From Brevinema andersonii (GTDB taxonomy: Bacteria; Spirochaetota; Brevinematia; Brevinematales; Brevinemataceae), in NCBI RefSeq assembly GCF_900112165.1, contig NZ_FOKY01000004.1:1-64000 (forward strand): DNA of 64,000 nt, read 5' to 3'. The translations under genes were made by a program, and so were the position numbers. This document shows positions 1 through 64,000 of this stretch, piece after piece. The number at the start of each line of letters is the position of its first letter. The first letter of the stretch is position 1. The notes beneath the pieces are model-generated. The model saw only the letters and a program-made list of their open reading frames with translations, searched no databases and was not told the DNA's origin.

Positions 1-154
1 AGAATCTTTAAATTTTTATCTTATCTAAGGTTAGTTAATACTTTTTTTATTTTCTATTATTTGATTAAATCTATTTTCATTCTTTATTATGAAATATATC
101 TTCTGTTTTTATCAATAATTATCTTTTAGAAATTTTAAATAATCTTCAAAATAA

Positions 155-183
155 TTGAGCTTTTAAATTAAATAATATATAAT
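155..183 (+). promoter_or_regulatory. sigma70-type promoter of tpx
   Basis: TTGAGC (155-160) and TATAAT (178-183) are separated by 17 nt. The strong ribosome site AGGAGG (197-202) lies 8 nt before the tpx ATG. The sequence before this point (1-154) is very AT-rich and shows no gene. Confidence 0.8.
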
Positions 184-210
184 ATAAAATCTTAAAAGGA
201 GGATAGTTAT

Positions 211-705
211 ATGAATATAACATTTCAGGGGAACCCTTTAACCGTAGAAGGGACACAATTACAAGTCGGAGATAAAGCACCTGACTTTTCTTCTGTAAAA
301 ACTGATTTGAATTCATGGTCATTATCAGAAGTTGATGGTGTTAAAATTATTTCTGTTGTACCATCGTTGGATACTGGTGTATGCCAAATCCAAACAAGAA
401 AATTTAGTACCGAAGCAAAAAATCTCGGTGGAGCAAGTGTTATTACTATTTCACTAGATTTGCCTTTTGCACAAGCACGCTGGGCTGGTGAAGAAGGAAT
501 TGATAATATGACTATTGTCAGTGATTATCAAAATAGAGAGTTTGCATTAAAATATGGCTTGCTGATTAAAGAATTAAAATTGCTTTCTCGTGCTGTTTTG
601 GTTCTAGACAAAGATAATACTGTTAAATATGTAGAATATTTGAAAGAAATTACCGATGAACCAGATTATAGTAAAGCAGTTGCTGCTGCTAAAGCACTTA
701 TGTAA
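211..705 (+). CDS. tpx: Thiol peroxidase (Tpx), single-cysteine form
   Basis: Peroxiredoxin of the Tpx family (164 aa, normal length) that reduces peroxides in the cytoplasm, normally with electrons from thioredoxin. The N-terminal FQGNPLTV block, the active-site loop PSLDTGVC with peroxidatic Cys58, and LDLPFAQAR are all family hallmarks. The resolving cysteine that usually follows (RFCG in E. coli Tpx) is replaced here by alanine (RWAG, Ala92), and Cys58 is the only cysteine in the protein. It therefore cannot form the usual intramolecular disulfide and must recycle by another thiol. It is monocistronic, with its own promoter and a bidirectional terminator behind it. Confidence 0.95.
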   Translation: MNITFQGNPLTVEGTQLQVGDKAPDFSSVKTDLNSWSLSEVDGVKIISVVPSLDTGVCQIQTRKFSTEAKNLGGASVITISLDLPFAQARWAGEEGIDNMTIVSDYQNREFALKYGLLIKELKLLSRAVLVLDKDNTVKYVEYLKEITDEPDYSKAVAAAKALM

Positions 706-706
706 A

Positions 707-736
707 TAAAAGAGGAACAAACTGTTCCTCTTTTTA
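707..736. terminator. Bidirectional terminator between tpx and the outer-membrane protein gene
   Basis: A perfect 9-bp stem (711-719 with 723-731) and 3-nt loop is flanked by A-rich sequence on the left and a T run on the right. It can terminate transcription from both convergent genes. Confidence 0.85.
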
Positions 737-2287
737 CTAATAACGGTAAGAAAAATTAGCTCCGATAAATATAAATTGTTTAGCGTCAATTGTATGCACT
801 AAATTGCCGCTTGTTGTTTCGGTAAAAATGCTTTCCATCATACCGCTTTGTTTCCAGAGCAACTCCCACGTCATATTAGGTAGCATATGATATCGTGCGG
901 AAATTTCTAAAATGGTATTATTGGGAGAATAACCTAATCCTTGTTTTAGAATGTTTCTTACGGTCCAAGAAATTCCAACAGTGAAAAATTTTAATAGTTC
1001 TTGTCCCATATCTAATGATGCTTTGAACCACATGTCATTTAGTTTGAAATCTCCATAAATTTCCAGATTGATAAATACGTTTTGCTTTAAGAGTTGTACG
1101 CCAAGAGATGCATTATAGTATGTTAAATTAGGAATAGTTGTTTGTACTTTGGGCAAGCGGATGACCCCATCCTGATTGACATTAGGTCGGTCGATGTAAT
1201 AAAATTCATTAACCCAGCGGGGTTGCCAGCTGCCAAATGCTTGTGAAACTTCAAAACGTATAGGAACAATTTGACTAAACATCATAAGAAAACCTCCAGT
1301 CAAGCCAGATCCAGATGGAATAGTGAAATCGGCATTTATGGAGCTGCTGCCTCCAAAAATATGTGTGTAATCGACATAGAGCATAAAATCAAAAATATTT
1401 TTTTTCTGAGCTAACTGAAATTCAACTCCTGCTTCGATCATGTTAAATGGAAATGGATTAGATGATGGTGAAAAAAGATACAGACCGGGAGAAAAACTTT
1501 GAAAAGGATCTAAATCAGTTCCGTATACAAAATATAACTTTAAATCTTTGAGGAATTGTGCCCGAGGATTTTTAATGCCACTTAATGGTTTGGCGTACAG
1601 TTCTATGGCCATAAGATCAGGTTGTGCGATATTCGCTAATAGATAATTAAATCCTATATATGTTGCGTCCATTTGAAAAGATAATGTTTTGAAAACCTCA
1701 TAAGGACCGAATAGGTTAGGATGATAATCATAAAAAAAACGACCATGACCAATAGAAATACTTTGATTGGTAACGACAGAAATACCGATTCTTTGGAAAA
1801 TGGTGTTTGTTTTCATGCTGGAATATTGAAAGTCAAAAGTTATTTTAGAAACCAATGCAGCTTTGGTTGTCCAGAGAGCTGTAACAAATGCGCTAGTCCA
1901 ATCAAAACGCAACGGTATATCATAGCTCATATAAAACCAAGCAATTTGCATATAAGGAGAAAAAAATATATCCGAATAAGGTAATGTGTCAAATTGGCCA
2001 TATTGAGCACCGATATTGAACCCTGCACGGATTATTGAAGGTTTTTTAGGGCTAGGAGGCACAGGAATATCAGCGAGCCTGTGTAACGGAGGAAGAATGT
2101 CTGTTTGTTCAAAGGTTTCAGGAAGATATAATTGAGCATCCGGTACGCTGCTTTCCTGAGGTCTTAGGGCATCACCCTGCTGAATGATGTTATCTCCAGG
2201 CAGAAACGTAGCATTTCCTTGAGCATAAACAGAAGCAAAACAGATAAATATGCCAAACAGAAAAGTCAAGTACTTAATTATTTTCAT
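737..2287 (-). CDS. Predicted outer-membrane beta-barrel protein, unknown function
   Basis: 516 aa. It starts with a classical signal peptide (basic MKIIK, hydrophobic core, cleavage after SVYA near residue 22). The mature part is rich in alternating aromatic and polar residues and ends in an aromatic, barrel-like C terminus (FSYRY). A Pro-rich linker (PVPPSPKKP, near residue 78) precedes the barrel-like region. I do not recognise a named family. It faces tpx convergently and trkA divergently. A good promoter (-10 at 2294-2299) sits so close to the ATG that the message may have almost no leader, and only a weak ribosome site is visible. Confidence 0.8.
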   Translation of the reverse strand: MKIIKYLTFLFGIFICFASVYAQGNATFLPGDNIIQQGDALRPQESSVPDAQLYLPETFEQTDILPPLHRLADIPVPPSPKKPSIIRAGFNIGAQYGQFDTLPYSDIFFSPYMQIAWFYMSYDIPLRFDWTSAFVTALWTTKAALVSKITFDFQYSSMKTNTIFQRIGISVVTNQSISIGHGRFFYDYHPNLFGPYEVFKTLSFQMDATYIGFNYLLANIAQPDLMAIELYAKPLSGIKNPRAQFLKDLKLYFVYGTDLDPFQSFSPGLYLFSPSSNPFPFNMIEAGVEFQLAQKKNIFDFMLYVDYTHIFGGSSSINADFTIPSGSGLTGGFLMMFSQIVPIRFEVSQAFGSWQPRWVNEFYYIDRPNVNQDGVIRLPKVQTTIPNLTYYNASLGVQLLKQNVFINLEIYGDFKLNDMWFKASLDMGQELLKFFTVGISWTVRNILKQGLGYSPNNTILEISARYHMLPNMTWELLWKQSGMMESIFTETTSGNLVHTIDAKQFIFIGANFSYRY

Positions 2288-2293
2288 TCTTTA

Positions 2294-2322
2294 ATTATAT
2301 GGGATTATCCGATAAATTTCAA
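2294..2322 (-). promoter_or_regulatory. sigma70-type promoter of the 737-2287 gene
   Basis: On the minus strand TTGAAA (2317-2322) and TATAAT (2294-2299) are 17 nt apart. The predicted start of transcription falls at or next to the ATG at 2287. Confidence 0.65.
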
Positions 2323-2343
2323 ATTTATTATAAGACTGAATTC

Positions 2344-2372
2344 TTGATTTTTTAAAAAAAATATTTTATGAT
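2344..2372 (+). promoter_or_regulatory. sigma70-type promoter of the trkA-thiL run
   Basis: TTGATT (2344-2349) and TATGAT (2367-2372) with a 17-nt spacer, upstream of an AAGGAG ribosome site. Confidence 0.65.
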
Positions 2373-2400
2373 AAAGGGAATATCAATGTAAGGAGAATCT

Positions 2401-3132
2401 ATGGCACAAGGTATTGGACAGCAATATACTTATTTAGTCATAGGGATGGGGATTTTTGGCCAGCATATTGCTGAAAGCTTGTCGCGCTCAGAAGCTGAAA
2501 TTATTGTTGTTGATCAAAATCCTGATCCGCTTCAAAAAATTAAAGATTTTCCTGTATTTCCGTTTCAATTGGATTCTACTGCCGAAGATGCTTGGAAAGA
2601 ACTTGATATTACTAAGGTGGATTGTGTTATTGTTTGTATAGGTGAGGATATGATGGCTAGTATTTTAACAACATTGCTGATGAAAAAATTTAACATTCCT
2701 CGTATTATTGCACGCGCCAATAGTGCCGAACATGCTCAAATTTTAGAGCTGATCAATGTATCGGAAATTATCCGCCCTGAAATAGAAAGTGCTGAGAAGT
2801 TAGCTGGTGGTCTTATTGGAGAAACAGGATTTGTTTTATCATATGAACGGATTTGGAAGGATCATGCGATTATTGAAGTGCGAATCAATAAACATATTGC
2901 AGGTCAAACATTAGTAAATCTTGATCTTAGACAGATTTATAAAGTGAATGTTATTGCTATCAAGCATCCAGTTGCACGTGTTGATGAAAATTTTCAAAAT
3001 ATTAATGAGTATGTGATTGATGAAGTTCCGGATCCTAGGCAGCCGCTTGCTGAAGGCGATATCCTTATTATTTTAGGCAAGTTGTCTGATATTGATAGGC
3101 TGGAAAAATCTCCTATTGCGCAAATGAAATAA
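2401..3132 (+). CDS. TrkA/KtrA-type potassium channel regulatory subunit
   Basis: 243 aa, one RCK unit: a Rossmann RCK_N domain with GMGIFG at residues 15-20 and the nucleotide-binding acidic residue Asp38 after strand two, then an RCK_C domain from about residue 155 to 235. Such cytoplasmic subunits bind NAD(H) or ATP and gate a Trk/Ktr membrane potassium channel. Half-length with a single RCK pair is the KtrA arrangement rather than the doubled TrkA of E. coli. The membrane partner (TrkH/KtrB) is not adjacent. The start is supported by AAGGAG 7 nt upstream. thiL follows after 12 nt. Confidence 0.85.
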   Translation: MAQGIGQQYTYLVIGMGIFGQHIAESLSRSEAEIIVVDQNPDPLQKIKDFPVFPFQLDSTAEDAWKELDITKVDCVIVCIGEDMMASILTTLLMKKFNIPRIIARANSAEHAQILELINVSEIIRPEIESAEKLAGGLIGETGFVLSYERIWKDHAIIEVRINKHIAGQTLVNLDLRQIYKVNVIAIKHPVARVDENFQNINEYVIDEVPDPRQPLAEGDILIILGKLSDIDRLEKSPIAQMK

Positions 3133-3144
3133 TCCGGAGGATCT

Positions 3145-4119
3145 ATGCAGCAAGAACTCAAAAGTGAAGATGAAATCATACAGGAATTAATGATTCTTTT
3201 TGAAGTCGAAGGGGATCGTATTGGTATTGGAGATGATGCTGCCGTATTGGAGTATCATCAGTTGCTTTCTGTTGATGCGATGGTTGAAGGTGTCCATTTT
3301 CTTAAGGAAAAAGCTTCTTGGGATGATGTTGCTTACAAACTTTTTGCTGGAAGTGCTAGCGATATGGCAGCAATGGGTGGTTATGTGACTGGTTACCTTT
3401 TGAGTTTAGGAATGCCTTATGATTGGCATAATGATGATTTACGTATTTTTATTCAAGGTATTAAAGAGTTCATTCATGAATTTCCTGCTGATCTATTGGG
3501 CGGAGATATTGTGCGTTCAAAAGAGTTTTTTGGGTCTGTTACAGTTCTGGGAAAAACATTTACTCAACCTTGGCTTCGAACTGCAGCCAAGCCTGGTGAT
3601 TTTATTTATGTAACGGGTACTTTGGGTGATTCACAGCTTTATCTTCAGCATGAATTGAGAAAAAATATTTTGCCTATGAAAGATTTAACTTATTTTAAGC
3701 AGCGTCATTATCGACCTATTCCTCGTATTGATTGGGCGCAAGAAATCAATAAAAAATATCGGGTTCATGCGGCGATGGATATTAGCGATGGTTTGATTGA
3801 AGATCTTAGTAAATTATGTCGCTTATCAGGAGTTAATTTTTATGTTGACGCGAATCTTCTGCCTTTGAGTACAGCATTTATTGGGGAAGAAAATATTTCA
3901 GAACATAAAGTGTTTTATCAGCATAATGCGCTTATCGGCGGCGAAGATTATGAGTTGATTATTATTACGGATGAAATTATGGATGAAGATACTTTGCTAG
4001 ATCAAGGTGTAAAAATAACTAGAATTGGTCGCATTCTTACGGAAGAAGAAACTAGTATTGTCTTATGGAACAATAAGCGTCATACCAGTAATGAATTTCA
4101 GGGTTATAGGCATTCTTAA
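3145..4119 (+). CDS. thiL: Thiamine-monophosphate kinase
   Basis: 324 aa, AIR-synthase/ThiL fold. It phosphorylates thiamine monophosphate to the active cofactor thiamine diphosphate. Visible family motifs are GDDAA (29-33) for metal/ATP, VDAMVEGVHF near 43-52, SASDMAAMG, GGDIVRS and DISDGLIEDL. The ribosome site GGAGG precedes the ATG. The gene lies in the trkA-to-argS run, and its stop codon directly abuts the ATG that could start the next gene (TAAATG), so translation is probably coupled. Confidence 0.93.
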   Translation: MQQELKSEDEIIQELMILFEVEGDRIGIGDDAAVLEYHQLLSVDAMVEGVHFLKEKASWDDVAYKLFAGSASDMAAMGGYVTGYLLSLGMPYDWHNDDLRIFIQGIKEFIHEFPADLLGGDIVRSKEFFGSVTVLGKTFTQPWLRTAAKPGDFIYVTGTLGDSQLYLQHELRKNILPMKDLTYFKQRHYRPIPRIDWAQEINKKYRVHAAMDISDGLIEDLSKLCRLSGVNFYVDANLLPLSTAFIGEENISEHKVFYQHNALIGGEDYELIIITDEIMDEDTLLDQGVKITRIGRILTEEETSIVLWNNKRHTSNEFQGYRHS

Positions 4120-4159
4120 ATGCAACAGCGCTTAGAAAATACTCTTTATAAGGTGATGC

Positions 4160-4612
4160 GTGCGTATTTTCCAGATTTCTCGGGGGGGGGGGGGGGGGGG
4201 GGTAAATATTCCTTATATTAAACTTTCTCAAGGGAGATTCAAAAAACAGCGTAGAAGCATTGTTTTTGGAACGTATGATGCGCTTAAAAATGAAATAAAA
4301 ATTCATCCTATTCTTTTAGAGTCAGTACCAGAAATTGCTTTAGAGTTTGTTATTTATCATGAATTACTTCATTTTATGGAGCGTGATATTTTGCTGGTAC
4401 GCAAAAAGAAAATGCGTGTACATACTAAAGAGTTTCGGCAGCAAGAAAAAAAATTTTTTCACTATGATAAAGCCCAAAAAATATTAAAAGATTTGTTATA
4501 TAATCGTGAAATTTCTTATGTAGACAGACTTTCTCTTGAAGAACAGATAACTGCTTCTGTGGATAACGATAACCTTGACAAGATTTTAACATACTATAAA
4601 AACAAACAATAA
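4160..4612 (+). CDS. SprT/YgjP-like zinc metalloprotease, frame controlled by a poly-G tract
   Basis: The body of the protein shows a zinc-protease core: a strand-rich segment, then VIYHELLHFM (HExxH zinc site) and a third-ligand candidate in VHTKEF. As read, the only start in frame with this core is GTG 4160, because 21 consecutive G (4182-4202) lie between the upstream starts and the core. The natural start is probably ATG 4120, which abuts the thiL stop, or ATG 4156. Both are in the frame that runs through seven glycine codons and ends at TAA 4219. With 20 G (or 17, 23) ATG 4120 would enter the core frame and give about 163 aa. Expression is therefore expected to switch with tract length. 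The substrate is unknown. Confidence 0.75.
   Translation: MRIFQISRGGGGGGVNIPYIKLSQGRFKKQRRSIVFGTYDALKNEIKIHPILLESVPEIALEFVIYHELLHFMERDILLVRKKKMRVHTKEFRQQEKKFFHYDKAQKILKDLLYNREISYVDRLSLEEQITASVDNDNLDKILTYYKNKQ
4182..4202 (+). repeat. Homopolymer of 21 G inside a coding region (contingency-tract candidate)
   Basis: Uninterrupted G21 in an otherwise AT-rich gene, placed 20 codons after the likely ATG. Tracts of this length slip readily during replication and place the downstream metalloprotease core in or out of frame. The exact count is also the kind of number assemblies get wrong. Confidence 0.95.
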
Positions 4613-4623
4613 GGAGTTCTTAT

Positions 4624-4833
4624 ATGGTAAAGAAAAGGTATATGAATAAAAATAACTGGCTCATGATGGGATTAGGTATCCTGATTACGTTTTTAGGGTA
4701 TTATCTTATTTCGCCTATCACTAGAGATTATGAGACTCCTAAAGCATTTTTTGCAATTCTGGTTCTTAATGTTGGATTGCTGATAGTAATTTTAGGGCTT
4801 TCCTTAAATTTTTCGGTAGGACAGTCTAGATGA
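4624..4833 (+). CDS. Small two-helix membrane protein, unknown function
   Basis: 69 aa. A basic N terminus (VKKRYMNKNN) is followed by two hydrophobic helices, about 13-31 and 42-61, joined by a polar loop with charged residues (TRDYETPK). The ribosome site AAGGAG sits 8 nt before the ATG at 4624. Its stop overlaps the argS start (ATGA), so it is translated with argS. No family recognised. Confidence 0.7.
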   Translation: MVKKRYMNKNNWLMMGLGILITFLGYYLISPITRDYETPKAFFAILVLNVGLLIVILGLSLNFSVGQSR

Positions 4834-6392
4834 TCAATTGCTCACCTAAGGAATCCATTCGTTATTTGGTGACGCAGGCTCTTATTAGAATAGGAGCTGA
4901 AATTCCTCATTTTATTGCGGTTGAATCCCCAGAAAATCCAGAATATGGTCATTATGCTGTTCCGATTGCTATGCAGCTTGCGCGTTCTCTGAAAAAAAAT
5001 CCACGGCTTATTGCTCAAGAAATATATAATATCATACATCAAGATTCTATGTTTTCTAAGGTTGAAATTGCAAGAGCTGGATATTTAAATTTTTTTTTAA
5101 GTTCGGATTATCTAGAGCAAAAACTTCAATTTATTATGAGCCATAATGATTATGGAAAAAACTCTTCTCTTCAAGGCAAACATATACTTTTGGAATATGT
5201 CAGTGCAAATCCTACAGGGCCTCTTCATATTGGACATGGGCGTTGGGCAGCTATAGGTGATAGTTTGGCACGGTTTCTTAGTTTTTCGGGAGCTTCAGTA
5301 CACCGCGAATTTTATATTAATGATGCTGGAATTCAAATCGCCCATCTAAATGAAAGTGTTCAGGCAGTACTTAGAGGAGATGCTATTTCAGAAGACGGTT
5401 ATCATGGAACATATATTACAGAACTTGCTCAGGAAACAAAAGCACTAAATCAGCCTCCGGAACAGATTATGTTGGAAAAACAAAAAGCTACTCTTAATGA
5501 ATTTCGTGTTGTTTTTGATACTTGGTTTTCAGAGAAAACATTACATGAATCAGGTGATTTAGAAACAGCCATCCAAAAACTTAAGGGAAAAAATGCTGCT
5601 TACACTAAAGATGGAGCACTATGGTTTCGTTCTTCTGAATTAGGAAAGGATGATAAAGATCGTGTTTTGGTTAAAAGTGATGGCTCGTATACTTATTTTG
5701 CTGCAGATATTGCCTATCATTTCAGCAAAATAAAGCGAGGATATTCTTTTTTGATTGATATTTTAGGTGCTGATCATCATGGTTATGTGGAACGGATTGC
5801 TGCAGCTGTAAAAATTTTTGGTGGTGAATTATTTGTGCTTTTAGGGCAGCTGGTGAATTTGTTCCGGAATGGTGAGCCTGTTCGTATGTCAAAACGTACT
5901 GGTGATTTGATTTCGTTGGATGAAGTAATTAATGAGATAGGTGTTGATGCATTACGTTATTTATTGTTACGGCGTCCTATCCGTTCAGCACTTGATTTTG
6001 ACCTGGAGAAAGCAAAAATTATCAGTAATGATAATCCTGTTTATTATGTTCAATATGCTCACGCTCGGATTTGTTCTATTTTAAGAAATACCCAGCTGGA
6101 TGCCGATTTTCAGCATTTTAAAGGCGAACATGAAAAAGAGTTGCTTAGAGAAATAGTAAAATTTGAAGATATTATTTTAGAAATTGCTCATGATTTTGAT
6201 TTACAAAAATTGCCTGCTTATCTTGAAGGATTAGCTTCATGTTTCCACCGTTTTTATAAGAACTGCAGAATTATTGACGATCCTAATGAATCATCACGAT
6301 TAGCGTTATGTGTTGCTGCACGGACAGTTTTTGCCAATGGATTAGAATTGCTGGGTGTCTCTGCTCCAGAAGTAATGAGCCATGAGGCTTGA
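4830..6392 (+). CDS. argS: Arginyl-tRNA synthetase
   Basis: Class I synthetase that charges tRNA-Arg. 520 aa, at the short end for the family. The N-terminal tRNA-D-loop-binding domain (1-95) is present, followed by the catalytic core with EYVSANPTGPLHIGHG (HIGH at 133-136), the KMSKS-equivalent RMSKRTGD near 353-360, and a C-terminal all-helical anticodon-binding domain starting around NPVYYVQYAHAR. The start overlaps the preceding stop by 4 nt. Its end overlaps the next gene by 11 nt. Confidence 0.96.
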   Translation: MINCSPKESIRYLVTQALIRIGAEIPHFIAVESPENPEYGHYAVPIAMQLARSLKKNPRLIAQEIYNIIHQDSMFSKVEIARAGYLNFFLSSDYLEQKLQFIMSHNDYGKNSSLQGKHILLEYVSANPTGPLHIGHGRWAAIGDSLARFLSFSGASVHREFYINDAGIQIAHLNESVQAVLRGDAISEDGYHGTYITELAQETKALNQPPEQIMLEKQKATLNEFRVVFDTWFSEKTLHESGDLETAIQKLKGKNAAYTKDGALWFRSSELGKDDKDRVLVKSDGSYTYFAADIAYHFSKIKRGYSFLIDILGADHHGYVERIAAAVKIFGGELFVLLGQLVNLFRNGEPVRMSKRTGDLISLDEVINEIGVDALRYLLLRRPIRSALDFDLEKAKIISNDNPVYYVQYAHARICSILRNTQLDADFQHFKGEHEKELLREIVKFEDIILEIAHDFDLQKLPAYLEGLASCFHRFYKNCRIIDDPNESSRLALCVAARTVFANGLELLGVSAPEVMSHEA

Positions 6393-6771
6393 TAAGTGGC
6401 TTAAAGTAACTCTTATTTTTAAGCAGCGTTCTAAAGTCGTATCTTACATTGAAAACAATAAAATCCGTGTCAACAACGAGCCGGTGAAAGCATCAAAAAC
6501 TGTTAAGATTGGTGATGTTATTAGCATACAAAAAGAAATTGGCGTTTATCACTATACAGTTTTGAGACTATCAGAAAAAAATGTGACAACAGTGGAAGCT
6601 AAAGAAATGTATGCTTTGCAGATGCTAGAACAACAAGGATCAGAAGATGAGAAATTCATCAGAAAGATCGAAAAAGACAGGGTGCTTGCTGCAAAAAAAG
6701 ATTGGAACAAAATGTATGATAATAAAAAACAGCAACGTAAGTTACGAGCGCGAAAATATAATTTTGAATAG
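6382..6771 (+). CDS. S4-domain RNA-binding protein (Hsp15/RqcP-like)
   Basis: 129 aa. The N-terminal 60 residues are an S4 RNA-binding domain (MRLDKWLKVTLIFKQRSK...VKASKTVKIGD). The C terminus is strongly basic. Hsp15/RqcP proteins bind 50S subunits or obstructed 50S-peptidyl-tRNA complexes in ribosome rescue; whether this one does so is inference from the domain. It overlaps argS by 11 nt, so the two are co-translated. Confidence 0.8.
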   Translation: MRLDKWLKVTLIFKQRSKVVSYIENNKIRVNNEPVKASKTVKIGDVISIQKEIGVYHYTVLRLSEKNVTTVEAKEMYALQMLEQQGSEDEKFIRKIEKDRVLAAKKDWNKMYDNKKQQRKLRARKYNFE

Positions 6772-6778
6772 CGTAGAA

Positions 6779-6807
6779 TTGACATTTCGAGAAAATTGTG
6801 ATAAACT
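6779..6807 (+). promoter_or_regulatory. Strong promoter of enolase
   Basis: Consensus TTGACA (6779-6784), 17-nt spacer with the extended element TGA (6799-6801), then TAAACT (6802-6807). Confidence 0.85.
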
Positions 6808-6823
6808 TTATTTTCAAAGTTAG

Positions 6824-8173
<1,350 letters not shown>

Positions 8174-8215
8174 TATTTGTATTATAAAGTTATAAACTAA
8201 ATAGAAAAATAATGA

Positions 8216-8273
8216 ACAAGGTAGTAGAAATTGATAGTAAATTTGAACTTATTATCTAATACCTTTTCTTTTT
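8216..8273 (+). terminator. Possible terminator of eno
   Basis: An imperfect 10-bp stem (AAGGTAGTAG at 8218-8227 with CTAATACCTT at 8256-8265, one mismatch) is followed by a T-rich tail. The loop is long, so the call is tentative. Confidence 0.4.
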
Positions 8274-8314
8274 CAATCTATTTTTATAGCTATGTAAGTG
8301 TGGAATTGTATATT

Positions 8315-9127
8315 TTACTCATTATTTGTTTCTTTTAGTGTATTTTTGAGAACATCTTCATATTGAGAATCATCAAGAGGGTGCTCTGTAATATCCCATG
8401 GAAGTGTAGTCATTGGTTTTCCTGATTGTTGAACTTTGTAAGTTCCACCAATAGCACGCCCATTATCAATAATGAGGTCATGAGTGATAGTTCCTTTATA
8501 AATACCATCAACAGATAGGGTACCTACTAACTTTCCTTGTTGTTTAAAGAGTTTAAAAATCTGAACTTCGTAAGTGCCGTTTATTTTCAAACTTTGATCA
8601 ATGAAATCTTTATATTCAATCATAATTCTTAATGGTTTTTTTATAATGCCTGTAGTTTTATAGATCAAATGTCCGCCACGCCAACCAGATTTTTTTTCAC
8701 CAACAAAGTTAAGCATTTTCATTGTACGAATACGAGGTAGTGAAGAATCGATTCCTTTTTGAAATTCAAGAAAAAATTCAATATCACTAACTTTTCGATG
8801 ACCAATATCTTCCATGCGGTGAATTTCGTTATCTTGATGGTCGAGTGCTACAATGATATATTTGTGTTCACCGAAGGAAACTTTAGAATCAGTAAATTCA
8901 GTATTTGTGACAATACTTAAAACTTGGGGTTCTAAGGTAATTTCTTTGCCTTTATGTATTTTTTTAGGAATATGATCGATTCTTAAAATTTTATATTTGA
9001 CGGCGGCAGGAATTTTTTTCCAAACTAGAATAATTTTATCATTGTAAGTTCCATCACTTGCTGATACAGGAAATATAGGCTGGTTCATAAAAAGCAGCCA
9101 TAAAAACAATAAATTCCATACCTTCAT
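8315..9127 (-). CDS. Exported protein with an N-terminal fibronectin-III-like segment
   Basis: 270 aa. Signal peptide at 1-23 (hydrophobic WNLLFLWLLFM, likely cut after VSA). The next 75 residues (SDGTYNDKIILVWKKIPAAVKYKILR...) follow the fibronectin type III pattern of a conserved W and Y in paired strands. The rest is beta-rich with several basic patches, and I do not recognise it. It follows tmk by 16 nt and is probably co-transcribed with it. Location is likely periplasmic or surface; no lipobox is visible. Confidence 0.7.
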   Translation of the reverse strand: MKVWNLLFLWLLFMNQPIFPVSASDGTYNDKIILVWKKIPAAVKYKILRIDHIPKKIHKGKEITLEPQVLSIVTNTEFTDSKVSFGEHKYIIVALDHQDNEIHRMEDIGHRKVSDIEFFLEFQKGIDSSLPRIRTMKMLNFVGEKKSGWRGGHLIYKTTGIIKKPLRIMIEYKDFIDQSLKINGTYEVQIFKLFKQQGKLVGTLSVDGIYKGTITHDLIIDNGRAIGGTYKVQQSGKPMTTLPWDITEHPLDDSQYEDVLKNTLKETNNE

Positions 9128-9143
9128 AAGATCTCCAAAATGA

Positions 9144-9776
9144 TTATAAATTAATAAATCGCTTATCTTTTTGAGCTAATAAATCTAAAATAGTCATATG
9201 AATTGATTCTGGATCAGAACTAGCATCTATTATTTCGATATAATCAAAGTCAGATGCTATTTTCTGGTATCCTTTCCAAATAGCTTCATGAAATTCTTTG
9301 CTTTCACGTTCAATTCTGTCTAGACCAATGGTTTTATGTTTAATCTGCAAGCGTTCTGTGATGGTTGTTAGTGGAGGGTTTAACAAAAAAGTAATATCAG
9401 GATGCTTGTTGAAGACAGCGACTTGAGAAATTTCTCTTAATACTTTTTGGTCCAGATGGCGCCCAAAGCCTTGATAAACCAAAGAAGAATGAAAATAACG
9501 ATCACTGATAACGACAAATTCTTGTTCCAGATGAGGAATAATTTTTGTTTCTGTTAATTGACTGCGTGCTGCAGAAAAAATGAAGAATTCTGTAATAGGA
9601 GTTGATGTTTCCGTTAACAAAAGATCACGTAATTTTTCACCCAAAGGGGTACCTCCAGGTTCACGAACTAATATTACAGGAATTTCATGCTTTAAGCAGT
9701 ATTCATATAAAAGTTTGCATTGCAAAGATTTTCCCGAACATTCCACACCTTCAAAGCTAACAAATAACCCCTTCAT
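9144..9776 (-). CDS. tmk: Thymidylate kinase
   Basis: 210 aa. Phosphorylates dTMP to dTDP for DNA synthesis. The P-loop reads GVECSGKS (10-17), where most homologues have GxDGxGKS. The DR(Y/F) substrate motif is in SDRYFHSSL and the dTMP-binding REPGGTPLGEKLR is intact. First gene of a two-gene leftward unit driven by the promoter at 9813-9841. Confidence 0.95.
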   Translation of the reverse strand: MKGLFVSFEGVECSGKSLQCKLLYEYCLKHEIPVILVREPGGTPLGEKLRDLLLTETSTPITEFFIFSAARSQLTETKIIPHLEQEFVVISDRYFHSSLVYQGFGRHLDQKVLREISQVAVFNKHPDITFLLNPPLTTITERLQIKHKTIGLDRIERESKEFHEAIWKGYQKIASDFDYIEIIDASSDPESIHMTILDLLAQKDKRFINL

Positions 9777-9812
9777 ATTTTACCTCTTGAATTTGGTATT
9801 TTGCTGCTGATT

Positions 9813-9841
9813 ATTATAGAGTATTTTGGCTTTTTTGTCTA
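9813..9841 (-). promoter_or_regulatory. Promoter of tmk
   Basis: Minus strand TAGACA (9836-9841), 17 nt, TATAAT (9813-9818). Confidence 0.65.
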
Positions 9842-9866
9842 CTTAATAAGGTTATTGTAAAATAAT

Positions 9867-9895
9867 TTGACCTTGGAACAATTATTTTTTATAAT
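9867..9895 (+). promoter_or_regulatory. Promoter of the exported TPR-like protein gene
   Basis: TTGACC (9867-9872), 17-nt spacer, TATAAT (9890-9895). Confidence 0.8.
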
Positions 9896-9905
9896 AATAT
9901 AGGGC

Positions 9906-9933
9906 TTAACAATCTTGTGTAGCGGATTGTTAA
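9906..9933 (+). promoter_or_regulatory. Perfect 9-bp hairpin at the 5' end of the leader
   Basis: TTAACAATC (9906-9914) and GATTGTTAA (9925-9933) flank a 10-nt loop. It begins about 10 nt after the -10 box, so it forms the 5' end of the transcript and stops before the GGAGG ribosome site at 9937-9941. It could be an operator, a protein-binding leader or an mRNA-stabilising 5' hairpin. Confidence 0.6.
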
Positions 9934-9948
9934 AATGGAGGAATATTT

Positions 9949-10563
9949 ATGAAAAAATTATTTTTATTGTGTCTCGTTTTGGGTCTTTCGTCTGCATCAT
10001 TTGCACGTCTTAATCCTACAATCAGCTTAATGAGTCCTATGGATAGGCATTCATTGTTTGTTGCAATGGTAGAATCTGCTGATGCTTATCAAGCGGCAAA
10101 ACATACCAAAAAAGCAAAAGAATTTTATCGTGCGGCATTGGAAGTATATCCTATTGGCGATCAAGCACATGTCGTTGCTCAAAAGCTTGGCATAGATTTA
10201 GATGATGAAGAGACTTTTCAGCAATTTTTGTCGACAGGAGATGATGCTTTCAAGAATAAAAAATACAATACGGCATTAGCAATGTATTTGATGGCATTGG
10301 AATTAAATCAGCCTCTTGATTTATACAAAAAAATATATCAAACTTATTATGCTTTAGGTGATACAGAACGTGCTAATTTTTATCAATCCATTCTCTCCAA
10401 TGATATGAAAAATGATATTGATAATAATATGGACGATCCTTCGATTATAGATGCAGATTATACGGAATTAGCCTACGAAAGTATAGCAGATATTGATCAG
10501 CCAGTTCCCTATAATGATCATAAGAAAGAAGAATTAATTCAAGCATTTGACGATCTTATTTAA
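9949..10563 (+). CDS. Exported TPR-like protein
   Basis: 204 aa. Signal peptide at 1-19 (MKKLFLLCLVLGLSSASFA). Helical repeats of TPR type follow: SADAYQAAKHTKKAKEFYRAALEVYP, then DAFKNKKYNTALAMYLMALEL and a third weaker copy. The C-terminal 50 residues are strongly acidic. This suggests a periplasmic scaffold or binding protein. It has its own promoter and a hairpin leader, and is followed closely by the helicase-nuclease gene, although the two products seem functionally unrelated. Confidence 0.75.
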   Translation: MKKLFLLCLVLGLSSASFARLNPTISLMSPMDRHSLFVAMVESADAYQAAKHTKKAKEFYRAALEVYPIGDQAHVVAQKLGIDLDDEETFQQFLSTGDDAFKNKKYNTALAMYLMALELNQPLDLYKKIYQTYYALGDTERANFYQSILSNDMKNDIDNNMDDPSIIDADYTELAYESIADIDQPVPYNDHKKEELIQAFDDLI

Positions 10564-10595
10564 TTTTTACTGATAGTTTGAAATTATGCAAAAAA

Positions 10596-13500
10596 ATGGC
10601 ATATTCTTTTAATTTTGATGATCCATCAATTATTTTTAATAACAATGTTCCAACGATTTTAGAAGCTTCAGCAGGGAGTGGTAAAACAACTATCCTAACA
10701 GAACGTTGGATAGTTTGTTTTCTTTATTTGCTTGTTGGAGAAGAAAAAACAGTTGCAGAAGCGTTGAGTTCTATTATAGCACTTACTTTTACTAAAAAAG
10801 CTGCTGCTGAAATGAAAGAACGCATTCGGTATCGTATGAATCAACTCTGGATAAATAATGAATTGCCAGACATGATTTTAAATCTTTCGAAGTTTCATTC
10901 TAATATTAATATCTTAGAAGCGATGAAGATTTTGAACGATCAAAAAGAAGAAATTAATGATTTATTATCTTTAAGTACTATCACAACGATTAATGGATTT
11001 ATTTTGCAGAAATTAAAACAATATCCCTTAGAATCAGGGTTGAATAGTAATTTATCTCCTACAGAGGAGAATAGTAGAGTATCGAATGCCGAAATTAAAG
11101 CCCAAATTTCTACGCTTCAGTCTCTTTTTGAACATAAGGAATCTAAAATTTTGCAGAAAATATTTACACTGGGCATAAGTTTATGTGGATTCGCACAATG
11201 GGAAAAACTCTTCCAAGATTTGCGAGAGCTTATCACACAGCATAACGAAAATATGATCTACGATGCTTTAGAGAATTCTCAATATATGATTTTTAATAAT
11301 CAAATACAGAATATATTAAATACTAATGACTCTGTACAAAAAATTTTTGATATTATTTATCCTAAATTAAATGTTCTTATTGCTGCTTTAGAAACAGAAA
11401 ATGCTTATAAACCGTTGACAAAGAACAATAAAGTATTCTATCAAAATTTATGTAATTTCAATAAGGACCATCTTCTAAGCTTGTTTTCTAAAGATATTCT
11501 TGGAGAGTATATATTCAGTGAATTAAAAGATTCAGAAGGGTTGCAATTAAGAGAAATAAGTAATCAAAAGTATAAAGAATTTATTACATGTCAATATCAA
11601 ATTTTAATTCCATTAATTATACCTATTTCACAATTATGTTCTCAGAAATTAAATCAAATTTATCATGAAGATAATCAAATTTCTTTTAGTGAAAGTGAAT
11701 ATTTATTTTTAGATATTTTAAAAAATCCTCTATTTGACCAAAAAGTCTGCGGAAACATGAAATTTTTATTTATTGATGAGTTTCAAGATACATCGGATAT
11801 TCAAAAGCAAATTGTCAATAAAATTTTGGAGCATAATCATATTGTTCCATTTTTTGTAGGGGATCCAAAACAATCAATTTACAGCTTCCGTAAAGCAAAT
11901 GTACAAGTATTTTATGATACTCAAAGAGAATTCGAAAAAAAAGGGTTCCAGCCAAAACAACTCAAAACCAATTATCGTTCTGGTAAATTATATGTAAAAC
12001 TCATCAATCACCTTTTTAGTGAAATTTTTGCAAACGATGCTCAAAATATTACTTATTTTCCACAAGAGTCTTTTCGAGATGTTCCTGCACAATTTTTTTA
12101 TACATGTTCTGAAGCATTAGATACGGCTTTTATTCAAGCAGTGCATTTGCTTAGTAGCGAAATGGAACAAGGTACCAATCCTGGAAATGTTATTATTTTA
12201 TTGAAAAGAAATAGAGATATTCTTAAGTTTCAGAAAGTATTAAAAAAATATTTGCCTGATATTCCAGTGACTTCATCAATTAAAGAGCCATTATGGACCA
12301 GTCCGTATATTATGCCATTGATTCGGTTTTTACGAGTATTAGTTATGCCACAGGATAATTTTCTATTGGTCTCTCTGCTTAAAAGTGAATTTTTTAGAAA
12401 AAGTGATCCTGAAATAGATAAATTGATTGAGACCTCATTAAAACTTAATATTTCTATATATGATATTTTAGAAAATCATGATAAACAAATTATTACTCAT
12501 TTGGCTTCTCTTCGAGACCGCATTCCGTTAGATGAATTAATTGATCAAATAATAAAAGAAACAGAATATGATTACGTTCTGCAATTGTATCCCAATCCTG
12601 GAGAAGCATTGGCAAGTATGCATTTATTTCTTACGGAAGTACAAATGTTGCAGCAAAATTATTCAATGAGTGTATACGAATTCCTTAACTATGTTGATCA
12701 ACATCCTGATTCAACGGATACTGCGGAATTTTTAGGAGAAGAAGGAAAAACTCTCAGAATAATGACGATTCATTCTGCTAAAGGTTTAGAAGCTCCCTGT
12801 GTTTTTTATATTCATGAAAATTCTTCATTGAGAGAAAAATTTCCACTTTTTATCCAGGATCAAATTGCATTCAATGTTCTGGGAAAAGATGAGTTAGGTG
12901 AGAAATTATCTGATCTCTATAAAAAGGAACAATTATCTGAGCAAAAGCGCCTGGCATATGTGGCTTTGACGCGGGCAAAAGAAAAATTTTATTTTTGTGG
13001 CCTTCAAAGTATCGTCAAGAAAGTAGAAAAAAAATCTGAAATTTTGCATGATAAAACCTGGTCTACTTTTTTCAATATAGAATTAATAGAAAAATTTTCA
13101 TCTCTATGTAATAAAATTGAAGATATTCCTGAAAAAGAGCCTTTAATACCGGCTGATCAAGAAAGGCTAGATCAAAATGTTACCTGTTATTATGAATCTC
13201 TAAAAAGCAAAGCAGATATTAAGCAGAATCGAGAAATAATACCGCAATTTTTATCAGTAACGCAACTTTTAGATGCTGAATTTTCTCCAAAATATTTTCA
13301 AAAAAAATATAAAATTAAAAATTTTGATATTAATAACTATATACAAGAACTTGATGAAGGTGCATTATATTCATATACTCTTGAAATTGGATCTATTTTA
13401 CATCATATATTGCAAAATTTAGATATGCCCCCCAAAAATGAGGTGGAAACTTATCTTAATTTGCATTATCCTCATATGAAATTATTTTTTGAAGATATTT

Positions 13501-13886
13501 TACGGTATGCTTATTTGTATTGGAACTCTGAGTTTTATCAACGAGTATATAAAAACAACACTTTGATTGATAAAGAGCGTGAAGTTGCCTATCTTGTTAA
13601 TCATGATAATAATATTATCATACGGGCAACGGTAGATTTATTTCTTGTATCTCATGAGAAAAATATTATTACAGATTATAAGTTATCGATAAAAAATAAA
13701 TTGGAACGTTATCATAGGCAATTATCTTATTATGCTTTGTTATCAGAATATGCAGGTTATCCTATCAATGAGCTTATTCTTTTTGATTTGAGTGAAGGAA
13801 AAGATATAAAATTATCTTGGTGCAAAAATACTACTGAGAATTTTTTTGATCAGGCTATGCAAATGGCATTAAAATTATTAGCTTAA
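10596..13886 (+). CDS. UvrD-family helicase-nuclease, AddA/RecB-like
   Basis: About 1096 aa. Superfamily 1 motifs in order: ASAGSGKT (Walker A, residues 24-31), ALTFTKKAAAEM, FIDEFQDTS (Walker B), VGDPKQSIYSFR, LKTNYRSG, MTIHSAKGLE and YVALTRAKE. The C terminus carries a PD-(D/E)xK nuclease: GSILHHIL, ATVDLFL, ITDYK and a Q-x3-Y element (RQLSYYA). This is the layout of AddA and RecB, which process double-strand breaks for RecA. No AddB or RecC/RecD gene is nearby. ATG 10596 is chosen over an in-frame TTG at 10578; neither has a clear ribosome site. It overlaps the convergent yaaR-like gene by 4 nt. Confidence 0.88.
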   Translation: MAYSFNFDDPSIIFNNNVPTILEASAGSGKTTILTERWIVCFLYLLVGEEKTVAEALSSIIALTFTKKAAAEMKERIRYRMNQLWINNELPDMILNLSKFHSNINILEAMKILNDQKEEINDLLSLSTITTINGFILQKLKQYPLESGLNSNLSPTEENSRVSNAEIKAQISTLQSLFEHKESKILQKIFTLGISLCGFAQWEKLFQDLRELITQHNENMIYDALENSQYMIFNNQIQNILNTNDSVQKIFDIIYPKLNVLIAALETENAYKPLTKNNKVFYQNLCNFNKDHLLSLFSKDILGEYIFSELKDSEGLQLREISNQKYKEFITCQYQILIPLIIPISQLCSQKLNQIYHEDNQISFSESEYLFLDILKNPLFDQKVCGNMKFLFIDEFQDTSDIQKQIVNKILEHNHIVPFFVGDPKQSIYSFRKANVQVFYDTQREFEKKGFQPKQLKTNYRSGKLYVKLINHLFSEIFANDAQNITYFPQESFRDVPAQFFYTCSEALDTAFIQAVHLLSSEMEQGTNPGNVIILLKRNRDILKFQKVLKKYLPDIPVTSSIKEPLWTSPYIMPLIRFLRVLVMPQDNFLLVSLLKSEFFRKSDPEIDKLIETSLKLNISIYDILENHDKQIITHLASLRDRIPLDELIDQIIKETEYDYVLQLYPNPGEALASMHLFLTEVQMLQQNYSMSVYEFLNYVDQHPDSTDTAEFLGEEGKTLRIMTIHSAKGLEAPCVFYIHENSSLREKFPLFIQDQIAFNVLGKDELGEKLSDLYKKEQLSEQKRLAYVALTRAKEKFYFCGLQSIVKKVEKKSEILHDKTWSTFFNIELIEKFSSLCNKIEDIPEKEPLIPADQERLDQNVTCYYESLKSKADIKQNREIIPQFLSVTQLLDAEFSPKYFQKKYKIKNFDINNYIQELDEGALYSYTLEIGSILHHILQNLDMPPKNEVETYLNLHYPHMKLFFEDILRYAYLYWNSEFYQRVYKNNTLIDKEREVAYLVNHDNNIIIRATVDLFLVSHEKNIITDYKLSIKNKLERYHRQLSYYALLSEYAGYPINELILFDLSEGKDIKLSWCKNTTENFFDQAMQMALKLLA

Positions 13887-14356
13887 GTGAGAATATTAAG
13901 GATTAATCCTTTTAGTTTATCTGTCAAATTTAAAATGTCAATACGATTTCGTTCGTCATTAAGTATTCTTTGAGCTAAATCAGCTAAAGTTTGATCTATT
14001 TGTTGAGAAATCTTAAATAATTTTGTTCTTGTTAGTCCCACCCGAGCAGTAATTTCTTTAGTAATGGAATTTTTTACGATACCTTTAACCATCAAACGTA
14101 TATATTTTTTATAACGCGCAAAATTTTCTGGTAATGGTTTTTCAGCTAGCTCCCGTCCTATTTTATCTAATTCTTCTCCTAATAATGATATATTATTTAA
14201 AACTTCATCACTATTGTGAAGCATTTGTTCAAGTATGGGTTCATCATTAATATCATCCATCATATGTAGGAATAGTTTTTTCGATTTTTCAGTTTGGGAG
14301 AGAGATAAATGAGAAAATATATTTTTTTGACGAGTTGTTCGGGAAATAATACGCAT
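13883..14356 (-). CDS. YaaR (DUF327) family protein
   Basis: 157 aa, helical and charged, with the family-like blocks LLGEELDKIGRELAEKPLPENFARYKKYIRLMVKG and a C-terminal amphipathic helix. The family occurs in Firmicutes and Spirochaetes and its function is unknown. A very strong ribosome site (AAGGAGGT) precedes the ATG. Third gene of the leftward ptsI-ruvA-yaaR unit, 13 nt after ruvA. Confidence 0.75.
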   Translation of the reverse strand: MRIISRTTRQKNIFSHLSLSQTEKSKKLFLHMMDDINDEPILEQMLHNSDEVLNNISLLGEELDKIGRELAEKPLPENFARYKKYIRLMVKGIVKNSITKEITARVGLTRTKLFKISQQIDQTLADLAQRILNDERNRIDILNLTDKLKGLILNILT

Positions 14357-14369
14357 AAAAAGACCTCCT

Positions 14370-14972
14370 TTACTTGTTTCTTAAAAACGATAAAAATAAA
14401 ACAATAAGCTGTTCTACTGACATTTCCATATCACAGCTGTCACAAAATTCATCTAAAGGTTTTTTAATTTCTGTATCGCTGTAACCAAGTGTGCGCATTG
14501 TAAGTAGAATTTCCATTTTCTTTTTAGGTAGAGAAATATTTATCGTAGACATTTCAGCATGCGAGATATTTTTTTGCATTTTTTCTTGGAGATCTAAAAT
14601 TAATTGTTCTGCTTTTTTGGCACTAATGCCTTTAATCTTCGATAAACTGGCTACATCACCGGTTACTATTGCAGTTCTTAATTCATAGCCTGTCAAATCA
14701 TTGAGGATTTTAAGCCCTTGTTTGGGTCCTATTCCTTTTGCTGTGATTAACAAATCAAATAAATTCCGTTCTTCCCATGTATGGAAACCAACTAAATACA
14801 TTTCCTGTTCCCTAACAATAAGTGAAGTATAAATAAAAAAAGTATCATTTTCTGTAGAACTATTCAGGAGTCGATCGGATACAAAGATATCATAACAAAT
14901 ACCTGATGCCGTTTCGATTAATATTTTAGAATCTGTTTTATGAATAAGTTTTCCTTTTACTGCTCCGATCAT
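14370..14972 (-). CDS. ruvA: Holliday junction branch-migration protein RuvA
   Basis: 200 aa. The N-terminal OB fold (MIGAVKGKL...), two helix-hairpin-helix motifs (LLITAKGIGPKQGLKIL and ASLSKIKGISAKKAEQLIL) and the short C-terminal domain that contacts RuvB are all present. RuvA binds four-way junctions and loads RuvB. Neither ruvB nor ruvC is in the window. It overlaps the ptsI stop by 4 nt. Confidence 0.94.
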   Translation of the reverse strand: MIGAVKGKLIHKTDSKILIETASGICYDIFVSDRLLNSSTENDTFFIYTSLIVREQEMYLVGFHTWEERNLFDLLITAKGIGPKQGLKILNDLTGYELRTAIVTGDVASLSKIKGISAKKAEQLILDLQEKMQKNISHAEMSTINISLPKKKMEILLTMRTLGYSDTEIKKPLDEFCDSCDMEMSVEQLIVLFLSFLRNK

Positions 14973-16759
14973 GATGACTCCAACTGATCATTAATAAAAA
15001 TACTTTGACCGTCAAAATAAGCTCCTTTTTCTTTAAGAAAATTATTAAGATCTTCTTCTAAAAAAGCATCAATTTCATGTGCTGATTTCATTTTAACAAT
15101 TTCTTTCCATAAAAATAGACATTCTTTTGGATTGCTGTATGAGCTGACAAATTTCACCAGCGGCAAAAATAAAGGATTCATACTTAACGAACGCATCCCT
15201 ATACCCAGAAATAAACGTGTATAAACCGCTTCTTTTGCCATCTCTCCACACAAAGAAACTGGTATTTTGAATTTGTTCGCTTTCTGTACAACATGGTAAA
15301 TGAGTTTGATAATAGAAGGGTGGCTGTTTTGATAATAACGTGCTACAAGTGGATTATTTCGATCTGCAGCAAGAATATATTGAGTAAGATCGTTAGTTCC
15401 AATACTGATAAAGTCAATATGAGGGAGAAAATCATCAATGCAGATAACAACGGACGGCACTTCTACCATAATTCCTAATGGTATTTTGTTGCCATTAGGA
15501 ATTTCATCTTTTAATTCGTCTGCTGCTTGATAATAGATATCTTTTAAGAACATGAGATCTTCCAGTGTTGAAATAAAGGGCAACATTATTTTTATCTTGG
15601 GATTAATAGAGGATGCTTTAATTAGAGCGCGCAATTGCATTTTTAACTCGTCCGGAGAGTCAATAAACATTCGTGTAGAACGGTATCCTAAAAAGGGATT
15701 GAGCTCATTTATTAAATTTTTATCCCTATGTTTTAAAAATTTATCGCCACCTAAATCAACAGTTCGAATCGTAACTGGATAATTATTGGCATACGTCAAA
15801 AATTCTTTATAATATTGATAATGTTCTTCTTCATTCAAACTTCGCTTTTTTGACAAACAGAAAACTTCTGTTCTTAAAAGTCCTATTCCGTCTGCGTGGT
15901 GTTTTTTAGCCAGAGTAATATCGTGTAATGATCCAACATTTACCATTATTTCCAATGATTGGCCATCTAATGTTGTGAAAGATTGGCTTATAGATTCTAA
16001 AATTTTATTTTCATATTTTATACGCATTTGCCTGAGAGTTCGATAGTTTTCCAACATTTTGCTGTTATGATTTATGATTACTTCACCTTTGTATGCGTCC
16101 ATGATAATATTTTGATTATTTTTGACATGAGATAGTAAATCTTTTACTCCAAAAATAGCTGGAATTTCCATAGATTCTGCTAAAATAGCTGCGTGGGAAG
16201 TAATTCCGCCTTCTGAAGTAACAATTCCTAAAATTTTATCTTTTGAAAATGTCAGAAGATCTGCTACGGAGAGCGATTGAGCAATAAAAATAACAGGATC
16301 CGTGATGTTTTGAATTGTCGATGAGCCATTCAATATTTCTAAAATCCTATTCCCCAAAGCAGCAAAATCCTGATAGCGAGCACGGAAATATTCATTATCT
16401 AGAGCATCAAAGTCTTTTTTAATAAGCGCTAATTTTTTTAGAATAGCTTCTTGTGCAGAAATTTGCTCATCACAAATGCATTGTGGGATTTTATATTTGA
16501 AAAAATCATCATTAATTAATGAATTATAAAGGGTAATCATTTGTTGTCCTGTTTTATCAGAAACTTCTTCATGATTCCATTTTAGTGATTTTAATTCTTC
16601 TTTAAGTTTTGTTAATGAGTCCTGGTATAAAAAAACTTCTACTTCTTTACCCTGAAATTTTGCGGTTGTATAATTGAACATTCTTTTAGAATTCTTTTTA
16701 AGAAAAATCGGCCCCTCAACGATTCCAGTACTAATTGGAGTTCCTTTAAGGACAAACAT
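14969..16759 (-). CDS. ptsI: Phosphoenolpyruvate-protein phosphotransferase (PTS enzyme I)
   Basis: 596 aa from ATG 16759, which has GGAGG 6 nt upstream; an in-frame TTG at 16783 lies before that site and is rejected. It moves phosphate from PEP to HPr. The phosphorylated histidine is His189 in GGITSHAAI. PEP-binding blocks GIGLLRTEVF, RTVDLGGDK, NPFLGYRSTR, ISIGTNDLTQY and SLCGEMAKE are intact. HPr and the sugar-specific enzymes are elsewhere. First gene of ptsI-ruvA-yaaR. Confidence 0.96.
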   Translation of the reverse strand: MFVLKGTPISTGIVEGPIFLKKNSKRMFNYTTAKFQGKEVEVFLYQDSLTKLKEELKSLKWNHEEVSDKTGQQMITLYNSLINDDFFKYKIPQCICDEQISAQEAILKKLALIKKDFDALDNEYFRARYQDFAALGNRILEILNGSSTIQNITDPVIFIAQSLSVADLLTFSKDKILGIVTSEGGITSHAAILAESMEIPAIFGVKDLLSHVKNNQNIIMDAYKGEVIINHNSKMLENYRTLRQMRIKYENKILESISQSFTTLDGQSLEIMVNVGSLHDITLAKKHHADGIGLLRTEVFCLSKKRSLNEEEHYQYYKEFLTYANNYPVTIRTVDLGGDKFLKHRDKNLINELNPFLGYRSTRMFIDSPDELKMQLRALIKASSINPKIKIMLPFISTLEDLMFLKDIYYQAADELKDEIPNGNKIPLGIMVEVPSVVICIDDFLPHIDFISIGTNDLTQYILAADRNNPLVARYYQNSHPSIIKLIYHVVQKANKFKIPVSLCGEMAKEAVYTRLFLGIGMRSLSMNPLFLPLVKFVSSYSNPKECLFLWKEIVKMKSAHEIDAFLEEDLNNFLKEKGAYFDGQSIFINDQLESS

Positions 16760-16797
16760 TTGCTTCCTCCAAACAAAATTCAAAAATAATTACCATA

Positions 16798-16826
16798 ATC
16801 ATAGCATAAAAACAAAAATTTCTCAA
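16798..16826 (-). promoter_or_regulatory. Promoter of ptsI-ruvA-yaaR
   Basis: Minus strand TTGAGA (16821-16826), 17 nt, TATGAT (16798-16803). It lies back to back with the cvpA promoter, their -35 boxes being 1 nt apart. Confidence 0.7.
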
Positions 16827-16827
16827 A

Positions 16828-16856
16828 TTGACTTATAATAAATCAAAAATTATTAT
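16828..16856 (+). promoter_or_regulatory. Promoter of the cvpA-like gene
   Basis: TTGACT (16828-16833), 17-nt spacer, TATTAT (16851-16856). Confidence 0.65.
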
Positions 16857-16915
16857 TTTTAGTTTTTGGTATCAAATACCGAAATATTATTTTAGAGAAA
16901 TACTAAGGATAAAAT

Positions 16916-17398
16916 ATGGAAGCATTTATTGAATATATAACAATTACAGTATTAATTATTGGTGCAATCTTAGGTGCTATAAAAGGATTTACTGCATTAT
17001 TTTTTTCTTGGTTCGGCTTAATCGGCGGTGTTATTTTTTCTCATCAATTCTCTTTAGGACTTATGTACCGTTTATTGCCTCAATATACTCATAGTAAAAT
17101 GTATATTATTTTATTTGCAGTTTTTGTATTTATTGTTATTTATATTTTAGCAGCAATGCTTGGTCATTTTGTTTCGCGTGTGATTTATACATTTCAATTG
17201 AGTTTTCTCAACCATATTTTAGGAGTTGTATTAGGCACGATACAAGCTATGCTAATTATTGGTTTTTTTATCGGTTTGCTTAACTATTATGGTTGGATCA
17301 ATGCTCCTTCAATGCCAGTAACTAAATTTGTTTCCTACTGGGCAACTCAAACGTTTCATCTGCTGAGATCTGTTGTTTCCATGTTGACTCAATGTTGA
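16916..17398 (+). CDS. CvpA-family inner-membrane protein
   Basis: 160 aa, four hydrophobic helices (about 8-28, 30-48, 65-85, 98-122). The glycine-rich N-terminal segment (GAILGAIKGFTALFFSW) and the motif NHILGVVLGTIQAMLI are typical of CvpA, a family needed for colicin V production in E. coli and more broadly linked to envelope homeostasis. Monocistronic with its own promoter. Its 3' end contains an 11-bp tandem duplication that also ends the convergent glyQ. Confidence 0.75.
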   Translation: MEAFIEYITITVLIIGAILGAIKGFTALFFSWFGLIGGVIFSHQFSLGLMYRLLPQYTHSKMYIILFAVFVFIVIYILAAMLGHFVSRVIYTFQLSFLNHILGVVLGTIQAMLIIGFFIGLLNYYGWINAPSMPVTKFVSYWATQTFHLLRSVVSMLTQC

Positions 17399-17403
17399 CT
17401 CAA
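17382..17403 (+). repeat. 11-bp tandem duplication across two convergent stop codons
   Basis: TGTTGACTCAA occurs at 17382-17392 and again at 17393-17403. The duplication holds the cvpA stop and supplies the glyQ stop, leaving one base between the two genes. Confidence 0.85.
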
Positions 17404-18269
17404 TATTGATGAGAATTTTGCCTATCTACCCATGCGTGAGCTACTTGTGAGGTCATCGTACGGACTTTTAAAATATAGGATTCTCTTTCTGTTACGGATA
17501 TGGCGCCAAGCGAACCAAGCATATTAAAAATATGAGAGCATTTAATAGCTAAGTCATAGGCAGCAAAGACAGCTCCAGCTTGAATAGCGTGTGAAAATTC
17601 TTTTTCAAGACTGTCAAAAAGTTTGAAATATAAATCTTTATCTGCTACTTCGAATGCATAAATTGAATAGTCCCTTTCTGAATCCAGATGTAAATCGCCA
17701 TATTTGGTATTTTTATTCCATTGAATATCTTTGAAATGTTCCACATTCTGCAAATACATTGCTATCCTTTCTGTGCCATACGTGATTTCCGCCGGAACTA
17801 AGGGTAATGTAATTCCTCCTACTTGTTGGAAATAAGTAAATTGAGTGATTTCCATACCATCCAACCAAACTTCCCAACCTAACCCCCATGCTCCAAGTGT
17901 AGGTGATTTCCAATCATCATGGACAAATCTTAAATCATGTTTTTTGATATCAATCCCTAAACATTCTAAACTATTAATATACAAATCGATAACATTATCG
18001 GGAGCAGGTTTTAATAGGGTTTGAAATTGATAATAAAATCCTAAACGATTAGGATTTTCGCCATAGCGTCCATCACCCGGACGACGGCATGGTTCTGCAT
18101 AAGCTGTAGACCACGGTTTATGGCCTAAGGATCTTAAAAAAGTATCCGGATTAAATGTGCCAGCTCCTGTTTCTAAATCATATCCTTCTCTAATAAGACA
18201 ACCGTGTTGAGCCCAAAATTCTTTTAAGCGGAAAATAATTTCTTGAAATGTTAATGCTTCTTTTTTCAT
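17400..18269 (-). CDS. glyQ: Glycyl-tRNA synthetase alpha subunit
   Basis: 289 aa. Catalytic subunit of the bacterial alpha2-beta2 glycyl-tRNA synthetase. Class II signatures are clear: [55 protein letters not shown] and [13 protein letters not shown]. The beta subunit (glyS), usually adjacent, is absent from the window, so it must lie elsewhere. Last gene of a leftward operon; its start overlaps the tsaC stop by 4 nt. Confidence 0.96.
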
Positions 18270-19225
18270 AATATCCCTTTTTTATATTTTGTTCCAGCGC
18301 GTATTATTCTGTCACGTAATGCTCTTCCTTCTCCGTAATCAGGAGGGAGCTCACAATATATAGTGTGTGTATTGTTTTTGTCACATTCAAAAAAAGTTTT
18401 ATATAGTGCTGCCGCGTACGAAATAATAGAGTCAAAGAAATAGCAGTCAACATTAGTATTATAATAATGCAGTGATAATAATGCCGAATGTTCTGAAAAA
18501 AATATTTCTTCACCACACTCAAAGAAGACAACAGTTGCTTGTGGTTGATAGTGTTTAAATTGAGTTCCCGGAGAACGATGACTTTCGTGAAGATTATGAC
18601 TTGGTTTTATGTCAGTTGCATCTGCGATCATTTCTGCAGTGACAGCTCCCGGCCGTAAGATAAAAATTTGATCTTTTTCTACTTTGACTACTGTAGATTC
18701 AATACCGATGCTTAAAGGACCACCATCAAGAATAATGGGGACTTTTTGATCCATGTAGAACTGACTCATTTCTAAAGTTGTTGGAGAAACTGCTCCTGAA
18801 ATATTAGCAGAAGGTGCTGCAATTGGTATATCAAGCCTAGATAATAATTTTAATGCTAAATCATGATCAGGAATTCGAATTCCAACTGTATCCAATCCCC
18901 CCGTAGCAATGTGGCTAATTTTGTTGTTTTTGGGTAGTATTAATGACAGTGGCCCTGGTGCGAATATTTCTAACAGCTTTTCTTCAATAGAGTTAATAGA
19001 AGCCGCTGCTTGTAAGACATTATTAATTGATGCTACATGGATAATAAGAGGGTTATTTGTGGGTCGACCTTTGATTGCAAATATCTGCTTTAATGCTTTA
19101 TCTGAAGTTGCATCTGCTCCTAAACCATATACTGTTTCTGTTGGAAATACAACAAGATCTCCGGCATAGAGGGCTTGAACAGCCTGTTGGATTAATGATT
19201 CATCTGAGCCTATTAATGTTTGCAT
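18266..19225 (-). CDS. tsaC: Threonylcarbamoyl-AMP synthase (TsaC/Sua5)
   Basis: 319 aa, long (Sua5-type) form. The YrdC domain fills about 1-190 ([39 protein letters not shown]-like block, GIESTVV) and a Sua5-type C-terminal domain follows ([13 protein letters not shown]...). It makes threonylcarbamoyl-AMP for the t6A modification of ANN-decoding tRNAs. Its start is separated from the DUF58 gene stop by no intergenic bases. Co-transcription with glyQ groups two translation functions. Confidence 0.93.
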
Positions 19226-20115
19226 TAAAATCGTCTCGCGTGTTTCCGCAATAAAATATCAATAGTTTTAACGTAGTCAGTGTCTGCATTGATTTCAGCA
19301 TATTCCAAGCCCAGATTTCGAAAAGTTTTTCTATAATTTTCAACAAAGGAGGAATTATTGGTGATCGAATGATGTTGCAAACTAACTAATTTTGATATTC
19401 CTGTCTCAATATCTTCCAATTCCGTCACTATTGGTAGATGCAGCATACTAGTAAAATTATGTTCTATTTTGTCATAAATGACAATAGGTATAACTTCATG
19501 TCTACGTGCTAATTTTGCTAACGCGGTTTCATAATTTTTGTCAAAAAAATCGCTAAGAAGAAAAATTATGGATTTTTTTTTCAACATCGACGATACACTA
19601 TGCAACGACTGACTGATATTTGTCAGCCGTGATTTTCCTTGAAAATAATATATGTCGCGGATAATCCTGAGTAAATGCGAATGACTATGAGTCGGAGGAA
19701 CAACTTTCTCAATATTATCAGAAAATAAAAGCATACCTATTCGGTCATTCGAAAAAAATGCTGTAAAACCAAGTAAAGCCGATATTTCAGCCATTATCGC
19801 CCTTTTGGAGATCCGAGATCCAAAATCCTCTGAAGCCGAAATGTCTGCAATAAAATAAGTAGTTAACTGCCTCTCTTCAATGAATGTTTTGATGAAAGGT
19901 TCGTTCATACGAGCCGTAACATTCCAATCGATATCACGTACATCATCACCCAATGAATAAGCGCGTACTTCGTCAAATTCCATACCTCTGCCACGGAATG
20001 AACTCTTATAATCGCTTTGCAAGGAATCATTAACTAAGCGACGGGCTGTCAGTTCTAGATGTTTGGTTTGCGCTACTATTTCTGCAATTGAAATGTCGCC
20101 AATCTGCATAGACAT
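19225..20115 (-). CDS. DUF58-family protein (BatA/MoxR-cluster type)
   Basis: 296 aa. The DUF58 signature is clear: SFRGRGMEFDEVRAYSLGDDVRDIDWNVTAR, then a von Willebrand-like fold (IADISASEDFG...). These proteins usually sit next to a MoxR AAA ATPase and VWA membrane proteins in envelope-stress clusters. Here the two upstream genes are small membrane proteins, and no moxR is in the window, so this looks like a detached or partial cluster. ATG 20115 overlaps the previous stop. Confidence 0.85.
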   Translation of the reverse strand: MSMQIGDISIAEIVAQTKHLELTARRLVNDSLQSDYKSSFRGRGMEFDEVRAYSLGDDVRDIDWNVTARMNEPFIKTFIEERQLTTYFIADISASEDFGSRISKRAIMAEISALLGFTAFFSNDRIGMLLFSDNIEKVVPPTHSHSHLLRIIRDIYYFQGKSRLTNISQSLHSVSSMLKKKSIIFLLSDFFDKNYETALAKLARRHEVIPIVIYDKIEHNFTSMLHLPIVTELEDIETGISKLVSLQHHSITNNSSFVENYRKTFRNLGLEYAEINADTDYVKTIDILLRKHARRF

Positions 20116-20369
20116 TATTTTTTCTCCTGATCTTCAGTAATATCAATTACCTTTGTGTGAGAACGTTTATATGGATTTTGAGGCTGTGGTTTGCTGGTCA
20201 TTTTAATGACACGAACACTAGTTTTGTCAGTAAAAAGCGAAATAATCAGCATAATAGCAAATACAGATGCAAATATAACAAACAACCATAATAATATCGG
20301 CAGCCAAAAAGAAATGATTAAAATTCCTGCTAAAATTAATGCTATACGGCTTAAAACTTGTTGCCACAT
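20115..20369 (-). CDS. Small membrane protein, unknown function
   Basis: 84 aa. One long or two tight hydrophobic helices (about 5-46) are followed by a basic cytoplasmic-type tail (KPQPQNPYKRSHTK). It stands between another membrane protein and the DUF58 gene, overlapping the latter by 1 nt. No family recognised. Confidence 0.65.
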   Translation of the reverse strand: MWQQVLSRIALILAGILIISFWLPILLWLFVIFASVFAIMLIISLFTDKTSVRVIKMTSKPQPQNPYKRSHTKVIDITEDQEKK

Positions 20370-20402
20370 AATATCGACCTCACAAATCTTTTCTTTCTTT
20401 TC

Positions 20403-20879
20403 TTATAGAAAAGGAAGTTCATGAAAAATCATATGTAAAACTGCAATGATCAGAGTCAACCAACCTGATGTCAAAGAAAAATAACTTGTAAAGCCTAATA
20501 TTTTTTCTTTCCAAGAATCAGGTAGCTGTATCCAATCCAGCAATTCAGGTGTCAGGAGTAGTGAATCGATAAACAAAATTAAACAGGGAATTAAAGCACC
20601 AATAACTGTGATGTTCCCAAATGATCCGAAATCAGGAGCAAAAAAGTTCCACAAAGCTAGGAAAAATGCAACAAAACCGGAAATTTGTCTTACTTTTGGC
20701 TGAGTGAATAAATCTGCTCCTTTTTTCAGGAATACAAGAATTCCTGAAGGCTGCTCTTTTTTGGCTATGCTCTGTTCAATGGCAGATCCCCATTGATCGG
20801 CCAGCATGAGAATAGCATAATAAAATAACGCTACGGTAAATAAAAAAACTCCAAAATCCATAAACATAAATTCCTCCAT
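20403..20879 (-). CDS. Four-helix membrane protein, unknown function
   Basis: 158 aa, with predicted membrane helices at about 6-25, 62-80, 86-108 and 130-152. First gene of the leftward operon ending at glyQ. It has a strong promoter, a GGAGG ribosome site, and a 6-bp hairpin (20883-20888 with 20895-20900) in the leader. No family recognised. Confidence 0.65.
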   Translation of the reverse strand: MEEFMFMDFGVFLFTVALFYYAILMLADQWGSAIEQSIAKKEQPSGILVFLKKGADLFTQPKVRQISGFVAFFLALWNFFAPDFGSFGNITVIGALIPCLILFIDSLLLTPELLDWIQLPDSWKEKILGFTSYFSLTSGWLTLIIAVLHMIFHELPFL

Positions 20880-20907
20880 CCGGTAAGATCATTCTCTTAC
20901 TAGACTT

Positions 20908-20936
20908 ATTATACTGAATTTTATAATGCTCGTCAA
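20908..20936 (-). promoter_or_regulatory. Promoter of the 20879-to-17400 operon
   Basis: Minus strand TTGACG (20931-20936), 17 nt, TATAAT (20908-20913). Confidence 0.8.
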
Positions 20937-21051
20937 CAATATTAAATAAAATTCTTACGCTCTAAAAATCTTATAAATCCAATAAGTACTTAACCTTTAG
21001 ATATCTAAAAAAAGAATACAGTTAAAATGTTGAATTTTCTGATAATGAAAT

Positions 21052-21080
21052 TTGATTTATTTTGTGAAATATTCTATAAT
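21052..21080 (+). promoter_or_regulatory. Promoter of the bactofilin gene
   Basis: TTGATT (21052-21057), 17 nt, TATAAT (21075-21080). This rules out a start codon upstream of 21087 for the gene. Confidence 0.75.
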
Positions 21081-21120
21081 TTCATGGAATGATTATTTAT
21101 TGAGCAGTCAGGAGAGTAAA

Positions 21121-21570
21121 ATGAGTAAAGAAATTAATACCAACAGCATGATAGGCGAAGGCGCTATTTTCGAAGGCAAATTTCATGTTGCTGGCTCTTT
21201 TCGTATTGATGGACATTTTGAAGGGGAATTAACTGTTAAAGATCATTTGTTTATTAGCCCTGTTGGGAAACTCAAAACTGATACTGTTTACACTAAAACT
21301 ATTGCAGTAGCAGGTATTTTTATGGGTAATATTGAAGCTAGCGAAGAGGTACTATTGCTGTCGACAGGACGTGTTTTAGGTAATATCAAATCCCCAAAGA
21401 TGGTCATTGAACCTGGAGTGGTAGTTCAAGGGACAATCGATATCACCGGAAAACCAGGTGCTTCTCCAAAAATTGAAATTCCTAGTCTTGATGAGGATAG
21501 ATTCTCAAAAAAGATCTCAAATAAAAATATAAAATCTCAAGGTTCCACAGAAGACTTGCCGAATATATAA
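21121..21570 (+). CDS. Bactofilin
   Basis: 149 aa. A bactofilin beta-helix (about 8-118) made of repeating short strands with conserved glycines (GEGAIFEGKFHVAGSFRIDG, GRVLGNIKS, PGVVVQGTIDI), flanked by short disordered tails. Bactofilins polymerise without nucleotide into cytoskeletal filaments that position envelope enzymes; in spiral bacteria they influence cell shape. ATG 21121 is supported by AGGAGA upstream and by the promoter position. It is followed by map after 26 nt. Confidence 0.88.
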   Translation: MSKEINTNSMIGEGAIFEGKFHVAGSFRIDGHFEGELTVKDHLFISPVGKLKTDTVYTKTIAVAGIFMGNIEASEEVLLLSTGRVLGNIKSPKMVIEPGVVVQGTIDITGKPGASPKIEIPSLDEDRFSKKISNKNIKSQGSTEDLPNI

Positions 21571-21596
21571 GAAAATTAATAATTTTGTGGGGTTTT

Positions 21597-22373
21597 ATGA
21601 AAAAAAAGGCTCTAGAAATCGGCTATATGAAGCAGGCCGGTAAATTAGTTGCGGATTGTTTTAATTATTTGAAAACTATCATAAAACCAGGAATAACAGG
21701 AAAAGAATTAGATGCTGCTGTAGAAGCCTTAATTTTTTCCCGAGGAGGACGTCCTGCATTTAAAAATTATGCTCCTATGTGCGGTGTTAGGCCTTTTCCT
21801 GCTTCAATATGCATTTCTTTTAATGAAGAGGTTATTCATGGCATACCCTCAGATCGTGCCATTCAAGATGGTGATGTTGTTTCTGTCGATATCGGTGCTG
21901 AATTAAATGGATATTATGGTGATTCCGCTTATACTTTTTTGGTAGGTAAAGTATCTAACGAAGTGGAAGAATTATCCCGAATTACACAAGAAGCCCTTAA
22001 AGCAGCTATTCGCGTATGCGAACCAGGAAATTATATTGGCGATATCGGCAAAGCAGTAGAATCAGTGGTTAAGAAAAAGTATGGTATTGTCCGTGAATTC
22101 TGTGGCCATAGCATAGGTAAGCGCCTACATGACGGCATCAGTATTGTCAATTATTATGATCCTAAACGAAAAGGACCCAAACTTGAAGCAGGGATGACTT
22201 TAGCAATAGAACCCATGATTAATTTGGGAACAGAAAAAGTTGTTGTACTAGATGATGGATGGACTGTAGTTACTCAAGATGGTAAACCGTCGTGTCATTG
22301 GGAGCATTCTATTGCTATTACTTATGACGGTCCCGTTATTTTGACAGATAGGGAAGATTTTTTTCTTGACTGA
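21597..22373 (+). CDS. map: Methionine aminopeptidase, type I
   Basis: 258 aa. Removes the initiator methionine from new proteins. The five metal ligands are visible: Asp in VSVDIGAELNGYYGDSAYTF (two), His in CGHSIGKRLHDG, Glu in AIEPM and Glu in HWEHSIAI. ATG 21597 is preferred to an earlier in-frame alternative start at 21585. Confidence 0.95.
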   Translation: MKKKALEIGYMKQAGKLVADCFNYLKTIIKPGITGKELDAAVEALIFSRGGRPAFKNYAPMCGVRPFPASICISFNEEVIHGIPSDRAIQDGDVVSVDIGAELNGYYGDSAYTFLVGKVSNEVEELSRITQEALKAAIRVCEPGNYIGDIGKAVESVVKKKYGIVREFCGHSIGKRLHDGISIVNYYDPKRKGPKLEAGMTLAIEPMINLGTEKVVVLDDGWTVVTQDGKPSCHWEHSIAITYDGPVILTDREDFFLD

Positions 22374-22475
22374 AGTGATTCTTTTCGGATTGTTTGTTAA
22401 AATATAAATTATTTTTTCATTCTTATCTTTGTATAAAAAATTTAATCTTATTTTTTAATTTTTTTTGTATAGTCC

Positions 22476-22505
22476 TTGATTTGTCTTATTTTATTTTTTT
22501 ATAAT
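22476..22505 (+). promoter_or_regulatory. Promoter of the feo operon
   Basis: TTGATT (22476-22481), 18 nt, TATAAT (22500-22505). Surrounding T/A-rich sequence shows no clear Fur box that I can read. Confidence 0.55.
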
Positions 22506-22547
22506 AAAAATATCATATTTTTTTAAAATTAATGTTAAGAGGACTTT

Positions 22548-22796
22548 ATGAAAAGAATTTGTCCGGCTATTGAGTTACTCAATAACGACTGTAAGCATTG
22601 TATTGGAAAGATCAGTCATTTCAACAATGTTGACAGACTGACCTTCCAAAAATTAACTAGTTTGGGTGTCTGCAAAGGCTGCCCGATCTCTATTGAAAAG
22701 CAAACAATTTTTGCTGATCCTATAATTTTTCAAATTAACGATTCCCGTATTGCACTGCGTAAGAAAGAAGCTCAATTGCTCATGATTGAACTCTAG
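22548..22796 (+). CDS. feoA: FeoA-like protein
   Basis: 82 aa. The second half is the SH3-like FeoA domain (LTFQKLTSLGVCKGCPISIEK, then DPIIFQINDSRIALRKKEAQLLMI). The first 25 residues carry three cysteines (CPAIELLNNDCKHC), and two more lie within the domain (VCKGC), which is unusual for FeoA and could bind metal or iron-sulfur. FeoA is a cytoplasmic partner of FeoB. The gene is 33 nt upstream of feoB. Confidence 0.85.
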   Translation: MKRICPAIELLNNDCKHCIGKISHFNNVDRLTFQKLTSLGVCKGCPISIEKQTIFADPIIFQINDSRIALRKKEAQLLMIEL

Positions 22797-22829
22797 ATTA
22801 ATATAGTATTTATTGGGAGAAGCAGCGCA

Positions 22830-25001
22830 ATGAAAAAAGCATTTTTAATCGGCAATCCGAATGTGGGAAAAACCGCCGTTTTGAATATTTTAAGCGGGTC
22901 ATCATTCAGTGTTGGTAATTGGGCAGGTGTAACAGTTTCTCGCCAAGAAGGTGTTTTAAATTTGAGTAACGGAAAAATTCATCTTTTAGATCTTCCCGGT
23001 TTATATAGCTTGTCTCCGTGTTCCCAAGATGAAGGTATTAGTGCTCAAGAAATTTTCGGCAGTGATGCTGATGTTTTTTTGAATATTATTGATGTGAATA
23101 ATTTGCACCAAAATATTATGCTTTCTGCAGAATTGGGAGAACTTGGAGTTCCAGTGATCGGATTGCTGAATTTTTATGATGAATTCAGCCAATCTCAGGA
23201 ACTGGATATTAAAGCATTAGAAGAAGTATTAGGTTATCCGTTGATTGCTTTCAGTGCTCGAACAGGGCAAGGAGTGGAGCAACTAAAAACTTTGTTAGAT
23301 GAAACAAAAGATTTTTCAGTATGGAAAAGCAAAACTAGAATAGTAACACAACCAGCATATCAAAAGCTCCCTGAAATCTTCTCGCGGGAGTTCGAACGTT
23401 ATGGTCTTGCTCGTTTTGCTTCTAAATTAGATCCTATTGCTGTACTAGCTCAGCTTTCTGTTAAAAATTCTGTCGTTATGCAAAAGTTCCATCTTACTGG
23501 AAAAGATGTTGATGCTGTGCTACTGTCTCGTAGAAATGACGTACCCGATTTCATACAGGATATCATTGATAAAAAAGAATATGTCGTTCAAAGTGCGAAA
23601 GTAGTCTTGAAGCCTGGAAAAAAAAGCAAATCATCTCAAGCACGTGCTGCTGATTCAATACTTTTACATCCTATATTTGGAATGGTGAGTTTTTTTGCTA
23701 TTATGTTGATTTTATTCACGATGGTATTCAATTTAGCTAATCCTTTTATCGATTTTATAGATTGGTTGGTTGGTGAAAAATTTGCTACTTATGCTTCGGA
23801 ATTTCTTGGTGATACGCATCCAGCTTTTCAGTCTTTTATTGTTGACGGGCTGATCGGAGGTATCGGCAGCATCTTAACTTTTGTTCCACTTATATTTATT
23901 CTTTATATATTTCTGGCCGTCCTTGAAGAAAGTGGCTATTTAGCTCGGATTGCTGTTTTGTTGGAATATCCTTTGTCAAAGATTGGGCTTTCCGGTAAAG
24001 CTTTTTTTCCGATGATGCTGGGGTTTGGATGCAATGTTCCAGCAATTTATGGTGCTCGTGTTCTTGAAACTCCTGAACTCCGTAGATTAACGGCTTTATT
24101 GGCTCCATTGATGTCCTGTGGGGCAAGGCTGACTGTTTTTGCACTTTTTGTATCTGCCTTCTTCCGAGGAAATGCTAGTCTTATTTTGATAAGCATGTAT
24201 CTTGTAGGACTTGTTATTGCTGCAGTATTGAGTTATATTTTTTCAAGATTCACACTATTTTCATCGGATAACAGCTGTTTTGTAATGGTTTTGCCGCCGT
24301 ATCGAGTACCTAATGGAAAAGTAGTTTTTCGAAACGCTGCAAAACATGCCGGGTCTTATATTCAGAAGGCTGGAGGTATTATCCTTGGATTACTAATGGT
24401 CATTTGGGCTTTGTCATATTTTCCTAACGACGGCGATATTCATGAATCGTACCTCGCAAAAGCTGGTCGCGTAATTCAACCGGTTTTTGTGCCTCTGGGC
24501 TTTGGCGAACGCTGGGAGCCTGTGGTATCAATTATTCCATCTCTTATTGCCAAGGAAGCAGTAGTGGGTTTTCTAGGGCAAGTGCTTGTTTCAGAAGATG
24601 ATAGTAATGATGATGAGCCCCAAGCTCAATTTTTATTAGGGGAAGAACTCCGAGAAATAAGCCGTGAATTTTTGGTGACAGTTCAGAAAGCTGTGGTAGG
24701 GTTTTTTACATGGAATGTTGCAGATTTGTTCACTCCTCCCGATGAAGAGGAACTCGAAGCCGAAGGTGGTGTAGGAATTGTTAATAGGTTGCGCAATATT
24801 TGGGGTGATGATCCTTTAGCCCCCGTGAAAGCTTATTCGTTTATGCTTTTTATTTTGTTGACAGTGCCTTGTGTTGCCTGTATTGGAGCCCTTAAACAAG
24901 AACTTGACAGAAAATCTTTTTGGATTACACTGACATTGTATGTATTTTTGCCTTATGTTGTAGCATTGTGTTATTATCAAATAGCCAGATTTCTTGGTTA
25001 A
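22830..25001 (+). CDS. feoB: Ferrous iron transporter FeoB
   Basis: 723 aa. The N-terminal G domain has G1 GNPNVGKT, the G2-region GVTV and G3 DLPG, followed by a helical spacer domain (about 170-260). The membrane region starts near 280 and includes the Gate motifs (GFGCNVPAI, SCGARL, IPSLIAKEAVVG). It imports Fe(II) across the inner membrane under GTPase control. Operon feoA-feoB-Cys-rich partner. Confidence 0.95.
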   Translation: MKKAFLIGNPNVGKTAVLNILSGSSFSVGNWAGVTVSRQEGVLNLSNGKIHLLDLPGLYSLSPCSQDEGISAQEIFGSDADVFLNIIDVNNLHQNIMLSAELGELGVPVIGLLNFYDEFSQSQELDIKALEEVLGYPLIAFSARTGQGVEQLKTLLDETKDFSVWKSKTRIVTQPAYQKLPEIFSREFERYGLARFASKLDPIAVLAQLSVKNSVVMQKFHLTGKDVDAVLLSRRNDVPDFIQDIIDKKEYVVQSAKVVLKPGKKSKSSQARAADSILLHPIFGMVSFFAIMLILFTMVFNLANPFIDFIDWLVGEKFATYASEFLGDTHPAFQSFIVDGLIGGIGSILTFVPLIFILYIFLAVLEESGYLARIAVLLEYPLSKIGLSGKAFFPMMLGFGCNVPAIYGARVLETPELRRLTALLAPLMSCGARLTVFALFVSAFFRGNASLILISMYLVGLVIAAVLSYIFSRFTLFSSDNSCFVMVLPPYRVPNGKVVFRNAAKHAGSYIQKAGGIILGLLMVIWALSYFPNDGDIHESYLAKAGRVIQPVFVPLGFGERWEPVVSIIPSLIAKEAVVGFLGQVLVSEDDSNDDEPQAQFLLGEELREISREFLVTVQKAVVGFFTWNVADLFTPPDEEELEAEGGVGIVNRLRNIWGDDPLAPVKAYSFMLFILLTVPCVACIGALKQELDRKSFWITLTLYVFLPYVVALCYYQIARFLG

Positions 25002-25014
25002 AACGGAGGTCTTT

Positions 25015-25170
25015 ATGAAAACTATTATTATTCTATTGGTGCTAAGTCCTTTCTTATTTAACGGTATCAAAGCATTATGGCGCTTTTTCAAAGGTGAAAA
25101 AGTCGAGTGTGGCACATGCCCGATGAGCGATGGCTGTTCCTGCAAAACAGATAAGTGTGGTCGATGTTAA
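25015..25170 (+). CDS. FeoB-associated Cys-rich membrane protein
   Basis: 51 aa; starts 13 nt after feoB with the ribosome site CGGAGGT. One N-terminal hydrophobic helix (KTIIILLVLSPFLFNGI), then a basic stretch, then six cysteines in a tight pattern (ECGTCPMSDGCSCKTDKCGRC). This is the layout of the small FeoB-associated proteins (FeoC substitutes in many anaerobes), thought to bind metal or a cofactor next to FeoB. The function is inferred from context and layout. Confidence 0.85.
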   Translation: MKTIIILLVLSPFLFNGIKALWRFFKGEKVECGTCPMSDGCSCKTDKCGRC

Positions 25171-25243
25171 TAAGCAATATTTAAGAAAAATTTATGATTC
25201 GCAGCAAAATTTCCGATAATATGAAAGTATAATTGGAGGAAAT

Positions 25244-25393
25244 ATGCTGCAACAAACATCTGTCCCGTCAATAAAAAGAAATAAAGTTTCTCAAGGTATT
25301 CGTTCGCAAAGATTAGTACATTTTTTTCGAGCTGTTGCGTTATTTTCAGTGCCTATTCGTTCGGTGGAATTTGGTCTTAGGCGTAGAAAATAA
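25244..25393 (+). CDS. Small basic protein, unknown function
   Basis: 49 aa, between the feo operon and the NCS2 permease. An excellent ribosome site (TTGGAGG, 7 nt before ATG) argues that it is translated. The sequence is strongly basic (many Arg and Lys, ending GLRRRK) with a short hydrophobic middle (FFRAVALFSV), so it may bind nucleic acid or the membrane surface. No family recognised. Confidence 0.55.
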   Translation: MLQQTSVPSIKRNKVSQGIRSQRLVHFFRAVALFSVPIRSVEFGLRRRK

Positions 25394-25406
25394 TCTGCTT
25401 TTATTT

Positions 25407-26705
25407 TTATTGCTGAGCCAAATAGTACATAAAAATAGCAGTTAATAAATAAAGTCCTGGAGATAGTTCTTTTCTTTTTCCCAGTACAATCTTGATAAAC
25501 GTATATAGTATCAATCCAACTGCAATTCCGTTAGCAATTGATCCCGAGAATGCTGTTATTGCCATCATGCTGAGTGGTGCAATAGTATCATCCAGCGTAC
25601 CAAAGTTAATATGACTTAGACTGTCTAGAAGCATTAAACCAACAATAATAAGGCAGGGAGCAGTAGCAATATTTGGGACCATCAAAATCAAAGGCGTAAA
25701 AAGCAGTGCAGTAAAAAAACATAACCCTGTAAATATAGCAGTTAATCCTGTTCGGCCTCCTACAGAAACTCCTGATGCTGATTCTATATAGGTAGTGACT
25801 GTAGTTAATCCAAAGCAGGAACCGATAATTGTTGATACGGCATCAACGAAAAAAGGTTTTTCAATGTTAGGGAGGTTTCCATTCTTATCCAGCATTTTTG
25901 CTTGTGATGCAACGCCTAAAAGAGTACCTAGCGTATCAAAAAAATCTCCAATAAAAAATACAAAAATGAAAGGAAGCGTTGAAGGCGTTGTCAATCCAGA
26001 AAAATCAAATTTAAACATAACAGGTTCCAAAGACGGTGGTAGCGAAAAAATTTTGTCGGGCCACTGAGTAATTCCCAACGGAGTCCCAGCCAATGTAATG
26101 CTAATAATACCAATCAGCATGCTACCGGGAATTTTGCGTAGCTGCAATGCAATTGTTAATAATAAGCCACCCAAAGTTAATATGATATTAGGGGTATTTA
26201 GTTTAGCCATACCTAATCCATGAGTTGTAGGGATAATGATACCTGAGTTTTTTAGCCCTAGATAAATGAGAAAGATGCCGATAACTGCACCTATTCCGAG
26301 TTTGATAGAAGCAGGAAGAAAATGTGCAGTTGCTTCCCGGAAACCGAATATAGTCATCAAGAGAAACAAAATTCCCGAAAACAATACTAATGATATTCCT
26401 TGCTGCCAAGTGAAAATCCCTGAAGCAACTAACGTAAAACTGAAAAAGATGCTAGTTCCCATGCCTGGCGCTAAAACAAAAGGATACTTACTATAAAGAC
26501 CCATAAAAATAGATGCTATCCCGGATACCAAAGCTACAGCTGTGGCTACGCTGCCTACCGGCATGCCTGCACTTGCCATAATAGTGGGGTGCACTGCTAG
26601 AATGTAAGACATAGCCATAAAGTTAGTAATTCCTGCAACAAATTCGGTTTTGACCGAAGTATGATGTTTTTTTAACTGAAAAATTTTTTCCAGTGATATA
26701 GCCAT
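25407..26705 (-). CDS. NCS2-family purine (hypoxanthine/guanine/adenine) permease, AzgA/PbuG type
   Basis: 432 aa, about 12 to 14 membrane helices. Family marks include the N-terminal KTEFVAGITNFMAMSYIL, NP-type helix break at VHPTIMASAGMP, the gating motif APGMGTSIFFSF and FIGDFFDTLGTLLGVA with the substrate-binding acidic residues. These transporters import purine bases with protons. The purine-type riboswitch in its leader (26821-26887) supports a guanine or hypoxanthine substrate. AAGGAG precedes the ATG. Monocistronic. Confidence 0.92.
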   Translation of the reverse strand: MAISLEKIFQLKKHHTSVKTEFVAGITNFMAMSYILAVHPTIMASAGMPVGSVATAVALVSGIASIFMGLYSKYPFVLAPGMGTSIFFSFTLVASGIFTWQQGISLVLFSGILFLLMTIFGFREATAHFLPASIKLGIGAVIGIFLIYLGLKNSGIIIPTTHGLGMAKLNTPNIILTLGGLLLTIALQLRKIPGSMLIGIISITLAGTPLGITQWPDKIFSLPPSLEPVMFKFDFSGLTTPSTLPFIFVFFIGDFFDTLGTLLGVASQAKMLDKNGNLPNIEKPFFVDAVSTIIGSCFGLTTVTTYIESASGVSVGGRTGLTAIFTGLCFFTALLFTPLILMVPNIATAPCLIIVGLMLLDSLSHINFGTLDDTIAPLSMMAITAFSGSIANGIAVGLILYTFIKIVLGKRKELSPGLYLLTAIFMYYLAQQ

Positions 26706-26820
26706 AAAGTTCTCCTTATGTTGAAATGAATTGCCTATAAATGAACCATAATATCATTTCATGATAGGAAAAACTGCAGTATACTATTGAAAAGTAATGT
26801 GTTGAATATATGAAATAACA

Positions 26821-26887
26821 TCATAGCGTTTCATTTACAGTGAAACGTAGAAACTCCTGTCCTTATTACAGGGATATATGAGGCTCT
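26821..26887 (-). promoter_or_regulatory. Purine-class riboswitch (guanine type by its J3/1 cytosine)
   Basis: Read on the minus strand: P1 TCATA pairs with TATGA; P2 CCTG with CAGG; junction J2/3 reads AGTTTCTAC, identical to the B. subtilis xpt aptamer; P3 GTTTCA with TGAAAC around a loop CTGTAAA; and the closing side is GCTATGA. The C in CTATG corresponds to C74, which selects guanine-type ligands, whereas adenine aptamers have U. J1/2 is one A shorter than usual, and L2/L3 differ slightly from consensus. It starts at the expected transcription start. Downstream, TCATA (within TTTCATATA) could compete with P1, and an 8-bp inverted repeat TGAAATGA/TCATTTCA ends just before the ribosome site. 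Confidence 0.8.
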
Positions 26888-26889
26888 TT

Positions 26890-26918
26890 ATTATAGGTAA
26901 TACTTTTCAGTTTGTCAA
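26890..26918 (-). promoter_or_regulatory. Promoter of the riboswitch-permease transcript
   Basis: Minus strand consensus TTGACA (26913-26918), 17 nt, TATAAT (26890-26895). Transcription would begin just before the riboswitch P1 stem. Confidence 0.88.
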
Positions 26919-26928
26919 GATTTGACTG

Positions 26929-26957
26929 TTGACAAACTAGTATTTTTTTGATAAAAT
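26929..26957 (+). promoter_or_regulatory. Promoter of the 26984 outer-membrane protein gene
   Basis: TTGACA (26929-26934), 17 nt, TAAAAT (26952-26957). Confidence 0.8.
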
Positions 26958-26983
26958 ATTAAAATTTGGTTTTGGGGTGGGAA

Positions 26984-27961
26984 ATGAAAAAATTATTGTT
27001 CATCTTTCTTTTTGTTATTGTGCCTATAGATGGGTATACAAAAGCAGTATCTGAGGAATTGATAGCTCGGCAAGAAAAAGTTCGAGCAAAGTGGAAATAT
27101 AATCCTTTTCGTACTAGTAACCGTGAACGTTTATTGTTTGGGTGGCAGAATCCTAATGCGTTTATCACCCGATTTTGGATTGGTGGGATACCTAATCTGC
27201 ATTCTGTTTTTCCTAATCCCAACATGAAAACACACGATATTGCTATGGCATTTGCTCCTTTGCTGGCAACGGAGCTTAATGTGATTCCCTTTGAAGTGGG
27301 GCAACTTAAAGTCCGAATTGGTATTGGGTTTTTGGCTGATTTGAATTTTTTTGTTTATAAATCTCATATAAAGCAGTTGTATGGAAATACGTTTTTGGTT
27401 TCGGATTTTCTTAATGTATCTACTTTTGTTGATTTTGTCGTTGATGATACCTGGAAACTCCGATGGCTTCCACTGATTCACTTATGCTCGCATGGGGGTG
27501 GCGATTATTTTGGTGACCCTTCTCTCGGTGGCACAAAGGAATGGGCAGATATGGGTTATGAAAGCATGGGCTTTGAATTCTATTACAACTGGAATTATTT
27601 TACTTTTTATTCGGGAATACGTTTCGGTATGCGGGGTGTTTTTGGATCTTATTATGCGACGTTATTTAGTTTGTTTGCTGGTGCGGATGTTCGTGTCCCG
27701 GTGTGGGGGTATTTGAACTTTATTGTAGGATTTTTTGTTGCTGGTGATTATAATACAATCAACACCTTAAAACGGGAAGGTAATCATGTTAGGAGGCTTG
27801 CTTCCCACAAACAATGGAATCCAGTATTTTCATCTGCATTAGGTGTAGAATTAGACAGATTAACGCTTTCTTTTAAGTATAGTCAAATGCAGTCTCGTCA
27901 TTTAGTTGCGTTCTGGAAACGGGATATCCGTTACGGTTTTGAAGCTACAGTTTATTTTTAA
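26984..27961 (+). CDS. Predicted outer-membrane protein, possibly DUF1207-like
   Basis: 325 aa from ATG 26984, which sits just after a GGGGTGGG ribosome-like site and begins a good signal peptide (MKKLLFIFLFVIVPIDGYTKA). The mature protein is rich in aromatic residues in alternating strands and ends in an aromatic strand (GFEATVYF), typical of a barrel. The segment around LIHLCSHGGGDYFGD followed by a strand pair resembles the SH-containing core of DUF1207 proteins; this resemblance is weak. Function unknown. The promoter is back to back with that of the riboswitch. Confidence 0.65.
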   Translation: MKKLLFIFLFVIVPIDGYTKAVSEELIARQEKVRAKWKYNPFRTSNRERLLFGWQNPNAFITRFWIGGIPNLHSVFPNPNMKTHDIAMAFAPLLATELNVIPFEVGQLKVRIGIGFLADLNFFVYKSHIKQLYGNTFLVSDFLNVSTFVDFVVDDTWKLRWLPLIHLCSHGGGDYFGDPSLGGTKEWADMGYESMGFEFYYNWNYFTFYSGIRFGMRGVFGSYYATLFSLFAGADVRVPVWGYLNFIVGFFVAGDYNTINTLKREGNHVRRLASHKQWNPVFSSALGVELDRLTLSFKYSQMQSRHLVAFWKRDIRYGFEATVYF

Positions 27962-28023
27962 ATTTCTTGCCTTTATTCAATAAGTAAAGTAGGATATTGT
28001 TGTTTATCAATTTTAGGTATTTA

Positions 28024-28982
28024 ATGATGAAATATAATGTTTTTTCAAAAACTGTGAATTTTCTGACATTGGTTTCGTTTATTTTTGGTGCATGTTCGTT
28101 GACTCCTTCTCAAGAAATTGGCGAGACTGAAAATGGCAAAGAGAATCTTCAATATCAGAGAATGCCATTAGACTCCAGCCCATATTATGGGCGTTCGTTA
28201 TTAAATGGTAACTCTTTAAAAGCATATGATTTTATCCTTGAACATCACTTTACTTTAAGGTCAATGCTGGGTGTATAATGATATTTATCATAGTCTTTTA
28301 ATTTGATTAACAAAAATATTTACATAACCAAAGAAGAATTGAATCGTGTTCTTAACCATATTATGAATGATGATCCTTGCTTATATACGATGCACCCAGT
28401 TGCTAGTATAGAAACTTATCAAGGTTCTTCTGTTGATTGTATGTAGGGTTCCGTTCATCAACATCGGATTTATTATACATAGAAGAAATAGAAAAAATTT
28501 ATCAAAATACGGATAAAATTTTATAGAATATCTTGTCTGGGATGAAGGAAGCACAAAAAGTTCGGGTTATTCATGACGAATTTATAAAATTGGTTTGCTA
28601 TAGTATGCTCTTAGAACATGAAGGGGATCTTAGGGGTGCTTTTATAAACTTCAGAATGGTATGTGAAGGATATGCGCGAGGATTATTGTTTCTTTTTACA
28701 AAGAGCTGGTATTTTGGGTGTTTATATTGCTGGAGATACCCCTCAAGGAATGCATGCTGGGAAACCAAGGTCCGTATTGATGGTCAGTGGTATAATATAG
28801 CTCCTACATGGAATTATCTTGTTGGAGTGAATGCTGAAGTTATTTATGACTGTTTTTTGAAAAATGATGCTGAGTTTTATATCAATCATACTCCTAAAAC
28901 TGATACATATGGTTATGCAGTTCTCCCTGATTCCTCTGATCAAAGTTATGCGTTGTTAGACACTGAATTTGTTGTGCATTAA
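28024..28982 (+). pseudogene. Decayed lipoprotein gene with a transglutaminase-like domain
   Basis: The start encodes a signal peptide with a lipobox ending FIFGAC. The reading frame stops at 28276-28278. Coding-like sequence then continues in other frames (TKEELNRVLNHIMNDDP, ending in an in-frame TAG at 28444-28446), and from 28533 a transglutaminase-like domain appears: VCEGYARG, and, after a frame change near 28697, GVYIAGDTPQGMHA, then after another near 28760, VRIDGQWYNIAPTWN. The Cys, His and Asp triad regions are recognisable but spread over frames. At least four lesions, some at short homopolymers, make a functional product unlikely. Confidence 0.8.
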
Positions 28983-29023
28983 AGCCGCATGTAAGTTTTT
29001 TTTCTTAAAAAAATAAAAAAATA

Positions 29024-29053
29024 TTGATTGTGATGGTTTCAAAATGGTATAAT
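29024..29053 (+). promoter_or_regulatory. Promoter of the suf operon
   Basis: TTGATT (29024-29029), 18 nt, TATAAT (29048-29053), 46 nt before the sufB start. Confidence 0.65.
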
Positions 29054-29098
29054 TATTTAGGAGATTATTATTTCAAAATCATTCAGTAAGGAGTAAAT

Positions 29099-30544
29099 AT
29101 GAGTGATACAGCTTTACATGAATTTATGGAGCAGGAATATCAGCATGGATTTCACACAGATGTAGAAGTTGATCAGGCTCCTCTTGGGCTTAACGAAGAT
29201 ATTATTCGGCTTATAAGCGAACGCAAAGGTGAGCCAGAATATATGTTAGAATTTCGTCTTAAAGCGTATAAACACTGGTTGACAATGACCCCCCCCGAGT
29301 GGTCGCGCAATCAGTTAGAAAAAATAGATTTTCAGAAATTGCGTTATTATTCGGCCCCCAGAAAACGTTCTGGGCCTCAAAAGGCATCGCTAGATGAAGT
29401 AGATCCTGAAGTGTTAAAAACTTTTGAACGTTTGGGAATTCCGCTCAGCGAGCAAAAACGGCTAGCTAATGTTGCGGTTGATGCAATTTTTGATTCAGCG
29501 TCTGTTGCAACTACGCATCAAAAATTTCTTGCTCGTCACGGAATTATTTTTTGCTCAATCACCGAGGCTATCAAAGAATATCCCGATCTTATCAAACAAT
29601 ATTTAGGTTCAGTTGTTCCGGTTACGGATAATTATTATGCTGCTCTTAATTCGGCGGTATTTACGGATGGATCGTTTTGCTTCATACCGAAAGGTGTAGT
29701 CAGTCCAATGGATTTAAGCACATACTTTCGCATCAACTCTCAAGAAACAGGCCAGTTCGAGCGTACACTTATTGTTGCGGAAGAAAAAAGTTTTGTTAAT
29801 TATATTGAAGGCTGTACAGCACCACAATTTTCATCTCATCAGTTACATGCGGCTGTTGTGGAAATTGTTGCTTTAGAAGATGCCGTTGTGAATTATTCTA
29901 CAGTGCAGAATTGGTTTCCTGGCGATAAAGATGGAGATGGCGGCATTTACAACTTAGTTACCAAAAGAGGCATCTGTAAGGGTGATCGTTCTAAAATTAC
30001 ATGGACGCAGATTGAAGTTGGGTCGGCAGTTACGTGGAAGTATCCATCAGTAATTCTTAAGGGAGACCACAGTAGGGGGGAATTTTATTCCGTTGCACTT
30101 ACCAATAACAAGATGCAGGCTGATACTGGTACGCGTATGGTGCATTTAGGAAAAAATACAAGTTCTTACATTGTTTCAAAAGGGATTTCTGCGGGACAAA
30201 GCCGAAATGTTTACCGTGGTTTGGTGTCGATGGCGAAATCAGCAGTGAATGCAAAGAATTTCACTCAATGCGATTCCATGCTGATTGGTGGTGAATGTTC
30301 GGCAGTGACGTATCCCTATATTGAAGTTAAACATCCGTCATCGCAGATTGCTCACGAAGCAACTACCAGTCAGATCAGTGAAGAACAAATCTTTTACCTC
30401 CAATCGCGTGGCCTGGATAGAGAACAAGCAGTATCATATATTTTGAATGGATTTTGCCAGGAAGTATTTAAAAAATTGCCGGCCGAATTTTCTGTGGAAG
30501 CTGTTCGGCTGCTAGAATTGAAATTAGAAGATAGTATAGGATAA
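29099..30544 (+). CDS. sufB: Fe-S cluster assembly scaffold SufB
   Basis: 481 aa, full length. It forms the SufBC2D scaffold on which iron-sulfur clusters are built. Conserved blocks include [44 protein letters not shown]-like [10 protein letters not shown], and the C-terminal [12 protein letters not shown] followed by [17 protein letters not shown] ribosome site. First gene of sufBCDSU; a short C7 run (29290-29296) inside it keeps the frame. Confidence 0.96.
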
Positions 30545-30566
30545 AATAAAGTATTAAGGACAAATT

Positions 30567-31328
30567 ATGTTAAAAATAGAGAATCTCCATGTACGAATTG
30601 AAGAAAAAGAAATATTAAAAGGTATATCATTAGAGTTCAAAAAAGGCGAAATTCATGCTGTTATGGGTAGAAATGGCTGTGGAAAAAGCACCTTGGCCAA
30701 AGTTATTGCTGGGCACCCCGATTATGAAGTTACGGATGGCGATATTTTAGTAATGCAGGATAGTACTTATGTTTCGATGCTGGAAATGGAACCCGAAGAA
30801 CGTGCTGCTTTAGGAGTATTTGTGGGGTTTCAAACGCCTGTGGCTATTCCTGGACTTGATAATGAAAGTTTTTTACGTACTGTTTACAATAATTATCGCG
30901 AGCGGCACGGGTTAGAACGTATGGATGCTGTGGATTTTCGTGAATTTGTGAGCGAGAAAATGACAAATTTAAGTATGGGCGAAGAGTTCCTTAGTCGTGG
31001 TGTTAATAGTGGTTTTTCTGGAGGTGAGCGTAAAAAAAATGAAATGATTCAACTGTCTCTATTAGAACCTAGTTTGGCAGTTCTTGATGAAATTGATTCT
31101 GGTTTGGATGTTGATGCACTTGCTACAATTTGTAGCGATATCAAAAAATTGAAAACAACTGATAATACTTTTGTGCTTATTACACATTATAATCGTATTT
31201 TGAAACATTTAAAACCGGATTTTATCCATGTTTTCAATGACGGCAAATTGGTACTTAGTTCGAATGATGCTGAACTTGCCCATCAAATTGAAGAGCAGGG
31301 TTTTGAATCGTTCCTGAAGGGGGCGTAA
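30567..31328 (+). CDS. sufC: Fe-S assembly ATPase SufC
   Basis: 253 aa, ABC-type ATPase that drives conformational change of SufBC2D. Walker A GRNGCGKST, signature SGGERKKNE (the SufC-specific variant), Walker B LAVLDEIDSGLDVDAL and the switch His in LITHYNRIL are intact. It lies 22 nt after sufB and its stop abuts the sufD ATG. Confidence 0.97.
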   Translation: MLKIENLHVRIEEKEILKGISLEFKKGEIHAVMGRNGCGKSTLAKVIAGHPDYEVTDGDILVMQDSTYVSMLEMEPEERAALGVFVGFQTPVAIPGLDNESFLRTVYNNYRERHGLERMDAVDFREFVSEKMTNLSMGEEFLSRGVNSGFSGGERKKNEMIQLSLLEPSLAVLDEIDSGLDVDALATICSDIKKLKTTDNTFVLITHYNRILKHLKPDFIHVFNDGKLVLSSNDAELAHQIEEQGFESFLKGA

Positions 31329-32462
31329 ATGAAAACTTTAGATGCTTATTTTCAAGAGTATCTTGGTGATCGATCCAATGATAAAGCTGTTATATTTCCA
31401 AACGTCAAAAGTGAAGAATACCGCTACAGTATGATTGTTCCCAAATTGGCATCGATGGCATTGGATCCTTTCCAAAAAGGTCAAATTATTGATGTGCTAT
31501 GGGAAAGTGATTATAATTTTTTTTCTGATCAACAAAGTGAATTTTTCTCATTAATGGCCTATGATCAGCTATCTCCTTATTTTTTTAGACATAAGAATTA
31601 TTTCAAACAAGCAAGCATAGCAAAAGATCCTTTGTTTTATAATATTAAATTTCCAGAATCGCGTGATACTATGACGATTACTTTTGCTGGTAGTAAAGGG
31701 TCGCTGATGGATAAAAAAGTTTATATTTGTGTTGGGGCAAACCGTAAAGTGAAAATCTATATTAATTTTTTGTCTGAACATAGTTCACTAATGATGCCAC
31801 TTATCTTTGTTGAAGCAGGTGCTTACAGTCATGTAGAAGTTATCTATGTTGTGCCTCCTTTGTTTAATCGAGGTGTGATACTGCCTATTTACGAATTTAT
31901 TGCGCAAAAAAACAGTCATATTTCATTGCAGACGTTCACGGAGGGAATAGAGTTTCACCGCTTAGCATTTATTGGTTATCTTGCCGGTACTGAGAGCCAT
32001 ATTGATTTGCGCACTGGATTTTGCCTGCGCGGCAAAGAAGCATGTGATTTATATGTGCGTATGTTCCATGAGGCTCCTGACAGTACTAGCAACCAAATGA
32101 TCAAAGCATCTACTTTTGACTCTTCGACGATGAATTTTAATGGTCAAATTTATGCAAATCACGAAGCAAAAAATATTTATGCTTATCAGATGTTGAAAGG
32201 GATGCTTTTGGGAGAAGATTCACAGATTTTTGCCCGACCCCAATTGGATATTGAGTATTTTGAGCTGGCCTGTTCGCATGGGGTTTCTATCGGTGGCTTT
32301 GATCCGGAAGAACTCTTTTATCTGAGAAGTCGAGGTGTTGCTGATAAAGATGTGTATCCTTTGTTGCTTTACGGGTTTTTTGCAGAGCCTTTTATGGAAT
32401 TGGATTTGGAAGATTTTTGGATTTCCAAGATAAAAACCGCACTTGGTACAGAGGCATCTTAA
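31329..32462 (+). CDS. sufD: Fe-S assembly scaffold subunit SufD
   Basis: 377 aa. Weaker in the N-terminal half, as normal for SufD, with the conserved C-terminal half: NFNGQIYANHEAKNIYAYQ, DSQIFARPQLDIEYFELACSHG and a FYLRSRGV block. It pairs with SufB in the scaffold. The family histidine in ACSHG is present. Immediately follows sufC. Confidence 0.93.
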   Translation: MKTLDAYFQEYLGDRSNDKAVIFPNVKSEEYRYSMIVPKLASMALDPFQKGQIIDVLWESDYNFFSDQQSEFFSLMAYDQLSPYFFRHKNYFKQASIAKDPLFYNIKFPESRDTMTITFAGSKGSLMDKKVYICVGANRKVKIYINFLSEHSSLMMPLIFVEAGAYSHVEVIYVVPPLFNRGVILPIYEFIAQKNSHISLQTFTEGIEFHRLAFIGYLAGTESHIDLRTGFCLRGKEACDLYVRMFHEAPDSTSNQMIKASTFDSSTMNFNGQIYANHEAKNIYAYQMLKGMLLGEDSQIFARPQLDIEYFELACSHGVSIGGFDPEELFYLRSRGVADKDVYPLLLYGFFAEPFMELDLEDFWISKIKTALGTEAS

Positions 32463-32463
32463 A

Positions 32464-33699
32464 ATGGCTGAACTTGGACAAGTTATTGCTTCTATTCGTG
32501 ATAATTTTTCGTTTTTTTCAATGCCGAACAACCAAAATTGGGTTTATTTTGATAATGCTGCAACTGCTCTTAAACCTGATGCTGTTCTTAAAGCAGTGCA
32601 CGGTTATGATACGGAATATACGGCAAATATTCACCGTGCTGTATTCGACAACAGCTACAAGGCCAGCGAAGCATATGAAAATGCACGCTCCATAACAGCA
32701 CGTTTTTTGGGAGCAACGTATCCAGAAGAAGTTATTTTTACATCAGGAACGACAGCGTCTGTTAATTTATTTGCCCGAAGTTTTGCGGAAACCTTTCTTC
32801 AACCTGGTGACCGCGTTGTTTTATCAGAAATGGAACACCATGCTAACATGCTGCCATGGCAAAAATTGGCTTGCGAATTTAATTTCGAATTGGCTTTTAT
32901 TCCGATTACGGAAAAAGGAGAGTTAGATCTTTCTGACATTGATATATTACTAAGCAGCAACACAAAGTTGCTTGCAATAACTGCTGTTTCCAATACATTG
33001 GGAACGATAAATCCTATTGATTTTTTGGCGGAAAAGTGTAAAGAAAAAAATATTTTTGTTTTTGTTGATGCTGCTCAAAGTGTAACTCATCAGCCCTATT
33101 GTTTAGCTGAAAGTGCTATTGATTTTTTGGCATTTTCCGGCCATAAGATTTTTGGTCCTACGGGAATAGGTGTATTATGGGGGCGAAAAGATTTGCTCAA
33201 AAAAATGCCTCCTTTCTTTTACGGAGGAGGTATGGTTTATGATGTATCACTGGAGCAAGCTACTTATGCTTCATTACCATCTCGATTCGAAGCCGGAACA
33301 CCGCCCATTGCTCAAGCGATTGGTTTGGGAGCCGCTTTAGAATATGTACAACAGTTAGGTTGGCAAGCTATTAAAGAAATTGAAGCACAAAATATTGAAC
33401 GTGGCAAGAAAATATTCAACCGATTCAAGGATTATGTTTCGTTGGTTGGAGATTCTACTAATAGAGTACCGATTTTTTCTTTTGCGGTCGATGGCATTCA
33501 TCCTCATGACGCTGGTTCGTTTTTCAGTGAAGCTAAAGTTGCTGTGCGTACGGGGCATCAATGTACACAGCCTGTAATGAAACGTTATTGCTTGCCGTCG
33601 GTGTCACGGATTTCAGCTTCTATTTACAATACAGAGCAAGATTGGCAGCAGTTTGAAGCTGCTTTGTCAGCTCTTTTGGAGTTTTTTTATGTCAAATAA
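32464..33699 (+). CDS. sufS: Cysteine desulfurase SufS
   Basis: 411 aa from ATG 32464; an earlier in-frame start at 32443 lies within sufD. PLP enzyme that takes sulfur from cysteine. PLP lysine is in DFLAFSGHKIFGPTGIG and the reactive cysteine in RTGHQCTQP, with the short SufS-type (group II) loop. It passes sulfur to SufU, encoded next. It is separated from the sufD stop by 1 nt. Confidence 0.96.
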   Translation: MAELGQVIASIRDNFSFFSMPNNQNWVYFDNAATALKPDAVLKAVHGYDTEYTANIHRAVFDNSYKASEAYENARSITARFLGATYPEEVIFTSGTTASVNLFARSFAETFLQPGDRVVLSEMEHHANMLPWQKLACEFNFELAFIPITEKGELDLSDIDILLSSNTKLLAITAVSNTLGTINPIDFLAEKCKEKNIFVFVDAAQSVTHQPYCLAESAIDFLAFSGHKIFGPTGIGVLWGRKDLLKKMPPFFYGGGMVYDVSLEQATYASLPSRFEAGTPPIAQAIGLGAALEYVQQLGWQAIKEIEAQNIERGKKIFNRFKDYVSLVGDSTNRVPIFSFAVDGIHPHDAGSFFSEAKVAVRTGHQCTQPVMKRYCLPSVSRISASIYNTEQDWQQFEAALSALLEFFYVK

Positions 33700-34162
33700 C
33701 TTGGCAAGTTTATATCAGGAATTAATTCTTGAACATAGTCGTAATCCCCGTAATTTTGGGACTCTTCCGGTGCCACCAGCTCAGGAAGGTTGGGGGGTTA
33801 ATCCGTCGTGTGGCGATAAACTGGTGTTGTATTTGGAAAAAGATAGTGATAAAATTGTCAACATCAAATATGATAATGAGGGATGTGCTATTTTTAAGGC
33901 TTCCTGTTCATTGATGAGCCAGATGTTGATGGGAAAAACAACAGAGGAAGTAAAAAAAATTCTTAATGTCTACATGGATTCTCTTATACTTAGTAATGAT
34001 GTGCCAGATAATGAAAGTATAGAATTATTAGGTAAATTGAAAATTTTCGAAAATGTAAAAAATTATCCAGCCCGTGTGAAGTGTGCTGCTTTATTTGCGC
34101 GTACAATGCAGAGTATGCTGGATAATGAAAATACGGTTGTCAGTTCTGAAGATATTTCTTAA
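33689..34162 (+). CDS. sufU: Sulfur-transfer/Fe-S assembly protein SufU
   Basis: 157 aa from ATG 33689, overlapping sufS by 11 nt. The three zinc/sulfur cysteines are visible: NPSCGDKL, GCAIFKASCSLM and the third in VKCAALF, together with the SufU-type insertion after the second. It accepts persulfide from SufS by zinc-ligand exchange. This gene content (SufBCDSU, no SufE) is the Gram-positive and spirochaete arrangement. Confidence 0.95.
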   Translation: MSNNLASLYQELILEHSRNPRNFGTLPVPPAQEGWGVNPSCGDKLVLYLEKDSDKIVNIKYDNEGCAIFKASCSLMSQMLMGKTTEEVKKILNVYMDSLILSNDVPDNESIELLGKLKIFENVKNYPARVKCAALFARTMQSMLDNENTVVSSEDIS

Positions 34163-34197
34163 TTGAGATCTTATACGGTCTCAAATTTTTTTTTTTT
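34163..34197 (+). terminator. Terminator of the suf operon
   Basis: Stem TTGAGA(TC) at 34163-34170 with (GG)TCTCAA at 34177-34184 (8 bp with one G-T pair), 6-nt loop, then 12 consecutive T (34186-34197). Confidence 0.95.
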
Positions 34198-34232
34198 GTT
34201 CCGATATTGAGATATCTTGTGGGAGGCGTGCC

Positions 34233-35138
34233 GTGCGATTAGTATTTTTTTGTTTGCTGTTGATTAATAGTTCTGCTTTTGGATTGATGGCGAAAATTTC
34301 TTTTGCCAAGCAAAATTATACCAGTTCTGAACCTATACAAATAGTTCTTTCGGTGTATAATACGAATAATAAAAGCGTTAATATTGCATTATCAGATACT
34401 TTGTACCAAACCATTAGTTTTGAACTCCGCACAATAAAAAATGAAGCAGTTCCTCTTAAACCATCTGTGGATGCACAAGTAAGAACTATCTATGCAAATC
34501 CTTCTTTGTACCGATATATTACTCTTGAGCCGAATGAAATTTTTTCACGTATTTTTGATTTGCGCGACTTTTTTGATATAACAGCTTTCAATTCGTATTA
34601 CGTAAAGGCGTCGTTTTTTCCGGATCCCGATAATCGGGCCGAGTTTTTTAAATCCGATTATACGGTATTTACGCATATTCCTCCAGTGTCTGTTCAGCAA
34701 GAAATAGTTCTTGTGCAGACAGAAAGAGAAAAAATACTTCAAGAAGCAAAACTTTTGCTTCCTAGCGAAAGTATTGCAGACTTGTTTGAAGCGCAAGCTG
34801 TAAAAGATTGGGAACGATTCTTGGTGCATATCGATGCAGAACGTTTGATCAACAGCTTTGATAATTATGCTCAGCAGTACAATGCTGCACGTGAGGGGTC
34901 CTTTAAATTAGATATTCTGGAAAATTTCAAACGCTTTCTCACTGTCCATTGGAACTCAACGTTGATCAGCTATGATATTAAAGAAACTCTTATTCAGGAA
35001 AATAAAGCATATGTTACTGTCGACGCTGTTGAAGGAATAAGATTCACTAGCCGCCGATTGCGTTATAATTTCATTATGTACAAAAATGGAGCTGGTCAGT
35101 GGTTGATTGAAGATTATACGGTGCTTGCTTTAAATTGA
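34233..35138 (+). CDS. Exported protein of unknown function
   Basis: 301 aa, starting at GTG 34233 with GGGAGG upstream. The signal peptide (1-17, cut near SAFG) is followed by a beta-rich half that looks Ig-like (YTSSEPIQIVLSVYNTNNKSVNI), then a helical middle (about 160-220). The C-terminal 80 residues resemble an NTF2-like or SnoaL-like fold, ending in GAGQWLIEDYTVL. No lipobox. No promoter is evident between the suf terminator and the gene, so read-through may matter. Confidence 0.65.
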   Translation: MRLVFFCLLLINSSAFGLMAKISFAKQNYTSSEPIQIVLSVYNTNNKSVNIALSDTLYQTISFELRTIKNEAVPLKPSVDAQVRTIYANPSLYRYITLEPNEIFSRIFDLRDFFDITAFNSYYVKASFFPDPDNRAEFFKSDYTVFTHIPPVSVQQEIVLVQTEREKILQEAKLLLPSESIADLFEAQAVKDWERFLVHIDAERLINSFDNYAQQYNAAREGSFKLDILENFKRFLTVHWNSTLISYDIKETLIQENKAYVTVDAVEGIRFTSRRLRYNFIMYKNGAGQWLIEDYTVLALN

Positions 35139-35151
35139 TTGGGATCAATAC

Positions 35152-35180
35152 TTGAATTTCTATAAGAGTTATGGTATAAT
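35152..35180 (+). promoter_or_regulatory. Promoter of the M23 peptidase gene
   Basis: TTGAAT (35152-35157), 17 nt with an extended TGG element, TATAAT (35175-35180). Confidence 0.8.
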
Positions 35181-35198
35181 GCCAGATAAGGAGTACTT

Positions 35199-36287
35199 AT
35201 GTTGGATACCATATGGGTAATATTGATTCAGTCAAAAAATAATATGACCAGTTTTATTGATAATTTAAAAAAATATTTTATTAAAAATTCTATTCGTTTA
35301 TTTGCTCATGCTTCAGAGATTGATGTTCCTGGTTTCAAATCTTATTCTATTCCAAAACAAATTACTATGGTAGCAGGGATCCTAGTATTTTTGTTAATGC
35401 TGGCGTTTTTCTTTGGCACACAGAGGCCGCTATCCTATAGTAAAATGGGAGATGCGGTTATTACTTCGGTGATTGCAGAGAAAGAATTTAATACGATTGC
35501 GCTTCGTAAATCTATCGAAACTAAACAAGATTTAGATATGCTGTCAAAAAAAAAACCATTAGCTTTTGCATTTTATCGGATTCTTCCTGGAGAAAATATG
35601 TCTTCTGTTGCACAGAAATTTGGACTTTCTATTTCTACAGTACTATCGTTGAACAGTTTAGATAATGCACATTCCGTTAGAGTTGGTCAGCGTATTTTAT
35701 TAGCGACCCGTTCTGGTATTATATACAATTCTACCCAAGATGAACCTTTATCTTCGATAGCGGAACGTTATGGTATTTCTTTTGATGACACGATGCTTGT
35801 TAATAGTTTGGATTCTACAGATATTTCGGAAGGCAAAACTTTATTTCTACCAGGTGCCAATTTTACTGTAAAAGCCATGGCCGAAATTTTAGGTTATTCG
35901 TTTGTGGCTCCTGTGAAACGTTTTCGTTTTACTTCTCGATTTGGTTATAGGCGTCATCCTTTGGGATTAGGGCGACGTTTGCATGCTGGAATAGATCTTG
36001 CTGCTCCAACAGGTACGCCTATTTATACTGCACGAGAAGGTCGTGTGATTTTTTCTGGTTCTGATGGAGGGTATGGTTTAATGGTGCGTATTCGCCATCA
36101 AAATGGATTTACTACTTATTATGCTCATATGTCGAAGATCCGCGTAAAAACGGGTGATTGGGTAATAGAAAATCAACGTATTGGTGATGTTGGCAATACG
36201 GGACGTTCGACAGGACCTCATTTGCACTTTGAAATCCGAAAATATGGAAAACCTGTTAATCCTTTAACACATGGTCTGCAATTGTAA
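35199..36287 (+). CDS. LysM and M23-domain peptidoglycan endopeptidase
   Basis: 362 aa. A cytoplasmic head (1-55) is followed by one membrane helix (about 57-77), two LysM peptidoglycan-binding motifs (YRILPGENMSSVAQKFGLS and a second weaker copy), and a C-terminal M23 zinc peptidase: HAGIDLAAPTGTP (HxxxD) and GPHLHFEIRK (HxH). All four active-site positions are intact, so it is likely an active cross-link-cutting enzyme rather than an EnvC/NlpD-like activator. AAGGAG ribosome site. Confidence 0.9.
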   Translation: MLDTIWVILIQSKNNMTSFIDNLKKYFIKNSIRLFAHASEIDVPGFKSYSIPKQITMVAGILVFLLMLAFFFGTQRPLSYSKMGDAVITSVIAEKEFNTIALRKSIETKQDLDMLSKKKPLAFAFYRILPGENMSSVAQKFGLSISTVLSLNSLDNAHSVRVGQRILLATRSGIIYNSTQDEPLSSIAERYGISFDDTMLVNSLDSTDISEGKTLFLPGANFTVKAMAEILGYSFVAPVKRFRFTSRFGYRRHPLGLGRRLHAGIDLAAPTGTPIYTAREGRVIFSGSDGGYGLMVRIRHQNGFTTYYAHMSKIRVKTGDWVIENQRIGDVGNTGRSTGPHLHFEIRKYGKPVNPLTHGLQL

Positions 36288-36309
36288 TTTAAGTTATTTT
36301 ATTAAACTA

Positions 36310-36338
36310 TTGACAAAAAAATCAAATTCTATTATAAT
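36310..36338 (+). promoter_or_regulatory. Promoter of the rpsF-to-dnaB cluster
   Basis: Consensus TTGACA (36310-36315), 17 nt, TATAAT (36333-36338). Confidence 0.9.
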
Positions 36339-36350
36339 TTTTTTATTATC

Positions 36351-36380
36351 GACCTTCTTCCCAGAAATGGGCATGGTCCG
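36351..36380 (+). promoter_or_regulatory. Candidate S6:S18 autoregulatory leader
   Basis: The leader of rpsF folds into GACC (36351-36354) with GGTC (36375-36378) and an upper stem CCCA/TGGG closed by GAAA, with an asymmetric internal loop. It is followed by CCG overlapping the end of the lower stem. A hairpin with a CCG element before rpsF is the known binding motif of the S6:S18 complex, which represses its own operon. Structure read by eye only. Confidence 0.5.
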
Positions 36381-36392
36381 AAAGGAGGAAAT

Positions 36393-36680
36393 ATGCAGAG
36401 AAAGTATGAAATCGCTTTTCTACTCCGCGAAAACGAATATACAGCAGTAATAGAGCGTATTAAATCAGCTCTTGAAAAAGTCAGTGCAGGTCTTCAGTCT
36501 GAAGATACGAAAATGGGAGTACGAGAGTTAGCTTATATTTTGATCAAAAATCGTGAGAAATTTCGCCGTGCTTTTTATTATTTTGTTAAAGTGGAAGCGA
36601 CGCCTGAACAAATACGTAATTTTGAACAAGAAACTAAGTATGATCAGGGTATACTACGTCGTATGATTGTTGCGGAGTAA
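36393..36680 (+). CDS. rpsF: Ribosomal protein bS6
   Basis: 95 aa. Recognisable S6 pattern (RKYEIAFLLRENE..., MGVRELAYILIKNREKFRRAFYYFVKVEATPEQI). 30S subunit protein that pairs with S18 in the platform. Short, without the acidic tail seen in E. coli. Strong ribosome site (AAAGGAGG). ssb follows after 3 nt. Confidence 0.93.
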   Translation: MQRKYEIAFLLRENEYTAVIERIKSALEKVSAGLQSEDTKMGVRELAYILIKNREKFRRAFYYFVKVEATPEQIRNFEQETKYDQGILRRMIVAE

Positions 36681-36683
36681 CTT

Positions 36684-37160
36684 GTGGCTTGGGATATCAA
36701 TAGAGTAATATTAATTGGCCGTTTATCTAATGATGTTGATCTTCGTTATACGCCCAGTGGTGCTGCTGTTGCTAAATTTGGTCTTGCGGTAGGTGGGAGG
36801 CCAAATAGAGAGAATCAAGATTCAGTTTCATTTTTTAATATTGTAGTTTGGAATAAAACTGCCGAATTTTGTGGCCAATATTTGAAAAAAGGTGATCGTA
36901 TTGCTATTGATGGTCGTTTGGAACAACGTTCTTGGACTGCACAAGATGGCGCTCGGCGTTCTGTAGTTGAAATTATTGCTGATAGGGTTGAGTCATTAGG
37001 ATCTGCAGGTGTGTCTTATTTTAATAATAACAATAATACTCAAGCAGCACCTAAACCGGTTGCTCCTCAAAAACGAGAAGATGATTATTATGATAATACA
37101 GATTTTAACGATGCTCCCTTAGATGGTTATGATCCTTTTGATGAAGAAGTTCCGTTTTAA
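36684..37160 (+). CDS. ssb: Single-stranded DNA-binding protein
   Basis: 158 aa, GTG start. OB fold in residues 1-110 (INRVILIGRLSNDVDLRYTPSGAAVAKFGLAVG..., FFNIVVWNKTAEFC), then a disordered Asn/Pro linker and the acidic tip DPFDEEVPF that recruits repair and replication partners. The position between rpsF and rpsR is conserved in many bacteria. Confidence 0.96.
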   Translation: MAWDINRVILIGRLSNDVDLRYTPSGAAVAKFGLAVGGRPNRENQDSVSFFNIVVWNKTAEFCGQYLKKGDRIAIDGRLEQRSWTAQDGARRSVVEIIADRVESLGSAGVSYFNNNNNTQAAPKPVAPQKREDDYYDNTDFNDAPLDGYDPFDEEVPF

Positions 37161-37184
37161 GTAAACTAATTTTTGGAGAATATT

Positions 37185-37574
37185 ATGTTTGAAGAACAAA
37201 AAAAAATTAATCCCCAAGAAGGTCTGGAAGATGCTGGTCAGATCTTAGGAGATTTGAATAAAAAAAATAATCAGGAAAAAGAAGATCGTCTTGCTAGAGA
37301 AAATCAAGGACGTATGCCTAAAGATAATCATTTTCGTGGTGGATCTAAAAAGAAATCATTTTTTGCAAAAAAAGTATGTAAATTTTCAACTGGACAAATA
37401 GATCCAGCTTCTATTAATTATAAAAATGTTGAACTATTGAAGCGATTTATTATGCCTAGTGGTAAAATTGTTCCACGTAGAATAACAGGAACATGCTCAA
37501 AATATCAGCGTATACTTGCTAATGAAATTAAAAAAGCACGTATTTTAGCATTATTACCATTTTCTGCTCGTTAA
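37185..37574 (+). CDS. rpsR: Ribosomal protein bS18 with long N-terminal extension
   Basis: 129 aa from ATG 37185 with GGAG upstream (an earlier in-frame TTG at 37173 is rejected). The C-terminal 67 residues are a normal S18 core ([45 protein letters not shown]). The first 60 residues are a charged, low-complexity extension ([30 protein letters not shown]) that typical 75-aa S18 proteins lack. Its role is unknown. Confidence 0.93.
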
Positions 37575-37585
37575 AGGGTAAAATA

Positions 37586-38311
37586 ATGGAATTTTCTATA
37601 TTTATATGGGTAATTAGTTTAATCTCATTCTTATTGTCTCACTTGTTAAGACCAATTAATAAATATATTGCTTATAAATTAAAGTCTTTAAACATGCATG
37701 CGTATTATTTTTTGGGGTTACTTATATTATTTATTGTTTTATTTTTATATTTGCCGTATGAAAAGGTTTTATGGAAAAACTTAAATACTTATATCCAATT
37801 TACTTTTAATGCATTAGATATTTCATTTATATTTCTCATACAAAATATTTGGCATATTATTGTGTTTTTTAGAAATATTTGGCTGGGATTTTTAATTGCA
37901 TGTTTAAGTATAGATATTGAAAATCTTAATTATCCTTTTACGGGTTCCTATAGAAATATGAAAAAATTTCATCATACCAAAATTTTACTTTTGGTATTTT
38001 CATTATTTTTATATTTGGTTTTGCATCAATTTTCATATAAAGGAATATGGAGTTTAGTGCTATTAAATATAGTTGTTTATACAGCTGTTTATTATTGGCA
38101 CTTTGGGTTTTACACGTTGTTATATATATTTAAACGAAGTCATATTCCTTATCCATTGGGGTTACTTATTTTACTGCTTCCTATTATGATGGCAGGTGAA
38201 TCGTTTTTTTTACCTTTAGTAGCGTGTGTTGGGATTGGCATTTCAGATATATGGATGGATTACCATCGACGTAATGCAGCTTCTTTGTTATTTACTTTTG
38301 AATTAAGATAA
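37586..38311 (+). CDS. Multi-pass membrane protein in the rpsR-rplI gap
   Basis: 241 aa with six or seven hydrophobic helices spread over the whole length. Its place between rpsR and rplI is where many Gram-positive and other genomes carry a DUF2232/YybS membrane protein, but I do not recognise sequence similarity with certainty. Very AT-rich. The start ATG has only a weak ribosome site (AAAGGGTAAA). Confidence 0.65.
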   Translation: MEFSIFIWVISLISFLLSHLLRPINKYIAYKLKSLNMHAYYFLGLLILFIVLFLYLPYEKVLWKNLNTYIQFTFNALDISFIFLIQNIWHIIVFFRNIWLGFLIACLSIDIENLNYPFTGSYRNMKKFHHTKILLLVFSLFLYLVLHQFSYKGIWSLVLLNIVVYTAVYYWHFGFYTLLYIFKRSHIPYPLGLLILLLPIMMAGESFFLPLVACVGIGISDIWMDYHRRNAASLLFTFELR

Positions 38312-38331
38312 ATTAAAAATTGGAGGACACT

Positions 38332-38790
38332 ATGAAAGTTATTCTTCTTGAAAATATTCCAGGTTTAGGTCGTGCTGGTGATATTAGAATGGTACGTGAT
38401 GGCTATGGTAGAAATTATTTAATACCACAAAGATTAGCAGAAATGGCGACTCATAGTCGTGAAAAATATTTAGAACGTAAGAAAGCTTCATTAGCGAAAA
38501 AAGCTCAGTTAATGTATGAATCTGCTCAAGAATTGAAAGAAAAATTAGAAGAAATTTCTCTTTCAATTGCAAAAAAATCTAGTGTAGAAGGTAAAATTTT
38601 TGGTTCTGTAACAGGTGCTGATGTTGCTTCTTTGATTGCAGAACATGGATTTACGGTTGATAAGAAACGTATTTCTATCCAACATGTTAAAACATTAGGT
38701 GAGCATACATTTTCGGTTAAATTGGATGAAGGTGTAACGGCACATATGAATATAACAGTTTTATCTGAAGATGCTGCTATTGTTGGATGA
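38332..38790 (+). CDS. rplI: Ribosomal protein bL9
   Basis: 152 aa from ATG 38332 with GGAGG upstream. N-terminal RNA-binding domain (MKVILLENIPGLGRAGDI...VRDGYGRNYLIP), long connecting helix, and C-terminal domain (VEGKIFGSVTGADVASLI). 50S protein. Its stop overlaps the dnaB start (ATGA). Confidence 0.95.
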   Translation: MKVILLENIPGLGRAGDIRMVRDGYGRNYLIPQRLAEMATHSREKYLERKKASLAKKAQLMYESAQELKEKLEEISLSIAKKSSVEGKIFGSVTGADVASLIAEHGFTVDKKRISIQHVKTLGEHTFSVKLDEGVTAHMNITVLSEDAAIVG

Positions 38791-40250
38791 TGATGAATTC
38801 TGTTGAAAAAAATATACTTGTTTCGCCACACTCTGTTGAGGCAGAACAGGCTGTTTTGGGGGCAGCTTTATCTAATCAAAGAGCTTTATATGCTATTACA
38901 GAGTCACTTGTTGAGAGTGATTTTTATGATCCTGCACATCAATCTATTCTTCGTACAGTTGTTATGCTTGAGTCGAAATCTCGGCCTGTGGATATTATAT
39001 CTGTTACTGATGCACTGACTAAATCGGGAGAGCTTGCTAAAATTGGTGGTCATCATATATTAATTGATTTAGTAGATCGTTATGCGTCTGTAGCTAATAT
39101 AGAATATCATATTAAGCTAGTTAAAGATTATGCTTTGTTAAGGGCTTTGATTTCTGCGTCCCGTGAAATTATTGATTTGGCAATGAAACGGGAAGATGAT
39201 GTTGAAACGATTTTAGATAAAGCTGATAGTTTAATGTTTGAAGTTATTGGTAAGCGGGAATCCTCTGAATATAATCGATTATCAGTCTATCTGAAACGTG
39301 CTTTAGAGATGGTTGATCAGCGTTCAGCTGCGGGTAATTCACTGATGGGAATTCCTACAGGATATCCTGATATTGATAATCTTACTAATGGACTTTCTAA
39401 GGGTTCGCTTATTATTTTGGCAGCACGTGCAGGTATGGGAAAAACAGCTTTTGCTCTTAATATTGCACGTAAATTTCTTCAAACTGTGCCTCATGATCAG
39501 GATAATAAATTAGGTGTTTTAATGTTTTCGCTTGAGATGACAGGTGAAGAAATAGCAATGAGATTTCTTTCAGCTGAGTCACTTATACCAATGGACAAAA
39601 TTAATAAGGCACAATTGACTGTGGATGAAGCAGAATCTCTTTTAGATGCTGCAGGGACTCTTAATCCTTTAAATATTATCATTGATGATACAGGAAATAT
39701 TGCTTTGAATACACTTAGAGCAAGGGCTCGTGCTGTTATGAGAAAGTTTCCATACCAATTGATGATTATCGATCATATTCAAATAATTTCATTACCGGGA
39801 AATACTTATAATGCAAATCGTAATAATATGCTAGCACAAATTACCGGTACTCTTAAAGCTTTAGCGAAAGAATTAGGCATACCTATTATTGCTTTATCAC
39901 AGTTGTCAAGAGGAGTGGAGTCGCGGCAGGATAAAACACCTCAATTGATGGATTTGAGGGAGTCTGGATCTATAGAGCAAGATGCCGATATTGTTGCGAT
40001 GTTATATCGTGAAGATTATTATCGAAAAGATTCTCAATGGCCTGGTATTGTTGAATTGAATTTTGCTAAACATCGAAATGGCAAAACTGATATGATACCA
40101 CTCCGATTTTTTGGAGAAACCATGCGTTTTGAAAGTTTAGATCAAAATGCTCAGTATGCTTATAAAGAGTATAAAAAGAATCAATCTGAAAGTTTTAAGC
40201 CATTTCCCCAAAAAAAATATAATCAAGATTATTCTGATCCTGCATTTTAG
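38787..40250 (+). CDS. dnaB: Replicative DNA helicase DnaB
   Basis: 487 aa. The N-terminal helical domain (PHSVEAEQAVLGAAL) is followed by a RecA-like ATPase with Walker A AARAGMGKT near residue 215, Walker B LMIIDHIQII, and the DnaB-type DLRESGSIEQDADIV and FAKHRNGKTD motifs. Unwinds DNA at the fork. Three consecutive ATG codons at the start; translation is coupled to rplI. Confidence 0.96.
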   Translation: MMMNSVEKNILVSPHSVEAEQAVLGAALSNQRALYAITESLVESDFYDPAHQSILRTVVMLESKSRPVDIISVTDALTKSGELAKIGGHHILIDLVDRYASVANIEYHIKLVKDYALLRALISASREIIDLAMKREDDVETILDKADSLMFEVIGKRESSEYNRLSVYLKRALEMVDQRSAAGNSLMGIPTGYPDIDNLTNGLSKGSLIILAARAGMGKTAFALNIARKFLQTVPHDQDNKLGVLMFSLEMTGEEIAMRFLSAESLIPMDKINKAQLTVDEAESLLDAAGTLNPLNIIIDDTGNIALNTLRARARAVMRKFPYQLMIIDHIQIISLPGNTYNANRNNMLAQITGTLKALAKELGIPIIALSQLSRGVESRQDKTPQLMDLRESGSIEQDADIVAMLYREDYYRKDSQWPGIVELNFAKHRNGKTDMIPLRFFGETMRFESLDQNAQYAYKEYKKNQSESFKPFPQKKYNQDYSDPAF

Positions 40251-40280
40251 TTGACAAAACCTATAATTTATAGATAAAAT
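40251..40280 (+). promoter_or_regulatory. Promoter of the mlaEFD-degT run
   Basis: TTGACA (40251-40256, immediately after the dnaB stop), 18 nt, TAAAAT (40275-40280). Confidence 0.7.
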
Positions 40281-40308
40281 ATACAATATACCTTTTTAGG
40301 GTTAATTA

Positions 40309-41091
40309 ATGAAAAATATAACGAAAACTTTTGACGGATTTAAGAATTTTCTTGTTGAAATGGGAGAATTTGGTGTATATAGTGTTAAGATATTTAAATC
40401 TTTTCCTTCTATTATTCACTATCGTTCGGAATTTTTAACGCAGATTGTTAATATTGGTATTAAATCTTTGCCTATTGTGATTTCTACAGGATTTTTTATG
40501 GGAGCAATCTTAGGAATACAGCTTGGTGCTGCGATGAATCATGTTATTCGTGGATCTGCATTTCTTATTAGCGGTGGTGTTTTTCTTGCATTGGTTCGAG
40601 AGATGGGCCCTGTTTTAACCGCTTTAGTTGTTGTAAGTCGTGTATGTTCTTCTGTAACAGCAGAAATCGGATCCATGACAGTTACAGAACAAGTTGATGC
40701 GTTAAGAGTCATGTCTGTAGATCCTGATGAATATTTAGGAGTTCCACGAGTCTTAACAGGTATGCTTGCTTTGCCGATAATGGGAACAATGTCTATTTTT
40801 GCAGGAATTATAGGATCATGGCTTTCTATGTTGTTAGTTCATGGTGTGTCAACACAGATGTTTTTTGATAATGGACTTTCGATTCTTATTTTACGTTTTG
40901 TTATCGAAGCATTGTTGAAATTATTACTATTTGGATTGCTGCTTTTGCTTATTGCAACATTTTATGGGTTTCGAACAGTTGGAGGATCAGTTGGCGTAGG
41001 AAATGCCACAGTCAAGTCAGTAGTTGTTGGTACCTTTGCTACGATTATTTTAGATTATGTTGCAGGTACATTATTCCTGCTTATCTGGTGA
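40309..41091 (+). CDS. mlaE: MlaE-type ABC permease
   Basis: 260 aa, about five membrane helices. Family marks GAILGIQLGAAMN, REMGPVLTALVVVSRVCSSVTAEIGSM, EQVDALRVMSVDPDEYLGVPRV and the C-terminal GGSVGVGNATVKSVV. Inner-membrane part of an MlaEFD system that moves phospholipids between membranes. mlaF begins 4 nt later. Confidence 0.93.
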   Translation: MKNITKTFDGFKNFLVEMGEFGVYSVKIFKSFPSIIHYRSEFLTQIVNIGIKSLPIVISTGFFMGAILGIQLGAAMNHVIRGSAFLISGGVFLALVREMGPVLTALVVVSRVCSSVTAEIGSMTVTEQVDALRVMSVDPDEYLGVPRVLTGMLALPIMGTMSIFAGIIGSWLSMLLVHGVSTQMFFDNGLSILILRFVIEALLKLLLFGLLLLLIATFYGFRTVGGSVGVGNATVKSVVVGTFATIILDYVAGTLFLLIW

Positions 41092-41095
41092 GCTT

Positions 41096-41914
41096 ATGAA
41101 AAGTATTATTGAAATTCATAATTTGCGTAAGTTTTTAAGAGATCGATTTGTATTAGACGGTATTAATCTTGAAATTCATGAAAGTGAAACTTTTGTGTTG
41201 CTAGGCCAGAGTGGCACAGGAAAAAGTGTTTTACTTAAACATATTATTGGATTAATGCAGGCGGATTCTGGGACCTTATTTATTAATGGTCATGATATGA
41301 CAAATGCTTCAGAAACTGAATGGCGCAATATCAGGAAAAATATAGGAATGTTATTTCAAAGTGGTGCTATTTTTGATTCTTTAACGGTCGGTCAAAATTT
41401 ATTGTTTGTTTTAGATCATTTGATGCCTCATATGTCTTATCCTGAAAAAGAAGAAAGAGTTAGTTATTGTCTTAAAGTTGTTGGACTAGAAGGACTTGAA
41501 AATATTATGCCTGCTGAGTTATCCGGTGGTATGCGTAAACGTGCAGCATTAGCTAGAACTATTGCTACCAAACCTGATATTATTTTGTTTGACGAGCCTA
41601 CGACAGGGTTGGATCCTATTATGACTGCAGTAGTAGATGATCTCATTCTTGATGTAAAAAAAGAATTGGGAACTACTTTCATTGTGGTTACTCATGATAT
41701 GGCTAGTGCTATGAGGGTTGGTGACCGATTAGCTCTTCTTTATAAGGGTCAAATTAAATTTTTAGGTACTAAACAGGAAGTTGAAAATACAGATAATCCC
41801 TATATGGTACAGTTTATGAATGGGGATTCTAAAGGTCCTATGACGGAAAATCAAATTGTTGGAGATACAACATGGCTACCATTAAAAGAGAAAAACCCAA
41901 TTACACAGCAATAG
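41096..41914 (+). CDS. mlaF: MlaF-type ABC transporter ATPase
   Basis: 272 aa from ATG 41096. Walker A GQSGTGKSV, Q-loop LFQSGAIFDSLT (the 'GALFDSLTV' form typical of MlaF), signature LSGGMRKRAALAR, Walker B IILFDEPTTGLDP, H-loop VTHDM. Energises lipid transport with MlaE and MlaD. Its last 43 nt overlap mlaD in another frame. Confidence 0.94.
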   Translation: MKSIIEIHNLRKFLRDRFVLDGINLEIHESETFVLLGQSGTGKSVLLKHIIGLMQADSGTLFINGHDMTNASETEWRNIRKNIGMLFQSGAIFDSLTVGQNLLFVLDHLMPHMSYPEKEERVSYCLKVVGLEGLENIMPAELSGGMRKRAALARTIATKPDIILFDEPTTGLDPIMTAVVDDLILDVKKELGTTFIVVTHDMASAMRVGDRLALLYKGQIKFLGTKQEVENTDNPYMVQFMNGDSKGPMTENQIVGDTTWLPLKEKNPITQQ

Positions 41915-42726
41915 GTGCGTTTTTGTTTATAGGTCTTGCTCTCATTCTAGTTGGAGTAGTTTTTGCCGATAAATTGGTCTATAAAATTAAAGGAGGATAT
42001 CCTTTATATGTTACGTTTAATAACGTGGATGGACTGTTAGTTGGTTCGAAGCTGAAAATAGGATCTGGTAAAGAGATCGGTCAGGTTGATAAAATTGATG
42101 TTGACGGGTCTACATTAATTCTAACGTTGGTTGTTGAAAAAAAATATAAAATTAATCAGGATGCTAATTTTCAGATTTTTTCCAGTAGTTTAGTAGGCGG
42201 AAAATTTATAGAAGTAGTTAATTATACTGGTAAATCACCGCATTTGGAAGCTGAAACTACTATTAAAGGAATTGATCCATTCTCAATTAATCAAGTGTTT
42301 TCAATGTTAGGTTCTTTTATGTCAGGCGATTCTGCTGATGGATTGGGTAGTAATGTAAATGGTATTTTTTCGTCTATAAGTACCACTGCAAATACAATAG
42401 CGCGTATGGTAGAAGATAATCAGACAAATGTGGATGTAGCTATGGAGAATTTAGCATCAGCTTCTGTGAAACTTAATAGTTTAGCGTATTCCTTGGATAG
42501 GAAACTCAATCTTTTAAGTGATAAAGATTTTGATAAAATTATTAAAGATCTGGAAAGTAGTCTTTCAGAATTGAGTGTGTTCATAAAGGCTGTAAATGCT
42601 GCTGATGCTCCTCTTTCGGTACTCAAAGATCCTGCTATTAATCACAGCATCCGTACTATTGTTACTAACTTAGAAGACACTACTGAACGTGTTAAGAAAA
42701 AGCCGAGTTTATTGTTTAGAGGCTAA
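41872..42726 (+). CDS. mlaD: MlaD-type MCE-domain substrate-binding protein
   Basis: 284 aa. One N-terminal membrane helix (about 12-34), the MCE domain (about 40-130; NNVDGLLVGSKLKIGSGKEIGQVDKI, LVGGKFIEV) and a helical tail. MCE rings form a lipid tunnel through the periplasm. Start at ATG 41872 inside the end of mlaF, with GGAG before it. No mlaC/mlaB is seen nearby. Confidence 0.9.
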   Translation: MATIKREKPNYTAIGAFLFIGLALILVGVVFADKLVYKIKGGYPLYVTFNNVDGLLVGSKLKIGSGKEIGQVDKIDVDGSTLILTLVVEKKYKINQDANFQIFSSSLVGGKFIEVVNYTGKSPHLEAETTIKGIDPFSINQVFSMLGSFMSGDSADGLGSNVNGIFSSISTTANTIARMVEDNQTNVDVAMENLASASVKLNSLAYSLDRKLNLLSDKDFDKIIKDLESSLSELSVFIKAVNAADAPLSVLKDPAINHSIRTIVTNLEDTTERVKKKPSLLFRG

Positions 42727-42737
42727 GGAGGAACACA

Positions 42738-43850
42738 ATGATTCCGTTTGTTGATCTGAAAGTGCAATATCAAGCTTACAAAGAATCTATTAATGCGCGA
42801 ATTCAGAATGTTTTAGAAAGAGGAGATTTTATTTTAGGTCAAGATGTTCATGAATTGGAAGAAAAAATGACAGAATATGTAGGTGCATATACTGTCAGTG
42901 CATCATCAGGAACAGATGCGTTACTTATTCCTCTTATGGCTCAGGATTTGCAGCCTGGAGATGAAATTATTACAACACCGTTTTCATTTTTTGCTACTGT
43001 AGAAGTGATTCTATTATTGAAATTAAAACCTGTTTTTGTTGATATTAATTCGAATACTTGTAATATTGATACTTCTAAAATAGAAGCAGCTATTACCTCT
43101 AAAACGAAAGGTATTATTTCTGTGTCGTTGTATGGTCAAACGTCTGATCTTGATGCAATAAATGATATTGCACGGAAATATAATATTTTTCATATGGAAG
43201 ATGCGGCACAAAGTCTTGGAGCTGTCTATAAGGGGCAGATGTCGGGCAGTGTTGCTGAAATGTCTGGTACATCGCTTTTTCCAGCAAAATCTTTAGGTGC
43301 TTATGGAGATGCAGGATTAATGTTTTTCCGTGATAAACAATTTGCCAATGAGTGTCGTATTTATATGAATCATGGGCAAGAATCGCGTTATAATCATAAA
43401 TATGTTGGAATTAATGGCCGGCTGGATACACTACAAGCTGCTGTTACGTTAGCAAAATTTGAGCATTATGAGGAAGAACTAAATAAAAGACAAGAACTTG
43501 CTGATTTTTACAATAAGGCATTTAATAATACAAGTATTGAATTTGTTGAACGGTCTAAATTTACTGATAAACATGTTTGGGCTCAATATTCGATTAAAGT
43601 TAAAAATAGAGAATCTTTTGCAATTTACTTAGCCAATAAGGGAATCCCTACTGCAGTTCATTATCCTAAACCTTTGCATTTACAGCCCGCATTAGGGTTT
43701 TTAGGATTAAGAGAAGGTTCATTTCCTGTCGCTGAAAAAATATCTAAAGAAATCATCAGTTTACCTATGCATGCATTTATCTCTCTTGAAGCAAGAAATG
43801 TAATAGCAGATAATGTTATCAAAGCATTGGAGCACTCTTCTGAAGGGTAA
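42738..43850 (+). CDS. DegT/DnrJ/EryC1/StrS-family sugar aminotransferase
   Basis: 370 aa, PLP-dependent. Catalytic lysine in FPAKSLGAYGDAG, with TTPFSFFATVEVILLLKLKPVFVDI and MEDAAQSLGAVYKG blocks. Members transaminate keto-sugars for amino-sugars in surface polysaccharides, glycosylated flagellins or nucleotide sugars. Strong ribosome site (AGGAGG). It follows mlaD by 11 nt, so it sits in an envelope operon. The exact sugar cannot be told from sequence alone. Confidence 0.9.
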   Translation: MIPFVDLKVQYQAYKESINARIQNVLERGDFILGQDVHELEEKMTEYVGAYTVSASSGTDALLIPLMAQDLQPGDEIITTPFSFFATVEVILLLKLKPVFVDINSNTCNIDTSKIEAAITSKTKGIISVSLYGQTSDLDAINDIARKYNIFHMEDAAQSLGAVYKGQMSGSVAEMSGTSLFPAKSLGAYGDAGLMFFRDKQFANECRIYMNHGQESRYNHKYVGINGRLDTLQAAVTLAKFEHYEEELNKRQELADFYNKAFNNTSIEFVERSKFTDKHVWAQYSIKVKNRESFAIYLANKGIPTAVHYPKPLHLQPALGFLGLREGSFPVAEKISKEIISLPMHAFISLEARNVIADNVIKALEHSSEG

Positions 43851-43853
43851 GAC

Positions 43854-45080
43854 ATGAATGCAACATTTTTACTAGTTTTAGCTTTAGTATTAATGGCTGC
43901 TTCTGCATTTTTCTCGGCATCCGAAACTGCATTTTTTTCGTTAGACGAGTTGAAAATCAGAAAATTTAAGCCTTCAGATGCGCGTCATATCCGTAATTTA
44001 TTAAAAAATGCTACTATATTATTAGTAACGTTACTCACAGCAAATACTATTACTAATATATTATTAACAACAGTTTTAAGTGCATGGCTTGAAGCTAAGG
44101 GTTATCATTTTTCATTTTTAGTATCTACTCTTATTGTATCGGGAATTATTATTCTTTTTGGAGAAATACTACCTAAAGCTGTTGCGACAGCACAAGGAGT
44201 AAAAATTATTCCCTATGCTGTTTTTCCTGTTTCTTACTTGATTCGTGTTCTGGATTTTATTATTCGGCCGCTAAATCGCTTATCAGAACGATTTACACAA
44301 TATTTTCAATTTCTTCTCCCTGAAATGGATAATAAAGAAGATAGACGTACAGCATTATATAATGTGGTATCGCGTGGTAAATTCTTAAAACAAGAAGAAA
44401 AATTGTTAATTGCTCGGATTCTTTCGCTGGCTGAAAGAAGAGTAACTGCCGTGATGACGCCAAGACCTCGAGTTTTTTCTATTGATGAAAAAGCAACTTT
44501 AGAGCAACTAAAAAATGATCTTTTACCGGAACAGCATAGTAAAATTCCAGTATATAAAGATCAAGATAGTCAAGTTATAGGAGTTATTTATTTTGAAGAT
44601 ATCGCGATAAACTTTCGTGATTCTAAGTCGTTAAATCTTAATATTAAAGATTTTATTCGGCCTATATATTTTGTTCCTGAATCAAAAACGCTTGCAGAAC
44701 TCTTAGAAGATTTTCGTAAAAAACATATTCGGATTGCTGCGGTTGTTGATGAATATGGTGATTTTCTTGGTATTGTAACGTTGAGTGACATTTTAGCAGA
44801 ACTTGTTGGCGAGGTGGTTGATGAGGATTTTGAAAAGGATATCGTTCAATTATTACCTAATCGTTACTTTGTGAAAGGGGAAGTTTCTCTTTTGGAATTT
44901 AATGAAGAGTTTAAAGTAAATCTTGTAAGTGAAGAATATGAAACGATTGCTGGATATTTGATAGAACAAGCCGGTGGAATTCCCCCTTTATTTTACAGCT
45001 ATGAGCATGATAATCTCGTGTTAACAGTTCGTGAACGTACGGCAACCCGAATTGAAAGTTTATCCGTGAGGATTAAGTAA
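43854..45080 (+). CDS. CNNM/CorC-type CBS-pair membrane protein, first copy
   Basis: 408 aa. An N-terminal DUF21 membrane domain (four helices, 1-170; SASETAFFSLDELKI) is followed by two CBS domains (about 205-330) and a C-terminal CorC_HlyC domain. Such proteins are linked to magnesium/cobalt efflux or are annotated as hemolysin-like; the ion role is better supported in the family. Starts 3 nt after degT and abuts the second copy. Confidence 0.9.
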   Translation: MNATFLLVLALVLMAASAFFSASETAFFSLDELKIRKFKPSDARHIRNLLKNATILLVTLLTANTITNILLTTVLSAWLEAKGYHFSFLVSTLIVSGIIILFGEILPKAVATAQGVKIIPYAVFPVSYLIRVLDFIIRPLNRLSERFTQYFQFLLPEMDNKEDRRTALYNVVSRGKFLKQEEKLLIARILSLAERRVTAVMTPRPRVFSIDEKATLEQLKNDLLPEQHSKIPVYKDQDSQVIGVIYFEDIAINFRDSKSLNLNIKDFIRPIYFVPESKTLAELLEDFRKKHIRIAAVVDEYGDFLGIVTLSDILAELVGEVVDEDFEKDIVQLLPNRYFVKGEVSLLEFNEEFKVNLVSEEYETIAGYLIEQAGGIPPLFYSYEHDNLVLTVRERTATRIESLSVRIK

Positions 45081-46363
45081 TGATCGATTGGCATCTGGCA
45101 GTGGAGTATTTTGGTTGGTCTATGTTTAACTTAGCTTTGAGTGGTTTTTTAGGTGGCAGTGAAACAGCATTTTTATCATTAAATCGAATTTTCCTATATG
45201 CTCGTCAAGAAAGCGGTTCTCTGTCCGCAAAAATTTTAATTTTCCTTGTAGAACGTTCAACATTGTTTGTAACGGCGATTGTTATTGCCAATAATGTAAC
45301 ATTGATTTTAGGTACTTTATATATTACTCGTATTCTTATTGAAGTATTTCATGTGTCACTATTATGGACTACAATTTTGGGAGCAGTCATTACAACTCCG
45401 TTTCAATTAATCATAGGTGAAGTATTGCCTAAATCTTTTTTTCATCCGTTTTCTAATCTTTTGTCTTATAAATTTTCTTTTATTTGGATTATTATTTATT
45501 TTGCCTTGCTTCCTTTATCTTTATTTTTTAGAGGAATTTTATTTGTTTTAAGCAAAATTTTTGGCGTGAGCAGTAAGGATGAACAAGGATTTGCTCAAAG
45601 TGAATTCCAAGATCTGTTGGATGTGTCTCTAAAAAGTGGTGCATTAAATACAGGTGAACGTGAATTTATCAATAATATTCTGGAATTCCGTGATATCCGT
45701 GCACGTGAAGCGATGACTCCTTTGTCGCAACTTGTTTGTGTTGAGCAAAGCGAAACAGTACAACGTACACTTGATATTATGAAAGAAAAACAAGTATCTA
45801 TATTGCCTGTATACCATTCGCGTATTGATAATCCAATAGGAAGGGTGAGAGCAAAAGATCTATTAACTGCTATGCCGAATGAGCCTGTTTTGAATTATGT
45901 ACAAGAAGTTTTTTTTATTCCGGCTACAGCACATTTGGAAAAAGTATTAATTCAAATGCAGCGTCGTCATCTACCTTTAGCGTTTGTTGTTGATGAGTAT
46001 GGTGGTATTGTTGGCGTTTTGAGGGTTGAAGATATTGTTGTTGAGATTGTTGGAGAAGTAATTGAAGAAGGTGAGATTGATTTTCTTATTAATCCTGACG
46101 GTTCTGTCTTTGCTGATGGTTTGTGTGATATTGATGATTTGTTCGGTATTCTTAAACTTGTTATCAATACTGATGAAGTCAAAACTTTAGGAGGATTTAT
46201 TATGGAAAAATTGGGTAGAATGCCTCAAGTGGGTGATGTTATTTTTTATAAACCTTGGTATTTTTCTGTTCAAAGCTTGCGGGGACGCAGTATTGAAAGA
46301 GTTATTATTTCTAAAAATAAACCAAAATCCCATATTCAAAATGAGTCTGAGAATGGAATTTAG
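45080..46363 (+). CDS. CNNM/CorC-type CBS-pair membrane protein, second copy
   Basis: 427 aa. Same order: DUF21 (GGSETAFLSLNRIFLY), CBS pair (FRDIRAREAMTPLSQLV, HLPLAFVVDEYGGIVGVLRVEDIV) and CorC_HlyC. It starts on the last base of the first copy. The two are diverged paralogues that may form a heterodimer. Its end overlaps the next gene. Confidence 0.9.
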   Translation: MIDWHLAVEYFGWSMFNLALSGFLGGSETAFLSLNRIFLYARQESGSLSAKILIFLVERSTLFVTAIVIANNVTLILGTLYITRILIEVFHVSLLWTTILGAVITTPFQLIIGEVLPKSFFHPFSNLLSYKFSFIWIIIYFALLPLSLFFRGILFVLSKIFGVSSKDEQGFAQSEFQDLLDVSLKSGALNTGEREFINNILEFRDIRAREAMTPLSQLVCVEQSETVQRTLDIMKEKQVSILPVYHSRIDNPIGRVRAKDLLTAMPNEPVLNYVQEVFFIPATAHLEKVLIQMQRRHLPLAFVVDEYGGIVGVLRVEDIVVEIVGEVIEEGEIDFLINPDGSVFADGLCDIDDLFGILKLVINTDEVKTLGGFIMEKLGRMPQVGDVIFYKPWYFSVQSLRGRSIERVIISKNKPKSHIQNESENGI

Positions 46364-47576
46364 CGGTAAAGAATCACGTCGATTAAAATCCGTGGATCGA
46401 GAAGAAATTGTTCGCATTCAACGTTTTGTTAGTGAAGGTCCTGCATTAGCTTACGATAGTAATGGAAAAGTTTTGTTTGTACGTTATGTGCTTCCTGGAG
46501 AATTAGTACGTGTTAAAGTATATAAAGAAGCTAAAGATTATGCAATGGCAGATCCTTTGCAGATTGTTGAACCTTCACCGTTACGCATAAAACCTGAATG
46601 CCCATATTTTAGCTTATGTGGTGGCTGTGACTATCAAATGATCGACTATAAAGAGCAGATATCTCTGAAAAAGCAATTAGTTGAAAAAATATTTTTTCAA
46701 ATAACAGGACAAAAAATTCTATTAACAGGAATTTTAGAGTCCCCTTTGCATTTTAGATATAGAAACAATATGACTTATAAAGTAACCCCTCATAAAAAAA
46801 CAGCAGGATTTTTTCGCAAAGATTCTAAATCAGTTGTTGATATAGAAAAATGTCTCTTAGAAATGCCTAAGATAACAGAAGCATTTTGTTCGGTAAAAAT
46901 GCAGAATTCTAATGAGTTACCATTTCCACCCCACAATTTTAAAGTCCGCTCTTCGACAATAGGGGATACTTCTGTTTATTGGATTCCATCGAATTATCCT
47001 GATACCCATGTTTATGAAGAAATTACAGTTTATGGAAAAACTATTCGTTTTAAGATTTCGAAAGATAGTTTTTTTCAAGTTAATTCTTTTCTTGTACCTC
47101 TGTGGCTGGAAAAAATTATTTCTTTTCTTGATCAGTCACATAATGAGCGTATTATTGATTTGTATTGTGGTATAGGCCTTATTACCTTGTTTGTTTCTTA
47201 CTATGCGCGTGAAACGATAGGTGTAGAAATTGCAAAATCATCGGTATTGGACGCAAATTCTAATTTAGAAATCAATGATATTAAATCTAATGTCAAATTT
47301 ATCTTAGGAGATGCAGGAGAGATACTTTCTGCGATAGGTTTTGCAGATGTGATTATTGTTGATCCGCCTCGAGCTGGAATGGACGAGCAAACCAGGAATT
47401 TGCTTTTGCAGCATTTGCCTAAAAAGATTATATATTCTTCTTGTAAAGCCTCAACAATGGCACGTGATATTGATATATTATCGTCTCATTATGAGCTTCA
47501 GGAATTATGGCTTGTTGATATGTTTCCTCAAACATACCATGTTGAACTTTTAGCTCTTTTGGTACATAAAAGTTAA
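46341..47576 (+). CDS. TrmA/RlmD-family 23S rRNA or tRNA m5U methyltransferase
   Basis: About 411 aa. N-terminal TRAM-like strand domain, an Fe-S cluster motif CPYFSLCGGCDYQ, SAM domain LYCGIGLITLF, VDPPRAGMD and a catalytic cysteine in IIYSSCKASTMARD. It methylates C5 of a uridine; which RNA cannot be told by sequence. ATG 46341 or 46353 overlaps the CBS gene; neither has a good ribosome site, so translation is probably coupled. Confidence 0.88.
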   Translation: MSLRMEFSGKESRRLKSVDREEIVRIQRFVSEGPALAYDSNGKVLFVRYVLPGELVRVKVYKEAKDYAMADPLQIVEPSPLRIKPECPYFSLCGGCDYQMIDYKEQISLKKQLVEKIFFQITGQKILLTGILESPLHFRYRNNMTYKVTPHKKTAGFFRKDSKSVVDIEKCLLEMPKITEAFCSVKMQNSNELPFPPHNFKVRSSTIGDTSVYWIPSNYPDTHVYEEITVYGKTIRFKISKDSFFQVNSFLVPLWLEKIISFLDQSHNERIIDLYCGIGLITLFVSYYARETIGVEIAKSSVLDANSNLEINDIKSNVKFILGDAGEILSAIGFADVIIVDPPRAGMDEQTRNLLLQHLPKKIIYSSCKASTMARDIDILSSHYELQELWLVDMFPQTYHVELLALLVHKS

Positions 47577-48028
47577 CAAAGTGATAAGTATTTTTGATAA
47601 TATATCATCAATACCTAAAATATAGAAATTTGTATATTGCATAATCTGATCAAGCTTATGCAATGATCAATATAATAATTTTTATTTTTCGTAAGGATTA
47701 CTATTCTCCTCTTATGTGAATTTTAAGAAATATATTTCTAAATTTTTCAAAAATATTGAATGCTTTTTAAGCAGAGATGAAATTAGTTGTTTTAAAGGAT
47801 ACAAAGTTAGTTTGTTACAAATGAAATATTTATAATAAACTAGTAAATTAAAAATTTACCTAAAGTATCTCCCAATAGTGTTTCAAATTTATAAATGTAT
47901 TGATTAACCTATAGACTATAAATAGTATTAATTTATTTTTAGCATATAATGCCATCAAGCGTTTTAGTTAATTATTTCATATTTCTGTAACTTTTAATAG
48001 ATCAATAGAAACTAGAAAATTATTGTAA
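47577..48028. other. Intergenic stretch without a gene
   Basis: No coding-like sequence is seen in 450 AT-rich bases. It holds an 8-bp inverted repeat (47637-47663) and many AT-rich -10-like boxes without convincing -35 partners. Confidence 0.6.
47637..47663. repeat. Perfect inverted repeat
   Basis: TTGCATAA (47637-47644) and TTATGCAA (47656-47663) with an 11-nt spacer. There is no T run, so it is not a classical terminator. It may be a protein-binding dyad or an end-protecting hairpin for the preceding long operon. Confidence 0.6.
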
Positions 48029-48065
48029 AATAGTTCCATATTTTTACATATGGGACTATTTTTAT
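48029..48065. terminator. Strong bidirectional terminator before bioY end
   Basis: 13-bp stem (48029-48041 with 48048-48060; one G-T pair) and a 6-nt loop. T-rich after it on the plus strand, with T-rich flanking also on the minus strand for bioY. Confidence 0.88.
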
Positions 48066-48074
48066 TAATTGTAT

Positions 48075-48638
48075 TTATATTCTGGAAAAAATCTTATATA
48101 CACAGGTTACGACTAAAATGCTTGCTAATATTGCTTTGATAGTATCACCGATGATAAAGGGATATAATCCTACTGATAAAAGTTGTTCTGCAGGAACAAA
48201 TAGTGAGAGTTGCATCAGTCCAAAAGAGTATGTAATGATTTTCCCTAATAATGTTAAGCTTATAGTTATAGGTAAGGAGTTTAAGCATCCTTTATCACTG
48301 AAATATCCTAAAATATAAGCTGTAGGTATAAAGCCAATAAGATATCCCCCTGAAGGGCCTAAAACACTATGAAGACCAAATGCTCCTCCGGCAAATACTG
48401 GCAATCCACAAATACCTTCGAAAAGGTAGAGTATTAATGAACTAGCTGCAATATTTCTACCAAGGGCGAATCCTACGATAGTAACTCCTAAAGTTTGACC
48501 TGTTATGGGTACTAGAGGCAAGGGAATAGTCAATTGTGCTAATAGTGCGACAATTCCAGAGCCAATGATGGTTTTTATTATAGCAGCTAAAGCGGTTCGT
48601 TTTAGCATCCAAGTTTTGACTTGAGATAACATTTCCAT
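48075..48638 (-). CDS. bioY: Biotin transporter BioY
   Basis: 187 aa, six helices. BioY marks: LTIPLPLVPITGQTLGVTIVGFALG, GGAFGLHSVLGPSGGYLIGFI. S component of an ECF biotin importer; no EcfA/T genes adjacent, so it works alone or with a shared ECF module. AAGGAG ribosome site. Divergent from the BPL_N gene with overlapping promoters. With birA at 57 kb and no biotin synthesis genes in view, it points to biotin uptake. Confidence 0.95.
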   Translation of the reverse strand: MEMLSQVKTWMLKRTALAAIIKTIIGSGIVALLAQLTIPLPLVPITGQTLGVTIVGFALGRNIAASSLILYLFEGICGLPVFAGGAFGLHSVLGPSGGYLIGFIPTAYILGYFSDKGCLNSLPITISLTLLGKIITYSFGLMQLSLFVPAEQLLSVGLYPFIIGDTIKAILASILVVTCVYKIFSRI

Positions 48639-48649
48639 ACGTTTTCTCC

Positions 48650-48678
48650 TTGATTTTTATATTCGGCTACAGTATAAT
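48650..48678 (+). promoter_or_regulatory. Promoter of the BPL_N gene
   Basis: TTGATT (48650-48655), 17 nt, TATAAT (48673-48678). It overlaps the bioY -10 box on the other strand. Confidence 0.78.
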
Positions 48679-48699
48679 AGTTTTTACCAAATTTGTCAA
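48671..48699 (-). promoter_or_regulatory. Promoter of bioY
   Basis: Minus strand TTGACA (48694-48699), 17 nt, TATACT (48671-48676). The two divergent -10 boxes share 48673-48676. Confidence 0.8.
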
Positions 48700-48709
48700 G
48701 GAACGAACT

Positions 48710-49474
48710 GTGGAAAGAAAAATATTGATTTACGGTGATGAAGGTACTAGTATTTTGGGAGTTCATTCTTTCCAGATTGCTTGCTCGGAAATTCTTAAGC
48801 TACCTTGTGAAATAGTAGACAGTAACTATATTGTCTCCCAAGACTGGTATCATCATTATGCCTTAATTATACCTGGTGGGGAGGATATTCCTTATTGTTC
48901 CAAACTTAACGGAATCGCAAATACAAAAATCAAAGAATATGTTAGGAATGGGGGATTTTATTTGGGAATTTGTGCAGGAGCTTATTATGCTTCTAAAACA
49001 ATAGAATTTACTGGTGAATCTTATCAAGTTTTTCAGGAAAGAGAATTGGCATTTTTTGAAGGCGTTGCTAGAGGTTCGTTGCTGGAGCTTACAGGTGGTT
49101 ATCATTTTAGTGAGTGTTCGCGTTCAAAAGCGATTGTTAATATTAGATTTTTAGATAAAATTATTCCTTGCTTTTATCATGGAGGTCCATATTTTGATGG
49201 TGCTGCTGCTGACCAAATTTTAGGTTATTTTCTGGATTTGCGTCCTGCAATTATTCATAAAAATTATGGTAACGGATCTTATTTATTATCTGCTGTTCAC
49301 TTTGAAAATCAGTTAATACCTTATCGTAAATTTTTACAAGAATCTTCTTTAGAATGCATAGATATTCTAAAAGAAAATTTAATTTGTTTCTATTTAGCAC
49401 ATAAGAGTACTTTTATAATTTGGGAATTTATTGCAAATATCATGATTTCCCAGCAAACAGTTGAATTTACGTAA
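48710..49474 (+). CDS. BPL_N-domain protein (glutamine-amidotransferase-like, biotin-linked)
   Basis: 254 aa from GTG 48710, fixed because the promoter at 48650-48678 lies inside the longer open frame. The fold is class-I glutamine amidotransferase-like: ILIYGDEGTS, ALIIPGGEDIPYCSKLNG and the nucleophile elbow GFYLGICAGAYYAS with a cysteine in CAGA. The family (BPL_N) resembles the N-terminal part of eukaryotic biotin-protein ligase. Pairing with bioY by divergent overlapping promoters supports a role in biotin handling; the reaction is unknown. Confidence 0.83.
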   Translation: MERKILIYGDEGTSILGVHSFQIACSEILKLPCEIVDSNYIVSQDWYHHYALIIPGGEDIPYCSKLNGIANTKIKEYVRNGGFYLGICAGAYYASKTIEFTGESYQVFQERELAFFEGVARGSLLELTGGYHFSECSRSKAIVNIRFLDKIIPCFYHGGPYFDGAAADQILGYFLDLRPAIIHKNYGNGSYLLSAVHFENQLIPYRKFLQESSLECIDILKENLICFYLAHKSTFIIWEFIANIMISQQTVEFT

Positions 49475-49822
49475 GATTATGATTTTTAGAAATAAAATCA
49501 ATAGAAAAATATAAAATTACTTACAAGTAAATTTTAACATCATATATAGTTTGAAATAGAACATGTAAAATATTAAATGTAGAAAATCTCTCGGAATTAT
49601 AAAGCTATTGACTAAAATTTTTGACAAAGAAATTGTTTTTGTTTTCCGGGAAAGCAAAGAAAAAATGTTATTATTGATGAATCCGATTGGGATTAGAAGA
49701 AATAAATAGAATTCAAACAGTGCAGGATTGTATCTAATTCATCAAGATCAGGCTTTGATCCCCATTTTGTCATTAATTCTGATGTTCTAACAATTAAAGG
49801 GTATTTTTTAATTCCAAAAATA
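49475..49822. other. Intergenic region with a possible coding remnant
   Basis: 348 AT-rich bases with no intact gene. On the minus strand from about 49810 to 49700 a frame without a start codon encodes a plausible protein tail (VLDNIFGIKKYPLIVRTSEL, then TKWGSKPDLDELDTIL). It follows the trhO stop region in another frame, so it may be a remnant of a deleted gene. Confidence 0.35.
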
Positions 49823-50722
49823 TTATCTAAAACAGCATTGTCCTAAATCCATTTGTTTTTTTCTTTCGCTAAAACTTTGAAGTTGCAGTTTTGTGGTTTT
49901 ACCATAACAATAAGGACACGAAACTCCTTTGTTATAAAAAGGTGATGATAGATCTTCTGAGTTGAGGGGCATTCTACAGGCATAGCATTGTTGATAATTT
50001 CCCGGAACTAAACCATAACCTACGCTAACACGATAGTCGAAAACAAAACATTCTCCTTGCCATAAACCTTCGGATTGAGGTATTTCTTCCAGATACTTCA
50101 AAATGCCACCCTTGAGATGGTATACTTGCTTTCCAATGCCTTTAGTGACTGCATAAGAAGTGGATTTTTCACAGCGAATCCCGCCTGTACAAAACATAGC
50201 AATTATTTTATTTTTCCATGCATCACGATGAGCTTCCAAAAACTCCGGAAAATCAACAAAACATTGTGTGTTTGGATTAATCGCATTTTTAAAAGTACCA
50301 ATCATATATTCGTAATGATTCCGAGTGTCTAAAATCACTACATCAGGTTGCTGAATAAGCTTATGCCATTCTGTGGGAGATAAATAGAATCCTCGGTGCT
50401 GCTCAGGAATGAGATTTTCTACACGCATAGTAACGATTTCTTTTTTGATTTTTACTTTCATACGATAGAAAAGCACTTTATTTTTATCAGCAAATGATTC
50501 TTTGTATTCCATTTGGTCAAATCCTAGGTTCAGCAGTAATTGTTTCAAACTGTCAATTGCTTGCCGGGAACCAGCTATAGTACCGTTTATTCCTTCATTT
50601 GCCAATAATAATGTACCTACAATATCATGGTTCTTGCAAAAAGTGAGTAATGTTTGTTTATATTCTTCTAGAGAGGTTAAATTTTTGAATTGATAAAGAG
50701 CTGCAATAACATTTTTTTCCAT
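49823..50722 (-). CDS. trhO: tRNA uridine(34) hydroxylase TrhO, rhodanese family
   Basis: 299 aa. N-terminal acylphosphatase-like domain (TLLLANEGINGTIAGS), a rhodanese domain with the active loop MFCTGGIRCEKS, and C-terminal CYACRMPL...CPYCYG cysteine pairs (zinc-like). TrhO (YceA family) makes ho5U34 in tRNA using oxygen, which argues that this organism meets oxygen. GGAGGT ribosome site. Single gene. Confidence 0.92.
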   Translation of the reverse strand: MEKNVIAALYQFKNLTSLEEYKQTLLTFCKNHDIVGTLLLANEGINGTIAGSRQAIDSLKQLLLNLGFDQMEYKESFADKNKVLFYRMKVKIKKEIVTMRVENLIPEQHRGFYLSPTEWHKLIQQPDVVILDTRNHYEYMIGTFKNAINPNTQCFVDFPEFLEAHRDAWKNKIIAMFCTGGIRCEKSTSYAVTKGIGKQVYHLKGGILKYLEEIPQSEGLWQGECFVFDYRVSVGYGLVPGNYQQCYACRMPLNSEDLSSPFYNKGVSCPYCYGKTTKLQLQSFSERKKQMDLGQCCFR

Positions 50723-51031
50723 GTGGTATACCTCCAGTAATTTAGGGTAATGATTTTTAATGTGATTTTAGCAGGAAAAGAGATGCATAATGAATCAATA
50801 CAAAACTACAATATTAAAGCAGAGTATATCATAAAATCTTATTTTTTGCAAATAAAACATTTTTTTATAATTATGGTAAGCAATTAAGTGGATCAAATGA
50901 TAACTATCTAAAAAGAAAAGCAAAAATATTGTAAATTTTGAACAATATTTTTCTATTAAAATAAATATTGAAAAAAAAAATGAAATGTTGTATAATATCT
51001 TGTGATATTTTAGTGGATAAGGAACTCTAAC
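50723..51031. other. Intergenic region between divergent trhO and rodZ
   Basis: AT-rich, with no coding-like sequence. The rodZ promoter is the only clear element. No good trhO promoter could be read. Confidence 0.55.
50968..50996 (+). promoter_or_regulatory. Promoter of rodZ-pgsA
   Basis: TTGAAA (50968-50973), 17 nt, TATAAT (50991-50996). Confidence 0.75.
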
Positions 51032-52147
51032 GTGCATTCAAGAAAAACATTAGGTCAATATTTAAGAGAACATCGTGAACAAAAAAACATGAGTTTAGAT
51101 GAAGTAGCTCGTGAAACTAATATAGCAAAAAAATATATCGAAGCTTTAGAGAATGATGAGTATAGTTTTTTTCCTGCTGAGATGTATGTCACAGGATTTT
51201 TATCTGCTTATATTGAATTTTTGGAAATTGATAGAGATTTTGTGTTATCAATGTATCAAAGAGTTATAACAAAAGAGCAAGAAGTACCGTTGGAAGAATT
51301 ATATGCTCTTCATCGAACAGATGGAAAACTGAAAAAAGTTGTTACAATCATTGCTTTAATTCTGCCGATCTTTATTTTGGTTTTGATACTTGTTTTATCC
51401 TCATCTAATAAGACAAACATTAAATCTTCGAAAAACGATACAATTTATTCCAATCCAAAAAGTATGGTGTTAGATATAAATGTAGAGGATTTGCCTAGCA
51501 ATAATGAGTTTACTGTTGGTGTGAACGATGAAATTCGTATTCTTAATAATAATTTGGTTACCATATTAATGTTTTTAGGGCATGGAAAGGCAAAAAATCA
51601 AATAGTATTTCGCTTAGGGTCCAATCAATATACTCAAAAAAGTGGAGATATTCTTAATGCTGATCTTACAGGAGATGGTAATAATGATTTAGGTATTGAG
51701 TTTATTAATGTTAACGATCAGCAGGTAAGTTTTAGTTTGACAGTAAAAAAACAAAATATTCAAAATGCTCCTTCTGATGGTACTCAAAATTCTAATTTTT
51801 CGTTAGCACCTTATATTAATGCCATTCAAAATGAGGTAGTAATTGGACCAGTCAATGGTGTGTCTAAATTTACCGTTAAAATAAATGCTGATCGTCCTGC
51901 TTGGTTAGAATATAAAGCTGATAATGCAACTCCTGTTCAAACATTATTAAGTGCTGGTCAAACAACAACTTTTACTTTTACAGATGGTTTAGCATTGTTG
52001 CTAGGTAATGCTGGTGCAGTTACTATTTCTTTTGGAGAACTGACTAATGTCATAAAAGGAGGGGCTCCAGGAGAAAGTTCTTATTCTGTTTTTTATAAAA
52101 AATTTGATCAAGGATCTTATCAACTATTTCGTGCCCGGTTAAAATAG
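51032..52147 (+). CDS. rodZ: RodZ-like cell-shape protein
   Basis: 371 aa, GTG start after AAGGAA. A cytoplasmic helix-turn-helix domain (1-75; LGQYLREHREQKNMSLDEVARETNIAKKYI) is followed by a basic juxtamembrane segment, one membrane helix (about 106-127), a linker and a beta-rich periplasmic domain (DUF4115-like, about 285-371). RodZ links MreB to the wall synthesis machine. The following gene pgsA is in the same unit, as often seen. Confidence 0.88.
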   Translation: MHSRKTLGQYLREHREQKNMSLDEVARETNIAKKYIEALENDEYSFFPAEMYVTGFLSAYIEFLEIDRDFVLSMYQRVITKEQEVPLEELYALHRTDGKLKKVVTIIALILPIFILVLILVLSSSNKTNIKSSKNDTIYSNPKSMVLDINVEDLPSNNEFTVGVNDEIRILNNNLVTILMFLGHGKAKNQIVFRLGSNQYTQKSGDILNADLTGDGNNDLGIEFINVNDQQVSFSLTVKKQNIQNAPSDGTQNSNFSLAPYINAIQNEVVIGPVNGVSKFTVKINADRPAWLEYKADNATPVQTLLSAGQTTTFTFTDGLALLLGNAGAVTISFGELTNVIKGGAPGESSYSVFYKKFDQGSYQLFRARLK

Positions 52148-52164
52148 ATAAATAAGGAATCAAT

Positions 52165-52794
52165 ATGCCACCTTTTGTTTGGAATGTTCCCAATATTATT
52201 ACTATATGCCGATTTTTGTTAGTTCCTTTATGTATACTCCCTCTTTTACCTGTTTTTGGTGCTTATACTCCTAAAAAAATGTTGTCTATTTTGATTCTTT
52301 ATATGATTACGAGTGGTACTGATTTTCTGGATGGATATCTTGCTCGAAAACTCGATCAAAAAAGTAAATGGGGTGAATATATGGATCCCTTAGTAGATAA
52401 ATTTCTAGTTTGGGGATTGTATGGGGTATTTTTATTTATTCCTAATATGAGAATTCCTATGTGGACATTTTGGGTGATATTTTTTAGAGATATTATTGTT
52501 ACAGGTCTTAGAAATATTGCAATGAAAAAAAATATTAATTTTTCTACTTCTTTTGTTGCAAAACTAAAGACGAGTATTCAATTAGTAGTTGGTGGTTTAT
52601 TATTGTTTTTTTTATATATCACTACTTTGAAAGTAGATTTTAATGCTACTACTGATTTTATAAATATTTGGACTGATAATTTAGCATGGCTAAATAATTT
52701 ACCACAATATTTAATCATACCTACAACAATATTTACTGCTTATACATTATTAGATTATATATTTATATTTATATATAATATGAAAAAATCATGA
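52165..52794 (+). CDS. pgsA: CDP-diacylglycerol-glycerol-3-phosphate phosphatidyltransferase
   Basis: 209 aa. The CDP-alcohol phosphotransferase motif is complete (DFLDGYLARKLDQKSKWGEYMDPLVDK). About five helices, inner membrane. Makes phosphatidylglycerophosphate. Its last bases overlap the convergent TPR gene by 6 nt. Confidence 0.92.
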   Translation: MPPFVWNVPNIITICRFLLVPLCILPLLPVFGAYTPKKMLSILILYMITSGTDFLDGYLARKLDQKSKWGEYMDPLVDKFLVWGLYGVFLFIPNMRIPMWTFWVIFFRDIIVTGLRNIAMKKNINFSTSFVAKLKTSIQLVVGGLLLFFLYITTLKVDFNATTDFINIWTDNLAWLNNLPQYLIIPTTIFTAYTLLDYIFIFIYNMKKS

Positions 52795-53337
52795 AGTAAT
52801 ACGTAGTAATCCCTCTTTAGCGATGTTATTTTGAGGATTTAATTTTAATGCACTTTTGAATGCAGCTTCGGAATCATTTATTTCTTTAGAGGATTCTAAT
52901 ACTAATCCTAAGTAAGCATAATAATTTGCTTTAGCATTATTATTATCTGATAATGAAATAGCTGCTTTGAATGCTACTTCTGCTTGACGGTAAAGATTTA
53001 ACTTAAGAAGAGCTAATCCTAGTCTGTTATAGCTTGTAGCACTACGGGGATTTAACCAGATAGCTTTTCTGTAGACACTGATAGCTCTTCTAATGTCATT
53101 TGCATTTGTGTAAGCATTACCCATTGCTGTATAGATACTAGCTTTTTCTCCAATATTTTCGATAGCTTTATTCCCAATTTCTGTTATTTTACTACTATTT
53201 TTTAGAGAATTGATATATTCTATATAAGCTTCCAGATTTTGAGGATTACGTATTATTTGTTTTTGAAAAACATCTTCATTCATTTGAGCATAAATGCTCA
53301 TCTTTATTGTAAATATAAGAAATGCAATACGAATCAT
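52789..53337 (-). CDS. Exported TPR protein
   Basis: 182 aa. Short signal peptide (1-17, cut near IYA). Four TPR units: LEAYIEYINSL, ASIYTAMGNAYTNANDIRRAI, ATSYNRLGLALLKLNLYRQAEVAF, AKANYYAYLGLVLESSKEINDSEAAF. Periplasmic scaffold of unknown partner. AAGGAA ribosome site. Confidence 0.8.
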   Translation of the reverse strand: MIRIAFLIFTIKMSIYAQMNEDVFQKQIIRNPQNLEAYIEYINSLKNSSKITEIGNKAIENIGEKASIYTAMGNAYTNANDIRRAISVYRKAIWLNPRSATSYNRLGLALLKLNLYRQAEVAFKAAISLSDNNNAKANYYAYLGLVLESSKEINDSEAAFKSALKLNPQNNIAKEGLLRITS

Positions 53338-53408
53338 ACTATTTCCTTATTTTTTGCGATTGGATATATTCAATTATTTTCTATGTGAATAAAAATTTTA
53401 TTTTTATA

Positions 53409-53437
53409 ATAATAGTTAAGCTCATGATGGAATTCAA
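53409..53437 (-). promoter_or_regulatory. Promoter of the exported TPR gene
   Basis: Minus strand TTGAAT (53432-53437), 17 nt, TATTAT (53409-53414). Confidence 0.6.
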
Positions 53438-53516
53438 ATCAAAAATAGTTTCTTATTCTAAGAGTATATATATCATATCATATTTCTTTGGGTTAGTCAA
53501 ACATTTTGATTTTTTC

Positions 53517-53545
53517 TTGACAAAATATACTATTTGCTCTACAAT
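53517..53545 (+). promoter_or_regulatory. Promoter of the structured small RNA
   Basis: TTGACA (53517-53522), 17 nt, TACAAT (53540-53545). Predicted transcription start near 53552, where the 5' closing stem begins. Confidence 0.85.
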
Positions 53546-53551
53546 GAGCTT

Positions 53552-53720
53552 GCCGCCTTTACACCTTGATCATTGAACTTTCCTTTGTTTTTTATGGATG
53601 CGCAGCACTACCGCACCTCTAATTAGTATAATGCCTACAGAGGCTCGTACGTTCTTTAGGGTGCGGTATGTGGTATCGAGATCGTAAAGGTGGCAGCGTA
53701 CAGCCCTGTGGGCTTTTTAT
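53552..53720 (+). ncRNA. Candidate structured small RNA, family not recognised
   Basis: A 169-nt island, visibly GC-richer than its AT-rich surroundings, between a consensus promoter and its own terminator, with no significant open frame (the longest ATG frame has 10 codons). The 5' end TGCCGCCTTTAC (53551-53562) pairs over 12 bp (one G-T) with GTAAAGGTGGCA (53684-53695). Inside, TACCGCACC (53609-53617) pairs perfectly with GGTGCGGTA (53660-53668), enclosing a small hairpin GCCT-ACAG-AGGC (53633-53644). Terminal closing stem plus upper stem recalls 6S RNA, but conserved 6S details are not evident; SRP RNA, RNase P RNA and tmRNA signatures are missing. The rest of the gap 53338-53862 holds promoters only. 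Confidence 0.75.
53702..53719 (+). terminator. Terminator of the small RNA
   Basis: AGCCC (53702-53706), 3-nt loop, GGGCT (53710-53714), overlapping a run of five T (53714-53718). Confidence 0.82.
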
Positions 53721-53798
53721 ATAAATATCATGGTTTTTGATTTTCATGTTTCATAAAATATCAAAAATTATATCTTTAAGCATTTGCATTTTTTAATC

Positions 53799-53827
53799 TT
53801 GCATTGTCAGAGAAATAATATTATAAT
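53799..53827 (+). promoter_or_regulatory. Promoter of proS
   Basis: TTGCAT (53799-53804), 17 nt, TATAAT (53822-53827). It shows that proS does not depend on read-through from the small RNA. Confidence 0.65.
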
Positions 53828-53862
53828 ATTTTACCCTCTTTGAATTAAAATAAGGAGCCATT

Positions 53863-55548
53863 ATGTTATATTCCCGATCTTATATTTTTACTCAGAAGGA
53901 ATCTCCCCATGATGCCGAAATAGTAAGTCATAAATTAATGCTAAAAGCTGGACTTATTAGGAAATCAGCAGCTGGATTGTATACTTGGATGCCTCTGGGT
54001 AAGAGAGTTTTGGATAAAGTGATTAAAATTGTTAAGCAGGAAATGGATAAAACAGGAGCTCTTGATATTTTGCCACCTTTTGTGACACTTGGGGAATTAT
54101 GGAAGGAATCTGGCCGTTGGGATATTATGGGCCCAGAAATGTTGAAAGTAAAAGACCGTCATGATCATGATCTTGTTTTAGGACCGACTCATGAAGAAGC
54201 TTTTACAGCTATTGTCCGCGAGACAGCGCAATCTTATAAAGATTTTCCTGTCATGCTCTATCAAATCAATACAAAATTTCGTGATGAAATCCGGCCTCGA
54301 TATGGAGTGATACGTTGCCGCGAGTTTATTATGAAAGATTCGTATTCGTTTGATATTGATGAAGATGGTTTAAATCACAGTTATCAAATGATGAGAGCGG
54401 CATATCTCAATATTTTCAGAAAAATAGGCTTGAATGTGGATCCCGTTTTAGCTGATTCTGGTAATATGGGAGGTACAGGGTCGGAAGAATTTATGGTTCC
54501 TAGTTCTGTTGGTGAGGAGGAAATTGTTCGTTGCGAATGTGGTTATGCAGCTAATGTCGAACGTGCGGAATCTGTTATTCCTTCTGTGGAAACTTTAGAA
54601 GAAGAACCTTTGCAAAAAATTTCTACTCCTAATATTAAGACAGTTCAAGAACAAACTCAATTTTTAGGAATTGATGCGTCTTATTTTATTAAATCTATTG
54701 TCTATGAAGCTGACGACCGTTTGATTATGGCATGTATAAGAGGTGATTTGCAAGTATGTGACTCAAAATTAAAAAAACTGCTCCAGGTACAAGAATTATC
54801 GTTAGCTGATCCTCAACGTGTTTATTATGAGTTAGGTGTGCCTGTTGGATTTCTGGGTCCTGTTGGCCTTAATATAGAAATTGTTGGAGATAACAGCATT
54901 TTGAATTTGAAAAATGCGGTGACTGGAGCAAATCAAAAAGACTGGCATTATCAGCATGTTTCGGTTGGGCGTGATATAACATTTTCTAAGACAGGTTCTT
55001 TTTATACTGTTGATAAAAATCATGGTTGTATTTATTGCGGCAAAAATAGTTTGGAAATCTATAAAGGAATAGAAGTTGGTCATATTTTTAAGCTAGGATA
55101 TAAATATTCTCATTCTATGCAGCTTTCTGTATTAGATCAACGTAATCAACAAATTTATCCCCTGATGGGATCTTATGGGGTGGGAATTGGGCGTACTATT
55201 GCTGCAGTCATTGAGCAAAATGCCGATGAAAATGGGATTCGTTTTCCTCTTTCTATAGCTCCATATTCTGTTATTATTGTACCGACAGTTCACGAATTTA
55301 TGGATATAGCATTTCAGTTTTATCACAAATTGCAAAATTCAGGCATTGAAGTTTTATTAGATGATAGGGATGAAAGGCCTGGTATTAAATTCAAAGATGC
55401 TGATTTATTAGGCATTCCTGTCCGTATTACTATAGGTAGAACATGGAAAGAAGAGAAAAAAATGGAAATAAAATTACGTTTGACGGATGAAATTTTATTG
55501 TTAGACGAACATCAAACTCTAGAAATGGTGAAAAATCTTGAGAAATAA
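53863..55548 (+). CDS. proS: Prolyl-tRNA synthetase, bacterial type
   Basis: 561 aa. Class II motifs: TLGELWKESGRWD, EMLKVKDRHDHDLVLGPTHEEAFT, IKFRDEIRPRYGVIRCREFIMKDSYSF and a C-terminal anticodon-binding domain. The editing insertion (YbaK-like, about 230-390; QFLGIDASYFIKSIV...) typical of the bacterial type is present. A four-Cys pair (CECGYA, CIYCGK) flanks the insertion. AAGGAG ribosome site. Confidence 0.95.
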   Translation: MLYSRSYIFTQKESPHDAEIVSHKLMLKAGLIRKSAAGLYTWMPLGKRVLDKVIKIVKQEMDKTGALDILPPFVTLGELWKESGRWDIMGPEMLKVKDRHDHDLVLGPTHEEAFTAIVRETAQSYKDFPVMLYQINTKFRDEIRPRYGVIRCREFIMKDSYSFDIDEDGLNHSYQMMRAAYLNIFRKIGLNVDPVLADSGNMGGTGSEEFMVPSSVGEEEIVRCECGYAANVERAESVIPSVETLEEEPLQKISTPNIKTVQEQTQFLGIDASYFIKSIVYEADDRLIMACIRGDLQVCDSKLKKLLQVQELSLADPQRVYYELGVPVGFLGPVGLNIEIVGDNSILNLKNAVTGANQKDWHYQHVSVGRDITFSKTGSFYTVDKNHGCIYCGKNSLEIYKGIEVGHIFKLGYKYSHSMQLSVLDQRNQQIYPLMGSYGVGIGRTIAAVIEQNADENGIRFPLSIAPYSVIIVPTVHEFMDIAFQFYHKLQNSGIEVLLDDRDERPGIKFKDADLLGIPVRITIGRTWKEEKKMEIKLRLTDEILLLDEHQTLEMVKNLEK

Positions 55549-56422
55549 TATATTATCTATTGGATATATTTTGTTTTTTAGTATGAATGCTGTTAATCAT
55601 TATAGTTTTTATAATATTGTTGGAGACGTGCCTTTTCAATATGAGATTGTATATAAGGGAGAATTAATTTTAAGCGGCCGATATGTTAATATTACCAACA
55701 AAAATGCTTGTTTTAGTTTCGATTTTGTGATTCAAACCAGTGATGAGACAGTTTCTGCAGAACAATTGGTAGTTAATTGGGATTTTTCGGGATTAAAGTC
55801 TCATAATATTTCTCCTTTATTCAGTAAATTATGGAATGCTGCTGCTTTTCGTGTGAAGAATAACCTTGCTTATTCGGTCATGTTACAGTCTGATAATATT
55901 TTGTCTTTTGATAAAAAAGGGCAAATAAATCCTGCGGGTTATTTTTTGGAGATAGTACTGCCTATTATAGATTTTAAAAATAATGTGAGATCCTATTCTT
56001 ATCAATTTGGTTATACAAATGCGTTTGGAGAAGAAAGGAATGTTGATTTTACTGTAAATGGTTGGAATTTTTTTATTGCGGGTGCTCCTGATGATACGGA
56101 TACTTTCGATGTTTTTCTTGCTCAAGACAGGCTTGTGGAAGAAATTTATACTATTTATGAGAAAAAAAATAAAGATAAAAATCCGACATTATTTTGGTTG
56201 CAGACAACAAAATCTGATGTTGGATCAAGTTTTCTGCAGAAGATGAATACCAGTTCGACAATAGGGATGTATATCATCAATTTGGATGAAAGGTTAGTGG
56301 AGCAAGCTTATATCTTAACAAAAATGGAAGTAATACTACCATTTATTACAGATGTGGCATATACTCCTATTAAGGTGGAGTTGGATGGAGCGTTTACGTT
56401 AAGACAAAAAAATGTGAATTGA
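55538..56422 (+). CDS. Likely exported protein, unknown function
   Basis: 294 aa, starting at TTG 55538 inside the end of proS (11-nt overlap); the first in-frame ATG is well inside. The N terminus (RNNILSIGYILFFSMNAVNH) is a plausible signal peptide. The rest is beta-rich, with many aromatic residues and no cysteine motif. No family recognised. Co-translated with proS and followed by exonuclease III. Confidence 0.6.
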   Translation: MRNNILSIGYILFFSMNAVNHYSFYNIVGDVPFQYEIVYKGELILSGRYVNITNKNACFSFDFVIQTSDETVSAEQLVVNWDFSGLKSHNISPLFSKLWNAAAFRVKNNLAYSVMLQSDNILSFDKKGQINPAGYFLEIVLPIIDFKNNVRSYSYQFGYTNAFGEERNVDFTVNGWNFFIAGAPDDTDTFDVFLAQDRLVEEIYTIYEKKNKDKNPTLFWLQTTKSDVGSSFLQKMNTSSTIGMYIINLDERLVEQAYILTKMEVILPFITDVAYTPIKVELDGAFTLRQKNVN

Positions 56423-56429
56423 GGGTGAT

Positions 56430-57203
56430 ATGAAAAAAATGATTTCGTGGAATGTTAACGGCATTCGAGCTATTGCTCAAAAAGGTTTTCTTAGCTGGCT
56501 GTATGATTTGGATCCTGATATTGTTGGGCTGCAGGAAATAAAGGCAGAAGAAACCCAATTGGAAGAAGAATTGCTTAATCCCACGGATAGGAACAGTTAT
56601 TGGAATTCCTCACGTACAAAAAAGGGATATGCAGGAACAGCTGTGTTCAGTAAGATAAATCCTGTGAAGGTTGAATATGGATGGGGACAAGAAATTTTTG
56701 ATCTTGAAGGGAGAACGATTATGCTGGATTTTGAGAGTTTTATTCTCTTTAATATTTACTTTCCTAATGGCGAAAGATCTCCCGAAAGACTGCAATATAA
56801 GCTGGATTTTTATAATTCTTTTTTAGAACATGCTGTTGAATTGAAAAAGCAAGGACGAAGTTTAGTGATTTGCGGAGATGTAAATACAGCTCATACAGAA
56901 ATAGATTTAGCGCGTCCTAAAGAAAATCAAAAAACTTCTGGTTTTTTGCCAATTGAAAGGGAATGGATTGATCGCTTATTAGCTGCTGGGTTTATCGATA
57001 CTTTTAGGTTTAAGCATCCGAGTGTTCGTGACAAATATTCGTGGTGGAGCTATAGAGGCGGTGCGCGTCAACGAAATGTAGGTTGGAGAATTGATTATTT
57101 TTTCATTAGTGAAGATTTACAGTCTAAACTTGTAGATGCTTTTATCTTAGATCAAGTCACCGGTTCTGATCATTGTCCTATAGGGATAGTATTGGATATT
57201 TAA
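56430..57203 (+). CDS. xth: Exodeoxyribonuclease III (AP endonuclease)
   Basis: 257 aa. Endonuclease/exonuclease/phosphatase fold: ISWNVNGIRA, LQEIKAEE (metal Glu), NIYFPNGERSPERLQYKL, ICGDVNTAHTEIDL, YSWWSYRGGARQRNVGWRIDYF and SDHCPIGI (active-site His). Repairs abasic sites. GGGTGA ribosome site; birA starts directly after the stop. Confidence 0.94.
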   Translation: MKKMISWNVNGIRAIAQKGFLSWLYDLDPDIVGLQEIKAEETQLEEELLNPTDRNSYWNSSRTKKGYAGTAVFSKINPVKVEYGWGQEIFDLEGRTIMLDFESFILFNIYFPNGERSPERLQYKLDFYNSFLEHAVELKKQGRSLVICGDVNTAHTEIDLARPKENQKTSGFLPIEREWIDRLLAAGFIDTFRFKHPSVRDKYSWWSYRGGARQRNVGWRIDYFFISEDLQSKLVDAFILDQVTGSDHCPIGIVLDI

Positions 57204-58160
57204 ATGAATATTCAATCTTTGAATCCTGTGTTATTAATGTTGTTGCAGTATCAAAAAGGTATTTCTCAGGCATTTTTAATGCAACAGCTTGGGATTTCTG
57301 ATTCTGCTATTGCTATTAACATAAAAACATTAAAAGATCAGGGTTATGATATTCAATATGCTAACGAAAAATTTATTTTAATAAATCCTTTACCTTTTGT
57401 TTTGATTCCAGAGAAAATAAAATTAAATATTCCTCAGAATAATATACCGGAAATTTTGTTTGTTGATCGATGTACATCTACTAATATTATAGCTAGAGAT
57501 TTATTGTCGAAATTTTCTTCGTTTTTTTTAATAGCAAGAGAACAATATCGAGGAAAAGGCAGAATGAATCGGACCTGGGAAATGCAGAAAGATAAAGATT
57601 TAGCGTTGAGTTTCGGATATCATACAGATATACCTCATTCTTATTTTTTTTCTTTGATTCGCGTTGCGGCTTTAGCTGTCTATAAAACTTTGAATGCATT
57701 TGGAATTTCATGTTTTGTGAAATGGCCTAATGATATTATTGATGGAGAAGGTAAAAAAATTTGTGGTATTTTGGCAGAAATAATTAATGAAAGTAATATA
57801 AATTCTGTTGTCATAGGAATTGGAATTAATGTAAATAGTAATTTTTTACCTGATTATGCTGCATCTATTTATCAAATTTTAGGTAAAGAAATAGATATTA
57901 ATAAATTTGCAGGTCATCTGATTCTTACTATAAATAATTTTTATTCTGAATTTCCGCAAAATGAATCATTAATTATACAGCAATGGCAAAACTATTTAGC
58001 TTGGCTTGGTGAGAAGGTTATTTTCCAAATAGATGATCAAAGTTTTTGGGGTATTTTCAAGGGCTGCACTAAAGAAGGCGCATTATTATTGGAAATAGAT
58101 AAGGAAATTCAAACATTTTATGTTGGTGATTTATATAATATAAAATTAAGAAAACCTTAG
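57204..58160 (+). CDS. birA: Biotin-protein ligase / biotin repressor BirA
   Basis: 318 aa. The N-terminal winged helix (1-60; QKGISQAFLMQQLGISDSAI) is followed by the ligase core with YRGKGRMNRTW (GRGRxxRxW biotin-AMP loop), KWPNDIIDGEGKKICGILAE and GIGINVN, then the C-terminal SH3-like domain. It attaches biotin to carboxylases, and the DNA-binding domain suggests it also represses biotin genes such as bioY. No adjacent operator was found. Overlaps the convergent cNMP gene by 4 nt. Confidence 0.93.
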   Translation: MNIQSLNPVLLMLLQYQKGISQAFLMQQLGISDSAIAINIKTLKDQGYDIQYANEKFILINPLPFVLIPEKIKLNIPQNNIPEILFVDRCTSTNIIARDLLSKFSSFFLIAREQYRGKGRMNRTWEMQKDKDLALSFGYHTDIPHSYFFSLIRVAALAVYKTLNAFGISCFVKWPNDIIDGEGKKICGILAEIINESNINSVVIGIGINVNSNFLPDYAASIYQILGKEIDINKFAGHLILTINNFYSEFPQNESLIIQQWQNYLAWLGEKVIFQIDDQSFWGIFKGCTKEGALLLEIDKEIQTFYVGDLYNIKLRKP

Positions 58161-59374
58161 AGCTGGGTGCGTTTTTTAGGTTGAGAAGTCAGTCTTCCAG
58201 ATAAAGTCATAGCACTTCTAATATTGTAGACATCTTGAGAACATAATTTTCCCTCTTTTATATCTAATGCTGGATCATTAGCTAAAATTTGGTTAATTAT
58301 TTTCTTTCCAACTGCTGTATCAAGCCCAATAAATTGTAAAATTTCTTCAGGTGACATTTCAAATACATAAGTTAATCCTTTTTGCAAAGGAATATGATTT
58401 TTTTGTAAAAGTGTTTGAAGAGCGTCATAAATTTTTGTTACGGGATCTGTTATTAATTGATTTGCCAATCTTTTGTTGACCAACCATATGCGGTCTGATA
58501 ATAATTCTATGATACGGCGAGCAATTTCAGGATACGTTTTGATATGGGTTTCGAAATTATTTTTATTAATTCGCAGAACAGTAACTGTGCCTGAAGCAAT
58601 TGCTGAAGCACTTCTTGGACTGTTTTCTAAAATAGCCATTTCGCCAAATATGTCTTTTGATTTCATAATGCCTAGTAGAATCTCTGTTCCTTGGATTACT
58701 TTTGTAATTTTTACTTGTCCATCTAAAATAATATATAAATCTTTACCTTCTTCCATTTCTATGAAAATCGGGGTTTCATTTTGAAATATTTCTTGTATGC
58801 CATGGATGCTAGGGGCAATATCTTGCATATTGAAATTAAGAAGTTCCAATTGCTGGCGGACCGATTGTAGATCGCTAATATGAGGGCATAATTCTAAATA
58901 TTTAGTATAAGCATATCCAGCTAAATTACGTTGTCCATTATCGCGATAATATTCAGCTACTCCTAAGAGATTACAGGGGGTGTCTACTTGAGGTTTTTGC
59001 TGAAATGTAAGATGTTCAATAGTTGCATTATATTTTCTTAATCGATTCGAAAAATAACGAATGATTTTCATGGCAATAGGAGACATTTGCTTTATTAAAA
59101 CTTCAAATTGATCATATCGTACGGCAATAAGTGACGTATCTTCAAGTACTCTGATGCTTGATACATGAGGTCTGCGGCTCATACAATCGAGAACTCCAAA
59201 AAAATCTCCTGCTTCGAGAATCAAATCTTCTTCGCCAGTCAATTCGTTAAGCGGATTATCTTCGATTACTTTTCCTGATCGAATAATATAAAATTCTCCA
59301 CTATCTGCTTGTTCTTCGACATATACGTAAGCACCTGCGCGATAATTAATTGTTTTAAATTTAATAGGTTCCAT
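58157..59374 (-). CDS. Double cNMP-binding-domain protein with a TPR-like linker
   Basis: 405 aa. First cyclic-nucleotide-like domain about 10-125 (GEFYIIRSGKVIEDN, LEAGDFFGVLDCMSRRP), a helical linker with a TPR-like unit (NLLGVAEYYRDNGQRNLAGYAYTKYLELCP), then a second cNMP domain about 190-305 (KDLYIILDGQVKITKV, KSKDIFGEMAILENSPRSASAIA, a good phosphate-binding cassette) and a helical C terminus. No HTH of the Crp kind is evident. A cytoplasmic cyclic-nucleotide sensor likely controlling something by protein contact. Second gene of glyA-cNMP, 39 nt apart. Confidence 0.82.
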   Translation of the reverse strand: MEPIKFKTINYRAGAYVYVEEQADSGEFYIIRSGKVIEDNPLNELTGEEDLILEAGDFFGVLDCMSRRPHVSSIRVLEDTSLIAVRYDQFEVLIKQMSPIAMKIIRYFSNRLRKYNATIEHLTFQQKPQVDTPCNLLGVAEYYRDNGQRNLAGYAYTKYLELCPHISDLQSVRQQLELLNFNMQDIAPSIHGIQEIFQNETPIFIEMEEGKDLYIILDGQVKITKVIQGTEILLGIMKSKDIFGEMAILENSPRSASAIASGTVTVLRINKNNFETHIKTYPEIARRIIELLSDRIWLVNKRLANQLITDPVTKIYDALQTLLQKNHIPLQKGLTYVFEMSPEEILQFIGLDTAVGKKIINQILANDPALDIKEGKLCSQDVYNIRSAMTLSGRLTSQPKKRTQL

Positions 59375-59413
59375 TACTGCTCCTACAGGACTTAAGAAAT
59401 TAAGAATATAAAC

Positions 59414-60667
59414 TTAGTTATATATTGGAAATGATGCACATAATTCTTGTACTTCTGCTTTTATAGTGTTTAATGTTTGAGTATCAGCTTTTGAACAAAT
59501 TGCTTTATCCAGCCATAATACTATTTGCTGCATTTCTTTTTCTTTAAAACCTCTTGAAGTAACAGCCGGACTACCAATTCTAATTCCTGAAGGCTGCATT
59601 GGAGGGGCTGTGTCATAAGGAATAGAATTTTTATTAAGCGTAATGCAAGCAGTATCCAATGCATTTTCTACTTGTTTGCCATTAAGTTCTTTGTCTCTTA
59701 AATCTATGATAGATAAATGATTATCAGTACCTTTGGTAATTACTGAATATCCTAAATCATACATTCCTTTTGCTAAGGCTTGTGAATTTCTGATAACTTG
59801 TTCTTGGTAAGTCTTGAAAGAGGGGTCCAATGCTTCTTTAAATGCGATAGCTTTTGCCATGATGACATGCATTAAAGGGCCACCTTGTATCCCTGGAAAA
59901 ATAGCTTTATCAACTGCTCTGGCGTGATCTTGTTTGCATAAAATGAGTCCTCCGCGTGGTCCTCGAAGAGTTTTGTGAGTTGTTGATGTTACTATATCAG
60001 CATAAGGAACAGGGTTAGGATGCAATCCAACAGCAACTAAACCAGCAATATGAGCCATATCTACTAGTAAGAAGGCTCCTACTTCATCTGCGATCTCTCT
60101 AAATTTGTTGAAATCAATAATTCGTGAGTACGCAGATGCGCCGGCAATAATCATTTTTGGTTTGATTTCTTTTGCTTGTTTTAGGATTGTGTTATAATCC
60201 AAAAGGAATGTTTGAGGATCAACATCGTAGGCATAGGCTTTGTAATTAAATCCGGAAAAATTCAGGTGGAAACCGTGAGTTAGGTGTCCTCCCGCATTTA
60301 AGCCCATACCCAAAATAGTATCCCCGGGTTCTAAGAGAGCAGTAAATGCTGCCATATTAGCTTGAGATCCGGAATGTGCTTGTACATTGACATGTTCTGC
60401 GTTAAATATTTTTTTTGCTCGGTTGATAGCTAAATTTTCGATTTCGTCGGCAAATTCACAACCTCCGTAATATCTTTTTCCAGGATATCCCTCTGCATAT
60501 TTGTTAGTAAAAATACTGCCTTGTGCAGTAAGTACGGCCTTTGAAACGATGTTTTCTGAAGCAATTAATTCTATTGAGTTCTGTTGCCTTTCAAGTTCTT
60601 GAGATAAAGCACGATAAGCATCTGGGTCATGTGCTTCAAGAACTGAATCTTTTAAAAATAATGCCAT
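59414..60667 (-). CDS. glyA: Serine hydroxymethyltransferase
   Basis: 417 aa. PLP lysine in [20 protein letters not shown]-terminal [47 protein letters not shown]. Makes glycine and one-carbon units from serine. GGAG ribosome site and its own promoter; followed by the cNMP gene. Confidence 0.97.
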
Positions 60668-60695
60668 ATCGTTTCTCCAACATGCTTTTTATAAA

Positions 60696-60724
60696 ATTAT
60701 ACATTTTTTCTGTTAAAAGCACAA
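60696..60724 (-). promoter_or_regulatory. Promoter of glyA
   Basis: Minus strand TTGTGC (60719-60724), 17 nt ending in TG, TATAAT (60696-60701). Confidence 0.6.
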
Positions 60725-60751
60725 ATTTTAAGCAAGAAATATAAATTTTAT

Positions 60752-60781
60752 TTGACAAAAATATAAAATTTAATGTATAAT
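60752..60781 (+). promoter_or_regulatory. Promoter of tRNA-Leu
   Basis: TTGACA (60752-60757), 18 nt, TATAAT (60776-60781). Confidence 0.78.
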
Positions 60782-60792
60782 TTTATATTAAT

Positions 60793-60877
60793 GCCCAGGT
60801 GGTGGAATTGGTAGACACGCTAGCTTGAGGGGCTAGTGGCCGTTTAGGTCGTGCAGGTTCGATCCCTGTTCTGGGTA
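60793..60877 (+). tRNA. tRNA-Leu (anticodon GAG)
   Basis: 85 nt, type II tRNA with a long variable arm. Acceptor 5' GCCCAGG pairs with TCTGGGT (G-T at both ends of the helix), discriminator A. The anticodon stem CTAGC/GCTAG encloses TTGAGGG, giving GAG, which reads CTC and CTT leucine codons. T arm has GGTTCGATC. The CCA end is not encoded. Confidence 0.95.
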
Positions 60878-60901
60878 AGCCCACTGGAGCTTCAAGAGAC
60901 G

Positions 60902-60936
60902 AGCAAATATAGAAGATACCTATGTTTGCTTTTTTG
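60902..60936 (+). terminator. Terminator of tRNA-Leu
   Basis: 11-bp stem AGCAAATATAG (60902-60912) with CTATGTTTGCT (60920-60930; one G-T pair), 7-nt loop, then a run of T to 60935. Confidence 0.85.
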
Positions 60937-61073
60937 CTGTATATAATATATAAATTGAAATTAATTCTTATGAATTGATCAAAAAATAGTTTGTTATTTG
61001 TTAAAATGTTTGTTTTGACATTGTTAAATAACTCGAGAAACATGAAAAATAAACTAAAATATTTGATTTATTT

Positions 61074-62624
61074 TTACAACAATGCAGTTTTATATTTTTG
61101 TGTGATATATCCTGTAGAAATAAACAAAATTAACGTGTTGATAAACGTTAAAGTGCCACCATGGATGTGATAATGTATTAATGCTGGTCGCGGAAATAGA
61201 AAATGAAACCCTAGAAACCAAATAATATATATACTAACTCCAATAATAATATTTTTTAAGGTATGGTAAAATTCAGAATTGAAATTCATTTTTCTCCCTA
61301 TTATTACCCAATAAATAGAAGACATTAAAATTAGAATATACAACGGAATAAATAAAAACACTTCAATCATTTGTCTGGTTATTTTCGAAGTTTTAATATT
61401 ATTTTCTATATGTGGGAAATAATATTCTATCCATAGCCAAGGTGTTAGGTGATTAAATTGAAAAAGACGATAAATTTTACCTATGGTTCTTATGAAAATG
61501 GTTTTAAATTCTAATCCTGCGGTATTAGATGTACTAAGCAACCGTTTGAAGTTTGATGGAGGCGTAATTCCTGACCATAATTCTGCTTGTTTCATTTCTG
61601 TCAGGTAGAATGGAATAATTGAAAATAGAGATAATAATCCCAAAATTGCCAAACGTAAAATGCTGGGTTTAAGAGTCCTAATCAAAGAAAGAAAGAAAGC
61701 TGTGAATCGGATTTTTTGACTGCATTGACGATATTTATGTAAAACATTAATCCTATCGATAATGCCCATGTGAAAATAAGGGGAAATTGTATATTATCTT
61801 TTATAAATAATACATTCATAATAATAAAACCTAATGAATAAAAACCAAAATTTTTCCACGTGAAATTTTTACTGATAGGAATATAAAAGTAGATAATATA
61901 TGCAAAGAAATACAGAGAAAAAACAGTTGAATGATTGGGAATAAGCGTCAAAAAGAAAGGTTGAGGATTAAGTAATAGCGGCTCCTGTGAATAAAGCAGT
62001 AATTCTACCTAAACGTTTGTATACAGCTATATAAAATAAAATGTATCCTATGATTAAAAAGAATCCTGAAAAATAATTAAGTTTGGTAATGAATTCTGCT
62101 AATTCTATTTCTTCATTTGAGTTACTGATATGCTTGAGTTTTTCTGGAATTAGCGTGTAGATTATTTCTGCACTGTTATTTGCTACAGAAAAATAGTGGG
62201 ATTTATAATCTAGATTAGTAATAATTTTTCTATTTTTAGTGACTTTACAGGCTTCTTCACCCCAGTAACCAGCTTCATTATATCCCATATTTGAAAGATG
62301 CTTGCCTGTTTTGACAGCGCGGTAAATAGGACTCATTGTGTGATTATATGTAGCAGTATCAAAACGTGATGCATATAAGTCTGCAAAATTTAAAGCAACT
62401 TTCCCTTGATGAAGATAGTTATTAGAGGCTTGGTAAAATGATGTTTTTTGAGGATTTTTTAAATAATATTCGTTGAAATATAGCGAGGTAACATCAAAAT
62501 ATTCATTAGCAACAGGAATAGCATTAGGTCCTTTTTGTATTTGAGGGATGATGCCGATCATCATTATTAAACATAAAATCGTGAAAATAATAGCATCAAG
62601 ATAGAATTGTTGTCTTTGTTGCAT
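61074..62624 (-). pseudogene. Frame-disrupted multi-pass membrane protein gene (copy 1 of a divergent pair)
   Basis: The first frame encodes 218 aa (62624-61968): a membrane helix, a large exported loop and a second helix, stopping at a TAA. A continuing membrane segment (61951-61682, PNHSTVFSLYFFAYIIYFY) lies in another frame; removing one base near 61967-61972 would join them. A third part (61769-61074) returns to the first frame, and adding one CTTT unit at 61684-61699 would join parts two and three, giving about 515 aa in all. The whole is homologous to the plus-strand gene at 62764. Function unknown; possibly an envelope glycan-modifying membrane enzyme. Confidence 0.75.
61684..61699 (-). 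repeat. Tetranucleotide repeat (CTTT)4 inside coding sequence
   Basis: Four perfect units on the minus strand, exactly where the frame of the membrane protein changes. Five units (or two) would fuse the flanking frames. Confidence 0.85.
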
Positions 62625-62647
62625 GATAGATCCTTAGCAATTTTTTT

Positions 62648-62676
62648 ATTATAAAGTATTTTTTATAATTTTGCAA
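62648..62676 (-). promoter_or_regulatory. Promoter of copy 1 membrane gene
   Basis: Minus strand TTGCAA (62671-62676), 17 nt, TATAAT (62648-62653). An AAGGAT ribosome site precedes the ATG. Confidence 0.65.
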
Positions 62677-62707
62677 TACCCGTAAGTCGCAAAGATCCAA
62701 TGAATAA

Positions 62708-62736
62708 TTGCTTTATTTTAGGACATAGTATATAAT
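62708..62736 (+). promoter_or_regulatory. Promoter of copy 2 membrane gene
   Basis: TTGCTT (62708-62713), 17 nt, TATAAT (62731-62736). Confidence 0.65.
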
Positions 62737-62763
62737 GGTTGATATTATTATCAGGGGCAAGGC

Positions 62764-64000
62764 ATGCAAAAAAAATATTGGTTTCATTGTTTACTGTTTT
62801 TGTTGATTTATACACTCTTAAATTTTTATCAGCTGCCTGTATTATTAAAAGAAGTAACAGGACGTGCTCATCATCCGGATCAATTTGTTCAAGGGAGCGC
62901 TTATTTTAATGAAGCCATTTTTAATCTGTCAAAATTTGATCATATTAATCTTCAAAATTTTTATAATGTTGTTAGTGCAGATTCTTTGTACCTTCATAAT
63001 TACGACTTTTATACGGATGCCCATTTTATTGCTTCCGTATATCAGGCAATTACTACAGGCCGTGATATTAAAAAAGAAAATGGATCTTATAATTTTGCTG
63101 GAGGTCGTGGCTTAGTTGATTTTAGAGATGAAATAGTATCTAATAATAAATTTATACCTACTAATGAAGAAGTGAAAAATATGGTAGGTTTATATGCTAC
63201 GGCATATAATAATATTGCTAATCTTATCTATACAGTTCTATCCCCCCCCCCCCCCCCGGATAACTATGTATTAACCGATCAACAAAAAATAGAACTTTCT
63301 CAGCGAATGACACGTCTTCATCAATTTAAAATTTTTATTCATGGAGTTTCATGGTCTTTGTTGATGTTTGCTGTTGCAGTTAGGTTTAATCTTGTTTTTG
63401 CTTGGATTATTGCTCTTGTTGTATTATTTTTCCCTGGTACTCATCGTCACAGTATTATCTGGGTTCATGCGTTTACTATTAATGGGTTTCTGCCAGCTTA
63501 TATTCTATATTTTTATCCTTATATTCAATTGGGAGAATATCAAAAGTAAAAAAAGCGTTGATTTTTGCCGGATTTTTGGGGCTGCTTACTATACTTTTTT
63601 CTTTATAGGACCTATATATTTTATATTTATACCCTTGCCTGTCATCTTAACAATGATCCTTTTCCAAGATATTTTTTATATTTATAATCATATAAAATCA
63701 AAAAATAGCTTAATGTTGTATGCCCGTCAACTGCTATCCCGTTATTTCATATTGGCTATATCAGTACTTTTTGTATTTGTTTTGATTCATATATCCGAAT
63801 GGAACGAAGCCAAGCAAATGCTACCACAATTAGGATCTCGGTCAGCAGAGTATGATGAAAAATACTATATTTATCAAAAACAATTGGAGAATTACTTTAA
63901 CATTGCCGAGCGAAGTAAAAATTCTACTTTGTCTATGTCCGTAGCAATATTAAGAAAAGAAGGTGGTAATTTAGAAGATTATAATGTTTATCATTCTCCT
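62764..64000 (+). pseudogene. Frame-disrupted multi-pass membrane protein gene (copy 2), runs off the window
   Basis: The first frame (62764-63549, 261 aa) has an N-terminal helix, an exported loop with SAYFNEA and SVYQAITTGRD that align with copy 1, a proline stretch from the C16 tract, then three helices ending at TAA 63547. The homologous continuation appears in a second frame (VKKALIFAGFLGLLTILFS, about 63546-63600) and then a third (GPIYFIFIPLPVILTMILFQ and on to the window end). Adding one A in the A4 run near 63542 and one T in the T6 run near 63595 would restore one long frame. It is either decayed or read incorrectly at homopolymers. Confidence 0.75.
63242..63257 (+). repeat. Homopolymer of 16 C inside coding sequence (contingency-tract candidate)
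   Basis: C16 in the exported loop of the copy 2 membrane protein. At this length the frame upstream continues correctly into the downstream helices; loss or gain of one C would stop translation soon after (the neighbouring frame meets TAA at 63272). Confidence 0.95.

Follow-up and report, generated by a model that had tools for sequence, protein, structure and literature searches.

The window analysed here, a stretch of 64,000 nucleotides from Brevinema andersonii, carries a run of genes on the forward strand. A thiL-like gene with AIRS and AIRS_C domains (3145..4119) ends in TAA and is followed without a gap by the ATG (4120..4122) of a gene for an SprT-like metalloprotease. Downstream of the latter lie a gene for a small membrane protein (4624..4833), of which a homologue is also found downstream in four relatives (L002, L003, L004 and L009), and an argS-like gene (4830..6392), named by reading the sequence, which ends the gene run. 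No promoter stood out above shuffles in the thiL-argS interval, and an upstream frameshift might be polar on the argS-like gene.

The protease gene is interrupted by a tract of 21 G (4182-4202), flanked by C and T and read as six Gly codons in the protein frame. The tract follows the ATG-frame stretch MQQRLENTLYKVMRAYFPDFS (4120..4181), which codes for an N-terminal helix, and thus begins 62 bases into a frame of ~490 bases, within the first fifth of the gene. An earlier note on this DNA had placed 21 G at this distance from an ATG abutting the thiL stop, and both positions were confirmed. The other G runs of the window have at most six bases; C runs reach eight, apart from a single C16 at 63242. 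As dinucleotide shuffles of the window gave a mean of 0.03 runs of at least nine G and the other G runs stop at six, a chance origin of G21 was ruled out. We regard the C8 at 29289-29296 as an ordinary run of codons and not as a repeat tract. Long homopolymers are poorly counted by short reads, and the exact assembled count of 21 is therefore uncertain.

The consequences of tract length were read from the frames of the sequence for 15-24 G. At the assembled 21 G the native ATG is OFF, given that it opens only 33 codons before a stop at 4219..4221, whereas a GTG at 4160..4162 opens a 150-aa frame that ends at 4612 and contains the HELLH motif at 4358. Within the computed range, the ATG reaches the catalytic core solely at 17, 20 and 23 G, and the GTG, which lies in the core frame if the tract is a multiple of three, solely at 15, 18, 21 and 24 G; at 16, 19 and 22 G neither does. 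From the end of the tract to HELLH, the core frame contains no ATG, GTG or TTG. The frames thus bear out what had been proposed, namely that the ATG runs into the stop at 4219, that the GTG is the sole route to HExxH at 21 G, and that the loss of one G joins the natural start to the core. The locus holds a pure repeat of a mutable type towards the 5′ end of a coding sequence, and on paper a change in its length toggles an intact and a truncated product while the remainder of the gene stays intact.

The protease and its relatives

The core, including its stop (4203..4612), matched the Pfam SprT-like family PF10263 at 26.0 bits (range 26.0-26.1), narrowly above the curated cut-off of 25.6. The HELLH zinc-binding motif (4358..4372) and a presumed third ligand, H101 (4421-4423), are among 26 positions that are invariant across nine sequences, and the combination of HExxH with a downstream third His is that of the SprT-like superfamily. 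With the tract read as 20 G, a one-step shift, the joined protein is MQQRLENTLYKVMRAYFPDFSGGGGGGVNIPYIKLSQG..., 163 residues. This protein matched none of the NCBIfam SprT equivalogs, and the relative L002 scored 19.6 bits against an equivalog cut-off of 175. It also contains no Cys, so that the C-terminal zinc ribbon is absent. Given the missing ribbon and the missed equivalogs, we assign the protein to the SprT-like/minigluzincin group and not to SprT proper.

In the AlphaFold model of the joined form, the helix at residues 2-16 had a mean pLDDT of ~91 (block means 92 and 90), the core was confident, and the loop holding the Gly run fell below 50. Foldseek ranked archaeal minigluzincins at the top (selecase, E 5.1e-4), followed by weaker matches to the DNA-protein-crosslink-repair protease entries 6mdw/6mdx (E 0.05-0.14, probability 0.99-1.0). 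A profile-based sequence search of the PDB returned a weak minigluzincin match alone (projannalysin, E 0.9). No second sprT-like copy that could act as a backup was found in the genome, and a plasmid search using the locus gave no match.

Homologous loci were compared to trace the origin of the tract. In the nearest relatives, L002 and L003 of the Brevinemataceae, the order thiL, sprT-like gene and small membrane gene is that of the window. Their protease gene lies directly after thiL, its ATG overlapping the thiL stop (TAATG), and is free of the tract; no G or C run of at least six bases was found at either locus. Six more distant homologues likewise lack the tract, and the ATG is the start in all relatives compared. 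Inheritance of the tract in common with the relatives was therefore ruled out by the two tract-free loci, as was the GTG as the ancestral start by the relatives' use of the ATG. Translated in the ATG frame, and in neither of the other two, the 21 residues that precede the tract align with the N-terminal helix of the relatives (summed scores 173 against 78 and 79); 3 of 5000 shuffled peptides score as high. Since these residues align in the ATG frame only, the tract was inserted into an old gene, an intact member of the SprT-like/minigluzincin group, at the loop that links its first helix to its first strand. The earlier note had named a repeat-free homologue starting at the GTG as the finding that would speak against a switch; the homologues are indeed repeat-free, yet their start is the ATG beside thiL. 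Among the genomes searched, the tract is confined to the lineage of the window. It is missing from the sister genus, so conservation lends no backing to selection for switching.

A candidate frame switch and its alternatives

The analysis establishes the tract and its frames, the start used ancestrally, the integrity of the catalytic residues and a set of long G tracts across the genome. On this basis we consider it probable that the locus is a translational, phase-variable poly-G frame switch in an SprT-like protease gene. The G tract in the 5′ loop would be hypermutable, and slipped-strand mispairing would alter its length by single G's. At 17, 20 or 23 G, the ATG beside thiL would be joined to the catalytic core, yielding the full protein with its Gly run in a flexible loop. 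At other lengths the ATG product would end after about 26-34 residues, and at 18, 21 or 24 G the GTG at 4160 could possibly still make a form without the N-terminal helix. The most likely behaviour is thus an ON/OFF switch, to which a third state, weak or altered, may be added. We infer slipped-strand control from the homologues, from the set of G/C tracts in the genome and from repeat copies carrying two tract lengths. Tract length would accordingly differ within a population, the protein level would presumably follow it, and switching may be under selection.

The rate of such switching is a separate matter. MutS_I and MutL_C are present in the genome of the window and in 20 of 20 relatives searched, so that the tracts are not explained by a loss of mismatch repair. 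Their presence should slow slippage and counts, like the OFF state of the native start at the assembled length, against the proposed switch, although a run of 21 G is still expected to slip. A G14 tract in mismatch-repair-proficient (non-mutator) meningococcus mutated at a rate of 9.3e-9, ~1e-8 (PMC5953494). Given this low published value, a fast rate is not to be assumed from tract length alone.

The GTG deserves attention in its own right. It is preceded by a Shine-Dalgarno-like AGGTGAT (4151..4157) with a duplex energy of -10.0 kcal/mol with the 16S tail, matched or exceeded by 2.2% of the ATG and GTG codons on the forward strand of the window, while the native ATG reaches -4.3 kcal/mol and may rely on translational coupling to thiL. 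The earlier view of the GTG holds insofar as it is the sole in-frame route at 21 G; it fails insofar as a codon with so strong a site is no mere accident of frame. The strong site means that 21 G may yield a truncated isoform and not nothing. Tract length could then set three states, with the full protein at 17, 20 or 23 G, a helix-less GTG isoform at 18, 21 or 24 G and no product at 19 or 22 G, and the cells of a population would differ in both the amount and the form of an internal protease of SprT-like fold; we regard this as unlikely. A related reading is equally doubtful, in which the GTG, as an isoform switch or a new constitutive start, directs synthesis of a shorter protease at 21 G, so that the tract alters the N-terminus and does not turn the gene on and off. 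The ideal spacing of AGGTGAT, its stronger duplex and the in-frame position of the GTG at the assembled length all favour it. The GTG form, however, loses the conserved N-terminal helix, is modelled less well (mean pLDDT 74.0 against 78.6 for the joined form, with 90 or more reached by 50 residues against 82), and departs from the ATG used by all relatives. The site itself may also be fortuitous, because AAG GTG codes for KV, which belongs to a KVN motif of partial conservation.

It is about as improbable that the gene is simply decaying, an accidental G expansion having broken a dispensable gene with no selection for switching. The assembled state is OFF, the relatives lack the tract, and the C-terminal part, longer in L002 and L003, is mostly missing from the window protein, as decay would have it. 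Against this, 135 codons remain open past the tract, HExxH, the third His and the other family-invariant positions are intact, and an uninterrupted G run of such length is not likely to remain fixed at an out-of-frame count.

Errors of tract length might also be made good at a later step, during expression. A run of 21 G in an mRNA could slip or form an RNA G-quadruplex, so that transcriptional or ribosomal slippage would supply some full-length protein at any tract length, or the quadruplex would damp translation whatever the frame. No sequence feature at the locus demands such a correction, and we hold it to be decidedly unlikely. Least probable is an assembly artefact in the tract or its length: short reads miscount long homopolymers and several tracts lie near contig ends, but both flanks match one continuous gene in the relatives, and the tract is therefore not a false join, while 12 such tracts occur in the genome in varied contexts.

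G and C tracts elsewhere in the genome

Contingency genes classically include those for glycans and for DNA methyltransferases. The genome of the window (1.50 Mb in 39 contigs) holds the 12 G/C tracts of at least 10 bases with both flanks seen, whereas the two best-covered sister genomes hold 0 and 4. The C16 of the window (63242-63257) lies in frame within an ORF for a 261-aa membrane protein (62764-63549), and a family 2 glycosyltransferase is encoded downstream; the membrane protein ORF is ON at 16 and constitutes a second candidate switch in the window. Elsewhere, in the region L023:1903-2737, a C14 adjoins family 2 glycosyltransferase fragments split over several frames, a broken locus, and a C10 lies in frame in a sugar dehydratase-type gene. 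Another C16 (L026:2022-2037) separates a glycosyltransferase ORF from a gene for a capsule-type glycosyltransferase, whose start is 115 bases further on; here a promoter or leader switch is possible. A gene for a D12-class adenine DNA methyltransferase, its frame broken upstream of the DPPY motif, carries a G12 at its 3′ end (L024:2717-2728); the neighbouring DUF6056 gene has a G8 in frame. Several further tracts fall in gaps between genes.

Tracts also occur in a decayed IS1595-like element, in which the G tract stands directly before an ATG (L016:2001-2011, L017:2032-2045 and L027:1-11). Two copies carry 11 and 14 G between flanks that are identical over 80 bases before and 205 bases after the tract. 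Tract length would thus appear to change more quickly than the surrounding sequence acquires point substitutions. A reservation applies, in that each of the two copies stops at the end of a contig and the difference could be an assembly effect. Contig 13 starts within the tract, and contigs break at it. In MAGs of the sister genus, a C11 lies in frame in an 829-aa ORF (L037:2014-2024), and an ORF that resembles DNA polymerase III gamma/tau, named by reading the sequence, holds a G10 (L040:1138-1147); neither is a tract gene of the window's genome. The list of tracts represents a starting phasome for the organism.

Comparison with known phase-variable systems

To our knowledge, no poly-G switching has been described in the Brevinemataceae. 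If the proposed switch is real, spirochete poly-G switching extends to this family and to an internal protease. The SprT-like fold is common to proteases of DNA-protein crosslink repair, and cell-to-cell variation would then reach beyond the surface to protein quality control or genome maintenance, which a fragment-length assay could test. The protein shares with PF10263 and the minigluzincins (selecase, jannalysin and abylysin) the HExxH with a downstream His, a small fold and the best structural matches; it differs in the lack of a zinc ribbon and in a loop, following the first helix, that carries the Gly run.

The mechanism itself is already known, while the SprT-like target is new as far as the literature searched shows. 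In translational phase variation the tract usually sits in the first fifth of the gene (PMC2823697). A pure 5′ G tract with frames that toggle a full and a truncated product is common to the window and to the poly-G loci of Campylobacter, Helicobacter and Neisseria (PMC6321876, PMC2823697, PMC5953494). The tracts of Campylobacter and Neisseria typically have 9-10 G, against 21 G here, and the switching of the window is predicted from its sequence.

A cytoplasmic SprT-like protease had been called an unusual target. That claim is weakened by precedent for internal proteases and peptidases, since Neisseria and Campylobacter are reported to have a phase-variable Clp protease (PMC5953494), and the core phasome of C. 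jejuni includes the putative M28 zinc peptidase Cj1295 (PMC6321876). Like the switch proposed here, both concern a protease or peptidase as the target of repeat-driven variation; Clp, however, varies through an in-frame hexamer repeat and not a G tract, and Cj1295 belongs to an unrelated peptidase family. The claim stands for the SprT-like family, for which no phase-variable member was found in the literature searched; pairing SprT with phase variation turned up two papers, each with a single mention of SprT. A parallel exists in another spirochete, Treponema pallidum, in which G tracts of varying length control tprE/G/J/L and tp0126 (PMC7864442, PMC3373638). The best-proven cases there concern the promoters of outer-membrane protein genes, whereas the tract of the window lies in the coding region of an internal enzyme.
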